Shown here: positions 1-64,000 of the stretch, piece after piece
Layout: every line of letters begins with the position of its first letter
How positions within the stretch are numbered: the stretch's first letter is position 1
Source of the DNA: Candidatus Melainabacteria bacterium
GTDB taxonomy: Bacteria > Cyanobacteriota > Vampirovibrionia > Obscuribacterales > Obscuribacteraceae
DNA length: 64,000 nucleotides
Assembly: GCA_013288645.1 (NCBI GenBank)
Contig: JABDBL010000004.1
Span: forward strand, 60,057 to 124,056
Reading direction: 5' to 3'
Program-made: the position numbers and the translations under genes
The notes under the pieces: model-generated
Databases searched by the model: none
What the model saw: the letters and a program-made list of their open reading frames with translations, nothing else
What the model was told of the DNA's origin: nothing

Positions 1-735
1 GCCTTTACTGAGCGCCTTCTCTTTACTAATTTCTTGTATAACTTCTGGCGGGAAATCGTGCAAAGAAATTTCGCCCACATTCATGCCACTAATCATAGGT
101 GCCTTAATAGAACCAAGCGAGCTGGGAAAACTGATGCCACTGTAGGAGAGAGGTTTACCATCCGGTTTTTGCAATTGAATAGTATTTCCTGTGGCAATCA
201 TAATGAACCAGGGAGCAGTGGCAACCTGATTTTTATTCCTATACAACTCAATATATTCAATAGATGGATCGTTAACCAGACAAAGATTGTTATGCACACT
301 TTTTATTGTCCAACATGTGTCTCTATCGATTATTTTGTCTTTTGATTCTGCTGCTTCTACAAGCTTTATTTTTAGAAATGGCACACCCTTATCTGGTTCA
401 GGTATCGTGCCATACTCCTCGCCATTGGCAATAAAAACTACGTTGCTGCCAGAGCTAATGTGAACGGGTTTAAAAAACTGCAGCTTATAGTTAATTAGCT
501 CGCTCAAAAGATTAGGTTCTTTAGCTCCGCCTGTTTTAGATACATCCGGTTTTTCTATAGAATTCTTCTGAGACAAATTATTATCTTCAGATATAGAACT
601 GATGGTGCTCGCGTCGGCTGAAACATTATTTTGCTCGTGATTAATCTCGCCTTGTGCCTTACTAAAAGCAGTAGTTAAGCAACTGGCAAGTAAAAGCAAC
701 TGCACAAGCACACAACAACTTTTACGAACGAACAA
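1..735 (-). CDS. Secreted hypothetical protein, runs off the left edge (3' partial)
   Basis: Open minus frame from TTG at 735 preceded by GGAGGCGACC (SD); N-terminus MFVRKSCCVLVQLLLLASCLTTAFSKAQG looks like a signal peptide; no stop to position 1. Not in the supplied ORF track. Confidence 0.75.
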   Translation of the reverse strand, partial: MFVRKSCCVLVQLLLLASCLTTAFSKAQGEINHEQNNVSADASTISSISEDNNLSQKNSIEKPDVSKTGGAKEPNLLSELINYKLQFFKPVHISSGSNVVFIANGEEYGTIPEPDKGVPFLKIKLVEAAESKDKIIDRDTCWTIKSVHNNLCLVNDPSIEYIELYRNKNQVATAPWFIMIATGNTIQLQKPDGKPLSYSGISFPSSLGSIKAPMISGMNVGEISLHDFPPEVIQEISKEKALSKG

Positions 736-774
736 GGTCGCCTCCTTCTTTTACGCTAAATTATTAAATTGAAT

Positions 775-1104
775 CTATTTGATTAAGCCCTTCATTTCGC
801 TCATGCCTTGCTTTTCAACCATATTAGTGACACTTCTTTTCATTTGACTTTCAGCTAACCCTTCAAGACCACTTGCCTTTGAGGCAGCTGTTGCTGGGGC
901 AGGACCCAATATCATTGTGCCTTTTGTGGTCACTGTCAATGAATATTTAGCACCTGAGTTTTGATCAATAACCGCATATTGACCAGGAGTCATAGTAGTG
1001 GTGCCCACTTCTGTTGGACCTGTTATTGCGCTATCAGCGGCATATGCACTTAGATTTAACGACAGAAGAGATAATATTGCCCATGACATGAATAATTTGT
1101 ACAT
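775..1104 (-). CDS. Small secreted hypothetical protein
   Basis: 109-aa ORF with signal peptide MYKLFMSWAILSLLSLNLSAYAA. Confidence 0.6.
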   Translation of the reverse strand: MYKLFMSWAILSLLSLNLSAYAADSAITGPTEVGTTTMTPGQYAVIDQNSGAKYSLTVTTKGTMILGPAPATAASKASGLEGLAESQMKRSVTNMVEKQGMSEMKGLIK

Positions 1105-1564
1105 ATCTTTTACCTTCTTTACTACTAATAAAATTGTGATTTAGGGTGATAAACTCATGCATTCAATAAGACCGTTCAAACTGAGGATATTTTAACTTAT
1201 TGGTATCTATGATACTAAGCAATAATTTGGCTAGAAATCCTATATCGATTCCATCGGCAGCCGGATAGAATCAAAATTCCAAGTTCCTCCTCAAGCTATT
1301 GTCTGTGATTACGATGCAACACCGAGTGGATTCCGCGCCGACGGACTGATGTTTATTGATTACGAAAATAAATAACACTGTAGAAATAAAAAAGGAGCTA
1401 CAAATAACTCAGTTAAGAGTTTCATAGCTCCTGGTGGCGCCCACGGGGTTACCTCAATTATGACCTGACCATGAACCAATTTGCATCTGATTACTCCCAT
1501 AGAAAGAATCGACTTTTATTTGCCGTAATTTCACCTGCACTGCTGTGCCAGGATAACTAGTCAC

Positions 1565-2152
1565 TCACGAGCTTTCGTCATCGTCCCAAACCCAACTACC
1601 AAAGTCCTTCCTCAGGATCTCGATTATCGAACCGCTCCGCTCCCATTTATGATCTGGTGGTAAAATCAACTCCGTCTCGAAGGTCGGACACACCCGTTGG
1701 TTGAACGCGAGGATCCAGGGAACCGAAACTGGCTGACTGGTAATCCTCTGCAGGAATTCGCCTTCTGGTAGACTCCGATGTGGAGACTCGCACTCCATCA
1801 GATAATAATCGGCATCGATAGACGCTGCGGTCTCCCGAAGAAGAGTGCGCCAGCGAATTGCCTCTTTTTCGTTGGTCAATTGTGGCCAGAACATCTCGTC
1901 TCCCTCTTCTAAGATAACTGTTCTTCCGCTTTTGTCGAGGCCGTCCAGGAGTTCCAGGGATATAACCCCATTTCCAACCTCAAATCCAAACCAGACACCT
2001 TGCCAGGTGCTTGATACAGCTAGCGCCTCGGCAACGGTCTTGAACGGCACGAACGACTGCCCAGGGTACGCGGTAACGAACTGCTCCTGCTCGCTAGACC
2101 AGGACAACTCGCAACAACGCTGGAGTACGTGGCGCGCTCCGAATCTTTCCAT
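1565..2152 (-). CDS. Hypothetical cytosolic protein, 195 aa
   Basis: Complete ORF rich in W/E/D, more GC-rich than its surroundings. Confidence 0.6.
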   Translation of the reverse strand: MERFGARHVLQRCCELSWSSEQEQFVTAYPGQSFVPFKTVAEALAVSSTWQGVWFGFEVGNGVISLELLDGLDKSGRTVILEEGDEMFWPQLTNEKEAIRWRTLLRETAASIDADYYLMECESPHRSLPEGEFLQRITSQPVSVPWILAFNQRVCPTFETELILPPDHKWERSGSIIEILRKDFGSWVWDDDESS

Positions 2153-2539
2153 GCAGGCAAAGACACACTCAAATAGCTCTGCCCTCGACAGGAGCGACCG
2201 TGCAAATCGAGTAATTAAATCAACTGAAATCCTCTATCAACTCCCAAAAGCTTGATTATTGCTCCCAATGATCATTTTACGCTACCGGCCAATGCTTTCC
2301 CATCCCAATATATCATTATGGCATATTCGTTAGACAACCTGAGAAATACTAAGAAAACAATGCGGTATAATCCTCCCAACCTGCTGGGCTATCGACAGAG
2401 GTGAGTTTGAATTTAAGCCATGGTATCAAAGTCCATATGCTACTGCTATGCCCTCCTGCAAGACCAAGAATCGTTGAATTCTTCGTGTGTCAGTTTTCTA
2501 TCAAGCAACGAGTGAACGACCATTTCGGAAGGAACAATT

Positions 2540-2971
2540 ATGAACAACCTTTGCTCATTTTCTAGATCTACTGCTTTAACCCTGGTTGGCATATTCATGT
2601 GTCTAGTGGGGGCAGTGCCAATAACCCGGGCTGATGAAGTAGGGCAGGGAGATTGCTTTAGCGGAGGCACTAATTTAAAAGAATACTATGAAAAACAAAT
2701 TGATGATTGCTCAAAAGTCTTGAAGCTAAATCCTAAAGATGAGGATACTTATGTTAAGCGTGGGTTTGCTTATGGTGGATTAAAACAATACCAAAACGGA
2801 ATTGATGATTGCTGTAAGGCTTTAGCTCTAAATCCTAGATTTGAGCGAGCCTATTCCATACGTGGTTATATCTATGAACAATTAAAGGAATACCAAAAAG
2901 CACAAGACGATTATGCTAAAGCCTTAACTCTAAATCCTAATTTTGAAGAATGTTCTTCTGTTCGCAAATAG
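2540..2971 (+). CDS. Secreted TPR-repeat protein
   Basis: Signal peptide then repeated KLNPKDEDTYVKRGFAYGGLKQYQNGIDDCCKALALNP TPR motifs; SD GGAAGGA upstream. Confidence 0.75.
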   Translation: MNNLCSFSRSTALTLVGIFMCLVGAVPITRADEVGQGDCFSGGTNLKEYYEKQIDDCSKVLKLNPKDEDTYVKRGFAYGGLKQYQNGIDDCCKALALNPRFERAYSIRGYIYEQLKEYQKAQDDYAKALTLNPNFEECSSVRK

Positions 2972-3106
2972 CAAAGTGGCTAAAGACTCAACACAGCAAG
3001 ACAGCCTTGTAAGTTGCTGGAATTGCCGAGATTCTGCGCTTTAATATTGCCGTCAACAGATGAGGCAGCCAAAAGCAATTTTTATCCAAATAGTATTCAT
3101 TATTCT

Positions 3107-3337
3107 TCACAGCAAGTGAGAAGAACTTGCTCGTTTTCCAATAGAATAACCAGCAAAACATAAGAGCACAATCACAGATGCTAAGAAAATATAATGCGGA
3201 AAAAATAGCACAGCAACAATAATAGAAAAAAGCACACTCAGAACAAGCTTGATCCAATACTTTCTCATTTTTTCTGAAACCGTAGTTATTGTTTTGCCTA
3301 CCGATATTTCAATTATCTCAGCTTGCAGCCAAACCAA
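3107..3337 (-). CDS. Small membrane protein (hypothetical)
   Basis: 76-aa ORF with two hydrophobic segments. Confidence 0.4.
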   Translation of the reverse strand: MVWLQAEIIEISVGKTITTVSEKMRKYWIKLVLSVLFSIIVAVLFFPHYIFLASVIVLLCFAGYSIGKRASSSHLL

Positions 3338-3346
3338 GGCATACAG

Positions 3347-3811
3347 TTAAGGATAATCTACAAAACGAACCTCGAACGACTCTATTCTTCCTTGATCGCC
3401 TGATAAATAGACCGAAGTGAAAATTTTAGCTTTCCCTTTCTCAAAAACGGCTGGCGTAGCACACTTATATATGTCGGTGCAGCCACTCTTACCACACATT
3501 TTGCCGTCGAAATCTATTTGAGAATCTCCAAGAGTTTTTAAGGAACCAAGATTCTTTGCGCAACTAGCGAATAGGGATTCGAAATCTTTCTTGTAACCTC
3601 CGTTTAGATCTTCTAAAAGACATTTTCCGGAATATTGGCGTAAGTTATTTAAATCCCAGTTTTTAACTACAGCCGGTATCGTCCGGTTTAAATATTCTCT
3701 GGCTTCTCGGTTAGGCAGACCAAAGATCAAGCGTAGAGAAATAAGGAGACAAGTCCCTAGAAGTACAATCACTATGCCAATGCGTAAAATTTTGACCAGG
3801 ATTTTCTTCAT
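3347..3811 (-). CDS. Membrane-anchored hypothetical protein
   Basis: 154-aa ORF with N-terminal TM segment ILRIGIVIVLLGTCLLISLRLIFG. Confidence 0.55.
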   Translation of the reverse strand: MKKILVKILRIGIVIVLLGTCLLISLRLIFGLPNREAREYLNRTIPAVVKNWDLNNLRQYSGKCLLEDLNGGYKKDFESLFASCAKNLGSLKTLGDSQIDFDGKMCGKSGCTDIYKCATPAVFEKGKAKIFTSVYLSGDQGRIESFEVRFVDYP

Positions 3812-3941
3812 CCCAAGATTATACCCAAACTAATATTAAGGAGTGCTTCGTAACGTACATAATCTGGAAGAGAGGGCTGCCTGACATTACGGAGAGGCAA
3901 AATTCGAGAGGTTAGTCTAAAGAGGTTATATCAATTTTGCT

Positions 3942-5246
3942 CTAGGGTGAAATTCTATAGCGATCACGCGGGTATAACGTAGCTTGTCTGACATTACTGA
4001 GATGCAGAATCTGAGCAGTCAGTCTTTCCAAGCCGATTGCTAAGCCACCATGTGGAGGCATACCAATTTCGAACATACGTAAATGATCTTCGAAAGATTC
4101 TGGGTTGATGGAACGTTTTTCGAGTGCATTTTCAAGATCGCTGCGACGATGAAGGCGCTGTCCACCGGTGGTGATTTCTAGTCCTTCAAAAAGTAAGTCA
4201 AAGCTTTCAGCAGCACCTCTATCTCCTCTTGGATGAGTATAAAAAGGTCTGCCGGATAGTGGAAAGCCAATAACAAAAACGGCGGCTATATTAGTTTCTT
4301 TTTTGGCAATTTCACATAATTGACGCTCGGCAAGGGGATCCAAATCGTCAATGAGATCGTCTCTGCCGAAATTATCTTTCAGTTTTTGCAAGCAATCAGC
4401 AAATTCCCATATTGGCACTGTTAACATAGAAGGCAGGGGTTCTCTGTTATGTCTCTTCAGTAGAGCCACATAATTTTCGTTTATCTGCTCAAAAATAAAA
4501 GTTAAAAGCTCACGTTCTAATTGAATAACTTCTTCAGGACCGTCTATAAATCCCATCTCTAAATCTAATGAACAGTATTCAGTAAGATGACGACTACTAG
4601 CATGCGGTTCTGCTCGATAAACATGTCCGGTTTCAAATACTCTTTCTAAGCCGGCTACACCATGCTCTTTGTAGAACTGAGGGCTTTGAGCAAGATAAGC
4701 CGAGCGCTCAAAATACTTAATGGCAAAAAGACTAGTACCGCCCTCGGTGCCACTGGAAACAATTTTAGAAGTAATTATTTCAGTAAAATGCCGCTCTTGC
4801 AAAAATTGCCGCAAATATTGCAAAATGGCAGCCTGTATTTTAAAAATGTCGCCTACTTGTTCGTTCCGCAAAGAAAGCGCACGGTAAGTAAGTAAGGTGT
4901 CTATACCTACTTCACTAATATTTGAGGAGGAATTAAAAGGTAAAGTAAGGCTCACTTCGTTGAGCGCGGTAATGTCTTTGAGCTCTAATTCCAATCCGGA
5001 AGGGGACCGGGGTTCGTTTTTAATTTGACCGATAATTTCAACCGGCATTTCCAGCTTGAGATTGAGATGCCGCCAAGCCGATGTATCGGCAACGCACTGT
5101 ATTTCCCCAGTACAGTCCTTTAAAACAATAAAGGTAGTGCGCGCTAATTCGCGTAATCGATAAATCCAACCGCGAATAAGTATTGTCTCGCTAGTCGATG
5201 GTTTAAGGGTATTAATGAGTACTCGGACACGCTTTTCCATAGTCAT
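3942..5246 (-). CDS. aspS: Aspartyl-tRNA synthetase, short archaeal-type/possibly nondiscriminating form
   Basis: 434 aa; OB-fold ILIRGWIYRLRELARTTFIVLKDCTGEIQCV; class II motif 2 FETGHVYRAEPHASSRHLTEYCSLDLEMGFI; motif 3 GGLAIGLERL. Confidence 0.88.
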   Translation of the reverse strand: MTMEKRVRVLINTLKPSTSETILIRGWIYRLRELARTTFIVLKDCTGEIQCVADTSAWRHLNLKLEMPVEIIGQIKNEPRSPSGLELELKDITALNEVSLTLPFNSSSNISEVGIDTLLTYRALSLRNEQVGDIFKIQAAILQYLRQFLQERHFTEIITSKIVSSGTEGGTSLFAIKYFERSAYLAQSPQFYKEHGVAGLERVFETGHVYRAEPHASSRHLTEYCSLDLEMGFIDGPEEVIQLERELLTFIFEQINENYVALLKRHNREPLPSMLTVPIWEFADCLQKLKDNFGRDDLIDDLDPLAERQLCEIAKKETNIAAVFVIGFPLSGRPFYTHPRGDRGAAESFDLLFEGLEITTGGQRLHRRSDLENALEKRSINPESFEDHLRMFEIGMPPHGGLAIGLERLTAQILHLSNVRQATLYPRDRYRISP

Positions 5247-5251
5247 GATTA

Positions 5252-5462
5252 TTCCTAAGCATTTGTTATCTCAAATGCTGGAACCATAAAAATGGCGGTG
5301 CCATCCAGCTTCTACTCATGTAGCTCTTATTTATTACTGTATCGTAGCAATTACGCTTCGACTTAATAAGGCCTGTTCTTGATAAGTGCGATATTTTTAT
5401 AGACTTACTTAGAACTTCCGGTTCAGCCAAATCTCTCCGAGGGGTCTATCCTCTTCAATGAG
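5252..5462 (-). promoter_or_regulatory. Candidate T-box leader (translational type) upstream of aspS
   Basis: Minus strand: antisequestrator GCTGGA-[TGGCACCG]-CCAT-TTTT-ATGG-T-TCCAGC (5277-5309) with T-box bulge UGGCACC; competing hairpin TTCC-A-GCATTTG-AGATAA-CAAATGC-TTA-GGAA (5252-5283) pairs with the SD GGAA 5 nt before ATG 5246; upstream AGAGA element and ATAGAC/GTCTAT stem. Confidence 0.75.
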
Positions 5463-5469
5463 TGCTGGT

Positions 5470-5497
5470 ATTATAACAAACGAATATGCTTTGGCAA
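5470..5497 (-). promoter_or_regulatory. Sigma70-like promoter of the aspS leader
   Basis: Minus strand TTGCCA (5492-5497) - 16 nt - TATAAT (5470-5475), predicting a TSS near 5462. Confidence 0.6.
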
Positions 5498-5515
5498 TAC
5501 AAATATTTTTCACAA

Positions 5516-6418
5516 TTAGCCTTTGGACTGCAAATCAAGCCTTAGGGTCAAGCAGCAGACCGAGCCCCCCGCTAAACCAAATTTATCCACTGGCACTGCA
5601 ATTATTGAATAACCTCTTTCTTGCAATATATTTTTGAGCTTATCGGAACATTGCCAGAGAACTATTTTGTCGTCAATATTCACAAGGTTACAAACGAAAT
5701 TGAATGCATCTTCTTTATCGAGCGCTATCAACTTGTCCGCATATACACGCTCTTTAATAAGTTTTTGCGACTGCTCAGAAAAAGCATCAGGGTAATAAAT
5801 TATGTCACCATATTTAAGAGGGCTAAGACTCAGATCAAGATGATAAAAGCGAGAGGACAATAATTCTAAAGCCACAACTTCTCTTCCATAATACTCTTGT
5901 ATATACACACTCGCTTCTTTACTAGAGCGCGGCCCATAACCAGACCAGAAGAGTTGACGATAATTGTCCCATATACAATCACCAGCTCCTTCTTGGAAAA
6001 GTCCGGTCGGCAATTCCTGGACAGTTTTTACCAATCCTTGTTTTTTTGCCTTGTGGAAATACTGAGCAAAGTATTTCTCCTCTGGCTGTCTTTCTTTATA
6101 ATGAAAGCGCGCTAAAAGTGTTCGTCCATCCAAAATAATGGCAGCATTAGCCGTAAAGACCATGTCTGGCACCCCGGACTCTTGCTTAATCAGATTAACA
6201 GCAATGCCTAAAGATTGAAAAGTTTGATACAGATATTGCCATTGCTGGCTGGCGATTTGCTTAAACTGACTAGAATTATCGCTCCATTTTTGTGGTTCCA
6301 TCCATTGATTAATTTCATAAGTAACGGCAAAATAGTCTGGTGCGCTCATTAAAAGTCGGGAAATGGGAGCTGACTTATCTTTGCTAATTTCCTTTGCTGG
6401 TGTGATCTCACTAGACAT
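5516..6418 (-). CDS. Arginine deiminase/dimethylargininase-superfamily amidinohydrolase (ArgZ/DDAH-like)
   Basis: RLLMSAPDYFAVTYEINQWM...PDMVFTANAA...FQEGAGDCIWD...YHLDLSLSPL...GGSVCCLTL; catalytic His and Cys contexts recognisable. Confidence 0.8.
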   Translation of the reverse strand: MSSEITPAKEISKDKSAPISRLLMSAPDYFAVTYEINQWMEPQKWSDNSSQFKQIASQQWQYLYQTFQSLGIAVNLIKQESGVPDMVFTANAAIILDGRTLLARFHYKERQPEEKYFAQYFHKAKKQGLVKTVQELPTGLFQEGAGDCIWDNYRQLFWSGYGPRSSKEASVYIQEYYGREVVALELLSSRFYHLDLSLSPLKYGDIIYYPDAFSEQSQKLIKERVYADKLIALDKEDAFNFVCNLVNIDDKIVLWQCSDKLKNILQERGYSIIAVPVDKFGLAGGSVCCLTLRLDLQSKG

Positions 6419-6512
6419 TAATTACTCTGTTTCTCAATTAGCCTAATTTGGCAGAACTGGCAATAAATTCTTACGTTATAGTAATCATAATATAATAAGC
6501 ATCAAGGTCGCA

Positions 6513-7391
6513 ATGATAAGATTCTTCGCCAAATCCTATAATCGTAAAATCATTTTTTTGTTCTGTGTAGTCAATCTAGGTATTCCTTGCTCTTTGGCAC
6601 AACCTGCTATGTATTTGGACAAGGTATCTTCCACCCCCGATTTAACCCAAACTGATCCCCGCGGACAATTTGCCGAAAATGGCACTAACTATTGCGCACC
6701 AGTTGCAGTATCAAATTCGTTCGTTTGGTTAAGCGATCATGGCTATCCTAAGTTATTGCCAGACAGCAGCAAAAGCGTGTCCCAAGCGAATAACCAAACT
6801 GACATGTTAAATAGACAAATAGCTTTGGCAAAAATTTTAAGTTCACCAGAATTCATGAATACACACGCTGATGAAGGAACCTATGTAGACAACGTGCTTT
6901 TAGGAATAAAAAAATATGTTCAAAAGCAAGGGTATTCAATCAAACAATTGTCTTATCAGGGTTTCCGCGCTAATTTACCTGAATTTGATATAGGAGTGCG
7001 CAACCCTCGTTTACCCTTGCTAAAACAAGGGATCACTGGCAAATCAGGCGTTTGGCTTAATGTAGGTTGGTATCAGCATAAACCCGAAAGTGGAACTTAT
7101 GTAAGGGTTGGAGGACACTGGATAACCCTGGTCGGTTATGGGGTGGATAAAGATGATAAACCGGCTAAAAATATGCTAATTGTGCACAACCCGTCACCTA
7201 GAGCCGGAACAATGTTCCACAATGATTTCATTGCCTTAGAGCCTATTCAAGGTGTGTTGGTCAGCCGCAGGGGGCTGCTCGGCTTCCCACGCCCAGCCTG
7301 GGGTTTTTATAAAATTACGGGTGACTTAAGTCCAATTCCTGGCAGTGACACTGCTATTTTAGAAAGTGCAGTAATGCTCGAATTGTATTAA
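6513..7391 (+). CDS. Secreted C39-like cysteine peptidase
   Basis: Signal peptide; GTNYCAPVAVSNSFVWL (Cys box) and GGHWITLVGYG (His box). Confidence 0.7.
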   Translation: MIRFFAKSYNRKIIFLFCVVNLGIPCSLAQPAMYLDKVSSTPDLTQTDPRGQFAENGTNYCAPVAVSNSFVWLSDHGYPKLLPDSSKSVSQANNQTDMLNRQIALAKILSSPEFMNTHADEGTYVDNVLLGIKKYVQKQGYSIKQLSYQGFRANLPEFDIGVRNPRLPLLKQGITGKSGVWLNVGWYQHKPESGTYVRVGGHWITLVGYGVDKDDKPAKNMLIVHNPSPRAGTMFHNDFIALEPIQGVLVSRRGLLGFPRPAWGFYKITGDLSPIPGSDTAILESAVMLELY

Positions 7392-7459
7392 ATAAGCATT
7401 GTTAAACAGCATTATTTAGCAGTATTATTAGGGGGTTAATCCCAACTCTACGATAGAAA

Positions 7460-8407
7460 GTGTCAAAATATCATTTCAGCGCTAAATTATTCAATTTGCT
7501 TGTGGTTGTTAATCTAGCAGGGCAATTACCAGTATTTAGCCAAGAATTGGGACAAAGTGATTGGCAAACGCCAAATAATAGTCAATCTCCCTCCAATAGC
7601 CAACCTACAGGTCAGTCAGATTGGCAAAATCAGACTACAAACTCAAACCAAGGCTGGCAAACGCCTGGTTTAAGCCAATCTAGTTCTTCTACAGGATCAA
7701 GCCAGTCTTATGGACAGTCCGGCGGACAAAATCTAGGTCAAAGCTCATGGCAAAATCCTACAAACAATTATAGTCAGGGACAGTATTCTGGGCAAAGCGA
7801 ATTGCAAACACCAGGATTAAATCAAAACAGCAACAATGTTGGCCAATCAGCTTGGCAGCAGCCACAAAGCGCTTTTCAGGCTACTGCAAATAATTCAAAT
7901 AACCAAACCGACTATTATTCTGGGCAAGCTAGTCAGACTAACTTAAATCAAATGGTCCAGAATAACCAAAATAATGGTCAGAGCAGTCAAATTCCTCAAA
8001 CCTGGCAGACTCAAGCACAGCCGCAACAAGGTCAGGTTCAAAAAAAGAGCGGCGGATTATCACAAGTGATAGGCAGCATGACCAATACCGCCTTAACTGC
8101 AGCCAGGGTTGCCACTCCGATGGTTAACATGTTTATGTATAGCAGAGCATTATCAAGTTCGCCCATGGCTGCAATGACCATGCCCTACGGCATGATGGGT
8201 ATGGGGAACATGATGGGTATGGGGAATATGATGGGCATGGGGGGTTACGGTATGGGGGGCTACGGTATGGGTATGCCATACGGTTATGCTGCTCCAGTGC
8301 AAACAATTCCAGTGCCGGTGCAAACAGTGCCAGTACAAACAGTACCTTATGGCACAACGCCTAATTATCCTGGTAATACCGGTGTGTCTTCATTTATGAA
8401 TTACTAG
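7460..8407 (+). CDS. Secreted Q/N/S-rich low-complexity protein with C-terminal M/G-rich repeats
   Basis: GTG-start ORF, 315 aa; QS(D/S)WQ(T/N)PxxN repeats and MMGMGNMMGMGNMMGMGGYGMGGYGMGMPYG tract. Confidence 0.65.
   Translation: MSKYHFSAKLFNLLVVVNLAGQLPVFSQELGQSDWQTPNNSQSPSNSQPTGQSDWQNQTTNSNQGWQTPGLSQSSSSTGSSQSYGQSGGQNLGQSSWQNPTNNYSQGQYSGQSELQTPGLNQNSNNVGQSAWQQPQSAFQATANNSNNQTDYYSGQASQTNLNQMVQNNQNNGQSSQIPQTWQTQAQPQQGQVQKKSGGLSQVIGSMTNTALTAARVATPMVNMFMYSRALSSSPMAAMTMPYGMMGMGNMMGMGNMMGMGGYGMGGYGMGMPYGYAAPVQTIPVPVQTVPVQTVPYGTTPNYPGNTGVSSFMNY
8190..8278 (+). repeat. In-frame short tandem repeat coding (M)MGMGN / GGYGM
   Basis: atgatgggtatggggaac|atgatgggtatggggaat|atgatgggcatgggg|ggttacggtatgggg|ggctacggtatg. 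Confidence 0.85.
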
Positions 8408-9668
8408 AAGAATGAAATTCCTGTTCAAGAATGCCCTTTTGCGTGTCATAAACAAGGTTATCCGATTTTATTTGGCGACTGTCTAATGTCATGTCTTTCG
8501 CCTCGCTCAATTTTTTGTTTAATTCAGCATTAGGCTTTGCTAATTTATCTGCATATTGTTTTCTGCGCGTATTTCCCTCTTCGATTCTCTTGTTTAGGCT
8601 CTGAATCACAATATAACGTATGAGGGGAATACCTATAAAAAGACTGCCATAAATAACTAATGCTAATAAAAGTGGTGTAAGAGAGGGCAAAAGATTTACT
8701 GCTTGAAAATATATAAACCAGCTAGCAATAAAGTTAATTGCAGCTAAAGCCATTACCCAAACAAGTGAACCGCCATCTACTTGAGAAAATCGCCATGGGA
8801 AAATTTGTAAATATGAAGGTAATTCCTCTCGCCAAGGAAGAACTGTTTGACGTGAAGGTAATTCCTCAAAATTTTGCCTTAAAGCTGTCGCTTGGAGAGC
8901 AGGGAAGAGATAAACAATATTGCCCGAATCAGTAACAGTTGGTCTACCATCAAAGCGAACCAAGACAGGCAACATTTTATCCTCATTATTGGGATCTTCA
9001 CCAGTGTATGGTGCCAGCTGTTCCACCGTAACAACCTCTTTCTGCTGTCTTATCAATTGGCCAATCGCATGCCAGCGGCGCTCCTCCAGATTTGCGTTAG
9101 GATTGCCATCGCCAAAAAGAAATGAAAAGCAATTATAAAGAAAGTTGGTTTTGTCCGATTTATTTTTAATTCCGGCGTCTCTGGGACCGTTGTAATCTGG
9201 ATAGCTTATTTGCCAATAGATTAAATCACGTAAAATCATCCAGTCAAAAAAATCTAAGTCAATATTGAACCCATCACTATTGTCATTATCTCGTCCTCGC
9301 GACATAGCCGATAAAATAAGGAAAAACAATAAAACAATAGTTACTAAGGACAAAATAAGCATGACGCCAAATGAAATACGTAATAAAAAGAATCCAACTT
9401 CAAATAGCTTATTATTAACTTGCTCAATAAAGCGTTTAATACCACGCGAGATATAGGCAGTTTGGTAGCCTAAAGGAAAACGATAAGCTATATCACCCGC
9501 TTCGCTTACTTGTAAATGACCAGATGCTTCTTCTGCTATTTGGTTTAAGGTCTGTGTAGTGATAGAAACTGGCAATCCCGTTTTTGTTGCTATATCTGCA
9601 GCTGAAACACGGCGCCCCATATCGTTAATGGCTTTGATAACAATTTTTTTCTCTTTGGTTGATGGCAT
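8394..9668 (-). CDS. Membrane protein with two winged-helix-like segments, resembling a cyanobacterial/plastid family
   Basis: N-terminal VIKAINDMGRRVSAADIATKTGLPVSITTQTLNQIAEEASGHLQVSEAGDIAYRFP, recurring later as AIGQLIRQQKEVVTVEQLAPYTGE...SGNIVYLFP; TM helices. Confidence 0.55.
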   Translation of the reverse strand: MPSTKEKKIVIKAINDMGRRVSAADIATKTGLPVSITTQTLNQIAEEASGHLQVSEAGDIAYRFPLGYQTAYISRGIKRFIEQVNNKLFEVGFFLLRISFGVMLILSLVTIVLLFFLILSAMSRGRDNDNSDGFNIDLDFFDWMILRDLIYWQISYPDYNGPRDAGIKNKSDKTNFLYNCFSFLFGDGNPNANLEERRWHAIGQLIRQQKEVVTVEQLAPYTGEDPNNEDKMLPVLVRFDGRPTVTDSGNIVYLFPALQATALRQNFEELPSRQTVLPWREELPSYLQIFPWRFSQVDGGSLVWVMALAAINFIASWFIYFQAVNLLPSLTPLLLALVIYGSLFIGIPLIRYIVIQSLNKRIEEGNTRRKQYADKLAKPNAELNKKLSEAKDMTLDSRQIKSDNLVYDTQKGILEQEFHSSSNS

Positions 9669-9868
9669 CTTGGTAAATTAAATATTCTTCTCAATAATTA
9701 TATTCCTGAGCCTATCAGCCTGCAGGTAATCAAGTATTATACTGACTGGACGCAAAGAAGACTCAATTATCATAGATACAATGCAAGTTGTAGATAGTGA
9801 AAACTAAAGAAAGCTGTGATAATTAGTAAAGCTAGCGTGCTATAAATAATTAGATTGTTAGAGGATCC

Positions 9869-10777
9869 TTGGGCGTGAGTATATTTCATAATCCTATTGT
9901 TGGGGCTACAACTACTTTTATTGTCTGGTTTGCAGTTTTTTATCTATATCACGGCTTGGGTACCACACTAGGTTATCACCGCCTTTTAACCCACAAATCC
10001 TTAAAAGTGCCGACTTGGCTAAAATATTTTATTGTTTCTGGTGGTTATCTAGGATTTATGGGCGCACCCATTCCCTGGGTTGGCATACATCGCCTACATC
10101 ACCAAAAATCGGACATAGAAGGTGATCCGCATTCACCAGAAGGCGGCTTTAAGCATGCTTTATATCAGTGGATGTTTGAAACAACCGATATACAAAGTAA
10201 TGAAGAGCTTCATGCACAAGCTTCAGATTTAATGTCGGACAAATTTCTAACTATGCTGGGAACAAAACACGATGGCATCCAAGCATTAATGTGCCTTGCC
10301 TCATGCACGATTTTTAGAGTGTTGATTTGTTGCACCTTTGGATTTATCCCGCTGTTAGCAAATGTGGCAGCTACTCTGACAACTTTCTGGAGCACGCAAT
10401 TTGTTAATGTCTTTTGCCATATGAGAAGTCAGGGCTATAGACGCTATGACACAAGAGATTTAAGCCGCAATGTCTGGTGGGTGGGTTTGCTTGCTTTAGG
10501 CGAAGGTTGGCATAATAATCATCATGCAGTACCCAAAGCAGCACGTCATGGTTTTGCCTGGTTTGAATTAGATATTACTTGGTATACAATTTGGCTTCTG
10601 GAAAAATTGGGATTGGCCAAAACAATCATTAGACCGCCAAAATTCTCATTAAAAAGTCTAACTGAGAAAATCAATGATTTGGCAGTTAATAATCTGACAA
10701 TGCCATCAAAAGAAGTGGTTTTTGAGTCAATTTCTATGGAAACAGCTCAATATAACAGCAAAAACTATAGAGTCTAA
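9869..10777 (+). CDS. Acyl-CoA/fatty acid desaturase (membrane di-iron)
   Basis: His boxes: HRLLTH, HRLHHQ, HNNHH. Confidence 0.9.
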   Translation: MGVSIFHNPIVGATTTFIVWFAVFYLYHGLGTTLGYHRLLTHKSLKVPTWLKYFIVSGGYLGFMGAPIPWVGIHRLHHQKSDIEGDPHSPEGGFKHALYQWMFETTDIQSNEELHAQASDLMSDKFLTMLGTKHDGIQALMCLASCTIFRVLICCTFGFIPLLANVAATLTTFWSTQFVNVFCHMRSQGYRRYDTRDLSRNVWWVGLLALGEGWHNNHHAVPKAARHGFAWFELDITWYTIWLLEKLGLAKTIIRPPKFSLKSLTEKINDLAVNNLTMPSKEVVFESISMETAQYNSKNYRV

Positions 10778-10780
10778 AGA

Positions 10781-11389
10781 TTAAACGCCTACCTGGGTAC
10801 TTACCTGCCTGAGCCTTCTTAAATTGTCAGCAAAAGTCAGCTCTGGTACATCCCCACCGGCTAATTGCACAGTAATATTTTGACTAAGGCCACCTATTTG
10901 TTTTAATACCCAGGCATCAGCGCGTCTTTTAATCAACTTTTCGCGCAAGCGCTGTAAGCTCTTGAACAAAGCTTCGTTTGTTAATGGACTTGCTACTCCA
11001 GAACTTAGTCGTCGCCCATGATTACAATGCATTACGTTAGTAATTAACTCGGCAGATATAGATCCTAAAATAGCTAAAGAAAGATTGCTCTTTTCTTCAG
11101 CGTTTCCAGGATTATCGGGCTGCCAAAAGTCGACCTGCAGCCAGGTGCGTTTATTAAAGCGTACTTTTAAAACAATTGGTTCGCATATTAATGAGTTGGC
11201 GCTATGATTAGCCATATCGCGTAAGCAGGCAGCTCGAGCATATTTCAAGGCAATGTTTGCTTTGCTACAGAAAAAACTATAATTGCTTCTACCAGGCTCA
11301 ATTACGCCGCAGCGCTTAATTTCCCACCGACGATAACAATTAGTGCCATGATAAAGGAATACATCCCCTGACTGGGAGTCAAAGTCCAC
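10781..11389 (-). CDS. Hypothetical protein, possible ADP-ribosyltransferase-like fold
   Basis: FLYHGTNCYRRWEIKRCGVIEPGRSNYSFFCSKANIALKYARAAC resembles YHGT...S...A..YA pattern; reading frame stays open ~40 codons upstream of the GTG. Confidence 0.4.
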   Translation of the reverse strand: MDFDSQSGDVFLYHGTNCYRRWEIKRCGVIEPGRSNYSFFCSKANIALKYARAACLRDMANHSANSLICEPIVLKVRFNKRTWLQVDFWQPDNPGNAEEKSNLSLAILGSISAELITNVMHCNHGRRLSSGVASPLTNEALFKSLQRLREKLIKRRADAWVLKQIGGLSQNITVQLAGGDVPELTFADNLRRLRQVSTQVGV

Positions 11390-11588
11390 CCCTTCTTGAT
11401 CGGCAACAAATTGCGCCAGATCAAGTGGCGTCTGAAAATGATATGCAAAGCTATCCAGAATAGCACCTTTGGGGGAAGAGGGAAGAGATTAACTTATTAC
11501 TTAGAAAGTCTTTGCCTTCAGTATGCCCGCTAAATCAACAATATTAAACTATAAAGAAGATAATTAATGCACTACTTTACTAGTGTCT

Positions 11589-14546
11589 TTATTCCATGTG
11601 TTTCTCGCGCTCAGATTGCACAGTGTGAAAAGCATCATGAATTGCTTGTCTTATGCTCTGCAACCCTTGATCCGAAGCAGAACGCACTTGTTGCACCAGT
11701 TCAGCGCGTTTGGTATTGAGCCTAACGTGATAATTTTTGGTGGTGTCTTCCAATTTTTGACAGCTATTGTCTAATACAGATTCTAAATTGCTTTTTAATT
11801 CGGCTTTGAGTGAATCAACCTTCCCATACACACCTTGGCGTAATGAAGTTAATTTAGGGTCGCCATCTAAATTATAGGATTGAGCTAATTTAGTACACAC
11901 TGCCTCACATTCATTAACTTCTTGCTCGGCCTGTTTAAGAAGTTGCACTACGGCAGCCGTATTTTGTTCAAGTGGATCAGCTGCAGATTTAAATATTTCT
12001 TCAAGTCCAGTTTGTTGATTGCGTCCTACCACATCTAATTTGGACAAGCGCTCGTCCACCAATTCTTTGAGTTGCTGCCTGGCTAGGACAAGACTATGTT
12101 CCGCTCCCTCTGACTGTGCTTTGGCTTGCGAAAACGAATGCTCGGCAAATGTCTGCGACATCTCGTGCATCATGGCCTCAATGATTTGTTTGCGCTCTTT
12201 CAATCTAGGCAAGAATGATTCGGTTTGGGCTTTACGAACTTGACGCGAAAGAGCAATCTCAGTAATTTGAATTAAACGATCCAATTTACTGAAAAACTCT
12301 TTTTTGGCTAGGCTTAATTGTTCTGTTCCTTCGACATGCAAACGTTCAATATCTTTGTTCAAAATATCAAGATGGTGATCAAAAGCTTTTAATAATGTCA
12401 ATACTTTGTCATCAATGCGCCCTTTAAAGCCGTTGAAATAATTATCCAACTGCACACCTAGATTCGCAGAAGCATCTTCAAGTACTTGATCAACCAACGC
12501 TATCCGCTCATTTAGAAGCTCCGTTTGTAGATCGACTAATTTATTCAGTTCACTTTCCTGATCTGCAACTAATTGACCGAATTGCGCTTTGCTTTGTTTA
12601 AATTCCTGCATGAGATTATCACGTTGCCCATTTTCGGTCTTATGGATTTTTGCTTGATAATCACTAAGTTTAGACTTTATCTGCTGACGACTATTGGCTG
12701 CCTTTTCAGCCAGTTCAGTTTTTAAAGTATCGAATAGAGATTCAAACTGCTTAGAAAGTAGATCGATGCGCACAACCAATTCGGCATAACCGTCTTTATC
12801 TTCTTGGTGGATTAAATGCATCAGGGCATCTAGATTAGTATTTAGGCGCTTTTCAATTTCACTAGCTTTAGCGGCTAGTTTTTTTGCCGCTCTTGCCACT
12901 TGTGATTCTAGCTTGCTTGTTAAGGAAGCCATTTCGTTCATAACAACTTTGGGTTCTTGGAAATCATCCAGTTTGGATGGCATCATATCGGCTGAAGAGA
13001 AAATCGCTACTTTGTCTTCTGTTTCAATATCAGAGTTTTCTGACTCGATCAAAGAAATAGATGATTCATCGTCAGTTAAGATCGGTTGATCAATTACTTC
13101 GTACTCCATCGATTTCGGCGAAGTAGAAATAGACAGGTCAGAAGATTCAGAAAGGTTCAAAGCTACAGGAACACTTTCTTCAGAGTCAGAAGCGGTCGTT
13201 GTTACCAAAGGAAGCTCAGGTTGAGAAATAATGGGGCTTGCGGACGCGGGTAATTTATCAAAAGATCTTGTTGCTGGCCATTTAATCTCTTTTTTTACCT
13301 TAATATTCTGAGAACCAACATTTGTAGATTCAGTCAAGCTCTTCTTATCAACAATTTCAGTCTGCGGTTGAGGAACTAAGAGGTCTGTTATAGCTTCAGA
13401 TAGATGCTTATAAACGTCGTCAGGGGTGGAAGAAGTCATCATTGACTGTTTATCGACATTACGAGGATCTTTAGTCTCAGTTTTATTGTCCCTATCAGCA
13501 GACGAGTCCTGTTTGTTTGAAAGTATTTCGTTCGGATCATGGGACAAATTTTCTTGCATCGCTAACCCTTCTTGCGAAGACGACTCATTTTTAAGAAGCT
13601 CCTCCTGCTCAATTTTTTGTGCTTCTTCCGTTGAACTATTGCTTTCTCTCCACAGTCTTTCCCCCTTAGGAAGCTCTTTAGCAACGTGCTCAAATAATGA
13701 ATCAGTACCTGCAAGACCGCGTCGCTCACCTAAGTCTCCCCAACTTTGCAATAGATTGAAGCCGGTAGTGTTCTGTCCGGTCTCCGCCTTTGACCCGGCT
13801 GGTTTTTCAAATAACAAATCGATATGTTTGCCTTGGGCAGCATCAAACTCGCCAACAGAAGCGGGAATTACTTTGATTTCTGAAAAATCACTAGATATCG
13901 GAATGAAATTATCTCTTAGTTGTGACCGATTATTATCAGGCTGCTTAGTATCATTATTAAAAAGCGAGAAACAAATCGAACCGATATCTATCGGTTGTTT
14001 ATTTACAATGGTGAAGTTTAGATGAACACCGCAGGCAGCAAGAAGCGCTAAAGCAGGCTCTTCTTTAGGATTAGCATTCATAAAGGTTCGTCTAGATCCA
14101 CCCTTGGCGTAACCATTAGATAAACGTTCTAACTCTTGAAACTTAGTTAGCGGAAGAGGTACAGCAGGTTTAGCAGCAATAAAACCGAATCTTTTGCGAT
14201 CAATAATCGCTTTTTTTGCTTTTTCTTCCAACAGAGATTCGAGAAAACGCAATTCGTAAGTATTATTAGTCAAACTGATAGCCATTGCTTTGTTATTTTC
14301 TATACGAACAATCACAGCAAAGTCTGTGACACGGAAATTGTCTTCTTCGTCTTTACGAACAAATGATATTAGGCCAAAAGGCAAAGTAACAGGTTCAACA
14401 ATGAAGACCAGGGAACCAGGCTCAAATCCCGCGCAAGCAGTTTTTGCCCAAACTGAAACTGCTGTTGTATTGGAGGAATCATAACTACGCAAGAAGTCGC
14501 GTAAATCAATTGCTCGAATATGGCTTTGACGGAGAATTGAATTCAT
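11589..14546 (-). CDS. Giant coiled-coil protein with N-terminal globular domain
   Basis: 985 aa; long E/K/Q/L heptad-like C-terminal two thirds. Confidence 0.75.
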   Translation of the reverse strand: MNSILRQSHIRAIDLRDFLRSYDSSNTTAVSVWAKTACAGFEPGSLVFIVEPVTLPFGLISFVRKDEEDNFRVTDFAVIVRIENNKAMAISLTNNTYELRFLESLLEEKAKKAIIDRKRFGFIAAKPAVPLPLTKFQELERLSNGYAKGGSRRTFMNANPKEEPALALLAACGVHLNFTIVNKQPIDIGSICFSLFNNDTKQPDNNRSQLRDNFIPISSDFSEIKVIPASVGEFDAAQGKHIDLLFEKPAGSKAETGQNTTGFNLLQSWGDLGERRGLAGTDSLFEHVAKELPKGERLWRESNSSTEEAQKIEQEELLKNESSSQEGLAMQENLSHDPNEILSNKQDSSADRDNKTETKDPRNVDKQSMMTSSTPDDVYKHLSEAITDLLVPQPQTEIVDKKSLTESTNVGSQNIKVKKEIKWPATRSFDKLPASASPIISQPELPLVTTTASDSEESVPVALNLSESSDLSISTSPKSMEYEVIDQPILTDDESSISLIESENSDIETEDKVAIFSSADMMPSKLDDFQEPKVVMNEMASLTSKLESQVARAAKKLAAKASEIEKRLNTNLDALMHLIHQEDKDGYAELVVRIDLLSKQFESLFDTLKTELAEKAANSRQQIKSKLSDYQAKIHKTENGQRDNLMQEFKQSKAQFGQLVADQESELNKLVDLQTELLNERIALVDQVLEDASANLGVQLDNYFNGFKGRIDDKVLTLLKAFDHHLDILNKDIERLHVEGTEQLSLAKKEFFSKLDRLIQITEIALSRQVRKAQTESFLPRLKERKQIIEAMMHEMSQTFAEHSFSQAKAQSEGAEHSLVLARQQLKELVDERLSKLDVVGRNQQTGLEEIFKSAADPLEQNTAAVVQLLKQAEQEVNECEAVCTKLAQSYNLDGDPKLTSLRQGVYGKVDSLKAELKSNLESVLDNSCQKLEDTTKNYHVRLNTKRAELVQQVRSASDQGLQSIRQAIHDAFHTVQSEREKHME

Positions 14547-16162
14547 TCTTGACTGTCCTTGCGTTTGCGATTGCGTCTTGCTTTATCTTCGCTCAAACTC
14601 GATTCTTCATTTTCTTCTATTATTTGGTTCTCTTCTGAAGACAAACGGTCGTATTCTAATGGCAAAGCAGCCGCTGAGGCTATCCCTTCTTCCGCTTCCA
14701 AGATTTGCGGCGGCTTAACTTTTTGTTTAACAGGCTCGGCTTTTTCTCTAGCTGGCTTATCCTTTTCTTTAACAGACTCGGCTTTTTCTTCAATATTTGA
14801 ATTGGTCTGCGAGTCCGGCGAAAAAGAAATATTACCTTTTGCAGCGACAGAGATCTCGTCTGTGGCAGCACGGCGAACGGTAGAGATGTCCTGCAAAAAC
14901 TTAGTAACTTCATTTTCAATTTGCCGCTGAATCGAACTAGCACTCTTGCTCATTTTTTCACCTAAGGATTCTGTAGTGGTGAGCATTTGTTCTTCTACTG
15001 ATTTTGTTAAATCGATCAATTCCACTTTAGATTGATCCAACATGCCAGCAATCTTTTTACCAAAAGCCCTTTGGATTGACATCATTTCATTTTGCACAGC
15101 AACTAATATTCTATTTTTATCGCTTTCTAGTGCTTGTTTTTGTCCAAGGCTAAATTGCAATCGATCGTTCAGTTTTGTTTGAAAAGAGCCAAATAAATTT
15201 TCGAGACGATTAACCACATCATCACAACGGTTACGCAAACCATCTTGGACTTGCTTAGAGCGGTCAAGTAAATCATCTGAAAGTTCATCCGTTATTGTAA
15301 TTAATTTCTCAGTGGTCGTGTCGTGTAAGGCACTTAGCTCATCAGCAAATTTACTTAGTCGATTATCAGCATTTTGGAAGTGGGCCGTAGTTACGTTCTC
15401 ATAAGTACCGTTGATTTCCTTTTCAATAAGACTAGCGTGGTTAGAAATGTCTTCTAGCAAAGAAGCCGATGAAGATTCAACTTCGTTACTTGCTTGTCGA
15501 GCTGAAGTCTCTAGTTGACTTAATTTGTTTTGAGAATCAACAAAGAATGTTTTTAACAACGATGATGAGTGGTCAGCAATGGTGTCAGCTTCATCTTTTA
15601 AAGAAACGAAATTTGACTTTGTCACTTCGTTTATATTGTCTTGGATATCAGCTAGCTTGTGTTCCAGATTGGATTGCAAACTCTGAAAATTGCCCTTTGC
15701 CTTAGCTCCCATATTTTGTATGGCATTAGATAAAGCGTGTTCAAGTCTAAAACTCATTTCCTCGGTATTAGTAAGATAATGCTCAGCAGCGACCGTTCTG
15801 GCAAAGTCTACATTTTCGTGATGAGAGTGTTTAAGTGCGCTCAATTTGACTTTCATCTGGGCAGTAAGGGTTTTTAACTCACTCATTAGACTGGCAAGAA
15901 ATGCTTCGCTTTGAGCATTTTCCACCGCAAGAGTATCTTGCAATTTCTTTAGACTCTCGTTTATCGATTGCTTAAGCTCAACTTGGAGAAGCTCCGATTT
16001 TTTTTCCAAATGTTCGAGAGATTGCTGCGATCCTTCTTTCTGTTCTTGACTGTGTTCATTTTTTTTATCTTGAGCTTTTTCAATTGCTTGCAATTCAATG
16101 TCAGCCAGTGCTTTGATACCTGACTCATATATATTTTTAAAGTCTTTCTTGGCAAAAGTCAT
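14543..16162 (-). CDS. Coiled-coil protein
   Basis: 539 aa; heptad-rich; ends overlapping the next start by 4 nt (14543-14546). Confidence 0.75.
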   Translation of the reverse strand: MTFAKKDFKNIYESGIKALADIELQAIEKAQDKKNEHSQEQKEGSQQSLEHLEKKSELLQVELKQSINESLKKLQDTLAVENAQSEAFLASLMSELKTLTAQMKVKLSALKHSHHENVDFARTVAAEHYLTNTEEMSFRLEHALSNAIQNMGAKAKGNFQSLQSNLEHKLADIQDNINEVTKSNFVSLKDEADTIADHSSSLLKTFFVDSQNKLSQLETSARQASNEVESSSASLLEDISNHASLIEKEINGTYENVTTAHFQNADNRLSKFADELSALHDTTTEKLITITDELSDDLLDRSKQVQDGLRNRCDDVVNRLENLFGSFQTKLNDRLQFSLGQKQALESDKNRILVAVQNEMMSIQRAFGKKIAGMLDQSKVELIDLTKSVEEQMLTTTESLGEKMSKSASSIQRQIENEVTKFLQDISTVRRAATDEISVAAKGNISFSPDSQTNSNIEEKAESVKEKDKPAREKAEPVKQKVKPPQILEAEEGIASAAALPLEYDRLSSEENQIIEENEESSLSEDKARRNRKRKDSQE

Positions 16163-16175
16163 GCCTTTGAATCTC

Positions 16176-17588
16176 CTAGTCTGTTCCGAATGAAAAACGT
16201 GCGCGTTTATAAGCCAAAACAGCTAGAGCAGCTGCATGTCCAGCATCTTTAATTTGGGGCAATTGCAAATTAAGTTGTGAAAGTTCGACCTTAAACCCTC
16301 TCAGCATTCTCTCTATTTCGGCATTCATTGCTTTTAGCTGCTGTTCAAGTGAATCTTTCGAGGCTCCATGCACCGTCTCAATGCGTTCACCGCATCCAGC
16401 AACAAAACGAGCGTGCTCTAAATCAAAAAGCTCAACCTGACGCTTAAAGGCTTTTACTATTTCCAAGCCACGGGCTTTAAGTCGGGTATTTAATAATTCT
16501 TTCAATTCTCGGCGCGTTTCTATTGGTAAATCTGGTCTTACTCTAACTCTTGTTTCTTGAGCAATGGCTGCTTCGAACTGTTGCAATAATCTTTCCAGAC
16601 GTTCATAATACTTTTTCTCCAATCTTCTCAGTGAACCTTGAAAAAGCTTATGACTGGCAGAAAGTCGCCCTTGAGCTTCTTCGCCAATAGTTTTGATTTC
16701 GCCTTTTACTTCGTCAACTTGGCGTTCGATCTTAGTTTTATGGATTTGGTCAAAAGAATCTCTATCAGCACTAAGCAGTTCTTTAAAGTCAGCGGCTAAT
16801 TGTGTCATTTCTGTCTGCCAACTATCTACTTCATCGCTGAGACGTTTAATTGTATTTTGTCCCGCCGAACCAATCCAGTCAGTGTCTACTTCAACTTTTT
16901 TATCTAATTCCTCTCTGTCATTTTCAAAATCTTTATCTAGAGCCAATTTTACTTGTTTAACCTTGCCTGCTAATTGCTCGGTGTCCGTTTGCATTTTTTC
17001 CAAGAGGTCTTGGTCTTTTTCTTCAAGAATTTGGGCAGAAGTGTCTTCAAATTCTTGCACACGTTGCAATAGCCACTTAATTGAAGTATTTTCTTTGCCA
17101 GAGATGCTAATTATGCCTTCTTCTGCTACCTTCCTTAAATCGCCCGATTCTTTATCAATTAAGTTAGAGAAGTTTTCATGCTGATCCAGAGCAATCGGGA
17201 GTAGAGCATCAACTTGCTCTTCCACGAGTTGCGATATAGATGCTAATGCTTTACGTACGGAGGAATCTATCTCTTGCCTAACATCCTTACCGACTCCGAC
17301 TAGAGTCTCAATTTCTGTTTGCTCCAATTCCATCAGGCGTTCGACGAAATCCTCTTTGCGCGCCTGCAATTCCTCAACACCCTTGTCAGTTGCTCTCGCC
17401 GAGTTTTCTAACATCCTGGTTAATTGCTGGGCAAAGTTCTGGGCTAAAGTCTGATTAAAAGTCTGTAAATAGTCAGCAGATGATTTAACTGTTGTTTCTA
17501 GGTCCTGGCTGGCTTGATCCACTGCCTCCATCATCAGATGAGCAGCTGTACCAATTTCTTCTAAATCTTGCTTTGTTTCTTCAGCCAT
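16176..17588 (-). CDS. Coiled-coil protein
   Basis: 470 aa heptad-rich; 13 nt upstream of the next gene. Confidence 0.75.
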   Translation of the reverse strand: MAEETKQDLEEIGTAAHLMMEAVDQASQDLETTVKSSADYLQTFNQTLAQNFAQQLTRMLENSARATDKGVEELQARKEDFVERLMELEQTEIETLVGVGKDVRQEIDSSVRKALASISQLVEEQVDALLPIALDQHENFSNLIDKESGDLRKVAEEGIISISGKENTSIKWLLQRVQEFEDTSAQILEEKDQDLLEKMQTDTEQLAGKVKQVKLALDKDFENDREELDKKVEVDTDWIGSAGQNTIKRLSDEVDSWQTEMTQLAADFKELLSADRDSFDQIHKTKIERQVDEVKGEIKTIGEEAQGRLSASHKLFQGSLRRLEKKYYERLERLLQQFEAAIAQETRVRVRPDLPIETRRELKELLNTRLKARGLEIVKAFKRQVELFDLEHARFVAGCGERIETVHGASKDSLEQQLKAMNAEIERMLRGFKVELSQLNLQLPQIKDAGHAAALAVLAYKRARFSFGTD

Positions 17589-17865
17589 GATAACTCGAAT
17601 TGATAAGGGTCAATATAAACCCTAGACTACTATTGTATAAATTATTGCCCCAAATTTTTATGCCCGTTCACCAAGACAACTAAGCAGGAAATGCGGCAGA
17701 TAAATTTTATCCCTGCTTTATTTCGAAGCAATCACTTTAAGTTGCTATCCACGTCTTCAAGCATTGTCTCATTAATTCGGCACCCGTGGCTTATTGATAA
17801 GTTTAGTGTTAATTTTGGCGTTGAGCCAGAGAGCAAGCCAAGAGGTTGGCTCAGGCTGAATTAAG

Positions 17866-18405
17866 TTGCAAGGTATGACAGCTCTACTGTCAAGAGAGGA
17901 AAAAATGCAAAAGCCGGTATTGAAACGAGGAAATCCCCTATTAGCGCAAATGTGTCAACCTGTTACGGATATTGAAAAAGTGCGGCCGATCATTTTAGAT
18001 ATGAAAGATACACTTACCCATATCGCTGGATTGTATGAATTCAAAAGAGGCCACGGTATAGCAGCTTCACAAATTGGGCATCTAGTAAGAATCAATATCG
18101 TGCAATTTAATGGAATAACGCAAGTTCTCATTAATCCAACCATGACAGACTTTTCATCAGATCAAATACCAATTCGAGAAGGCTGCTTGAGCTTTTTTGA
18201 TGTGCGAGGAAATGTCTCTCGTTATAAGGCAGTTACAGTAACTGCTTTGGATGAAAACGGCTGTCCGATTACAATCAAAGCAACAGATAATTTCGCCATG
18301 CTTTTGCAACATGAATTAGATCATTTAGACGGCATTTTATACGTCGATAGACTCCCGAATGGAGAAAAGGACTTGTATCCGGTTGAAAGCATGCCCATTA
18401 TCTAA
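17866..18405 (+). CDS. def: Peptide deformylase
   Basis: Motifs GHGIAASQIG, EGCLSF, QHELDHLDG. Confidence 0.92.
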   Translation: MQGMTALLSREEKMQKPVLKRGNPLLAQMCQPVTDIEKVRPIILDMKDTLTHIAGLYEFKRGHGIAASQIGHLVRINIVQFNGITQVLINPTMTDFSSDQIPIREGCLSFFDVRGNVSRYKAVTVTALDENGCPITIKATDNFAMLLQHELDHLDGILYVDRLPNGEKDLYPVESMPII

Positions 18406-18568
18406 ATAATTCACAGCTGAGTGTCCGCGCAATAATTAAATCTCAACCCTAGAAAGATCAAGAAAAGACAAACCGTGCACAGAAGAAACTATTAATTTCA
18501 ACACTCAACACATGCTCGAACCTCGCGGCTTCTATAGTAGTGGAGCTAGAGGATGATACAAAAAATGT

Positions 18569-20005
18569 CTAGACCTTCACCCTACGTGTTTGCCTATGCA
18601 TAGCAGCCATAGCCGCCTCGGCAATGGTTTCGGACAGACTGGGGTGAGGATGGATTGTATTAGCCAAATCTTGAAGAACAAGCCCAGCTTCAATTGCTAA
18701 TACCGCTTCGGCAATAAGATCTCCGGCGCGCGGTCCCACAATACCTACTCCCTTAATCAGATTAGTCTGCGGATCATAAATAATCTTGGTCAGACCATTT
18801 GTATTAGCCAGTGTCATAGCACGACCAGAAGCAGACCAAGGAAATTTGGCAACATCTAGCTTCAATCCATTAGTTTTGACTTCAATGTCGGTTACTCCGC
18901 ACCAAGCTATTTCGGGTTCTGTATAAACGACTGCCGGAATTACTTGATTATCAAAAGCGGAAGGCAAACCAGCGATAACTTCTGCTGCCACTATTCCTTG
19001 GCGCATCGCTCGATGGGCTAGCATTGGTTGGCCACTAACGTCCCCTATAGCCATTATTCTTTTATTGTTGGTCTGACACAAATTATTTACTTGAATAAAT
19101 CCAGCTTTATTAACTTCGATCATGGCATTCTCTAAAGCCAAACCATCAGTATTAGGCTTACGTCCAACAGCAACTAATACATAATCAAATTTTTCGTTGC
19201 GCACAGCTCCTTGCTGATCTTGGATTTGACAAGTAATGCCATTACCAGTGTCTTCAATATTCATTATTTTGCTATTTAAGGATATATTTTTAAAAGCAGA
19301 GCTTAAATGATTGGCTAAAGGTTTAACTAAATCGCGGTCCACACCTGGTAAAAGTCCATCAGTCATTTCAACGACAGAGACCGCACTACCTAAAGCTGCA
19401 TAAACTGTGCCTAATTCCAGCCCGATATAGCCGCCGCCTACAATTAACAAACTGCCAGGTACTTCAGGCAACTGTAAGGCTGATCGAGAATCCAATACAC
19501 GCTTACTATCAGCATCTTTAGGTGATTTAAAAAGACCAGGTATTTTTATAATGCTAGAACCGGTAGCAATAATGGTATGCTTAAATTTTATTTGCAAAGC
19601 ACCCTGCTCGCGATTAACCAATATTGTTTGATCATTGAGAAAACGAGCTTGTCCATTTATTATTTGCACTTGATTGCTTTTGCATAAACCCACAATGCCT
19701 TGACTAAGTTTATCGATGACCCCTTCTTTCCAAGATCGTAATTTATTTATATCAATTTGAGGGCTTTGAAATTGCAGACCAAAAACTGCCGCTTCTTTAG
19801 ATAATTCGATTACCTCTGCAGCGTGTAAGAGGGCTTTAGAAGGAATACAGCCTTCATTCAAACAAGTGCCACCTAAACTAGTTTGAGCATCAATCAAAAT
19901 TGTCTTAATACCAAGTTGTCCTGCTCTTATCGCAGCTGTATAACCGCCTGGACCAGCACCAATTACTGCTAGATCAATCTGTTCAGTAGCATCTCCAACA
20001 ACCAT
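18569..20005 (-). CDS. lpdA: Dihydrolipoamide dehydrogenase (E3)
   Basis: GAGPGGYTAAIRAGQLG; redox GGTCLNEGCIPSKALL; HPHPSLSE. Confidence 0.95.
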   Translation of the reverse strand: MVVGDATEQIDLAVIGAGPGGYTAAIRAGQLGIKTILIDAQTSLGGTCLNEGCIPSKALLHAAEVIELSKEAAVFGLQFQSPQIDINKLRSWKEGVIDKLSQGIVGLCKSNQVQIINGQARFLNDQTILVNREQGALQIKFKHTIIATGSSIIKIPGLFKSPKDADSKRVLDSRSALQLPEVPGSLLIVGGGYIGLELGTVYAALGSAVSVVEMTDGLLPGVDRDLVKPLANHLSSAFKNISLNSKIMNIEDTGNGITCQIQDQQGAVRNEKFDYVLVAVGRKPNTDGLALENAMIEVNKAGFIQVNNLCQTNNKRIMAIGDVSGQPMLAHRAMRQGIVAAEVIAGLPSAFDNQVIPAVVYTEPEIAWCGVTDIEVKTNGLKLDVAKFPWSASGRAMTLANTNGLTKIIYDPQTNLIKGVGIVGPRAGDLIAEAVLAIEAGLVLQDLANTIHPHPSLSETIAEAAMAAMHRQTRRVKV

Positions 20006-20053
20006 TTAAATTACCTCTCCTCGGTACGAAAATCCGTTATAAACTATAGTAAC

Positions 20054-21334
20054 TTAAGCACCTAAATACTTTTCAAAAGATCTGGGATTTTCTAGCATTT
20101 TTATAATAGTTCGAGTAAATTTGGCTGCCTGGGCCCCATCAGCTAAGCGATGATCAAAAGCTAAACATAAGGGCACAATTAGAACATTTTCTAAATTGCC
20201 ATTCTTATTTATCGCTCTTTCTATTGTTTTCATTACTGCTAATATAGCTGCTTCTGGATAATGAATTATGGGAGTAGCACTGGTACCACCAATAGCACCA
20301 ATGTTCGTGACCGTAAAAGTAGCGCCTTGCAATTCGCTTAATTCACTTTTTGCCGCCCGGGCTTTTTCAGCCACTTCACTAATCTCTACTGCCAGTTCAA
20401 AAATATTTTTTTTATCAACAGATTTAATTACAGGAACTACTAAGCCACGTTCTGTGGCTACAGCCATACCCAAATTATAATATCGTTTAAAAATTATTTC
20501 TTCTGATTGTTCATCAAAACTTGTGTTGAATTCAGGGAATTCCTGCAAGGCGAGAGCTACCGCTTTCATGATAAAAACAGTCAACGTCAGTTTTGCTCCC
20601 TGCTTTTTAACTTGATCTTGATATTGAGCTCTATTTCTAAATATCTCTAGTTCCGTTATATTGGCTTCATCACAATGTGTGACATGCGGTATCTTCGACC
20701 AGCTTAAAGCCATTAACTGAGCAGTTTTGCGACGCAAAGAGCGCATAGGAACTCGCTCAATTTTACCAAATTTTGCAAAATCTGGCAACGTATTTGCTAT
20801 AGCAGCACTATGGACGATACCAGGCGTAGCAGGCACTTGTTTATTTTTTGAACTTTCAGCATAGGCAAGTACATCTTCCTTGGATATTTTGCCGCCTGGT
20901 CCTGTAGCGGGAACTTTGTGTAGATCGATTTTCATTTCTCTTGCCAATTGTCTCGTAGCAGGCGTAGCTATAATCGGTGCCTCAGCAAGTGCTTGTCCAT
21001 TGTGGGGAGTAGAGTTTGCCTCTTTGTCTGTTGATTTTTCATTAGTTCTCTCAACCTTGGCAGAAATATTTTCTGCAGTCGCGGTTTGGGTTTGTCCAGA
21101 CTCTTCAATAGAAATCATCACGTTTCCAACCACGACAATTTGCCCTGGTTTTACCAGAACCTCTAAAGCTTTGCCTGCTACTGGAGAGGGAATCTCAACT
21201 ACAGCTTTATCTGTTTCCACCTCAAAGAGAATTTGGTCTTCGGATATTGCTTGTCCTTCAGTTACTTTAACTGCTAGGACTTCCGCTTCGCGAATGCCTT
21301 CTCCAAGATCAGGTAATTTAAAGTCAAATGACAT
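20054..21334 (-). CDS. pdhC: 2-oxo acid dehydrogenase E2, dihydrolipoyl acyltransferase
   Basis: Lipoyl domain VETDKAVVEIPSP; E3-binding ATPATRQLAREMKIDLHKVPATGPGGKISKEDV; HRLADGAQAAKF. Confidence 0.93.
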   Translation of the reverse strand: MSFDFKLPDLGEGIREAEVLAVKVTEGQAISEDQILFEVETDKAVVEIPSPVAGKALEVLVKPGQIVVVGNVMISIEESGQTQTATAENISAKVERTNEKSTDKEANSTPHNGQALAEAPIIATPATRQLAREMKIDLHKVPATGPGGKISKEDVLAYAESSKNKQVPATPGIVHSAAIANTLPDFAKFGKIERVPMRSLRRKTAQLMALSWSKIPHVTHCDEANITELEIFRNRAQYQDQVKKQGAKLTLTVFIMKAVALALQEFPEFNTSFDEQSEEIIFKRYYNLGMAVATERGLVVPVIKSVDKKNIFELAVEISEVAEKARAAKSELSELQGATFTVTNIGAIGGTSATPIIHYPEAAILAVMKTIERAINKNGNLENVLIVPLCLAFDHRLADGAQAAKFTRTIIKMLENPRSFEKYLGA

Positions 21335-22326
21335 TAATTAGCGGCTCCATCAATATCCAAAATAGAACGACAAGCCATAGCGACTTTATCAGCATCAGGT
21401 ATATAATACTGTTCTTTCGAAAAATAAGGGAAAGGCGTATCGTATCCAGTAACGCGTTTTATCGGCGCCTCCAAATAAAGGAGTGCATGCTCATTAATTT
21501 GGGCAATTATTTCTGCTCCTACACCACAGGTACGAGGAGCCTCATGAATGACTACTGCTCGCCCAGTTTTTTTTATAGAATTAATTATAGTATCAATATC
21601 TAATGGCGAAAGACTAAGTAAATCTATGATTTCACAATCAACATTTTCTTGGGCCAAATTTTCTGCTGCTCCCAAAGCAGCCTGCATGCTGGCACCATAA
21701 GATATGAGTGTAATGTCTTTGCCTACGCGAGCAATATTTGCTTTACCCAAAGGCATAATTTCAGTTTTTTCTGGCACTTCTTCTCGAAAGAGACGATAAA
21801 TCGCTTTTGGCTCGTAATATATAACAGGATCAGGATCAGCAATGGCCGCTAAAAGCAGTGCTCTAGCATTGCGAGGACCAGAAGGTATCACTAATTTTAA
21901 TCCTGGTGTATGCGCATAAATCGCCTCCTTACTTTCAGAATGATGCTCAGGAGCTCGTATACCACCCCCATAAGGAGCACGCATAACCAACGGTACAGTG
22001 ATCCTACCTCTTGTGCGATTGCGTAAGCGTGCCGCATGACTTTCCATTTGTTGGTAACCATAATAGTCAAAACCAGCAAATTGTATTTCGCAGACCGGTC
22101 GCAATCCGTAAACTGCCATACCAATAGCAGCACCAATAATGCCAGATTCTGCTAGAGGAGTATCTATAACACGCTTGTCGCCATACTTAGCCGAAAGTCC
22201 TTCTGTAACACGAAACACGCCTTCATCGCGACCTACATCTTGTCCCAGGATAATAACACGTTCATCCTTTGCCATTGCCTCATGGAGAGCCAAATTTATT
22301 GCCTTAGCCATATTCATTTCAGGCAT
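21334..22326 (-). CDS. pdhB: Pyruvate dehydrogenase E1 beta
   Basis: MPEMNMAKAINLALHEAMAKDERVIILGQDVGRDEGVFRVTEGL; track start at 22473 is probably over-extended; ATG at 22326 overlaps pdhA end. Confidence 0.92.
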   Translation of the reverse strand: MPEMNMAKAINLALHEAMAKDERVIILGQDVGRDEGVFRVTEGLSAKYGDKRVIDTPLAESGIIGAAIGMAVYGLRPVCEIQFAGFDYYGYQQMESHAARLRNRTRGRITVPLVMRAPYGGGIRAPEHHSESKEAIYAHTPGLKLVIPSGPRNARALLLAAIADPDPVIYYEPKAIYRLFREEVPEKTEIMPLGKANIARVGKDITLISYGASMQAALGAAENLAQENVDCEIIDLLSLSPLDIDTIINSIKKTGRAVVIHEAPRTCGVGAEIIAQINEHALLYLEAPIKRVTGYDTPFPYFSKEQYYIPDADKVAMACRSILDIDGAAN

Positions 22327-23446
22327 TTTTGCTTTCCTCTTTTTTATAAGAGCCTTTCTTATATTGCAAATAATCTTCAAGTTCTTGTCTTTGTCTTTGC
22401 ACACAGGGAGGAATTTCGGCATACGAATAGTCAAATATATGCAAAGGATTGCTAAAATCAGGACTTTTCGCAAGTAGATCTGCTTTCTCGACCGCGGCTT
22501 TGATATCGTTAGTAATCTGCTCTTCTAATTTTTCTTCTTCGCCCTTCAAAATAATTTTTTTGTCGTACATATATTGTCTAAATCGAACTAATGGCTCGCG
22601 CTTTAGCCAAATAGCTACTTCTTCATCAGAGCGATAGCGCTTAGGATCATCGGCCGTTGTATGCGGAGCCACTCTATAAGTAACTGCTTCAATGAGAGTA
22701 GGTCCACCACCTTCTCGGGCTCTTGTAACGGCATCTTTGGTAGCCGAATAAACTGCCAAAATATCGTTACCGTCCACTTGTATGCCTGGCATATCGTAAG
22801 CTATGGCTCTTTGAACAATGGTTTTTGCTTTCATTTGTTTACTGAGTGGAACAGATATTGCATATTGATTGTTCACACACATAAAAATCACTGGCACATT
22901 GAACACAGTAGCGAAATTTAAAGCCTCATGACAATCGCCTTCTGAAGCCGCTCCATCGCCAAAGAAAACAACAACAACTTTTTGTTCATTTTTAATATTA
23001 ATGGCCATACCCATCCCCACAGCATGCAAGAGCTGGGAGGAGATGGGCACACAGAAGGGCAAATCTTTTAACTCAGCAGGAACCATGGCCCCTTCTTCAA
23101 AGCCATTCCAATAAAGCAAAAATTCCTCTATAGGCCAGCCACGATAAAGCATGCCCGCCAATTCTCTATAATACGGTACAAAAGAGTCAGCCTTGTTTAT
23201 AGCAAAGGCAGCGCCTAAGCTAATTGCTTCGTGACCGGTGCATTGAGCAAAAGTAGATAATCGTCCTTGCCTTTGCATAATGAGCATGCGCTCGTCTAAA
23301 CGTCTGCCTAAGAGCATATAGTGGTATAAAGTTTTTAATTGTTCGGCAGAAAGATTAGGCTCAAGACTTTTATCAATTTGGCCCTGTTCGTCTAATATAG
23401 ATAAATAATCAATCTCTGCTGAAATTTTAATTGGCGTTCTTGGCAT
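22319..23446 (-). CDS. pdhA: Pyruvate dehydrogenase E1 alpha
   Basis: TPP motif GDGAASEGDCHEALNFATVFNVPVIFMCVNNQYAIS. Confidence 0.93.
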   Translation of the reverse strand: MPRTPIKISAEIDYLSILDEQGQIDKSLEPNLSAEQLKTLYHYMLLGRRLDERMLIMQRQGRLSTFAQCTGHEAISLGAAFAINKADSFVPYYRELAGMLYRGWPIEEFLLYWNGFEEGAMVPAELKDLPFCVPISSQLLHAVGMGMAINIKNEQKVVVVFFGDGAASEGDCHEALNFATVFNVPVIFMCVNNQYAISVPLSKQMKAKTIVQRAIAYDMPGIQVDGNDILAVYSATKDAVTRAREGGGPTLIEAVTYRVAPHTTADDPKRYRSDEEVAIWLKREPLVRFRQYMYDKKIILKGEEEKLEEQITNDIKAAVEKADLLAKSPDFSNPLHIFDYSYAEIPPCVQRQRQELEDYLQYKKGSYKKEESKNA

Positions 23447-23597
23447 TTATTTATCCAATTCCGGGTTGCATCTATACAGTTACTTTTATCATTGTATTGC
23501 TTTAGGAGCAACGTTCGCATCAAAACAGCAGGTCTTATTGAATTTGATTAAATGAGCATTAAGTCTTTGATTAGCAATCAAACCGATCACATATCTA

Positions 23598-24524
23598 TTG
23601 AATAAACAATTAAAATCCAGGCAATATGAGAACTTGAAGCTAGATATGACAAATACCCAATTAAATTTCAACGATAAAAAACCAAATTGGCTTAAAGTAA
23701 AACTGCCAACCGGCAAACGTTATCAAGACATAAAAACAATCGTTTCTGAGAATAATTTACATACGGTCTGTGAGTCAGCAGCTTGCCCAAACCGGGGTGA
23801 ATGCTGGAATTTTGGTACAGCCACTTTTATGATTTTGGGTAATATTTGCACTCGCAGTTGTGGCTTTTGCAATGTCCAGACTGGCAAGCCAAATGAGCTG
23901 GATCTTGACGAACCAAAACGAGTAGCAGATGCGGTAAAAAAAATGGGGCTTGATTATATAGTTATTACTTCTGTTAATAGAGATGAATTGGCAGACGGTG
24001 GAGCGTCCATTTGGGCTGAAACAATTGCAGAAATAAAAGACCTAAACCAATCAATAAAGGTGGAAGTATTGCTTCCAGATTTTGGCGGCAATTGGCAAGC
24101 ACTAAATACGGTATTACAAGCTTCGCCAGATGTAGTAAATCATAATATCGAAACCGTGCCACGACTCTATAAACAAGTGAGACCGCAAGCTACATTTGAA
24201 CGTAGTCTTGAATTGCTAAAAATTGCTAAAGACAAAGGCTTCACAACTAAATCTGGTTTGATGTTAGGGCTAGGTGAATCAGAAGAAGAAGTTATAGAAG
24301 TATTAAACCGTTGGGCAAAGGTTGGTTGTGACATTATTACTATTGGTCAGTATCTTCAGCCAACCAAAGATCATTTGCCGATAGAAAGCTTTATACGTCC
24401 AGAAACTTTTGAGCATTATGCAAAATTAGGCAAGAAGATGGGATTCAAAAATGTTTTTTCTGGACCATTAGTACGAAGCAGCTATCATGCATCTGAACAA
24501 GCAAGCTTTCCTGCATCTATCTAG
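23598..24524 (+). CDS. lipA: Lipoyl synthase (radical SAM)
   Basis: CESAACPNRGECW and CTRSCGFCNV; GLMLGLGES; SSYHA. Confidence 0.95.
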   Translation: MNKQLKSRQYENLKLDMTNTQLNFNDKKPNWLKVKLPTGKRYQDIKTIVSENNLHTVCESAACPNRGECWNFGTATFMILGNICTRSCGFCNVQTGKPNELDLDEPKRVADAVKKMGLDYIVITSVNRDELADGGASIWAETIAEIKDLNQSIKVEVLLPDFGGNWQALNTVLQASPDVVNHNIETVPRLYKQVRPQATFERSLELLKIAKDKGFTTKSGLMLGLGESEEEVIEVLNRWAKVGCDIITIGQYLQPTKDHLPIESFIRPETFEHYAKLGKKMGFKNVFSGPLVRSSYHASEQASFPASI

Positions 24525-24635
24525 TGATAAAGGGAAAGATTGAGGAGCTCTAACAATTTTAGCAAGAGCCGCTCAAGTCCGGTCGATCGTCCGATGTGGT
24601 AGATTATCTTCGGTTTCAGTGTGAAAACCGTTAAT

Positions 24636-27600
24636 TTAAACCAAAGCCAAAGATAAGATCTTTTTTTCCAAGTAAGTTACATATGCTGTGTGTTCACCGG
24701 CTCTGGCAGAAGAACTGATGTCGTTTTGAATAGCGTCTTCATTTGTTAAAATTCGATATCTCCCATTATTATGATCAACATCGACAACGGATAGTTTTCT
24801 AAGACATTCGGGCAGTCCGAGCCCTAACAGCTTAGCGACCGATTCTTTTGCTGACCAGATTTTTTTTATGCCTATGGCTCGCTCTTGTCCAGATAAGTTT
24901 TGAATATAATTGCGCTCCGCGGAACTGAGAATAAAATCTTCCAAATCATTATCTAAAAGTTTTGATTCTAAATCAATACCGATAGATGAAAACAATGAAC
25001 TGTCCGCAGCAACAGCAATAATTTCACCCTCTTTATGGGTTATAGATATAACTGGTTTATTAGCACCGGCCACAGTGGCAGCTATCCTTACTAGATATGG
25101 TTTACCTGAATCCAAAACATCAATTTCAATATCAGTATTTGCTATTTTTACACCAGTAAGCTTGTCAATTACAGAACGGACTGCTTCTTTAGCAGCTATT
25201 CGTCCTGCAAACCATTGTCTACGCTTAGTAGGTTGATTAAATGATTGCAGTTTCTCTCGCTCTAAAGGTGTCAAAATAGTATCAACGAGAGACGTAAAAG
25301 CATCTTCATTTTTCGGCAAGCATTCTTCAAAAAGTCTACGACAAACTATACCTTTACTCTCAGCCAAACTAGCAAAAATTTGTGTAAGAGAAATTTCATT
25401 GCTCAAGTATTGCTGTTCGCTTTTTCCTGTTTCAAAGCCGATTTTGCCCGGTAATAAATATGCCATTACTTGCTCTTCCAACTCTTGCAATTGTTTTTGG
25501 AAGGATCTTGTCATAGCAACTATATCTGACTGAAATTCACTTCCTGAAACCTGTTGGATTACATTCTCTGCCAATTGGTTACTTGAAGCAGGCTCAAATT
25601 GATCCTGCATAAGAGATAGTAATTTGGGTGTCCTTCTGGCAAATAAATAACTAAGATCCATATAAATATTGTTGACAAACAATACAGCCAGAAGATTTTG
25701 CAATTGTGTAATAGCTGATACATCAGAACGATTAGCAGCCAGTGAGACATGCGGCCGAGATTGCAGAGTCTCAGTTATTATAGGAGCCAAGTTGCCTCTG
25801 GGACCTACTTCCACAAAGGTTCTTACACCTTTCTTGTACAACGTCTCAATACTTTCCCGAAATAATATTGGCTTACTGAATAAATCAGTAGTCATTTTTT
25901 TTATTTTCTCTGCCTTATTTGGATAAGGGGCAGCTAAAGAACAAGACCATGATTCTATAAGAGGATTACTTATTTGCAGAGCTTCTATATCGGGATTGTC
26001 TGCTGATACCACATCCGCTACCAAAGATGTATGATAAGGTATAGCAAAGGGTAAAAAATCTGCAGATATGTGCCTACTTTCAAAGGACTTGAGTAGTAAG
26101 TTTATAGACTCTCTGTCTCCAGTAAGAATGAGCTGTCGCGGTGATAAGTTAGCGCTCAGATAGACTTTGTTCTTATAGTTGGCAAGCTCGACTTCTATTT
26201 TTTCATAAGAATCGTTTACCCGTAAGGACCTTAAGTTTATTAATTGGTCAAGAGGTAGAGCATGTACCATGCCCGTGCTTAAGTGATAGAACAACGGTGC
26301 TGCTTTAAAAATATCTACTGCTCCAGACATAGTCAAGGCAGCAAATTCGCCTGTACTAGAGCCTAATAAAATATCGGGCACAATATCTAAATTAAGCAAT
26401 AAAGTAAAAATGGCCCATTCTGCCATAAGTACGGTGACAACAGCTGAGTCCATAACAGCTAATGATCCCGGTGTTTCTCGAAATGTGTTTGTACGTGGAT
26501 CTAAGCGACAAAAAATGCGATCACTGGGCCTTAATTTACTACCACCGGATACAGATAAATAGTCCACAAAATCAAAAATTGCTCTTATCTCTGGAAAGTG
26601 TAAACAAAGCTCGGCGAGCATATTAGGATATGCTGCACCAAGCCCAGGTAATATAAATGCCAATTTATTCTTTTCATTGCCCACATCTATATATGAATTA
26701 TTGCACCAATAAATATCATTACTTGCGAAGTAAGCGAGATCGCTGCTCTGAGCAAAGTTGCCTTCTAAGCACGTGTCTATCATGTTTTTAATTTTGGGGA
26801 GAAATTCTTCAATGCTTGTGCATACAAAAGCTGCTCTGATATATTCGCTAGTCTTTTGTTGAACAACCTGATTCGCTCGAGCAAGAGATTCGTTTACGAG
26901 TTTAAAGGTATTAGCATTAATAGTGAAGGCTAAGTCTTTTAAATTTATTTGGTTACTGGTACGAAATACGAATGCTTCAATCGATTGTAAGTAAGCGATT
27001 AATTGATAAGGATTTTCTGTAAAAAAAGTGAATAGTTCTGCTGGCCAATGGGGTTGAAGATTACGTTGTTTCAATTCGTTCGCATCTTCAAACTCTTCTG
27101 CCACTAGATGATAGATTTGTCCATCTTCTTCAGTAATATGCAAAGCAGCCCGACGATGCGAAGAACTATACGTTGGTTGTGGACTCATAGCCCTGAAGTG
27201 CAAATGAATCTGAGGATGAAACCAAGGACGGATAGCAAAATTAAAATAGAAAGGAGAATGTCTAAGATCTATCTGTTCGATAAAGTCTGTCTGTTGCAGG
27301 GGCAAAAATGTTCTCTGCTGAATTGATATAATTGTCTCCACTAGGGAAGTAAGTCCATTAACTGAATGATTACTCTTATCTCTAAGTCCAATTTGCAAAG
27401 AACACCAAGGATCCTCTCTAAAAACATTATCTCCATTTGCTTTGCTTGCAACTTCAATGCCTTTAGTATCTTTGGCGAACCACTTAGATAATTGGGCTAT
27501 TTGCGCGGTTATTGCATTTTCGGACTTTGAATTTAAAGTAAATAAATTGATAGACGAGGTAGAGATTTGAGCTTCCTTGTATTTTGCTTTTAACTCAAGT

Positions 27601-28100
27601 AAATGGTCATCGGTGTTTGCTTTAAGCAAAAATGAAATTGACGCATATACTTTTTTATTAATTTCAATTGCTCTGGAAAGCGGTCTCAAGACAAAAGCAG
27701 AAAGATAGTAGGAATTCTGTGGTTCTTGTATATTTTCTACTGAGTCACAAAGCAATAGTAAAACAATATTACAAGCAGAAGATTGCAGCTGATTAATAGC
27801 CATGTCTAACCCTTGCAAAGGATTTGAAATTTGCTGATCAGTACCTCTTCCTGTCAATCCAAGGAGAGGCAATAATTGTTCAGCTGAAATTAAATTGGCG
27901 TTGCCACAATTGCCAATAATGAGGCAAGGGCTCTCTGCAATATCCGAGTCATCGACTAAAGCTTCTTTGGCTATTTGAATAAGAGACGACTTCAAATCAC
28001 CTTTGCCATGACCATAACAACTAATGTAAGACAAACCGGTAATAGCTATGCTGCAGGAATTATTTTCCTGCTTTATAGACGAATTTGTATTGTCTATCAT
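24636..28100 (-). CDS. PfaB-like acyltransferase protein with C-terminal 4'-phosphopantetheinyl transferase domain
   Basis: AT motif LLGSSTGEFAAL (~26.35 kb); C-terminal PPTase motifs IGIDLES and KIWSAKESVAKLLGLG (~24.84-24.98 kb). Confidence 0.85.
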   Translation of the reverse strand: MIDNTNSSIKQENNSCSIAITGLSYISCYGHGKGDLKSSLIQIAKEALVDDSDIAESPCLIIGNCGNANLISAEQLLPLLGLTGRGTDQQISNPLQGLDMAINQLQSSACNIVLLLLCDSVENIQEPQNSYYLSAFVLRPLSRAIEINKKVYASISFLLKANTDDHLLELKAKYKEAQISTSSINLFTLNSKSENAITAQIAQLSKWFAKDTKGIEVASKANGDNVFREDPWCSLQIGLRDKSNHSVNGLTSLVETIISIQQRTFLPLQQTDFIEQIDLRHSPFYFNFAIRPWFHPQIHLHFRAMSPQPTYSSSHRRAALHITEEDGQIYHLVAEEFEDANELKQRNLQPHWPAELFTFFTENPYQLIAYLQSIEAFVFRTSNQINLKDLAFTINANTFKLVNESLARANQVVQQKTSEYIRAAFVCTSIEEFLPKIKNMIDTCLEGNFAQSSDLAYFASNDIYWCNNSYIDVGNEKNKLAFILPGLGAAYPNMLAELCLHFPEIRAIFDFVDYLSVSGGSKLRPSDRIFCRLDPRTNTFRETPGSLAVMDSAVVTVLMAEWAIFTLLLNLDIVPDILLGSSTGEFAALTMSGAVDIFKAAPLFYHLSTGMVHALPLDQLINLRSLRVNDSYEKIEVELANYKNKVYLSANLSPRQLILTGDRESINLLLKSFESRHISADFLPFAIPYHTSLVADVVSADNPDIEALQISNPLIESWSCSLAAPYPNKAEKIKKMTTDLFSKPILFRESIETLYKKGVRTFVEVGPRGNLAPIITETLQSRPHVSLAANRSDVSAITQLQNLLAVLFVNNIYMDLSYLFARRTPKLLSLMQDQFEPASSNQLAENVIQQVSGSEFQSDIVAMTRSFQKQLQELEEQVMAYLLPGKIGFETGKSEQQYLSNEISLTQIFASLAESKGIVCRRLFEECLPKNEDAFTSLVDTILTPLEREKLQSFNQPTKRRQWFAGRIAAKEAVRSVIDKLTGVKIANTDIEIDVLDSGKPYLVRIAATVAGANKPVISITHKEGEIIAVAADSSLFSSIGIDLESKLLDNDLEDFILSSAERNYIQNLSGQERAIGIKKIWSAKESVAKLLGLGLPECLRKLSVVDVDHNNGRYRILTNEDAIQNDISSSARAGEHTAYVTYLEKKILSLALV

Positions 28101-31100
28101 CCAGAAATACTTGCCTCAACAATAGTTGCATTTTGATTAGCAAGACGATGCAGAGATTTGCTACCGACACCCGATAAATTTTCAACGTATATGTATAAAT
28201 CACCAGATGGTCCATATATAGCCATGTCACAACGCAATTCATTCTGTGAGCTCTCTGGCGAAATAATTATATGTACAAAACAAAGTTCGTCCGACTCAAA
28301 TGTTAGAGGAGCAAAAAAGCTTAAGCGACTAAAACCAGTTGGCAATGCGGTTATGTCGAGACTTTTACGAGCCCAAATTCCGCCTAATTGCATGGAGCAA
28401 TCAAACATTACTGGATCAATAATCCAATTACCGTTTGTATCCATGTGTAGACATTTTTCTGGACTTAAACCTGAAACTTGTCCAAGAATACCCTTTTCGC
28501 CCACGGAATATATTTCTTTCATGCCATGAAAGCTCTTGCCATGGAATAACCATTGCTTATAAATGTCAGCAATTGCAGGCAAAGTTATAGGAGCGCCCAA
28601 ATCGTATTTGCCTAAATCGATTTCCTTGCCGGCATGACTTTCATTGCCGTTGTTACCGTTTACACCATTGTTACCGTTGTGTCCGTTGGTACCATTACTA
28701 TTAGAAGCTTCGTGTTCCAATAGCGGTATTTTTGTTGGCGCAACTATTTTAGCGTTCAATTTTGTATTTTCGCCAAGGCAAAAACGGGCCTTAAAATTAA
28801 CGCGGCGTTTTGCACCAGATAATATAGACACCATTGCCGTAGCTGTATCGGATTGTCTTTCTTCTTCATTTACTATTATAGATATTTTCTTTTTCGGAAC
28901 ATCAAAGAGAATGCCCGCCGGAATATCAAATTGTTCTATCGATCTCAATGGCAGATCATGGTAGGTAGCTTGAGCTGCTTCACACATCAATTCCAACGCA
29001 TAGGACATAGGAAGAACAGGTACACCATCAAAAGCATGATCGAGCAAAAATGTATCTACCTGGGTATCAAGATTTACTATATATTCTTTGTCTCCGGCAG
29101 AATGGGTTATCACTTCGCTGTTGGCCAGTCTTGCACCCAAACCTTTAATTTTGCTTTTGCTTTCTGCTCTTGCGACTAGAAGTACTTCTGATTCTTTTTT
29201 ATTGGAACAAAACATTTCATCGATAAATGCCTCACAACCCTTTTGTAGATCAATCATTGCCCAGCCATATTGAGCAAAAACATCTTCCAATTCTGGGTGC
29301 GCCATACCACCTTTCCAAGGTCCCCACATAATAGCAGCGGCTCGTCCTTTGGGCATTCTATCTCTTACACTAAGTGCTAATTTGTTTAATACTTCATTAG
29401 CAGCCACATAATCGACCTGTCCGGCATTACCAGTGCGGCCAACCACAGACGAAAAGAAGAATAAGTACTGGAGAGATTCTAATTTAAGAGCTTCGAGTAA
29501 AGTTAAGGCACTATTTACCTTAGTATCATAAACGCGCGTAAATGATTCTTTGTCTTTGTCTTTAATCAGAGCATCCTCTATCACACCAGCTCCATGAATC
29601 ACGGCATCGATTTTGCCATAATCCTTATAAACACGATCAACAAGGGAAGTTAGAGCCTTAGCATCGCGAACATCCAAACTATGGTATTCAACCTTATTAG
29701 CACTGTTCTGCAGACGCGCTATATTTTCTCTAATCTCGCGCTCTTTAATCAGGGCTTGGTATCGCATTTCGACTTCGGGTATATTGACCGACTTACCTTC
29801 TTCTTTTAGCGCTTCGATAATTTTTGCCTTTAGTTCGCGCATTCCTTTAATGCCAGAATAGCGTCCCTCCTCCAAGCCTGTAGGCAAGGGAGAACGCCCC
29901 ACTAATACAAGTATGGGCTTGTAGTGTTTAGCCAACTGGGTGGCAATCTCGGCAGTGATACCACGAGCGCCACCAGTAATCAAAACCACAGAATTTTTAT
30001 CCAATGGTGGATGAGAAAAATCTACTTTCAATGAGCCATCAGTTATTTCTAAGCCCCATCTTTGATTAGCGCGATAACCAACTTCAACAATATCGTCGTT
30101 GGCTAATACTTCTTTTATAAGCTGAAGAGAAATATCTTGCAAATCCTGAGAAGAAAATTTTTGTCCGTCTCCAGTTTTATTTAAATCAAAGTCAATCGTC
30201 TTATATGAGCGATCAGCCATTTCTTTGGCTGCTACCTTGATTAGTCCGGGTATAGCTGCTTGTGTGGGTGAGAAGTGATTAGGGTTAACTAAATCATGAC
30301 CAAATTTTCCGCCCATGCTCGTGGCAGAAACAAATATAGGCTTATTACCCGAGACTACTTTAGTAGCATTGAGACTAAAACATTTAAGTAAATGCAATAA
30401 GGCGACAGCACTGACTCGATTTGACTCTGCCTTTTCTTCGGCAAAAGATTGCAAGTGGAATAACATACTTGCCTGTCCGTACTTCGCCTGTAAATCAAGT
30501 AGGCATGCTTCAACTTGTGCGAAATCTTGCCAGTCAATCTCGCGTTGAATTACCTTGCTGTCTGTATGTGCACTGGTCGATTTTTTAGTATCTGTCTTGC
30601 TTTCTAATTGCTTCAATACAACCGGCACAAATCCATGACTAGCAAAACGTTTGGCTAAGCTATCAGCTAAACCAAGCTTGTCGCAAGTGATTAGGACCAG
30701 ATCAGCACCGTTCTTACTTGCATTAACTCGCTCGGTCATTTGTGCATCAGTGAAAGCTAGCGGTGAAAGACTAACCGGCATTACCAAACCACGCTTGACC
30801 ACATTATGGTGACCATTAGAGCCTTCTTTAGTGTTGTCGTGTTTGCCGTTGCCTTGCGATCTACCCTCGCCATTTACATAAAGAGCGGAAGCTTGTTCTT
30901 TGTGAGAACCATTGTTTTCGCCCACTGATTGAACAAGAGCCGGGTTATGGTCGTGACTGGCCCGTAACCAATCAATAATACCCTGCAGAGTTCGGGCGCC
31001 GGCCAATTCCTCTATGCCTGACTCCAATTGTTTCTGTTTAGCATCTGGTAGTACGCGACGGAATTTATTTAATATCTCAACTCTTTTGATCGAATCTATA

Positions 31101-34100
31101 CCTAAATCAGCTTCAAGATCTAAACTGGGATCGATCATATCAACAGGATACCCGGTTCTGTCGGCCACTATTTCTAGTAGAGTAGTGATTAATTGCTCTG
31201 TGTCCAATTCGGGTTCTGGACTTACTGTCGAAGTTGTGGGGACTGCTGCTAGAGCTTCACCATTATTGGCAGTGTTGGCTGCAAAATTATTAGCAGAAAC
31301 ATCGGTAGTGGCTTCGGGAGGCAAAACCATATTGTCCACTGAAAAATCAGCTTTTTCTGTCAAAGAAGACATAACAGATGGTGAAAGATTATTTGCATAT
31401 CCTTCCCCTTTTTGATTAGCTAAATACGCCAGCATGACGCGTTGTTGTGTTTCCATAAAGCTATTGGCCATTTGCTGCATACTTTGTTGAAATTGCAACA
31501 TGATATTATCAACTTGACCATTGCCTGTTTGAGTGCCGTTAGGCTTGTTCCTGTTAGGCGTCTGATTAATGCCTGGGTTATTACGCTGCGGTGTATTTTC
31601 GATTTTCAAGTTTCCAAAGCCCTTATTTAGGTTATTTAGTTCTAAATTTGTTTTTGGTGCATAATTCAACGGAGAAGATTTGCTAACGGCTGCAGGTAGT
31701 GACTTAATAGCCTGCATTTCCGCTGCTTTTCCTTTCGGTTGAATTGTGACACTGTTTACAGAATAGATAAGCTTTTTATTGCTTGCTGCTGGTTCATAAT
31801 TGATAACTTGCCTTAAGGCAGCCAACCTAAACTGATAGAGTCTTTGGAAATCCAGCTTAATTCCACAAACTGCTAATTGTGCTAAAGCTTGCAATAGGCT
31901 AACGATCCCATCGCGACCCGGTCTATCGAGAGCTATGCAGGTAGAATCTGAGCCTTCCAGAATTGACTGTGCTAAATTAGTCAATACATTTCCTGGTCCA
32001 ACTTCTAGAAAGATACGAGCGCCGTCACCATACATCTTCTTAATTTGACTGACGAAATCAACCGGCTCTGTGGTGTGAGAACTAAGCTTGCTAGCTAACT
32101 TAGACGATGAGCGATCGTATTTTTGTCCTTGTAAATTAGAATATACATCAATTGAGCCATCAAAACGGTCAATTTCATTCAAAACAGTTTCAAGTTTCTC
32201 AGCGGCATGCTTCATAGACTTAGTATGAAAAGCTTGCGATACAGGAATAATACGAGCGATTAAGTTTTTGTCTTGCAATATAGAAACAGACTGTTCAACC
32301 TCAGAAAGAGGGCCAGCAATAACTGTTTGTCCAGGGCTATTAACATTAGCAATTGAGATGCCGGTGGGGAGTTCAGTCAGGTGTTCCTTTAATTTATCAA
32401 CTGAGCAGGAAACGGCAGCCATCGCACCACGAGAAATTTGTCCATTAACAGACTGAGCTAATATTTCTCCTCTTTGTTGAGAAACATTCATCAAACTGGC
32501 AAAATCGTAATAGCCAGCTGCACAGAGAGCAACGTATTCTCCATAACTATGTCCTGCCACCATATCTGGTTGAACAGCAAATGATGTTAAAAGCGAATAT
32601 GCTGCCATATTAGCGGCCCCCATAGCTGGTTGGGCTATGCGTGTATCAGTCAAAGCTTCTTTTAATTTGGCTTCCTCTTCTTTTGTAAACACGGGGGGTG
32701 GAAATATATAATCAGATAGCGATTTAGGAAGGTTACTTCCTAAGTGTTTATTAGCTTGGGTAAAAGTTTCTCTTGCTTCGGCAAATCTAATAGTTAATTG
32801 AGAAAGCATGCCAGGGTATTGCGAACCTTGTCCGGGAAATAAAAAAGCTAATTTACTTTTGTTATTGGGCGCATTGAATGAGCTAGTTTCAAAATAGACG
32901 CCGCGTGGATCCTTGATTTGTTCTTTATTCGCAGCTTGAATATCATTTTTGGCACGGGTAAGTTTGTCATTGAGATCGGTCATTGAAGAAGCGACAATAG
33001 CAAGACAGTATTTTCGCTGTTCGCTTTGAGAATCTTTTATATGCTCAGCAAGTTGCTCAGATCGTCCGAGGTTGTTCAAACGAACCCGATTGGAAGATCT
33101 ACCGAATTGAGCTTGGTGCTCAGGATCTTTTAAAAATTGCCAGTATGCTAACGCCGCTAAATTAAGCCCTTCTCTTGTACCATTATCTAAGAGCTTTTTT
33201 GCTTTATCGGAACAAGCAGTTATGGCGCGACAAACTTCTGTGGTGCTCGTTCCAGAAAATATAAATAGCTCGGCTGGCAAAATGGGATCTTCTTTCGTAT
33301 CATCAGGCTGAACGTAAGTTGGAGTATATTCTTCCAACACAACATGAAAATTGGTACCACCAAAACCAAAAGCACTCACCCCCGCCCTTCTTACATCCAA
33401 ACTATTGCTCTGTCCTCCCGGCAATATCCAAGGACGACTCTCAGCATTTATATAGAACGGTCCCTGTTCAAAATGACAGGCGGGATTCGGATTCTTAACA
33501 CCAATAGTGGGGGGCAATACTTTGTGATGCAGCGCTTTAGCCACTTTTATCAATGACGCTAAACCGGCAGTTGCCTTCGTGTGTCCAATCATTGTTTTAA
33601 CTGAACCAATAGCACAGGATTGCTCAGCTGCCTTAGAAAGTTCAAAAACTTGCTTTAAAGCCTCAACTTCTGCTTTGTCACCAGCTACGGTGCCAGTTCC
33701 ATGAGCTTCGATTAAAGTTACAGTATTCGGATTGACTTGCGCATCGTCATAAGCTCTATTCAACGCCTTGATCTGCCCGGCAGGACGGGGGGCTGTTAAG
33801 CTCAAGTCACGGCCATCACTGGAACCACCTATGCCCTTTATCACCGCGTAAATTCTATCTCCATCACGCTCGGCGTTGCTTAGACGCTTAAGCACTAACA
33901 TAGCCATACCTTCACTTATGACTATGCCATCAGCGCTGGTGTCGAAAGTCTTGCAATGCCCATCAGCTGAGAAAGCATGAGTTTTGCTAAAACTTAAATA
34001 GTCTCCCGGCTGGTTATGAGTATCAGTCGAGGCTAGGAAAACAACATCGCTATTACCATTTCGCAACTCTGCCACGGCAGTATACAAAGCTGCTAAAGAA

Positions 34101-37006
34101 GAAGCGCAAGCAGCATCAATTGAGAAGTTCACACCACCAAGATCAAATCTATTAGCTACGCGTCCGGCTGTAACATTACCTAAATAACCGGGGAAAGAAT
34201 CCTCTGTCCATTCAGGCAACACTTGTTCAAGCTCTTCTTTAATGGCAGGGTCAAGATGTGCCAATTTCCAACCAAGCATTGAACGTAAAGAATAGAAAGC
34301 AGTGATAGGACCATGACCAGCATTAGCAAGAATCACGGATGTTTTGTCGCGTGGGAAAGGCTTCTTGTCATAACCAGCATCTTTTAAAGCAGCATCTGTT
34401 ACTTCTAACAACAAGATCTGCATAGGATCGATTGAATTCAAACTGCTTGGCGGAATGCCATATTTAGTAGGATCAAATTCTATATCTTCTAGAAATCCAC
34501 CCCATTTAGAATAAATCTTATCCCGGGCTAGCGGATCTGGATCGTAATAATTACGCCAATCCCACTGATAAAGCGGCACTTCTTCGATGGCATCTACTCT
34601 ATTAAGAATATTAGTCCAATAGGATTCAACATCTTTTGCTTTTGGTAATAAGCAAGACATACCAATAATAGCTATTGGTTCTCGTTCATTGTTATTGCTA
34701 TTTGCTTTATAGGTTGATGTCCTTTCTTGTGTGATGTTTAAAGCGGCAATACCTTCGGATACAGAGTTAATCAGCTCGATACTTCTTTGGCAAACGTTTT
34801 CATGCAATTCACTAATAGTCATAGTCTTTTTGTGAAGACTAGCTATTTGTCCAATCATGTACATTCCATGTTGCCATTGTGTTTGCTCTGAGGCTTGTTC
34901 TAAATTGTTTGGCTTAGAATTCGATTGAGCATTAGTATCTTCTCTCAACTCAGCGATGACTTTGTCTTTGCTATTAATAGAACTGTTATCTAAGTCAGCC
35001 AAACTGTCTTTGCGAATCAGTCCTTTGCTTGCCAAACGTAAACGGCCAAGATTCATTAGTTCCAACTCTTCTCTAATCTCTTCTCTGCTGGTGCCGGCAC
35101 TAGCAAGGTTGTGACGTTTTTGGTTAAAACTATTTTTATAAGGAGAATTAATACAACGAATTGCATGACCAGGACCGGTTTCTAACAAAACTGTTTGATC
35201 GCAGTCAATGGCCGCTTCTTGAAATTTTTTGATAATGGCGCCAGAATTTACAACCTCTTGAGTGAATAGATAAGCCGTACCCATCAAAACACCAATCCGT
35301 GCACCACGCGCAGCTAAAGGTGCTGCTAAAGCAGAAACCGCAGCAGCCGAGCGAGCGTCATGAATGCCACCAGCAAAAATAACATGGTAAGAAGAGGCAT
35401 CGCGCGAGCTCATATTTTCGAGCAAACGCTCAACCATGGTGTCCCATAGAACGAAACTTGATCGCGGACCGACGTGTCCACCACATTCTTTACCCTCAAA
35501 AATGAAACGTCTCGAGCCCATTTCAATAAAGGAATCGAGTAGCAGTGGTGAAGGTACATGCAGATAAGTCTTTATACCAATATCCTCTAAATGCTTAGCC
35601 TGATCAGGTCTTCCACCTGCAATGAGGACATAAGGGGGTTTGTATTTTTCCAGTACTGCCATCTGTTCTGCTTTAAGCTCAGCAGGTACAAATCCCAAAA
35701 TACCTACGCCCCAAGGCTTATTTTCCAATAAAGTTTGTGCTGCTTTGACAAGGGACTCTGCCTCAGTACTCCGCATCAAAGCTAAAGCCAAAAATGGCAG
35801 CCCACCAGCTTTTGCTACTTCGAGGGCAAATTCTGCTGTATCGCTTACACGAGTCATCGCACCCTGCAAAATGGGGTAAGTAGTTCCGTGCGACTTTGCC
35901 AACGCAGATTGAGGACCAAGAGGTTTCAGTTTGTCACACAAATTTATATGTTCATCGATCGAGTTTCTAATCGCGTGCAAAATTCCGGCTACTGATAAAT
36001 ATTTTTGCGCTAAAGACGAAGCAAAGGCTATGTCTTGACCCAAGGGTATGATCCAGTCAGTAGGATCGCTTTCGGAATTATGCCTAACAATCGCTTCGTA
36101 AACTGCATCTAAATCTTTTAACTCGCCTTTGCCAATCAAATCAACGAAAGCATTTGATTGATCTGAAACAGCAGGCTGCATGGCGCGACAATAGATACGA
36201 AGTGCTATTTTACTCTCTTCCGCTTTGCCTAATTTATCTGGTGCGGCTATATTTTGACCATCGTCCGATAGAGACAGAACCTGCAATTCAGTACCATCAA
36301 ACTGTTCCATTTTTGCTTTTAAGATAAGGGGAACATTCGATTCTCGGGCTAGTAGTAATTGAGAATCAAGAATAACTCCCGCAGCACCTGCTGCATAACA
36401 AGCAGCAGCAGTATGAGAACCGATGCCACCCCATACATAAACAGGCAATTTTACTTGACTCAAACATTCTTGCATCAAAACAAAGGCCGTAGTTTCACCA
36501 ACAACACCAGCTGCTTCCTGTCCCTTTGCAATTACCGCGTCGACGGACAATTTTGATACCAGTCGTGCTTCCTGTATTGAAACTACTTCCGCCAATATTC
36601 TGATGTCTAATTTTTTCGACAGCGTTCTGAGTTGATCAATTACTTTAGATGTTGTACTGCTTTGAAGTTGGTCGCTGCGCTTAAATGAATCTGGCACCAA
36701 AATTATCGTTAACCGGTGCCCTCTTTCTTGCATTTGTGGGAGCAGAGATTTCAACTGTGTGACAAGTTCGTTTAACTGAGTAATACTAAGCCGCAATTCA
36801 TAACCAAGTTCTATCGCACTTTTTAATCGAGTTTTTATCTCAGGTGAGAGATTCGCAAAAGCGAAATCGATAACACCCAAATAGCCAGCTTTTTTTGCAG
36901 CAGCTGCTATTGATGTGTCGACTAAAGACACGTTTTGTTTGTGAGCGCGCGTAGCTGCCACCACAGGTAGTGAGGGATTAATAGCTAGAATTTCAAATGG
37001 AGACAT
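28097..37006 (-). CDS. Iterative type I PKS/PUFA-synthase-like megasynthase (NMO/ER-like x2 - KS - AT - ACP - KR - DH)
   Basis: NPD-like segments VYVWGGIGSHTAAACYAAGAAGVILDSQ and FEGKECGGHVGPRSSFVLWD; KS DAACASSLAALY; AT GHSYGEYVAL; one ACP LGIDSIKRVEIL; KR VLITGGARGITAEIA; DH/hot-dog LDHAFDGVPVLPMSYALELM; ATGA overlap with the downstream gene. Confidence 0.92.
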   Translation of the reverse strand: MSPFEILAINPSLPVVAATRAHKQNVSLVDTSIAAAAKKAGYLGVIDFAFANLSPEIKTRLKSAIELGYELRLSITQLNELVTQLKSLLPQMQERGHRLTIILVPDSFKRSDQLQSSTTSKVIDQLRTLSKKLDIRILAEVVSIQEARLVSKLSVDAVIAKGQEAAGVVGETTAFVLMQECLSQVKLPVYVWGGIGSHTAAACYAAGAAGVILDSQLLLARESNVPLILKAKMEQFDGTELQVLSLSDDGQNIAAPDKLGKAEESKIALRIYCRAMQPAVSDQSNAFVDLIGKGELKDLDAVYEAIVRHNSESDPTDWIIPLGQDIAFASSLAQKYLSVAGILHAIRNSIDEHINLCDKLKPLGPQSALAKSHGTTYPILQGAMTRVSDTAEFALEVAKAGGLPFLALALMRSTEAESLVKAAQTLLENKPWGVGILGFVPAELKAEQMAVLEKYKPPYVLIAGGRPDQAKHLEDIGIKTYLHVPSPLLLDSFIEMGSRRFIFEGKECGGHVGPRSSFVLWDTMVERLLENMSSRDASSYHVIFAGGIHDARSAAAVSALAAPLAARGARIGVLMGTAYLFTQEVVNSGAIIKKFQEAAIDCDQTVLLETGPGHAIRCINSPYKNSFNQKRHNLASAGTSREEIREELELMNLGRLRLASKGLIRKDSLADLDNSSINSKDKVIAELREDTNAQSNSKPNNLEQASEQTQWQHGMYMIGQIASLHKKTMTISELHENVCQRSIELINSVSEGIAALNITQERTSTYKANSNNNEREPIAIIGMSCLLPKAKDVESYWTNILNRVDAIEEVPLYQWDWRNYYDPDPLARDKIYSKWGGFLEDIEFDPTKYGIPPSSLNSIDPMQILLLEVTDAALKDAGYDKKPFPRDKTSVILANAGHGPITAFYSLRSMLGWKLAHLDPAIKEELEQVLPEWTEDSFPGYLGNVTAGRVANRFDLGGVNFSIDAACASSLAALYTAVAELRNGNSDVVFLASTDTHNQPGDYLSFSKTHAFSADGHCKTFDTSADGIVISEGMAMLVLKRLSNAERDGDRIYAVIKGIGGSSDGRDLSLTAPRPAGQIKALNRAYDDAQVNPNTVTLIEAHGTGTVAGDKAEVEALKQVFELSKAAEQSCAIGSVKTMIGHTKATAGLASLIKVAKALHHKVLPPTIGVKNPNPACHFEQGPFYINAESRPWILPGGQSNSLDVRRAGVSAFGFGGTNFHVVLEEYTPTYVQPDDTKEDPILPAELFIFSGTSTTEVCRAITACSDKAKKLLDNGTREGLNLAALAYWQFLKDPEHQAQFGRSSNRVRLNNLGRSEQLAEHIKDSQSEQRKYCLAIVASSMTDLNDKLTRAKNDIQAANKEQIKDPRGVYFETSSFNAPNNKSKLAFLFPGQGSQYPGMLSQLTIRFAEARETFTQANKHLGSNLPKSLSDYIFPPPVFTKEEEAKLKEALTDTRIAQPAMGAANMAAYSLLTSFAVQPDMVAGHSYGEYVALCAAGYYDFASLMNVSQQRGEILAQSVNGQISRGAMAAVSCSVDKLKEHLTELPTGISIANVNSPGQTVIAGPLSEVEQSVSILQDKNLIARIIPVSQAFHTKSMKHAAEKLETVLNEIDRFDGSIDVYSNLQGQKYDRSSSKLASKLSSHTTEPVDFVSQIKKMYGDGARIFLEVGPGNVLTNLAQSILEGSDSTCIALDRPGRDGIVSLLQALAQLAVCGIKLDFQRLYQFRLAALRQVINYEPAASNKKLIYSVNSVTIQPKGKAAEMQAIKSLPAAVSKSSPLNYAPKTNLELNNLNKGFGNLKIENTPQRNNPGINQTPNRNKPNGTQTGNGQVDNIMLQFQQSMQQMANSFMETQQRVMLAYLANQKGEGYANNLSPSVMSSLTEKADFSVDNMVLPPEATTDVSANNFAANTANNGEALAAVPTTSTVSPEPELDTEQLITTLLEIVADRTGYPVDMIDPSLDLEADLGIDSIKRVEILNKFRRVLPDAKQKQLESGIEELAGARTLQGIIDWLRASHDHNPALVQSVGENNGSHKEQASALYVNGEGRSQGNGKHDNTKEGSNGHHNVVKRGLVMPVSLSPLAFTDAQMTERVNASKNGADLVLITCDKLGLADSLAKRFASHGFVPVVLKQLESKTDTKKSTSAHTDSKVIQREIDWQDFAQVEACLLDLQAKYGQASMLFHLQSFAEEKAESNRVSAVALLHLLKCFSLNATKVVSGNKPIFVSATSMGGKFGHDLVNPNHFSPTQAAIPGLIKVAAKEMADRSYKTIDFDLNKTGDGQKFSSQDLQDISLQLIKEVLANDDIVEVGYRANQRWGLEITDGSLKVDFSHPPLDKNSVVLITGGARGITAEIATQLAKHYKPILVLVGRSPLPTGLEEGRYSGIKGMRELKAKIIEALKEEGKSVNIPEVEMRYQALIKEREIRENIARLQNSANKVEYHSLDVRDAKALTSLVDRVYKDYGKIDAVIHGAGVIEDALIKDKDKESFTRVYDTKVNSALTLLEALKLESLQYLFFFSSVVGRTGNAGQVDYVAANEVLNKLALSVRDRMPKGRAAAIMWGPWKGGMAHPELEDVFAQYGWAMIDLQKGCEAFIDEMFCSNKKESEVLLVARAESKSKIKGLGARLANSEVITHSAGDKEYIVNLDTQVDTFLLDHAFDGVPVLPMSYALELMCEAAQATYHDLPLRSIEQFDIPAGILFDVPKKKISIIVNEEERQSDTATAMVSILSGAKRRVNFKARFCLGENTKLNAKIVAPTKIPLLEHEASNSNGTNGHNGNNGVNGNNGNESHAGKEIDLGKYDLGAPITLPAIADIYKQWLFHGKSFHGMKEIYSVGEKGILGQVSGLSPEKCLHMDTNGNWIIDPVMFDCSMQLGGIWARKSLDITALPTGFSRLSFFAPLTFESDELCFVHIIISPESSQNELRCDMAIYGPSGDLYIYVENLSGVGSKSLHRLANQNATIVEASISG

Positions 37007-37243
37007 TTAAGTCTATAAGCCCTTTGTTGATTTGACAGCTAGTTATCAAGCGTCGCCTTGAGCGAGAGCGCGCTCTGCTTGGAGAAAAAGCCGTTCGGAG
37101 AAATTATCAGCTTAAATCTCAAACGACGTGAACAAAGTATATAAGAGCCGGCCATTTGTGCCATTGGAGAGTTTTTAAGATCAATTGACAGATTTACTGT
37201 TGACTTGTGGCGTTTTTCTGTCCTGGCTCATCCTATGACCCTA

Positions 37244-38488
37244 TCAAACCACAACCGTCTCGTGAGGACTCCTCAATTCATAATTAATTCCCCTCCAGCG
37301 GATACGATTCGTAAGCAAAGAATAGAGAGTTAGTAGTGGTAGGACCACATGAGCTAAGGGAACAATTATGGCCGATTGCCAAAGTAATCTTTTGTAAGCT
37401 TGTTCGAAATCAATTCGCTCTGACCCATCTGCTTTTGCTTCTTGGTTAAGTAATTTACGCCACAAACCATGGGCTTGAAACAAGAAGAAAAGCTCCACAA
37501 GCAATAGTAGCAATGCCGCGAACAAAACTGGTAAAAACTTGTAAACTTGCAAAGCAAGAATTTGAAATGCTAATACCAATACAACAATTAGCCAGCCTGC
37601 CATCACAGCAGCTCTGATTACACCCATAAACCAAAGGGCCGGATAGTAAACTTTTGTCAAAATTAACTGTCTATTTGTCCATTCTATAACTTCGGACCAA
37701 GAAGCATCGCCATGGCTAACTACCAAACATTGAGGCACAAAATAAACAGACAAGCCTAGCTTCTTGACAGCGGTCGTCATAGTAAGATCATCATCTGCTG
37801 AGCGATCCCAGACCTCAGCAACAGCTGCTTGATCGAATATATCCCGTCTTATTGCCATTGCGCCACCCCAAGCAAAAGCAAATCTTTCACTGGATAATTC
37901 CCAGGCTGATAATCTATTCCATAATGAACGAATTAAGGCCGGCAAACTAAATTTACTTGGTAAATAAAAACGATATCCAGTAGTTATACCGACCTCTATA
38001 TCTTGCAAAGGTGTTATTAGTCTGGTCAAAAAATCTTTTCTAGCAATAACATCAGAATCCACAAAAACTAAGACTTCTGCCTGAGGAGAAATCTGCTTCA
38101 AAGCTTCTAATTGATTGGTTAGTTTTTGAGTTCTTCTGTTATCGATGCCTGCAATCACCAATTTTGATTTGATCGACGGATATTGATTCATCACTTTTTC
38201 AATGACTGGATACGCAAGGTCGTCGCTACCGGCCACAGAGAAAATAATTTCAAAATTTGGGGTCTGTGAGGAATCTGCACAGCCATAGTCTTGAGCTACT
38301 AATTTATGTAGATTTTTTTCGAAGTCCGGATCTAAGCCTTTACAAGGCAATATGACCGCAGCTGGCGGACAATAATAGGACATCGATTCATTAAGTCGAC
38401 TAGTTACATAGCGATACATGCGTTTGTAAGTTATCGATTGATAGAAACAAATGGCAATTACAAAAATAAGAGTGCAAATAGTAATCAT
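37244..38488 (-). CDS. Ceramide-glucosyltransferase/HpnI-like GT2/GT21 glycosyltransferase
   Basis: VILPCKGLDPDFEKNLHKLVAQDY; VFVDSDVI; D1-D2-D3 and (Q/R)XXRW-like context EWTNRQLIL; C-terminal TM helices. Confidence 0.85.
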   Translation of the reverse strand: MITICTLIFVIAICFYQSITYKRMYRYVTSRLNESMSYYCPPAAVILPCKGLDPDFEKNLHKLVAQDYGCADSSQTPNFEIIFSVAGSDDLAYPVIEKVMNQYPSIKSKLVIAGIDNRRTQKLTNQLEALKQISPQAEVLVFVDSDVIARKDFLTRLITPLQDIEVGITTGYRFYLPSKFSLPALIRSLWNRLSAWELSSERFAFAWGGAMAIRRDIFDQAAVAEVWDRSADDDLTMTTAVKKLGLSVYFVPQCLVVSHGDASWSEVIEWTNRQLILTKVYYPALWFMGVIRAAVMAGWLIVVLVLAFQILALQVYKFLPVLFAALLLLLVELFFLFQAHGLWRKLLNQEAKADGSERIDFEQAYKRLLWQSAIIVPLAHVVLPLLTLYSLLTNRIRWRGINYELRSPHETVVV

Positions 38489-38641
38489 CGCAATTTAAAC
38501 ATAAAGCAAAAGTGAATATAGTTCAATAATTTGACACGTCAACAGTGCCATGTGAATAAGCACTTAAGTTAGTGTAATGGCTTGATGATACACTTGCCTA
38601 TATACTGAATACTATCTAATTTTTCGCCTGAAAAGTGCTCA

Positions 38642-40306
38642 ATGTTTCGCAATATTCTTTACAAAGGATTTGGATTTCTTGGTTCCAAAAAAGCCAAGTT
38701 ATTTGAGCAAGCCTCATTTGACTGTGCAGGATCACAATTAAAGCGCTTAACTAGAATAGTAAATTCGAATGCATATAGCGTTTATGGCAAAGAACATAGT
38801 TTCTCTTCCGTCAAAACCTTTTCAGATTTTCAAACAGCTGTACCAATTAATAGTTACGAAGACCTGCTCCCCTATATTACCCGGTCCATGGAAGGAGAAA
38901 AATCACTATTAACTGAAGAAACCCCTTTTATGTTTGCTACTACCAGTGGCACTATAGGTAATCGTAAATTTATACCTATAACCAGATCATACATGGAAGA
39001 ATTTCGCCAAGCCTCCGTTGTTTCTGGCTTCCATTTATTGAAAAATTACCCAGGGATAAGTAAAGGCGTTGTACTTAGCATCTTTTCCAGTGCGCAAGAA
39101 GCACTAACAACATCTGGCATTCCATATGGAGCAATTTCGGGCAGATTATATTTAGATGAACCGGGACTGATAAAAAAGCACATTTCGCCTATCCCTTATG
39201 AAGCATTTGTTATCAAAGACTATGACACACGCTATTATGTAATTTTACGATGTGCACTTATGCTTCCAGTATCTTGCATATATACACTCAACCCAAGTAC
39301 TATAGCTTTATTAGCAAAGACTTTAGAAAATAATGCTGACAGACTAATTAAAGATATAGCAAACGGAACAATTACTACGAACGCTGAAATCAGCTCTGAA
39401 ACACGGGCGGCTTTGAAACCGTTTTTAAAGTCAGATCTTGAACGGGCACGGTTCTTAGAAAGACTGTTTGAACAAAAACAATTCAAACCAAACAAAATTT
39501 GGCCGGAATTGGCAGTGATTGCTTGTTGGACGAAAGCTGCTGCATCATTTTATCTCAAAGACTTTCCTCAACACTTCGGTGAAACCCCAGTATGCGATAT
39601 CACATATGGTGCTAGCGAGGGGCGTGGCACTGTTTTCCTTGGTGGAGAATCTCAATGCTTGGCCATTCGTTCTCATTTTTATGAATTCATTAAAGAAGAG
39701 GATATAGATAAGGAAAATCCACAAACGCTGGGTGGTTGGCAACTAGAGTCAGATAAGAGTTACTATATCCTGTTTACTACTTCAGGTGGACTGTATCGTT
39801 ATAATTTGAATGACGTGGTTAAAGTTGTCGGATGGCACAACAGCACTCCTCTTTTGGAATTTCTATATAAAGGTGGGAATATATGTTCTTTTACTGGCGA
39901 AAAACTGACAGAGCCGCAAGTCACTGAAGCAGTTTTGTCAAGCACAAAAGGGCTGAACCTAACAGTAAGTTTCTTTACCGCGATACCAGAATTTCAACCT
40001 GTTCCTCATTATCAATTATGGATAGAGTTCGACCATTATCCATTAAAGGAAAAAATCCAACTTCTCACACATAACTTAGATAGAGCAATCAGTCGCAATA
40101 ATTGCGAATATGAGTCTAAAAGAGAATCGGCTCGATTGGGCCCTGTTACTATACACTTGCTGAAACCAGGCACGTATAAAGAGTTAAGAAAAACCTTAGT
40201 AGCAGAAGGAACACCAGACGCTCAAATAAAAATTTCGCACTTAAATCCGAAAGCAGAAATTAAAAAGAAATTGCTTGGTCAGTTATTAGTAAGGGTCGGA
40301 TCTTAG
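38642..40306 (+). CDS. GH3 auxin-responsive promoter family protein (acyl-adenylating/amido synthetase-like)
   Basis: FATTSGTIGNRKFIPITRSY; ITYGASEGRGTVFLGG; GLYRYNLNDVVKVVG; FTGEKLTEPQV. Confidence 0.88.
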   Translation: MFRNILYKGFGFLGSKKAKLFEQASFDCAGSQLKRLTRIVNSNAYSVYGKEHSFSSVKTFSDFQTAVPINSYEDLLPYITRSMEGEKSLLTEETPFMFATTSGTIGNRKFIPITRSYMEEFRQASVVSGFHLLKNYPGISKGVVLSIFSSAQEALTTSGIPYGAISGRLYLDEPGLIKKHISPIPYEAFVIKDYDTRYYVILRCALMLPVSCIYTLNPSTIALLAKTLENNADRLIKDIANGTITTNAEISSETRAALKPFLKSDLERARFLERLFEQKQFKPNKIWPELAVIACWTKAAASFYLKDFPQHFGETPVCDITYGASEGRGTVFLGGESQCLAIRSHFYEFIKEEDIDKENPQTLGGWQLESDKSYYILFTTSGGLYRYNLNDVVKVVGWHNSTPLLEFLYKGGNICSFTGEKLTEPQVTEAVLSSTKGLNLTVSFFTAIPEFQPVPHYQLWIEFDHYPLKEKIQLLTHNLDRAISRNNCEYESKRESARLGPVTIHLLKPGTYKELRKTLVAEGTPDAQIKISHLNPKAEIKKKLLGQLLVRVGS

Positions 40307-40323
40307 ACCTAACTTAGATTTAA

Positions 40324-40482
40324 TTAAAAGTTGTCTTTAAACAGAGCCAAATAATCGGCACCGGCAGTATCGAACCAATCAATGCCACATGCGCACAACG
40401 AAACAGTGGCCAAAACAAAAATCGTAAATGAAAAAGCCATCAAGCGCCGGTTCTTTGAGTATTTATGAAATAAAACGTTCAT
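40324..40482 (-). CDS. Small exported/lipoprotein-like peptide, 52 aa
   Basis: MNVLFHKYSKNRRLMAFSFTIFVLATVSLCACGIDWFDTAGADYLALFKDNF*; basic N-terminus, hydrophobic core, Cys; below track cutoff. Confidence 0.5.
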   Translation of the reverse strand: MNVLFHKYSKNRRLMAFSFTIFVLATVSLCACGIDWFDTAGADYLALFKDNF

Positions 40483-40487
40483 ATAAA

Positions 40488-41429
40488 CTAATGGATGCCC
40501 ATAAGATTTTTCAGTCCATAGATCAGTAAGTTAGGATTGCTCCTTAGACGCCGCTTACAGTAAGGACCAGCTGATTCATCTGCCCCAAAAGGCAAATAAA
40601 GACGAACGATATTGCCTGATTGAACTAGATTTTTTTGCAATTCATATCTAGGTACTCCCAGTAAAAACTGGATTTCAAATTTGTTAGTGCTTAAGCGCAA
40701 AGGAAGCACGACATCAGTAAAAAACTTATTTATATAATGTTGATCATGGGTAGCTAATTCGACATAAGCTCCACTATCTAAAAGCTCTCGACTATAATCA
40801 ATAAGTAATTCTTTCATACGTTTTTTATCTGTGTAAGCAATGTCAGCGCTCTCCTCATAGATGCCTATAACAAGACGAACTCGCGTTCTTTGATCAAAAC
40901 GTTTTATGTCTTGCGCCGTGCGAAAAAGACGCGTTTGTAATACTGTACCTAAATTAGTATAGCCAGCATTAAGCAAAGAAAAATAACTGTCTAAATGATA
41001 GTCAGTCCAAATAGAGTGTTCTGCCTCCAAAGTCATATTTACATTGCGCTCGAAAGCATATTTGACTATTTGATGCGTTCTTTCATAACCAGACTTTAAA
41101 CTTTCTTGATCTGGCAAAACATCGGGCAAAGAGGAAACACAAAGCATTGATGGTTTAAAAGATAGAGTGAACTGCTTTTGTTTCTCTTGAACAAACGAAT
41201 GGCTATTATCTATCAGATCTATTGTCTTGATATATTTTTCAACATAGTTCTGGCACTCTTCAAGTGATGTTGCTGCTTCTCCTAATACGTCAATGGTACT
41301 TGTGAACTGATCTTTTTCGTACAAGGTGCGAGCCAAAGACAATGTTTGCTCCGCATCCTTAGCAGCTATATAAGGGGAGGCCAGACTCAACACCAATTTA
41401 GTTGGTAATAGATCAATGGGCGTCAGCAC
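40488..41429 (-). CDS. putA/prodh: Proline dehydrogenase
   Basis: TIDVLGEAA; MTLEAEHSIWTDYHLDSY; LGVPRYELQKNLVQSGNIVRLYLPFG; YCKRRLRSNPNLLI. Confidence 0.88.
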   Translation of the reverse strand: MLTPIDLLPTKLVLSLASPYIAAKDAEQTLSLARTLYEKDQFTSTIDVLGEAATSLEECQNYVEKYIKTIDLIDNSHSFVQEKQKQFTLSFKPSMLCVSSLPDVLPDQESLKSGYERTHQIVKYAFERNVNMTLEAEHSIWTDYHLDSYFSLLNAGYTNLGTVLQTRLFRTAQDIKRFDQRTRVRLVIGIYEESADIAYTDKKRMKELLIDYSRELLDSGAYVELATHDQHYINKFFTDVVLPLRLSTNKFEIQFLLGVPRYELQKNLVQSGNIVRLYLPFGADESAGPYCKRRLRSNPNLLIYGLKNLMGIH

Positions 41430-41450
41430 AACGAATTCCTGTATGCAAGA

Positions 41451-42671
41451 TTATAGTTCTAAAAACTTTAAGAAATCCACTCGTCTACAGTAATTAGATA
41501 ATGCAGTCTCGGTATCATAGGGCAGTCGCGAAGCAACTATTACTGTATTGATTGATGAGTCGTTTTGGACTTGAAAAGACAAAATCTTATTCTCTCGAAA
41601 AGCGGTGGTCATAATTTCAGATCGCCCCGCGGGTAGATATTTGACGGAGTTAGTAAAAGGAGCAATAGAGTCGCTTTTATTGCAATTGGCAAGAAGTTTG
41701 GCTAACGGTATGAGCTCTTTTTCTTTTAGAGTGCGATCCATTACAACAATGATTACATCTGCTTTATTAGCATTGTGTGAACCAACAAAAACTTCTTTGA
41801 TTAAATCATTAGATTTGTACCGAGTCCACGTTAAATCCTCACCGCCTGCCCGTGCTTGAACTTCAACCGCCTCACCAAATAGTCTGTCAAAAGCATAAAA
41901 ATCACTACCAATACCTGGCAAATTTTTAGGATAGGAAGTGTTTGTACTTTTTTTATTATTTTGAGCGCTCTTCTTAGAATCGACAAAATCCTTTGAAGCT
42001 GCTCCAGCAATAGTGCCCGGCGACGCACGCAGTGGCTGTTTTATTTTGCCAGCATCGTGCTTAGAATCATCAATCTCTTCTAATTGAACCCCTTTGCCAT
42101 GAATCAATAGTGGACTGCGTCCTGCTTGCGCTACAAGTTGAGCTTGAGCATCTTCATCGGTCATCGTAACTTTGGCTAGATGAACCATGAATAAATCTTC
42201 GACTTTCGTATTATTTAGACGGCACATCGCCTTACATTCAACGGTAGGCCAACTGTCGCTTTCAATTGGTAATTCATAATATCTTGGTCCTCTCAAAAAG
42301 ATGCATATGCGCTCGTGATCACGAATTGGCGCTCGCCTATACTCTCGAGCGACCGTAACTTCACCGGTGCGCACGTCAGTAAATCTGCCTTGAAATGGTA
42401 TTTCTCCGCCTAGGATTTGTTGTCCGCTCGTATTTTCAAGGAACAAAGACATGGCCGGATGATAACCAACAGCATCGTGCGACCACCAAGTTACACAAGC
42501 AAGAACAGAAAAGGTGTTTTGCTTTTGCTGATCAGGTTTTTGCAATTCATCTCCAGAATTGCTCCCTTTGCTATAAACAGATTCCGCCCTCGTCATCAAC
42601 AAGAAGAAGCACATAGTAAAAATAACTAGAGATAATATTCTGTGCCTAAAAACAATCACTTTTTCACCCAT
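41451..42671 (-). CDS. Secreted hypothetical protein
   Basis: 406-aa ORF with N-terminal hydrophobic signal. Confidence 0.55.
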   Translation of the reverse strand: MGEKVIVFRHRILSLVIFTMCFFLLMTRAESVYSKGSNSGDELQKPDQQKQNTFSVLACVTWWSHDAVGYHPAMSLFLENTSGQQILGGEIPFQGRFTDVRTGEVTVAREYRRAPIRDHERICIFLRGPRYYELPIESDSWPTVECKAMCRLNNTKVEDLFMVHLAKVTMTDEDAQAQLVAQAGRSPLLIHGKGVQLEEIDDSKHDAGKIKQPLRASPGTIAGAASKDFVDSKKSAQNNKKSTNTSYPKNLPGIGSDFYAFDRLFGEAVEVQARAGGEDLTWTRYKSNDLIKEVFVGSHNANKADVIIVVMDRTLKEKELIPLAKLLANCNKSDSIAPFTNSVKYLPAGRSEIMTTAFRENKILSFQVQNDSSINTVIVASRLPYDTETALSNYCRRVDFLKFLEL

Positions 42672-43984
42672 AGTTGTTTATTACTGAATGTCTCGTAATG
42701 ATGCTGCGTTGTATACTTGAAACGTTGGCCTGTTCTCACTTTATAAGCTTGAGGCGCTATATTTAACAAGGCTTGAAACTCTATGTCTTTGGGCATCTGT
42801 TTAGGATCTAGCAAAACTGACGAATAATATTCAAGTCCGTTAGCCACCGCACAACAACGCACATATAAGAACCAATTTTTAGCGAAATTTCCTTTATTGC
42901 CTCCATAAGCATCTGTGCCAATTTCTCTGGCATAATGTTCACCGTCCAGAAGATAAAGTTTTTGTGCAAGAATTTCAGCGAATTGAAAAATATCTTCAGG
43001 ATTTAGTTTAGCCAATTTTTCCACGACAGGAGCAATTACAGCTACATCATTTCCTTGCTCCTGCCAATCTAATAAATTGATCAAATCCCAGAAATTATGT
43101 TCATCAAAAGTACTAGTGGGGGAAAGTTGAGCACGTTGGCCGTTTGGTTCTTCTTTAATGTGATCTATAGAAATCAAATCTTCCCCATCACGTGTATGAA
43201 CCTTCGGAGGATGCCATTTGACCTTGCAAGCAGCTAACAAGCTTTTTAATAACTGGGCACCACTGTGCGTTACTTTGGTGTTAAACAAATAAACCCGTAA
43301 TAATTTTTTGAGTTTCACTAAATTGAGTAAACCAGCATCAGTAATTAAGGTGCTGCTTAAGCCCAATTGCACAATTGTTTGTAAATTATTTAGATGTTCT
43401 AAACCAAGATCATCTACTTTAGTGCCGCTAAGCCATATCTCGCGCACGTCTTTCAATTGCCATAAATGCTTTAATCCAACGCTAGTGACACGACTATAAC
43501 TTAATCCTATTGAATGAAGATTGGTTAGGTTATGGATGAATGATAGTCCTTTGTCTCCGACAGTAGTTGAGGTTAACTCAAGAGATCGCAAGCCGGTTAA
43601 ATGTTCAATATGGCTCAATGCTTTATCTGCAACTGCTGAATGACTTAAATCTAGCGCATGCAGATCGTCCGCTTCTAAATTGGCTACCCCAGATAAGCCT
43701 GCCGCATCCGGTGAAATTTTTAGCTTTAGCTTAAGTCCGGACGGTACTACAATCTCACCTCTAGCTTCATCAAATAATTCCCAGTGTATAGGTTCATTCT
43801 CAGGCGCTACAACCAAACCGCGCACTTGGGTTAGAAGTTCCCATTCCTCTGGTTGGTTAATAGGCGCCGAATATAAGGTTCCTATTGACCGCTTTTGCGG
43901 GAAAGAGAGAATTTTTGCTTGATCGTTAATTTTATTCATCGGTAAAAAATTTGGGTTAGCAAAATATCTTGATATGCTTGGCAA
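42656..43984 (-). CDS. Leucine-rich-repeat protein
   Basis: Repeated GLKHLWQLKDVREIWLSGTKVDDLGLEHLNNL LRR units; overlaps next gene start. Confidence 0.8.
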   Translation of the reverse strand: MPSISRYFANPNFLPMNKINDQAKILSFPQKRSIGTLYSAPINQPEEWELLTQVRGLVVAPENEPIHWELFDEARGEIVVPSGLKLKLKISPDAAGLSGVANLEADDLHALDLSHSAVADKALSHIEHLTGLRSLELTSTTVGDKGLSFIHNLTNLHSIGLSYSRVTSVGLKHLWQLKDVREIWLSGTKVDDLGLEHLNNLQTIVQLGLSSTLITDAGLLNLVKLKKLLRVYLFNTKVTHSGAQLLKSLLAACKVKWHPPKVHTRDGEDLISIDHIKEEPNGQRAQLSPTSTFDEHNFWDLINLLDWQEQGNDVAVIAPVVEKLAKLNPEDIFQFAEILAQKLYLLDGEHYAREIGTDAYGGNKGNFAKNWFLYVRCCAVANGLEYYSSVLLDPKQMPKDIEFQALLNIAPQAYKVRTGQRFKYTTQHHYETFSNKQLWVKK

Positions 43985-44155
43985 TTATTGTAACTAAGAA
44001 GAATAACACCTGACAACAACTTTTGTCTGCGGATAACTTGATAAATAGTATCGACGCTAAAGAGAAAAATCGTATCAGTGTTATGCTTAGTTCTTATAAA
44101 TTGAGCATTTTTTAGTTTATAAGTATGTATCAAGAATGAGGAGATCTATCGCCCG

Positions 44156-44629
44156 ATGGATGAAATCGACGCACAAGGCAGGCAATTATTAACGGACCGC
44201 CCAGCTTTAACGAAAGGAAGACTGATTGTATTTCGTGAGATAGAAAAAGGCAGTAGAGATACTGATCCTTGGTTTCCCAGACTCAGTATTACTGTAAAAC
44301 GGGCTGGCAGCGATGATACATTCTGGAACTGGTCAACTCACGGACTGCCAGTAGACTTCGAAGGACCGCCTCCCTATGGTGAAGATGTTCTTCTTGAAAA
44401 AGGCTTCCAATTAGAACAGCCCGCAAAATCGCCAAGAGGTCTGGAAACAGTTTTTTTACTTGAGCCAGGCGCTACTAATAGAGGCAAGGTCGTAAAATAT
44501 TCAGCCTCTCTTTATCTTTATCCCAATTCAATCGAAGATCGCGGTGTGCAAATCGGGGTTATTGATTTCACTGAAGGACTGAAGGCTACGCATGTACCAC
44601 TTTATTTCAGAGTGAATTTTCCCTGGTAG
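44156..44629 (+). CDS. Hypothetical protein, 157 aa
   Basis: Single ORF with no recognised motif. Confidence 0.5.
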   Translation: MDEIDAQGRQLLTDRPALTKGRLIVFREIEKGSRDTDPWFPRLSITVKRAGSDDTFWNWSTHGLPVDFEGPPPYGEDVLLEKGFQLEQPAKSPRGLETVFLLEPGATNRGKVVKYSASLYLYPNSIEDRGVQIGVIDFTEGLKATHVPLYFRVNFPW

Positions 44630-44660
44630 GCTAGGAAATTCAGTAATAAAATAATAAGAC

Positions 44661-44734
44661 TTGCGCCCGGTGCGAGTCGAACGCACGACCAATCGGTTAA
44701 AAGCCGAGTGCTCTACCACTGAGCTACGGGCGCA
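44661..44734 (-). tRNA. tRNA-Lys (anticodon TTT)
   Basis: Minus strand TGCGCCCGTAGCTCAGTGGTAGAGCACTCGGCTTTTAACCGATTGGTCGTGCGTTCGACTCGCACCGGGCGCAA; 7-bp acceptor TGCGCCC/GGGCGCA, loop CTTTTAA. Confidence 0.95.
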
Positions 44735-44880
44735 GAATAATAGATGGGCATCGTAGCAACCTCGGTATAGAAGTGTCAAGAATAGCCTAAACTTCTGTGC
44801 ATAAGCTTTGCATATTATTCATAATCAACGAATGCTCATTAAAAGAAATTTTTGGGCAAAATAAACCATAGGTTTTAATA

Positions 44881-46716
44881 TTGGTCGGCTCTGAAAACAA
44901 TCAATTAGCTAGTAAGACACCCTTTGTATCAAATAATGCATTCGGTTCTGTTAGCGACATGCTGACCAGAATTTTTGCTGCCGCTTTTAGTGAAATGGGG
45001 ATTGCCAGCGAACTTGGCAAAGTTGTAATCTCTGAACGTCGAGATTTAAGTAATTACCAATGTAACGGCGCTCTGGCAGCGGCGCGAGAACTAAAACAAA
45101 ATCCACGCCAGATTGCTGAAAAAATTATTGACCTAGTGCGTAAAAGCCAAGAGCGAGAAATTTTTTCTACGCTCAGTATTGACGGACCTGGTTTCATCAA
45201 TATAAAACTAAGTGATAAGTTTTTAATTAGAACTCTGCGATCACTGCAGCAAAATAAGATTATCGCTCCTTTGCCAGCTAACGAGCTTAAACACACTATG
45301 GTCGACTTTGGTGGTGCCAATATAGCTAAGCCCATGCATGTAGGACATTTGCGCACTACTCTTCTAGGCGATTGTTTGCAAAGATTATGCCGCTTTCTTG
45401 GCTTGAAAGTAACTAGCGACACGCATTTAGGAGATTGGGGCACACAAATGGGTATGCTCATTGCCGAGATGCGTCATAAATTCCCTGAGCTTCCTTATTT
45501 TAAGTCTGATTTTAATGGTCCCTATCCTACAGAATCGCCAGTGACTATAGAAGATCTAGAAGCACTTTATCCTCAAGCCTCCAAGCGTTGCCAATCTGAT
45601 AAAGAATCTATGGCACAAGCTTTGTATGAAACTACTCAATTACAAAATGGGGTACCTTATGCTCGCGCTTTATGGCAACATTTTGTCAATGTTTCCATTA
45701 AAGCGCTCAAGGAAGATTTTGCTGCCTTGGGTGTATATTTTGATTTATGGAAAGGCGAAAGTGATATACATGATCGTATTCCAGCTATACTCGAAAGACT
45801 AAAGAAAGAGGGGCATGCTGTCACCAGCAACGGTGCTCTTGTTATTCCTTTGCAAGATCCAACAGGCAAAGAAGAAATCCCCCCGCTGTTATTAGTAAAA
45901 TCTGATGGTGCCTATTTGTACGGCACAACAGATGTAGCTACGCTTGAAGAAAGGCTTGAAGACTTACATGTTGAACAATTATGGCACGTAGTGGATAAGC
46001 GGCAGAGTTTGCATTTTAAACAATTTTTTCTTGCTGCTAGACAAATTGGCATGGCAGGACCCAATATCCAACTAGAGCATATTGCCTTCGGTACTGTAAA
46101 TGGTCCAGACCGCAAGCCTTTTAAAACCCGAACTGGCGGCGTAATGAAGCTCAAAGAATTAATTCACCAAGCAACTGACGAAGCGAGGAAAAGGCTTGCT
46201 GAGATGAGGGCTGCAGCCGACTATGATGCTGCTGAGCGAGAAGAAATTGCTAAAGCAGTTGGTATTGCCGCGCTTAAATATGGCGATCTAATGCATGATC
46301 ATAATACCGATTATGTTTTCGATTTAGAAAAATTTTCTCGATTCGAAGGGCGTACTGGCCCTTACGTTCTTTACGCAGCGGTGCGTATCAAGGCCATTTT
46401 GCGTAAGGCAAAAGAACAAAGTTTAGCAGTAGGTCCAATAACAACGATTACTGGTATAGAGAGAGAGCTAATGTTGGAATTATTGCGCTTGCCTGACATT
46501 TTATACTCCACTTATCACAAACGTATGCCTAACTATTTGTGCGATTATGCTTACGATTTAGCATATAATTTTAATCGCTTTTACTTAGAGTGTCATATTT
46601 TAAGTGAGAAAGACGAAGATCTAAGATCTTCCTGGCTTGGCTTATGTGATTTATGCCTTTTCGAATTAGAAACTGTATTGTCCTTATTGGGCATAGACGT
46701 TCCGGAAAGAATGTGA
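44881..46716 (+). CDS. argS: Arginyl-tRNA synthetase
   Basis: GANIAKPMHVGHLRTTLLGD (HIGH), GDWGTQMG, KPFKTRTGG, SRFEGRTGPYVLYA. Confidence 0.95.
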   Translation: MVGSENNQLASKTPFVSNNAFGSVSDMLTRIFAAAFSEMGIASELGKVVISERRDLSNYQCNGALAAARELKQNPRQIAEKIIDLVRKSQEREIFSTLSIDGPGFINIKLSDKFLIRTLRSLQQNKIIAPLPANELKHTMVDFGGANIAKPMHVGHLRTTLLGDCLQRLCRFLGLKVTSDTHLGDWGTQMGMLIAEMRHKFPELPYFKSDFNGPYPTESPVTIEDLEALYPQASKRCQSDKESMAQALYETTQLQNGVPYARALWQHFVNVSIKALKEDFAALGVYFDLWKGESDIHDRIPAILERLKKEGHAVTSNGALVIPLQDPTGKEEIPPLLLVKSDGAYLYGTTDVATLEERLEDLHVEQLWHVVDKRQSLHFKQFFLAARQIGMAGPNIQLEHIAFGTVNGPDRKPFKTRTGGVMKLKELIHQATDEARKRLAEMRAAADYDAAEREEIAKAVGIAALKYGDLMHDHNTDYVFDLEKFSRFEGRTGPYVLYAAVRIKAILRKAKEQSLAVGPITTITGIERELMLELLRLPDILYSTYHKRMPNYLCDYAYDLAYNFNRFYLECHILSEKDEDLRSSWLGLCDLCLFELETVLSLLGIDVPERM

Positions 46717-46906
46717 TTTTCCAAGTAAATAAATCTAACACCACAGGTACTACCTAGTCATGTCAGCTTTTAGCCTCTAAGCCCTAAAAATAGCTTTGCA
46801 AAACTAAATCTATGCTTAAGGCAGCGTAGAAATACGCATTTTTGCTGTACAAGTCAGTTTATATGGGTATTCTATACATATAACGCAGGAACTCCAGGAG
46901 AGGGAT

Positions 46907-47473
46907 TTAAGGGATTGAGTCTGTTGGGGCAGCACCAACACTGCGACCATTACCAGAAGCTTTAAAATCTACTATCGTCCCCCATTTGAAAATTGTCTTC
47001 ATTGCGGGTAATAGCCAATGTCCGTTAACCATAGTAAGAAAGAAATGCTCGTGTTCCCGTTCTACATTAGCTAGGCGTATCAGTTCGGCTGCAAAGTCAT
47101 GAAGAGCTAATTTAGAGGCGTGAAAAGCTGCATTTTCATATTCTTTTATATTAGCGCTTTCTAGCCTGCCGGCAAAATACATCGGCAAAAACGAACCAAT
47201 CACAAAGCAAGCTAGTCCCACTGTTCGTCCTATGATTGCCATCATCAATTCTCTAGGCTTTTGGGGACCATCACCTAAAAAGGTTAGCATTTTCCCCACT
47301 ATTTCACGATGCGCCCATTCTTCGTTTTCAATTTTTTGAATGCCTAAGCGTTGCTCTGGGTCTTTTAGGGAACGCCAATGAGCGTTATATGCATACCCGG
47401 CTGCTAATTCCCCAGAATAAGCCATGTGCAGAACATGGATAAGGGCCTTTTTATGTGTGTTTATCTCGTCCAT
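46907..47473 (-). CDS. COQ7/ferritin-like di-iron protein
   Basis: YSGELAAGYAY; ENEEWAHREIVGKML; NVEREHEHFF E..H di-iron motifs. Confidence 0.75.
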   Translation of the reverse strand: MDEINTHKKALIHVLHMAYSGELAAGYAYNAHWRSLKDPEQRLGIQKIENEEWAHREIVGKMLTFLGDGPQKPRELMMAIIGRTVGLACFVIGSFLPMYFAGRLESANIKEYENAAFHASKLALHDFAAELIRLANVEREHEHFFLTMVNGHWLLPAMKTIFKWGTIVDFKASGNGRSVGAAPTDSIP

Positions 47474-47600
47474 AAATATTTTCAGAACAAATTATCATGG
47501 ACAATTATCCACTATTCAAAGCGCGCAATTGTGCATAAATCATTTGAATTACTAAAGGGACAATCAAACTTAAGTTTCCAAGATTGTATTCTTATGAGTA

Positions 47601-47653
47601 TAGGTGATGGAGTCCGCCTTTAACCGCCTTGTGGCTGATGACGCCTACCAGAT
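47601..47653 (+). promoter_or_regulatory. Fluoride riboswitch (crcB motif)
   Basis: TAGGTGATGGAGTCCGCCTTTAACCGCCTTGTGGCTGATGACGCCTACC matches the conserved crcB motif (GGyGATGG.GTyCGCC...CTGATGrC..CTAC) immediately upstream of crcB. Confidence 0.92.
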
Positions 47654-47677
47654 AGCTAATTTTGCAATTGGAGGCGT

Positions 47678-48052
47678 ATGTCATATCTGTTGATTTTTAT
47701 TGGTTCAGGACTCGGCGGTGTTTTGCGCTATCTATTTGGTACTAGTGTGCAAAAACTCGCTAATGGGTGGATTTTTCCTATTGGCACTTTATGCGTTAAT
47801 ACGCTGGGTTGTTTATTAGTCGGCTTGTTAGCGCAACTTGTCGAGAGCAAAGGATTGTTTCCTCGCGATCAAAGATTATTCATATTTGTGGGATTCCTAG
47901 GTGGTTTTACAACCTTCTCTAGTTTTGGCTACGAAACAGTACAGCTCTTGAGAGATGGACAATGGCTATATGCATCGTGTAATGCATTTTTGCAAGTGCT
48001 ACTTGGATTGGTTTGCGTTGCCTTAGGTTATTTCCTCGGCAGATTGATTTAA
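47678..48052 (+). CDS. crcB: Fluoride channel CrcB/Fluc
   Basis: GSGLGGVLRYLFG; PIGTLCVNTLGCLLVG; GFLGGFTTFSSFGYE. Confidence 0.95.
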   Translation: MSYLLIFIGSGLGGVLRYLFGTSVQKLANGWIFPIGTLCVNTLGCLLVGLLAQLVESKGLFPRDQRLFIFVGFLGGFTTFSSFGYETVQLLRDGQWLYASCNAFLQVLLGLVCVALGYFLGRLI

Positions 48053-48064
48053 AGGAGAAGCGAC

Positions 48065-48397
48065 ATGTTACCAGAACAAGGACATTTGCTCAGAATATTC
48101 ATTGGTGAAAGTGACAAACATCAGGGGGTGCCATTATACGAATGGTTAGTGAAAGAAGCAAAAAAACTCGGTCTTGCTGGAGCCACAGTCACTAGAGGTA
48201 TAGAAGGTTATGGTGCACATAGTCGAATTCATACAACAAAAATTTTAGATTTATCGACAGACTTACCCATTATTGTTGAAATAGTTGATGAATTAGAGAA
48301 AATAGAGAAATTCCTACCCATGGTTGATGCTGTCGTAACAGAAGGATTGGCGACGGTGGAAAATGTACATATTCGCTTCTACCGTTCGAGAAAATAG
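48065..48397 (+). CDS. DUF190 family protein
   Basis: LLRIFIGESDKHQGVPLYEWLVKEAKKLGLAGATVTRGIEGYG; typical crcB neighbour. Confidence 0.9.
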   Translation: MLPEQGHLLRIFIGESDKHQGVPLYEWLVKEAKKLGLAGATVTRGIEGYGAHSRIHTTKILDLSTDLPIIVEIVDELEKIEKFLPMVDAVVTEGLATVENVHIRFYRSRK

Positions 48398-48737
48398 AGC
48401 ACAGCTATAATAACAATGATGAAACAAGAAAGTAGCAAAAATACGGAACGTCCTTGAGCAACACGTTCTGGCATACTTTTCACTGTGATGATTGTTTTAA
48501 TCGGCTGCGCCACAGTTTTTTGGCATCTTTATTAATGGTTAAAATGACCAGAATGAAAGACAGCCGAAAGAGTTATCGAACAGTGAAAAACAGCTTCAAG
48601 ATTTGTCGAGCAAGGACGTCACATCAATAGCTATTGGACATAGTGACATGTTTCGTTCTAATTTGTTAGCAGAGCTTTACTGATCTAGAATAGAATAAAC
48701 TTTCCGCCAAGGGACAAAGTGAAATGCCAGGAATCGC

Positions 48738-50213
48738 ATGACAAGTTTACAGAAAATTTCAGATAATAAATTAAGTGCGGTAGTGCTTGCCGCTGGACTC
48801 GGTAAACGCATGCAATCATCAGAAGCTAAAGTATTGCATCCTGTACTTGGCAAACCAATTATTTGGCGAGTTTTAAAAGCTATAGACGAAATAAGTAAGC
48901 AAATGGCAAACCTAGAGCAAATACATATTGTTGTGGGTCATAATGCCGAACAAGTAGAAGCTTATATCAAACAATGCATTGAGGCAAAAGAATTCCAACG
49001 CCCAATCTTTTTTCACAAGCAAGAAAAACAGCTCGGTACAGGACATGCACTTATGTCTGCACAGAAAGCGCTTAGTGGTTTTCAAGGCAATATATTGGTC
49101 GTATCAGGTGACTGCCCTTTACTTACAAGCGATAGTTTGACGTCTTTTCTATTAGAGCATAAGGAAAAACAGTCTGACTTAACTATTCTAACCACGAAGC
49201 TAGAAAATCCGAGTGGTTATGGCCGGATTGTTAGATCTAAACAAGGACAGGTCTTGGGAATCGTGGAAGAGAAAGATGCTTCAGAGAAAGAAAAACAAAT
49301 AAACGAAATTGGCACTAGTATTTATTGTTTTAATTGGAAGGCCATCGAAAAAGGGCTTAAAGAGCTAAAAAACGACAATAAGCAGGGAGAATATTATTTA
49401 ACTGATCTTATTGCTTGGTCAGTGAAAGCAGGGCATAAAGTCAATTGTTTACCAATAGATGACTGGCGCCTGGTAATGGGTGTTAACTCACGATTGGAAT
49501 TGCAATTAGCCAATAAGTTCTTGAACGAAATAGTGTCACAACGTTTTTTGCTAGAGGGCGGAGTAACTATTGTTGATCCAGTGTCAACCTGGATCGCCCC
49601 AGAGGTGAAAATTGAGCCAGATACAATAATTTTGCCCGGTTGCTGGTTAATGGGAGACATTCAAATAGGCAAGTCATGCATTATTGGTCCCCATACCTCA
49701 ATTGAAGGAAGGGTAAGGATAGGCATGCAGACTAAGATTGTGCAATCACATTTAGAAGACTGCAGCATCGGTAGGGCTTGTTATATAGGGCCTTTTGCTC
49801 ATTTAAGGATGGGCACAACTTTAGCTGCCCAAGTACGTATAGGTAACTTTGTTGAAATAAAAATGAGCACTATTGATAGTTTAAGTGCCGTATCACATTT
49901 GAGCTATGTCGGTGATACTACAGTAGGAAAAGATACCAATATCGGTGCGGGCACAATTACCGCTAATTACGACCATATCACCAAAATAAAAGCGGCTACG
50001 GTCATAGAAGACGGAGCTTCAATCGGTAGTAATTCTGTTTTAGTCGCTCCAGTAAAAATAGGCAAAAATGCTGTTGTAGCAGCTGGAACGGTAATAACAA
50101 AAGATGTTGATGATGAGTCTTTAGCGGTGCGCCGAGTTAAGCAAGAAAATATCGCTGGCTGGAGCCAGCGACGTAAGCAAGCTGGAAATAAAAATAAAAA
50201 CCCAGATAAATAG
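48738..50213 (+). CDS. glmU: Bifunctional GlmU (N-acetylglucosamine-1-P uridyltransferase / glucosamine-1-P acetyltransferase)
   Basis: VLAAGLGKRMQSSEAKVLHPV; LbH repeats; NIGAGTITANYD. Confidence 0.95.
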   Translation: MTSLQKISDNKLSAVVLAAGLGKRMQSSEAKVLHPVLGKPIIWRVLKAIDEISKQMANLEQIHIVVGHNAEQVEAYIKQCIEAKEFQRPIFFHKQEKQLGTGHALMSAQKALSGFQGNILVVSGDCPLLTSDSLTSFLLEHKEKQSDLTILTTKLENPSGYGRIVRSKQGQVLGIVEEKDASEKEKQINEIGTSIYCFNWKAIEKGLKELKNDNKQGEYYLTDLIAWSVKAGHKVNCLPIDDWRLVMGVNSRLELQLANKFLNEIVSQRFLLEGGVTIVDPVSTWIAPEVKIEPDTIILPGCWLMGDIQIGKSCIIGPHTSIEGRVRIGMQTKIVQSHLEDCSIGRACYIGPFAHLRMGTTLAAQVRIGNFVEIKMSTIDSLSAVSHLSYVGDTTVGKDTNIGAGTITANYDHITKIKAATVIEDGASIGSNSVLVAPVKIGKNAVVAAGTVITKDVDDESLAVRRVKQENIAGWSQRRKQAGNKNKNPDK

Positions 50214-50215
50214 AC

Positions 50216-50521
50216 TTATTTCTCTATCTCTGGATAAGTTTCTTGCGCGGTTTCAATTTGGGACGCATAATTCAATCTTTGTCTTTCAGCTTCAGCAAAG
50301 GAAGAAGATTCGATCGTAATAAGCTTGACCAAATTGAGCGGCACTAAATGCTTAGAGTAGTCACGCCCAGTAGGTTTATCGAAGTCTCCATAAGATTCCA
50401 TTTCAAGGTAGTCGTGTCCGAGCCTTAAAACACGCCCCATTATGGTCGTACCATCAGAAAAGTGCAGACGAACCCAAGACCGGCTATCACACAATCTTTC
50501 AAGGCGTAGTTTAAGATTCAT
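50216..50521 (-). CDS. Hypothetical protein (small beta-rich, possibly Sm-like)
   Basis: 101 aa; VRLHFSDGTTIMGRVLRLGHDYLEME. Confidence 0.55.
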   Translation of the reverse strand: MNLKLRLERLCDSRSWVRLHFSDGTTIMGRVLRLGHDYLEMESYGDFDKPTGRDYSKHLVPLNLVKLITIESSSFAEAERQRLNYASQIETAQETYPEIEK

Positions 50522-50854
50522 AATTTGTCTCCCGATTTTAGGGATAAAACATTATTTATAGCTATTGTTCCCAAAGTGTATCAAATTTTCAGTAGTCAAG
50601 TATTGCTCTTTTTTTGCAGTGAACTAAACTGTCATTTGGCGACCGAATGTTGGAAATGCCCATCAAGACTCAGTTTATGCCCTAATTATAACCGAATTTA
50701 TAGCTCTTATCGACAATGCAAGTATGTGTTAATTATCTGCCCAACATGTTTTTAATGTCATTACCTATATGAGTGACTAAGAAACATCGAATTAGCGCGT
50801 TGTCAGTCCAAATGCCTTTACACAAAACCCAATACTAGAAAGTCCAGGAAATTA

Positions 50855-51031
50855 ATGGTTGAGAATATTCTGCCTGCGCACCTCACAAAACGCATTGAGG
50901 AATTACAAGGAAGAGAGCGAACTTATATAGAAGACGAACTTTTTTCAGAAGAAGCATTGACTAATTTGCTCTATAGAGAGCAATTGGAACGTGCATTTGA
51001 GCTAAGTCCGCTTGGACCGTTACCAAGCTAA
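50855..51031 (+). CDS. Small acidic/charged protein, 58 aa
   Basis: MVENILPAHLTKRIEELQGRERTYIEDELFSEEALTNLLYREQLERAFELSPLGPLPS*; AGGAAATTA SD; below track cutoff. Confidence 0.6.
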   Translation: MVENILPAHLTKRIEELQGRERTYIEDELFSEEALTNLLYREQLERAFELSPLGPLPS

Positions 51032-51040
51032 AACTATAGC

Positions 51041-51718
51041 CTAAGTATATAGCCCATCGAGAACAGCATGAAACCAACGATGGACTTTGTCAACTAGCGA
51101 AGTACTGCTATACCCACCCAACCAAGAGCCTTGTGCGTGCACAAAAACAGCGATTATCATTTGTGCCATTTCAGTAGCATGCAAATCTTGCCGTAATTCT
51201 TTATTCCTTTGCGCAGCAAGGATCAGCTCTTTAACGAGCTCGGGAAAGTTACCAGCACCGGTTGTTCTCACTTCCTTTTCCTTGCCGTTGAGATGGGAAT
51301 GTTTGGGTGGTGATTCTACATTGAGTTTATTGGCGCTTGCTAACACCAAGGGATCGTTTTCTCTAAATACCCACTTATGCATGCGCTGTTCAAAAAAAAC
51401 TTTGGTCAATTCAGGATTTTTTTCCGTCCAAGCAGCTCGTTCCAAAAGAATATTTTCTAGAATAGTAATTGGCTTTTCTCCTTTGTTCAGCGATCTAAGC
51501 GCATTCTCCAGCGCCTCACTAAAAGAATCTTCTCTTAAAGCCACCACAACCGATTCTTTAGAATCAAAATGGTAATAGAGAGTGCCTTTAGCAATATTAG
51601 CTTTTGCCGCTATATCGTCTATAGAAGTGTGGTCATAACCTCTTTCTGCAAACAGATTAGCAGCCGCAGCTAGAATCTGTTTTTGAGTAATATCCTTTTT
51701 TTCTTCTCGTCTACTCAT
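51041..51718 (-). CDS. TetR-family transcriptional regulator
   Basis: ILAAAANLFAERGYDHTSIDDIAAKANIAKGTLYYHFDSKESVV. Confidence 0.9.
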   Translation of the reverse strand: MSRREEKKDITQKQILAAAANLFAERGYDHTSIDDIAAKANIAKGTLYYHFDSKESVVVALREDSFSEALENALRSLNKGEKPITILENILLERAAWTEKNPELTKVFFEQRMHKWVFRENDPLVLASANKLNVESPPKHSHLNGKEKEVRTTGAGNFPELVKELILAAQRNKELRQDLHATEMAQMIIAVFVHAQGSWLGGYSSTSLVDKVHRWFHAVLDGLYT

Positions 51719-51860
51719 TGATCAATTCGCCTAAATAACCACAACTTATATACTACAGTACAAATTTAGACTGGAGTACGAGATACAATTTAAGGGACCT
51801 TCTTACTATTTAACACATTGAATTTGATTTTCACACCGCAATAAAATTGGAGAAAAATAT

Positions 51861-52145
51861 ATGAATCGCTTAAAGGGTCAGACATTCGGTTTCTTAGCTT
51901 TCAGCACCATTTTTATCACTTTGAACTTTTCTATATCTCCTTCTCAAGCTCAGCCAAGCCCAGAAAGCGGGGAAGCACATGCCGGAGACAAAATGAAAAT
52001 GTCATGTCCAATGGAATGCGAACCCTGGCCAGAAAAATTGGGATTAACTGATGAGCAAATGGAAAAAGTAGTTGAACTTAAATCAGAGGACCATCATCAA
52101 ATGGAGCACCGATCTGATCATGATTCAATGCATATCATTAATTAA
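51861..52145 (+). CDS. Small secreted metal-binding-like protein (H/M/E-rich)
   Basis: Signal peptide; LGLTDEQMEKVVELKSEDHHQMEHRSDHDSMH. Confidence 0.55.
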   Translation: MNRLKGQTFGFLAFSTIFITLNFSISPSQAQPSPESGEAHAGDKMKMSCPMECEPWPEKLGLTDEQMEKVVELKSEDHHQMEHRSDHDSMHIIN

Positions 52146-52220
52146 ATAATAAGGACTCACCGATAATTTGCAGGAAACGAAAAAATTCTTGCTTTTGCAG
52201 TGGTCGCATATTTGTGAGCA

Positions 52221-54113
52221 CTAAGGGGACTGCTGTGTTGAGTCATCGGTTTTAGTTGTAGCGTGTTCACTGGCAGTCAAATATGTTTTTAATCCCTCAG
52301 CAACGGCTTGAGCAATTTTAGATTGAAACTGTGGATCAATAAGTTGAGTAAATTCATCTGGGTTGATCATAAAACCAATTTCCAACAATACTGATGGCAT
52401 AGCTGGTCCTCTTGCTAATGCCAAATTCTGATAGCGTGTACCCAAATCAAGAAAATTACCCGCCATCTTAACGGAATTCTTTAGGTAGTTAGCCAGTTCA
52501 ATAGATTGTGGATGATACCAATAAGAAGATGTTCCATGCTCCTTCCATGGATCGCGTCCATCTGGCAAAGCATTATTATGGATCGAAATTAAAAAATCTG
52601 CTTTATTGTCTGTAGCAATGCGGACTCTTTCACTTAGTGATGGGTTTTCGTTTTGCGATATTCTGGTCATTATCACTGTTGCTCCCATAGATTCCAGACA
52701 AGTCTTTACTTTGCTAGCGATTTCAAGGTTGACTTGTGATTCTGGCAAGCCAGAGCATCCAATTGAGCCCTTTTCATTTCCACCATGTCCTGGATCAACA
52801 CAAATTTTTATCCCATTAAGACTTCCGGTAGAGGAAATATTGGGGCGTTCTTTTATCCCCAAACAGAGATTTGTTCCATCATAATAAGCGTTGTAACCCC
52901 ATTGTCGCCGACCAGTTAAGTAAGCAGTAATTTCATATATATTATCTTCTGATTGCCGCCAACTCACGTGGTCTAAGTTTGATTTGCTCTCATTACCTGT
53001 CTTAGGTTCAGAAGTGATCCAATCTGTATCGGGTGCTACACCATATACCTTCAGAATAAGACAATTTGGATTCAGCTTCTGTTCAATTTGATAAGGAAGT
53101 CTTTCGGTCAAAGGTAGACAAATTTTTTCACCATAAGAGTCCTCAATTATATTAATTGTTTGTGCCACTGCCTGCGGTGCTATTATATCAGTATTATGTT
53201 TGCGCATATTTAAGTCGCTCGGCAGCGTTGTTGTTTGGGTCAATGATTCCATTACTAATTCACTTTTATTTATCCAAACATGATGATTGGTAGCATATAA
53301 ACAACGCATATTATCTCCGGACCAACCATCGATAATAACTTTAACTCCGTCGACTAGCGGTGTGGTTCTGGCCAATCCCGGTCCCAAACGCACAACAGTA
53401 GGATTTTTTGCTGTTCTAGCCACAAATAATGATTCGACAGTTGAAATCGTAGCCTTACTATTTTCAGACAAACCACCTATACTGCTTATCAATTTAAATT
53501 GCGGATGAGTAGAAAAGAAATGATCGTCCGCTGTTACCCGATAAGAGCCCTTATAACATTCAGAATCATTTGTATCAAAACGTCTAAAGGTTTTACCGTA
53601 AGCTACATCCACGTTAGGCGCTTGATGATTCTTTTGTATTGCCATTAATCTCAAAGAATGTGGACCCAGTTGAACTGTCACAGTAGAATGAGGTGTAGCG
53701 CGTGCAGAGAAATTTATAATATCGCCAGCGGTAACACCTAAGTTTTGATTGGGCTTTAAATCTTCTAACTTTAATTCATCCGCACCTATTGGCTTTGGCG
53801 GTGCCTTTCTTAGAATAGTCAAATCGACATTATCACTCTTTTCGGAATTTGCTAACAAAAAATGGTTGGATCCATAGTGCAGCGGCACGACATGAGCAAA
53901 AAAACCTGCTTTATTTACGCGCACTATTTCGTTATTACACGTAAGTTTCGCGCCGATGTCGGTTTGCCCTACTAAAAATGTAGAAGATGCTTCAATAACA
54001 CTTCCTGTCCTAGGGTAAACAACTTTGATTGGACAAAAATTAGAATAATCCTGCGCCAATGCTGGATTCAACAGCCCATAAAAAAATAAAATGATAAGGT
54101 TGAAAATAAACAC
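52221..54113 (-). CDS. N-acetylmuramoyl-L-alanine amidase (Amidase_3)
   Basis: KICVDPGHGGNEKGSIGCSGLPESQVNLEIA; FLISIHNNALPDG; PSVLLEIGFMINPDE. Confidence 0.9.
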   Translation of the reverse strand: MFIFNLIILFFYGLLNPALAQDYSNFCPIKVVYPRTGSVIEASSTFLVGQTDIGAKLTCNNEIVRVNKAGFFAHVVPLHYGSNHFLLANSEKSDNVDLTILRKAPPKPIGADELKLEDLKPNQNLGVTAGDIINFSARATPHSTVTVQLGPHSLRLMAIQKNHQAPNVDVAYGKTFRRFDTNDSECYKGSYRVTADDHFFSTHPQFKLISSIGGLSENSKATISTVESLFVARTAKNPTVVRLGPGLARTTPLVDGVKVIIDGWSGDNMRCLYATNHHVWINKSELVMESLTQTTTLPSDLNMRKHNTDIIAPQAVAQTINIIEDSYGEKICLPLTERLPYQIEQKLNPNCLILKVYGVAPDTDWITSEPKTGNESKSNLDHVSWRQSEDNIYEITAYLTGRRQWGYNAYYDGTNLCLGIKERPNISSTGSLNGIKICVDPGHGGNEKGSIGCSGLPESQVNLEIASKVKTCLESMGATVIMTRISQNENPSLSERVRIATDNKADFLISIHNNALPDGRDPWKEHGTSSYWYHPQSIELANYLKNSVKMAGNFLDLGTRYQNLALARGPAMPSVLLEIGFMINPDEFTQLIDPQFQSKIAQAVAEGLKTYLTASEHATTKTDDSTQQSP

Positions 54114-54464
54114 TGATCTAGCACCAAAAAAATTTCATATTAAGTATATCCTGAAAATTAGCATCTACACAGAATCAAACAAGAATATTAGTATCATCGG
54201 ACAGACGAAATTCAGGCAAATATCAGCCCTTAGTCCCTGTTTTTCTAGATCTTGCCATTGAAATAATTTTGGCCCTTGAAAATAATGCCCTTTGTGCCCC
54301 AAGATTAGCCAAAGTACAATAAACAGTATCATTGCCATGTGGCGATGTTATTCTATGTGCTTGTTACTTGTGCTCTTTTAAGTCTTTTAGCCTGGCGATT
54401 CATACCTCTCATTTAGGATTTAATGTTTGAGTATTTAGCAAGATAAATTGAATGAATTTGCTAG

Positions 54465-55046
54465 TTGGTTGTGGCTATGGAAACGCGAATTTCAGTTTTA
54501 GTAGTTGACGATGTCCCACTCATACGTGATGCGGTAAAAATACTGCTGACGCGGGGAGATTATGCACGAATAGTCGGCGAAGCCGCAACTGGAGAAGAAG
54601 CAGTGAGACTTGCAGACAATGCAAACCCAGATGTCATTTTAATGGATATAGATATGCCTATTATGAATAGTATAGAAGCTGCAAAAATCATTCGCAAAAA
54701 GCATAAGAATACTAAGATAATAATGCTTACCTCAAGCAACAATGAAAGGTTCATTTTCCATTCATTTGCGGCTGGTGCGGATGGTTATATTCTTAAAGAT
54801 AAATTTCCCGCTACTATTCAAGCAGCTATCACCACTGTGTGCCTGGGTTCCGTATGGCTAGACCCTGGGATAGCTCGTCGCATTTTAGAATTAGTAGTAG
54901 AGAATGCTACTACTAAAAAGGGCTTGGCAATTCCACTTACAAGAGAAGAGGTAAAGACCTTGCACGAAGTGGCAAGTTGTAGTGTCGCACATTGTTTAGT
55001 CGATCCTGAGTTTATATCAAATTTGCGCAGATTAGAACAAAACTGA
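54465..55046 (+). CDS. Response regulator, receiver domain with degenerate C-terminus
   Basis: VLVVDDVPLIRDAVKILL; DVILMDIDMP; MLTSSNNE; GYILKD. Confidence 0.85.
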   Translation: MVVAMETRISVLVVDDVPLIRDAVKILLTRGDYARIVGEAATGEEAVRLADNANPDVILMDIDMPIMNSIEAAKIIRKKHKNTKIIMLTSSNNERFIFHSFAAGADGYILKDKFPATIQAAITTVCLGSVWLDPGIARRILELVVENATTKKGLAIPLTREEVKTLHEVASCSVAHCLVDPEFISNLRRLEQN

Positions 55047-55274
55047 GCAGCTCTTTTAAATACATAAGTCGAACTTCATATCATAATTTCGTTGGCCTAT
55101 TTAGTCCATCTAGATATAAATTAAGTGAATAAGAAGGACCCCGAACACGCCTAAATTTGCCAGATATTGGCTAGATTAGGTTAGCTCAAAAGAGGGTATG
55201 ATGGATAATTAAACGGTCTGTCTAGCCTTAAAGTAAGTACGTGTTAACGGAAGGACTTTTAAAAGTAAATTTGG

Positions 55275-56585
55275 ATGCCTAAATTTGTCAGATATTGGAC
55301 GGTAACTTTGCTAAGTCTTTTAGCCGTCGCAACCCAACAGGTTCTAGGATCGGAATCAGGCAGCAATCCATCAAGTTCAAATTCTAGATCAATTACAGCT
55401 GAGCAAAACGCGCTAAATTTATATAAACAACGAGAATATACAGCAGCAGCGAATGCTTTTGAAGGGATTATAAGAACTTCTAGTCCTAACGCATCACTAT
55501 ATTACTATGCAGCTTTAGCTAATCTACAAAGTGGCAAAAAGGCAAGAGCAGATCAGTTATTCAAGTACATAGATAATAATTTTCCAGGCACTACAGAGGC
55601 CACCTATGCGCATAAAGCATTGCTTTACAAGCAGCCATCGTTGCAAAATAATTCACAAGAATCAGATTTACCGGAGAGCATAAAGAATCTCTTACCCACC
55701 GACATGCAAGCACTGCTTAAAACAGAATCGGGTAAACAGATAGTTCAAGAAGCATTGAAAGAACATGCTGAACAAATACAAATGATTAGAAACGCGGAAA
55801 AGCAGGATGATTTAGAGAAACCTACATCTTCGCCCTCAGCACAGGCTGGAGCTAATACAGCATATTTGGAGCATCCTTTCACAGCTCAAGATATTGCCAG
55901 AGACGGTGCTGGAGGGATTGATCAAGGTAGAAATCCCAACTGCTGGTTTGAAGCTTCAATTTCTGCTCTTGCGCAACTACCCAGAGGGCAACGGCTATTA
56001 GCAGATACAATCCGCTCACGCCAAGGTAACCATTATGTCGTCCGCTTTCATAATGATGGAGTGGAATATACTGTTTCGAGAGAGGATTTAATACGCAATA
56101 ATATTAACGATAAAGCGCTCTGGGCATCTCTAATTGAATGCGCGGAGATAAAGAAATTTCCCCAAAATACTGGGGCGAACGGTGTCGACAATGATCAATC
56201 GCGTTTAGAAATCGGTCTTGGTTGTATAACGGGACGCAATGCTGAAGTAATTAGCCCTGAAAACTGTGACATTGAAGAACTTTCTTCTTTTATTGGATCA
56301 GCAATTAAGTCACAAAATCCGATTGTGGCTGCAACTTTTGGTGCAGCGCAATTAGCAATCATGCCGCAAATTTTGGTACCCAGCCATGCTTACACAGTTA
56401 TAGATTTTGAACCTTCTAGAAACATCGTCACCATTCGCAACCCGCACGGTCGTAAGTCTAGGATGTTTCAACTCAGTCGAGATTCGCAAGGTATTGAATT
56501 TCAACAATTCGGCGACGGCGTGATCAAAATAGGTCTTTCCACATTTCAAAAATATTTTCATGCCGTTGCTCGATCTTTTATTTGA
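55275..56585 (+). CDS. Secreted TPR + calpain-like cysteine protease
   Basis: IDQGRNPNCWFEASISALAQLP (Cys), PSHAYTVIDFEPSRNIVTIRNPHG (His, Asn). Confidence 0.75.
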   Translation: MPKFVRYWTVTLLSLLAVATQQVLGSESGSNPSSSNSRSITAEQNALNLYKQREYTAAANAFEGIIRTSSPNASLYYYAALANLQSGKKARADQLFKYIDNNFPGTTEATYAHKALLYKQPSLQNNSQESDLPESIKNLLPTDMQALLKTESGKQIVQEALKEHAEQIQMIRNAEKQDDLEKPTSSPSAQAGANTAYLEHPFTAQDIARDGAGGIDQGRNPNCWFEASISALAQLPRGQRLLADTIRSRQGNHYVVRFHNDGVEYTVSREDLIRNNINDKALWASLIECAEIKKFPQNTGANGVDNDQSRLEIGLGCITGRNAEVISPENCDIEELSSFIGSAIKSQNPIVAATFGAAQLAIMPQILVPSHAYTVIDFEPSRNIVTIRNPHGRKSRMFQLSRDSQGIEFQQFGDGVIKIGLSTFQKYFHAVARSFI

Positions 56586-56591
56586 CTTAAC

Positions 56592-56620
56592 TTGACAATA
56601 GTTAATTAATTTGTTAAATA
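56592..56620 (+). promoter_or_regulatory. Promoter of arsR-like gene, near-leaderless
   Basis: TTGACA (56592-56597) - 17 nt - TAAATA (56615-56620), ATG at 56628; AATAGTTAA repeated ~21 bp apart over the promoter. Confidence 0.55.
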
Positions 56621-56627
56621 GTTAAGT

Positions 56628-56933
56628 ATGAAAGATCCCACACCAGTTTTTAAAGCATTAGCCGACCCGACTCGTCGGCAAATTCTCAGCGCTCTTAAAA
56701 AAAAAGAGCTGCGGGCTGGCGAGATTGTAGAAATGTTTACTGTATCAGCTCCAGCAGTTTCTCGCCATTTAAGCATTCTTAAAGCGGCGGATTTAATTAT
56801 TGAACGTCGAGATGGTAATTCGATAATTTATCGACTACAAGCTGAGAATTTGGCTCTTTGTTTAAGTGAATTTATAAGTTCGGTTTGTCCCATGGAAATT
56901 TTGCAAAAGCGGAATAAGAGGACAAAGTTATGA
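56628..56933 (+). CDS. ArsR-family winged-helix regulator
   Basis: FKALADPTRRQILSALKKKELRAGEIVEMFTVSAPAVSRHLSILKAADLI. Confidence 0.92.
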   Translation: MKDPTPVFKALADPTRRQILSALKKKELRAGEIVEMFTVSAPAVSRHLSILKAADLIIERRDGNSIIYRLQAENLALCLSEFISSVCPMEILQKRNKRTKL

Positions 56934-56971
56934 ATATTGCCATTACGGGACCCTCAAATATACGATGATTT

Positions 56972-57751
56972 TTGTCTGCAAAGGCAAAAAGGATACAGAC
57001 GATGGAATTTTTGAAGTTAAACGGATTAATTCGCAGACGCCTTCTGGTAAATTTTCGTATACAGCCCGATGTCGTGCAACGTTTACTTCCAGATCCGTTC
57101 AAACCGAAATTGATCAAAGGATGGGCAATGGCTGGAATTTGTTTGATTCGACTTGAACAAATACGCCCATACTGGTGTCCAGCCCCATTTGGACTGAGCA
57201 GCGAAAATGCTGCTCATCGTATAGCAGTATGCTGGATGGACGCAGGAAATCAATTCCAGGAAGGTGTCTATATACCACGCCGCGACAGCAATTCGATTAT
57301 CAATCATCTATTTGGTGGAAAATTATTTCCAGGAGAGCACCAGAGAGCAAGCTTTGATGTACATGATAATGGTGATACTATTGATTTGCGTGCTCACGCG
57401 CTGGATGACTTGTTAACTATTGAGTTAAGAGGTAAGTGTACTGACACACTGCCGCCTACCTCAGTTTTTTCAGACTTGCAGGAAGCATCTAATTTTTTTA
57501 AAAACGGATCTTTGGGATATTCTGAAACAGCAGCCAGAAAATCTTTAGATGCTGTGCGGTTAATAACAACAAGGTGGGCTGTACAGCCTTTCAATGCGGA
57601 AGTAATTAAGTCCAGCTATTTCGCCAACCCATTGCTCTTTCCTGAAGGCACGGTAGAGTTTGATTGCGCTCTCATTATGCGCAACATAGAGCATAGCTGG
57701 CAAGTCGCACCAAAATTGCAGATTTCACAATGCGCCAGGAGCGAAATATGA
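56972..57751 (+). CDS. DUF2071/acetoacetate-decarboxylase-like protein
   Basis: FRIQPDVVQRLLPDPFKPKLIKGWAMAGICLIRLEQIRP. Confidence 0.6.
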   Translation: MSAKAKRIQTMEFLKLNGLIRRRLLVNFRIQPDVVQRLLPDPFKPKLIKGWAMAGICLIRLEQIRPYWCPAPFGLSSENAAHRIAVCWMDAGNQFQEGVYIPRRDSNSIINHLFGGKLFPGEHQRASFDVHDNGDTIDLRAHALDDLLTIELRGKCTDTLPPTSVFSDLQEASNFFKNGSLGYSETAARKSLDAVRLITTRWAVQPFNAEVIKSSYFANPLLFPEGTVEFDCALIMRNIEHSWQVAPKLQISQCARSEI

Positions 57752-57753
57752 TT

Positions 57754-57856
57754 GGTGGAGCGTACGAGATTCGAACTCGTGTTGCGCTATGAAATTTTGC
57801 CAGCCTGTTTGAGTTTCAAGCCTTAATAATACAAGGTGCGTCCCTTTTGCGTCCAG
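57754..57856 (-). repeat. tRNA-tail repeat unit A (partial copy)
   Basis: Minus strand ACGAGTTCGAATCTCGTACGCTCCACC (T-arm + 3' acceptor strand) plus GGTGCGTCCCTTTTGCGTCCAG (+) at 57835-57856. Confidence 0.85.
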
Positions 57857-57991
57857 CTTTACCCTATTTATTATTCACAGAAATGCGAATTGTGAGCCTA
57901 ATTCCAGAGCCGATATATCGAAACTTATTTTAGTAATTTAAATTTACCTGTCCACGGTATAATATTGTGACTGGCAGATTGTTCTTGGAGA

Positions 57992-58411
57992 ATGCAAGTG
58001 AACGTTAATGGTTTAGAGCGTATAACTATTGATCCAAACGTTATGGGCGGCAAGCCGACTATACGAAATACGCGGGTAACCGTGGGTACTGTTCTAGAGC
58101 TGCTTGGCGCCGGTACTGGACCTGATGAAATATTAAAACATTACCCATACCTAGAAGCAGCTGACATACAGCAGGCCCTTTCCTTTGCCACATGGAAGTT
58201 TAACAATGAAAGAAATATTTTGCTCAAGATACCGAATGCTTTCTTCGACAAAGAAATTGACATTGAAAAACTTGCTAAAGAGCAAACTAAAAATCATGTA
58301 ACTTCTTTTAACGAGATCCTGGGTGATTTCTGGCCAAAGGAAGATTCTGTAGATGAATTCATGGCTATGATTAGTAAATTGCCGGATCATAGAAACTTCG
58401 ATAATGCCTAA
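57992..58411 (+). CDS. DUF433 antitoxin with C-terminal extension
   Basis: RITIDPNVMGGKPTIRNTRVTVGTVLELLGAGTGPDEILKHYPYLEAADIQQAL. Confidence 0.85.
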   Translation: MQVNVNGLERITIDPNVMGGKPTIRNTRVTVGTVLELLGAGTGPDEILKHYPYLEAADIQQALSFATWKFNNERNILLKIPNAFFDKEIDIEKLAKEQTKNHVTSFNEILGDFWPKEDSVDEFMAMISKLPDHRNFDNA

Positions 58412-58749
58412 TGTGAATCGTATTGTTGTTGACACTAATGTCATCTCTTATGTCTTCAAGAAAGATAGTCAAGCTGAGCTTTACAGAAAAGATCTCGACA
58501 ATAAGCAGTTGATTGTTTCTTTATTTACGTCGGATGATAATTTATCCGGTAGATGCCAAACTTATCGATAAATGGGCACAAATTATGGCTCAAGCTGAAA
58601 AAGCTGGTAAGCATATGGATTCCAAAGACGCATGGATTGCAGCCACAGCTTTGATTTTAAACATACCTCTTGTTACACATAATAGAAAACATTGCGAAGG
58701 AATAGCTGATTTACAAATCATCTCGCACCAGTCTACAGAGGGAACTTAG
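58404..58749 (+). pseudogene. PIN-domain (VapC-like) toxin, internally deleted and frameshifted
   Basis: N-term MPNVNRIVVDTNVISYVFKKDSQAELYRKDLDNKQLIVS in one frame; C-term LRRMIIYPVDAKLIDKWAQIMAQAEKAGKHMDSKDAWIAATALILNIPLVTHNRKHCEGI in another. Confidence 0.8.
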
Positions 58750-58751
58750 TA

Positions 58752-59525
58752 GTGGATATAATAAAAATTTCTAGTGCAGACTGCTCATATCAAGAGCATT
58801 TATTGCAATGGGATACACTATCAATTTTCGCGCGCTTATTCTCACCATCTAAGTCTGCCCTTGTAGGAAGAGGATTGCTTCTGCATGGAGGTGAAGGATC
58901 GAGTTCTGAACGCACTGTTGGTTTTTGTCGATGGATGGCGCATTATGGAATACAAATGGCCTCATTTGATTTTGAAGGGCAAGGACGTTCCACTGGAGCC
59001 TTGATGGGAAGCTCTCTGAAGCGGCGACGCGACTTAGCAGCACATGCAGTGAATACGCTTCTAGATGGAAAATTAGATCTTACTTTGGGTTTCAGCATGG
59101 GCGGACCAACTGCCTTAGATTTAGCTGTCGATTATCCAAAATTCGGGATAAAACAAGTGTTCTTCGTATGTGCGGCCCAATATGCTAGTTCTGCATTTAC
59201 TGTACCATTTGGCCCAGAGTTTAAAATGATTCTAAACACAACTGATAGTTGGAAGGATAGCGATGTAACTCACAAAGCATCTATGTTTCAGGGTAGCATT
59301 TATGTCGTTACATCTGAGGAAGAAAACGTGATCCCGTCCGAAATTACAAATATGATGCTCGAAGCAGCTCAGCAGTGTCGTGCTTGTGGCTATATAAAAA
59401 TTCCTGGCACCACTCACAAGTTAAGCAGCCAAATGCAAGAGAATGATATTCTTGCCAATAATTTTGCAAGGCTCATTTCATCAATATACCTAATAAACAA
59501 ACCTGCACTGTGTGATGGTGCCTAA
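58752..59525 (+). CDS. Alpha/beta hydrolase
   Basis: LLLHGGEGSSSER; LTLGFSMGGPTALDLA nucleophile elbow. Confidence 0.85.
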   Translation: MDIIKISSADCSYQEHLLQWDTLSIFARLFSPSKSALVGRGLLLHGGEGSSSERTVGFCRWMAHYGIQMASFDFEGQGRSTGALMGSSLKRRRDLAAHAVNTLLDGKLDLTLGFSMGGPTALDLAVDYPKFGIKQVFFVCAAQYASSAFTVPFGPEFKMILNTTDSWKDSDVTHKASMFQGSIYVVTSEEENVIPSEITNMMLEAAQQCRACGYIKIPGTTHKLSSQMQENDILANNFARLISSIYLINKPALCDGA

Positions 59526-59595
59526 TAGGAATTGAGGACAAATAAAAAATTGATCGAAAAAAGAATAAGAAACTGTAAAGTAAGGAAACAGCACT

Positions 59596-60282
59596 ATGAA
59601 AACTATTGGACTTTTAGGCGGCATGTCTTGGGTTGCGACAGTCCCTTATTATACAAGATTGAATGAACTTGTTGCGGAGCAGGTTGGCGGGAATAATTCA
59701 GCACGCATTTTACTATACAGTGTAAATTACGCACGACTAAAAAATCTCTATCATCATGGATGGAATCAGATTCCTGGAATTTTTGAAGAAGAATATAAGT
59801 TTCTTGTAGATGCAAAGCCTGATTGCATCGTTTTAGCTTGCAATACTTTGCACAAAGCTTTTGACATTGTTACTAATCGTTTGCCTAAGAATGTTCCATT
59901 TTTTCATGCCGTACATCTGACAAGGGACTTCTGCCTACAGAATGGCATTAAGAATCCGCTATTTATTGGTACTTCTTTTACTATGAGCGATGACTATTTT
60001 ATGCTTCCTCTTAGAGAAGCGGGCATAAATCTGACCCTACCAACAGAACTGGAGCAGAAAACAGTTCAAGAAGTGCAGATAGAGGTGAGCAAAGGCAAGA
60101 TCGACAATAATCAAAAAAACTTTTTTTCTCGATTAATAGACAATTATCCAAATGTGGATGGGGTTATTTTAGCTTGTACCGAATTGCCATTAATTGCACC
60201 ATTATCCTCCTCCAGGCGTCCAATTATTAATCCATCTGAATTACAATGCCAAGCCGCCATAAAATTTGCCCTTAACTCCTGA
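59596..60282 (+). CDS. Aspartate/glutamate racemase family protein
   Basis: MKTIGLLGGMSWVATVPYYTRLN; VLACNTLHKA; VILACTELPLI. Confidence 0.93.
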   Translation: MKTIGLLGGMSWVATVPYYTRLNELVAEQVGGNNSARILLYSVNYARLKNLYHHGWNQIPGIFEEEYKFLVDAKPDCIVLACNTLHKAFDIVTNRLPKNVPFFHAVHLTRDFCLQNGIKNPLFIGTSFTMSDDYFMLPLREAGINLTLPTELEQKTVQEVQIEVSKGKIDNNQKNFFSRLIDNYPNVDGVILACTELPLIAPLSSSRRPIINPSELQCQAAIKFALNS

Positions 60283-60309
60283 TTGAAAGAAAAGCACAAT
60301 GACCGAATT

Positions 60310-60567
60310 CATTTCGAAGACATTCCAAGTGCGTCTCTTTTGCGTCCCGTTTAATACAAATAGACAGTAAAACGCCCAACCAGACAGGACGAAAAAACTG
60401 AGTTTTGACAAGGCTTATTAGTGCTTAAACTCGCGGAAAGCCGCTCCAGCAGCCAAATACGAATGAGGGAGCGTACGAGATTCGAACTCGTGTTGCCCTA
60501 TGAAATTTTGTCAACCTGTTTGGGTTTTGAGGCTTAACAATACCAGGTGCGTCCCTTTTGCGTCCAG
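60310..60567 (-). repeat. tRNA-tail repeat unit B (full copy)
   Basis: ~260 bp homologous to unit C; contains tail at 60465-60491 and GTGCGTCyCTTTTGCGTCC motifs at 60328-60349 and 60546-60567. Confidence 0.9.
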
Positions 60568-60569
60568 AT

Positions 60570-60893
60570 TTAAGTAAGAACTTTCAAGCCGTGCTTCTGA
60601 ACGACGGTGAGTAACTTGAGGGCAATATTGCTCGGTCGTTTTGCACCAGTCTCCCACTTTTCCACTGTGCTTTCGCTAGTATTAAGATAACGAGCAAATA
60701 CCGGCTGACTAACGTGTTGGCTCTCGCGTAAATGTTTAATCTGTTTGGGTGCTAGTTTAGTTGGCACAACAAGGCACGTTTCATCGAAATGCTTCATAGT
60801 TGCTTTGTCTATTGTTTTTGAGCGATACATTCCTTTAACAGCGCTATGAATCGCCTCGAAGGCTTCATTTTTATATTTTGATTTTGTCTTCAT
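60570..60893 (-). CDS. XRE/HigA-like antitoxin
   Basis: LAPKQIKHLRESQHVSQPVFARYLNTSESTVEKWETGAKRPSNIALKLL HTH. Confidence 0.9.
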   Translation of the reverse strand: MKTKSKYKNEAFEAIHSAVKGMYRSKTIDKATMKHFDETCLVVPTKLAPKQIKHLRESQHVSQPVFARYLNTSESTVEKWETGAKRPSNIALKLLTVVQKHGLKVLT

Positions 60894-61260
60894 ACTGTAT
60901 CTCCAATAGTTCTTTGCTTTTTAGTTCCTTCTCTATCTCTGCATCGGTTTTCTTTGCGTATAAATCAGCTAGAGCCCGGAAAGCCGCAAGTTCCTCATTT
61001 TCAATATTCTCTCGATCTTTTTTGGCAAATAAATAAGTGTACACCCAACTTTTCCTGCCTTTGGCTAGAATGATGCTACGGTGCATATTTTTGTTCAAGC
61101 GTTTCTTGAATACACCGCCACCCAAATCGTCAGCTTGTCCTCTCATCACCTGCTGAATCGCCTCGAAAAGCTCTTTATCCGTGATGTTGGCTTTTTTCGC
61201 GGACTTGGAAAACCAAGCGGTTTTAAAGAAACGCTCGATTTTTCGAGTGGGTTTCATCAT
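60871..61260 (-). CDS. RelE/HigB-like toxin
   Basis: FKTAWFSKSAKKANITDKELFEAIQQVMRGQADDLGGGVFKKRLNKN...GRKSWVYTYLFAKKDRENIENEELAAFRALADLYAK; overlaps antitoxin start. Confidence 0.88.
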   Translation of the reverse strand: MMKPTRKIERFFKTAWFSKSAKKANITDKELFEAIQQVMRGQADDLGGGVFKKRLNKNMHRSIILAKGRKSWVYTYLFAKKDRENIENEELAAFRALADLYAKKTDAEIEKELKSKELLEIQYEDKIKI

Positions 61261-61330
61261 ATATTTAATGTAGCACCAGGTGCTATCGAAGTCAAATGAA
61301 TTTTGAGCTCTTCAATACTCGGCATATTGG

Positions 61331-62665
61331 TTAATTAGGAGGCAAATATTTCATACCATTTTTCCCTGATACCCACAGCTTAAGTTTCTCGGCCTCAATA
61401 TTATCCTGATTTGCTTTATCGCTTTGCCCAAGCTCTTTGTATGCCAAGGCACGTTCATGATAGTTAAACCACCTATATGTAGGCGTTGTTTCTTTGTTGT
61501 TCGCTTTGGTGAAGTCATCAATAGCTTTTGCAAATTGTTTTGTCTGCATATAAGCATAGCCACGCTCTCGATAGGCTTCCGGAACATATACGGATACATC
61601 AAAGGCCACACATTTTGAAAAGTCTTCAATTGCCTTATCATACTGTCCCAAGAGATTATAAGCTTTCGCTCGCAGGTGATAGGCTTCCCCCACACAGCCA
61701 TCATAACCCTTGGGTGGTTCCCGTTTCATTTCCTTAGGTTCTTGCTTGATCATTTCAGTAAAATCTAAAATTGCTCGTGAATAATCCTTTTTCTTGAAAT
61801 AAGCATCTCCTCGACTACAGTAAGTATTATCTGCGTATTGAGGAGTCAGAAAACTGTGTTTGCTATCTAAGTACGTCACAGCCTTAGGATATCCAGTTAA
61901 TTCCAATGCCTTGGTAAAATCGGCAATGGCCGCGTCATTTTTTTCGGAATCTAATAAAACACCACCACGCTCCAAATAGAACTGGAATTCTTGGGGATCA
62001 ATCTTAATAGCTTGATCGTAATCAGAAATCGCCTCTTCATTTTTGTGTTCCAGGCTCAGCTCCTTCGCTCGCCAAGAAAGAGCATTTAGTTTCTTCTCCA
62101 GTCCGTCTGACGGCTTCCAGGTTTCCAAAGCTTTGCTAAGACAACTAAGAGCCTCAGGGCATGGATCGTCTCCCCATAAAGTGCGGGTACTATATTCCCA
62201 TTGAGCCTTGCTAAGCCAACGATCAACAGGACTTGTAAAAAACATTTCTTTAATCCAAAATGTGCTCAATAGAACGATGCCAACTGCAACTATTACACCA
62301 AATACGCCAAACGTAAGCTTCGGCCATTTTAACGCGCTCACAATAATGGCCGCCAGCATGGCGATAATGAGTGAAGCAGCTAAAAAGATCAACAATAATG
62401 CCAAATTCCCGATTGCTGGTTTGAATAATGAGGCGGGCGTAAAACAAAGTATTATGCCCATTACTACCATCAGAGCAAAAACACAAAACACAATTTTGGG
62501 CCATTTAAAAATGCCGATAACAATAGCAGCTAGGGCTATTAGCACCAAGAGCCAAGCTAAGATAATCAAAATTGTCATATCCGATTTATTCCTCGTAATA
62601 AATCTACCGAAAAACACAGTAAAGCGAAAAGCGAAAGAAAGACGACAGAGCAATTGCGCACACAT
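61331..62665 (-). CDS. TPR-repeat protein with N-terminal TM helices
   Basis: Multiple TM segments then TPRs (KNEEAISDYDQAIKIDPQEFQFYLERGGVL). Confidence 0.8.
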   Translation of the reverse strand: MCAQLLCRLSFAFRFTVFFGRFITRNKSDMTILIILAWLLVLIALAAIVIGIFKWPKIVFCVFALMVVMGIILCFTPASLFKPAIGNLALLLIFLAASLIIAMLAAIIVSALKWPKLTFGVFGVIVAVGIVLLSTFWIKEMFFTSPVDRWLSKAQWEYSTRTLWGDDPCPEALSCLSKALETWKPSDGLEKKLNALSWRAKELSLEHKNEEAISDYDQAIKIDPQEFQFYLERGGVLLDSEKNDAAIADFTKALELTGYPKAVTYLDSKHSFLTPQYADNTYCSRGDAYFKKKDYSRAILDFTEMIKQEPKEMKREPPKGYDGCVGEAYHLRAKAYNLLGQYDKAIEDFSKCVAFDVSVYVPEAYRERGYAYMQTKQFAKAIDDFTKANNKETTPTYRWFNYHERALAYKELGQSDKANQDNIEAEKLKLWVSGKNGMKYLPPN

Positions 62666-62925
62666 TCATTAATTATACGCGCAGCGGTTCTTATGCTAAC
62701 CTAGGGCAATTATAGTGGGCGCTTGCTGACACTTAACGGTAGCCGTAAAACAATCCCCTGATTGGGCAGATGCTTATCTTCAACGAAGCATCGTTTATAA
62801 GCGACTTGGCAAGCAAAAGCTTGCAGGTGCAAATGAACGAAAAGCAAAACTTCTGCAAGTGCAGAAACATTCTTAAATTCGGTAGAAGAGCGATAAAAAT
62901 AACCAATGGTCTGTAGCAAAAAAAC

Positions 62926-63190
62926 CATTTCGAAGACATTTCAAGTGCGTCTCTTTTGCGTCCCGTTTAATGCAACGAGACAGTAAAACGCCCAACTGGA
63001 CAGAATGAAAAAACTGTATTTTATAAAATTTATAAGCGCTTAAATTGGCGGAAAGCCGCTCCAGCAGCCGAACACGGCAAAATACGAATGGTGGAGCGTA
63101 CGAGATTCGAACTCGTGACCTCTTCATTTATTTTGCCAGCCTGTCCGGGTTTCGAGGCTTAACAATGCCAAGTGCGTTCTTTTTGTGGAC
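62926..63190 (-). repeat. tRNA-tail repeat unit C (full copy)
   Basis: Homologous to unit B over ~260 bp; tail at 63090-63116; motif at 62944-62965 and degenerate motif at 63171-63190. Confidence 0.9.
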
Positions 63191-63249
63191 CTTTTAATCT
63201 ATTTTATATCGGCATTGAGTATTGTTTATATAATGAGATAATGGTTAAG

Positions 63250-63513
63250 TCAACATCTCATAGCAAAGCGAATTGTGAGGCTAGCCACTTCTGTAAACTC
63301 TTCACTATCTAATCGTAAAGCCCGGTGAGTGATTGTTGGTTTGTCAGATGCATAACCTTGCAAATAGCATTCAGGGAACACAGCAAGACAGACATCCTGA
63401 TTGTCACACCATTTTAGATCTGTCAACATATGTTTAAGTGTTTCTGCCATGTCGTTGAAACGAGGTTGGCGTTGGAAGGCTGCTATACGCAATTTAGTTA
63501 TCATATGCAGCAC
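63250..63513 (-). pseudogene. Truncated carbon-nitrogen hydrolase (nitrilase family), N-terminal part only
   Basis: KLRIAAFQRQPRFNDMAETLKHMLTDLKWCDNQDVCLAVFPECYLQGYASDK then premature divergence/stop; catalytic Lys and Cys segments absent. Confidence 0.7.
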
Positions 63514-63530
63514 TCTTTATTCGCAGCAAA

Positions 63531-63938
63531 TCAAATTTCCAACGGTAGGCGATTGGAAATTTCTGCCAAAACCGTTTTTGCTAAATGGATCATTTCATCT
63601 ATCTCATTTCTGGAAGGATGAATCGCAGAACTGGGATATCGATATTCAACTGCATATTCAGTGAGTTTTGTTGTTGGTTTAATGGTATCTGATAGCGAAG
63701 AATCAATTTCGCAACAGCTCAATCCAAGCAAATATAAGTCATGAGTTTTTTGAAAAGGTTGTTTGTGCCAGAATAAAAAACCTTTTTCCGCTTTTTCTAT
63801 TGCTTGCTGACAATGAAATGCAATTTCATCAAAAAGTGGCGGCTCAATATCTATAAGGGCCTCAGCAGCTCTTAAATCATCATTTGCCTTATTAAGCCAT
63901 CGAAGTGTATATTCAACTTGGACTGGATCAAGCGGCAT
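63531..63938 (-). CDS. HEPN-domain protein (toxin of MNT-HEPN pair)
   Basis: WLNKANDDLRAAEALIDIEPPLFDEIAFHCQQAIEKAEKGFLFWHKQPFQKTHDLYLL. Confidence 0.88.
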   Translation of the reverse strand: MPLDPVQVEYTLRWLNKANDDLRAAEALIDIEPPLFDEIAFHCQQAIEKAEKGFLFWHKQPFQKTHDLYLLGLSCCEIDSSLSDTIKPTTKLTEYAVEYRYPSSAIHPSRNEIDEMIHLAKTVLAEISNRLPLEI

Positions 63939-64000
63939 GCAATAGTGTTCCTTCGCGCATTACGACTGCCGGCAAGCTGTTGTCCAGATGCAGGAGTTTA
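63928..64000 (-). CDS. C-terminal end of MNT nucleotidyltransferase antitoxin (partial)
   Basis: ...KLLHLDNSLPAVVMREGTLLHAA* on minus strand, overlapping the HEPN start by 11 nt. Confidence 0.55.
   Translation of the reverse strand, partial: KLLHLDNSLPAVVMREGTLLHAA

Follow-up and report, generated by a model that had tools for sequence, protein, structure and literature searches.

T-boxes have been placed by survey in the Firmicutes, Actinobacteria, Chloroflexi, Deinococcus-Thermus and Geobacter (PMC3766115). Translational T-boxes are mostly actinobacterial, often with a short Stem I and the specifier in its apical loop, and T-boxes carry a conserved purine 3' of the specifier (PMC7583486). 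The TBDB translational model was run on actinobacterial genomes and on class I matches with a truncated Stem I (PMC7778990). T-box control of a redundant AspRS and GatCAB has been described in Clostridium acetobutylicum (Saad et al. 2012, 2013, as cited in PMC4206432).

Here we describe a complete T-box leader at 5463-5247 on the minus strand of the window (the whole 64,000-nucleotide stretch of DNA that was analysed), lying before the gene for a second, archaeal-type aspartyl-tRNA synthetase, AspRS2, at 3942-5246. It is highly likely that this short-Stem I T-box senses the charging of tRNA-Asp and controls translation of AspRS2, an inducible back-up AspRS that has spread horizontally together with its leader.

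Results

The leader and its gene comprise the following features.

5470-5497, minus strand: sigma-70-like promoter TTGCCA-16-TATAAT, 11/12 consensus bases, ending 6 nt before Stem I
5433-5462, minus strand: ultrashort Stem I; base CUC 5462-5460 / GAG 5435-5433, kink-turn with two G-A elements, hairpin GAGG 5453-5450 / CCUC 5442-5439
5444-5446, minus strand: specifier GAC (Asp), in the 7-nt apical loop AUAGACC (5449-5443)
5357-5431, minus strand: Stem II with S-turn; UUUGGCU 5431-5425 / AGUCGAA 5363-5357, with GAA 5424-5422 opposite AUUA 5367-5364
5325-5356, minus strand: Stem IIA/B region, putative pseudoknot domain, aligned with the corresponding stretch of RF00230
5312-5323, minus strand: Stem III, CUAC / GUAG (helix 7)
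5277-5309, minus strand: antisequestrator; A1 GCUGGA 5309-5304, bulge UGGCACC 5303-5297, A2 GCCAU-UUUU-AUGG(U) ~5296-5283, A1' UCCAGC 5282-5277
5252-5283, minus strand: sequestrator hairpin UUCC-A-GCAUUUG / CAAAUGC-UUA-GGAA; GCAUUUG 5278-5272 / CAAAUGC 5265-5259, extended by UUCC 5283-5280 / GGAA 5255-5252
5244-5246, minus strand: start codon ATG of AspRS2
3942-5246, minus strand: AspRS2, archaeal-type aspartyl-tRNA synthetase, 434 aa (NF003483)

The earlier note had proposed a T-box from the letters of the DNA, and the Rfam T-box model RF00230 aligned with the leader from its first to its last position (40.4 bits, E=1.6e-7, 601 nt searched). This score lies below the gathering score of 93 bits, and a standard Rfam scan of the window therefore omits the leader. 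The shortfall is due to the ultrashort Stem I, from which ~70 nt of the distal part of the model are missing. An ileS leader of Nonomuraea (Actinomycetota), located by tblastn, likewise scored 40.4 bits; thus forms with a short Stem I fall outside what RF00230 accepts. The related leaders L032 and L031 reached 55.7 and 53.2 bits. A quick RF00230 profile search of the window's own genome missed the leader, and its negatives are no evidence.

A leave-one-out covariance model, constructed from 13 homologous leaders with the window excluded, scored the window leader at 133.1 bits (E=2.2e-36, from a rough calibration) as its sole real match in 64 kb. In the covariation alignment of 13 sequences and 42 consensus pairs, 94.3% of cells were paired and compensatory double changes were present in 21 of the 42 pairs. 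The covariation score was 0.412, compared with 0.186 in shuffles (0/500 as high), a control inflated by sequence relatedness, and with at most 0.098 when partners were slid, a control that preserves relatedness. Stem I helices 1 and 2 were paired in 100% of sequences, with one pair changing from GC to AU in two of them. Helices 3 to 7, the Stem II, IIA/B and III features of the T-box class, carried compensatory changes: six of seven pairs in helix 3 of Stem II (94.5% paired), three of five in helix 6 of the IIA/B region (84.4% paired) and four of five in helix 7 (92.3% paired). The A1 and A1' strands were invariant among the aligned leaders, and the bulge read UGGCACC or UGGUACC in all of them. 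The folding energy of the window leader was unremarkable (z=-1.78), and hence it is homology and covariation that make the case for a T-box, stability playing no part. The structure is plainly under selection. With the Rfam match, the homologous leaders, the covariation and the structural landmarks all bearing out the original proposal, the leader is very probably a genuine T-box that reads uncharged tRNA-Asp.

Several elements had been named beforehand. The promoter was present as described, an equally good one arising in 2 of 300 shuffles. The antisequestrator has the T-box form attributed to it, with A1, bulge, A2 and A1' all in place; the bulge is of 7 nt, the T-box standard, and not of 8 as had been counted. 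A Stem I-like fold, which had escaped assignment by eye, was found in the CUC/GAG base, kink-turn and 4-bp hairpin, a truncated Stem I without the elbow-binding module and with the specifier in a 7-nt apical loop of the form ANAGACC. In Stem II, a distal extension is peculiar to the window sequence, and the S-turn carries AUUA where most relatives have AGUA, GAA...AGUA being otherwise conserved. A supposed basal stem, ATAGAC/GTCTAT (5449-5444 with 5404-5399), is complementary, yet was rejected as a conserved element because GUCUAU sits in an insertion found only in the window and ATAGAC contains the specifier.

The competing hairpin that had been predicted between the A1' strand and the Shine-Dalgarno was seen in the sequestrator, which takes up A1' and the Shine-Dalgarno-like GGAA. 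When both states of the window leader were folded singly over a slightly longer stretch, the OFF and ON folds, described as mutually exclusive in the earlier note, came to -24.9 and -22.2 kcal/mol respectively. The predicted ensemble without tRNA favoured OFF (-26.6 versus -20.2 kcal/mol), and the mean unpaired probability of the ribosome-binding region fell from 0.61 in ON to 0.40 in OFF. The corresponding fall was from 0.60 to 0.24 in L031 and from 0.60 to 0.12 in L044; the effect was slight in several leaders from Acidobacteriota and Gammaproteobacteria and absent from L032. In most homologous leaders, the predicted OFF fold occupies the Shine-Dalgarno and AUG, with L032 an exception and L033 and L034 ambiguous. 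Complementarity between the ribosome-binding site and A1' is weak in the window alone (duplex p=0.18), and the combined p of 7e-8 across leaders is overstated because the sequences are related.

These features bear on the level of control. A T-box acting on transcription, with the competing hairpin serving as an imperfect or Rho-assisted terminator, would accord with the fact that most known T-boxes regulate transcription (PMC7583486), with the GC-rich stem and UUUUU directly before the start codon in L033 and L034, and with the terminator-like hairpins and U-tracts of the Paraclostridium AspRS2 leader. We nevertheless regard it as unlikely: neither the window leader nor most relatives have a U-tract after the competing hairpin, this hairpin includes the Shine-Dalgarno and reaches the start codon or stops just short of it, and the sole terminator-like match of the window leader (5306-5290) corresponds to the antisequestrator itself. 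Since there is no U-tract and the 3' strand of the antisequestrator can pair with the Shine-Dalgarno and start region, aspS2 is probably controlled at the level of translation. The earlier suggestion of translational control is likely right, in view of the missing U-tract and of the pairing that A1' can form with the ribosome-binding region in the majority of homologues; it does not extend to L032, where no switch is seen. In L033 and L034 the U-run may allow termination, and the translational reading carries a reservation for these two leaders.

We assigned the specifier by comparison with other T-boxes. The GAC at 5446-5444 is invariant in 14 leaders, at the specifier register. From the specifier 3'-ward, the shared order is three specifier nucleotides, one nucleotide, a 4-nt stem strand and N-GAG, paralleled by GAC A UCCC AGAG in a clostridial AspRS2 T-box (L099) and by AUC A CCCC GGAG in the Nonomuraea ileS leader (L097). 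This common register identifies GAC as the specifier. It had been one of two candidates left unassigned by the earlier note; the other, the AAC of GAACCGG, falls within the S-turn part of Stem II and lacks conservation. Directly 3' of the specifier, 14/14 leaders have C in place of the usual purine; a purine at this position is a usual feature of T-boxes, not known to be indispensable.

The genome's own tRNA-Asp has the anticodon GUC and the 3' end CCCG-CCA (G73). The UGGC at 5303-5300 is complementary to its terminal GCCA, in agreement with the pairing suggested at the outset. As tRNA-Asn also ends in GCCA, the bulge alone cannot tell Asp from Asn; the specifier distinguishes them.

The gene under the leader had been called aspS. 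It does encode an AspRS; what had not been foreseen is that this is a second, archaeal-type enzyme, whose gene and leader behave as a rare, horizontally moving unit. AspRS2 scored 471 bits against NF003483 (cut-off 353), and the closest solved chain is 1n9w, a Thermus-type non-discriminating AspRS2. All 15 genomes that carry the T-box also encode a bacterial AspRS scoring above the curated cut-off, and 11/15 encode a true AsnRS. AspRS2 is therefore redundant for Asp-tRNA and, in most carriers, unneeded for Asn-tRNA.

That distribution, together with the specifier, weighs against a T-box that reads tRNA-Asn for tRNA-dependent asparagine synthesis, with AspRS2 a non-discriminating enzyme working with GatCAB as in C. 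acetobutylicum. Such a role would suit the NCBIfam name of NF003483, aspartate--tRNA(Asn) ligase, the GCCA end of tRNA-Asn, the absence of any AsnRS found in the window's genome (72% complete) and the precedent cited in PMC4206432. However, the leader has no conserved AAC, whereas GAC occupies the specifier position without exception; 11 of the 15 carriers own a true AsnRS, and the clostridial plasmid AspRS2 T-box also reads GAC. We consider a tRNA-Asn sensor decidedly improbable.

It is scarcely credible that the leader is not a working T-box at all, being instead a protein-binding leader or a decayed, inactive T-box, as its score of 40.4 against a threshold of 93 and its non-consensus features (the C that follows the specifier, the AUUA of the S-turn) might suggest, given the selection on structure evident from covariation and the leave-one-out model and the equal score of the Nonomuraea ileS leader, by which the low value reflects a short Stem I.

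To return to the tRNA-Asp T-box, we sought its distribution by a protein scan of an 85,462-genome collection with AspRS2. This revealed 16 relatives, 56-70% identical, in Scytonematopsis (Cyanobacteriota), several Acidobacteriota, three Gammaproteobacteria MAGs, a Pseudomonadales MAG, Myxococcota and a Proteobacteria MAG. A full leader was present at the loci of 12 relatives, and a thirteenth (L104) on another contig of the genome of L043. R1, a search for the leader, gave one clear match per genome in 15 genomes, always before AspRS2; 14 were full and that of L039 was truncated. Homologues in Cyanobacteriota, Acidobacteriota, Gammaproteobacteria and Myxococcota fall outside the surveyed distribution (PMC3766115), in keeping with the early remark that a T-box in this lineage would be unusual.

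R1 detected no T-box leader before 29 AspRS2 genes of the window's own family (~40-48% identical), and L042, inside the same protein clade, is without a detectable T-box. Genome samples were drawn from the phylum of the window (388), the phylum of Scytonematopsis (388), the phylum of L033 (396), the class of L035 (369) and the phylum of L044 (197), and contained no carriers beyond those already known. As few candidates were scored per genome, the module can safely be called rare, a precise frequency being beyond these samples. In a protein tree built by a quick method, the T-box AspRS2 sequences formed a clade with 100% support, in which the Gammaproteobacteria were nested among Acidobacteriota and the window paired with Scytonematopsis (96). 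Inspection of open reading frames in the 3-kb flanks revealed no conserved gene neighbourhood, the neighbours varying between loci. The patchy rarity, the nested tree and the differing neighbours lead us to read gene and leader as a horizontally moving unit, apparently mobile between phyla.

Individual loci showed further peculiarities. At L039 / L105 (Solibacteraceae SbA4), the leader is reduced to its 3' part and coding-like sequence stands in place of the rest, whether through natural truncation or through a join made in assembly. L040 has ACGG at ~2980-2985, where relatives show ATGG at the start codon; its start codon is therefore altered or misread. In the window, the gene directly upstream (5516-6418, minus strand) is arginine dihydrolase/dimethylargininase-like, with all matches below curated cut-offs, and a fluoride riboswitch (crcB motif, RF01734) lies at 47594-47654 on the plus strand (60.6 bits, over threshold).

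Other T-boxes were also encountered. One carrier genome, a MAG labelled Gammaproteobacteria JOPF141, has a second T-box before an IleRS-like ORF (L101 635-880, G105:C325), with a long Stem I, the specifier AUC-A, a score of 75.9 bits to RF00230 and a terminator-like hairpin; this contig could be contamination. In L099 (3109-3450) and L100 (3094-3440), a T-box and then a second T-box antiterminator precede a plasmid AspRS2, and in L099 each of the two T-box elements is followed by a terminator-like U-tract. Weak R1/R2 matches at L062-L065 (up to 25 bits) proved to be noise on inspection, and L102 and L103 look like coding or unrelated sequence. Close AspRS2 relatives were not found in viral contigs; the single pattern match to a virus-borne candidate, L096, is not a T-box.

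Discussion

We infer the following course of regulation. With tRNA-Asp charged, or with no tRNA bound, the 3' strand of the antisequestrator would pair with the Shine-Dalgarno and start region, keeping translation low. The anticodon GUC of uncharged tRNA-Asp would pair with the GAC of the Stem I loop, docked against the S-turn of Stem II, while the 3' GCCA of the tRNA would pair with the UGGC of the bulge; thus bound, the tRNA would stabilise the antisequestrator and free the ribosome-binding site. AspRS2 would then be induced when the housekeeping AspRS fails to keep tRNA-Asp charged, be it through aspartate shortage or through inhibition of AspRS, and leader and gene would have spread together horizontally.

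Perhaps AspRS2 serves as a back-up for an inhibited AspRS, as the regulatory logic and the existence of known AspRS inhibitors would suggest; the microcin C class is described as such in PMC9239234. A more specific version, which we offer tentatively and think doubtful, is that of a self-contained, mobile spare-synthetase cassette in at least four phyla, in which an ultrashort translational tRNA-Asp T-box would be coupled to an archaeal-type AspRS insensitive to natural inhibitors such as microcin C-like nucleotides and induced when the resident AspRS is blocked.

The findings suggest that short-Stem I T-boxes have been missed in other phyla, owing to the long Stem I that is built into the Rfam model. 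Literature searches returned no report of T-boxes in Acidobacteria or Melainabacteria, older T-box surveys aside; priority in these phyla is not certain. The module would be a very small tRNA sensor, with a 7-nt specifier loop whose neighbouring base breaks the purine rule, in phyla new to T-boxes. It is also a clear, directly testable instance in which a redundant synthetase and its riboswitch travel together.

Among described systems, the actinobacterial translational ileS T-boxes (Sherwood et al. 2015), in the account given of them in PMC7583486, share the short Stem I without an elbow-binding module, the apical-loop specifier, the Stem II S-turn, the IIA/B region and, probably, an antisequestrator opposed to a Shine-Dalgarno sequestrator. 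Compared with that account, the window family reads Asp and not Ile, has C and not a purine after the specifier, and precedes a second, archaeal-type AspRS in Acidobacteriota, Cyanobacteriota, Gammaproteobacteria and Myxococcota. With respect to RF00230, the window leader matches the whole model, yet falls below the gathering score and lacks the distal Stem I. The Paraclostridium/Clostridium plasmid AspRS2 T-boxes (L099 and L100; Bacillota) precede the same kind of gene, with AspRS2 44-45% identical, and the specifier of L099 is likewise GAC. Unlike the window family, they have a long canonical Stem I, a second T-box element in tandem and scores over the RF00230 threshold (118.3 and 109.5 bits), and L099 has terminator-like hairpins with U-tracts that the window leader does not. 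The T-box of C. acetobutylicum, as cited in PMC4206432, also controls a redundant AspRS; there, binding of two tRNAs and an amidation pathway are reported, whereas the module described here presents GAC alone and stands by itself.
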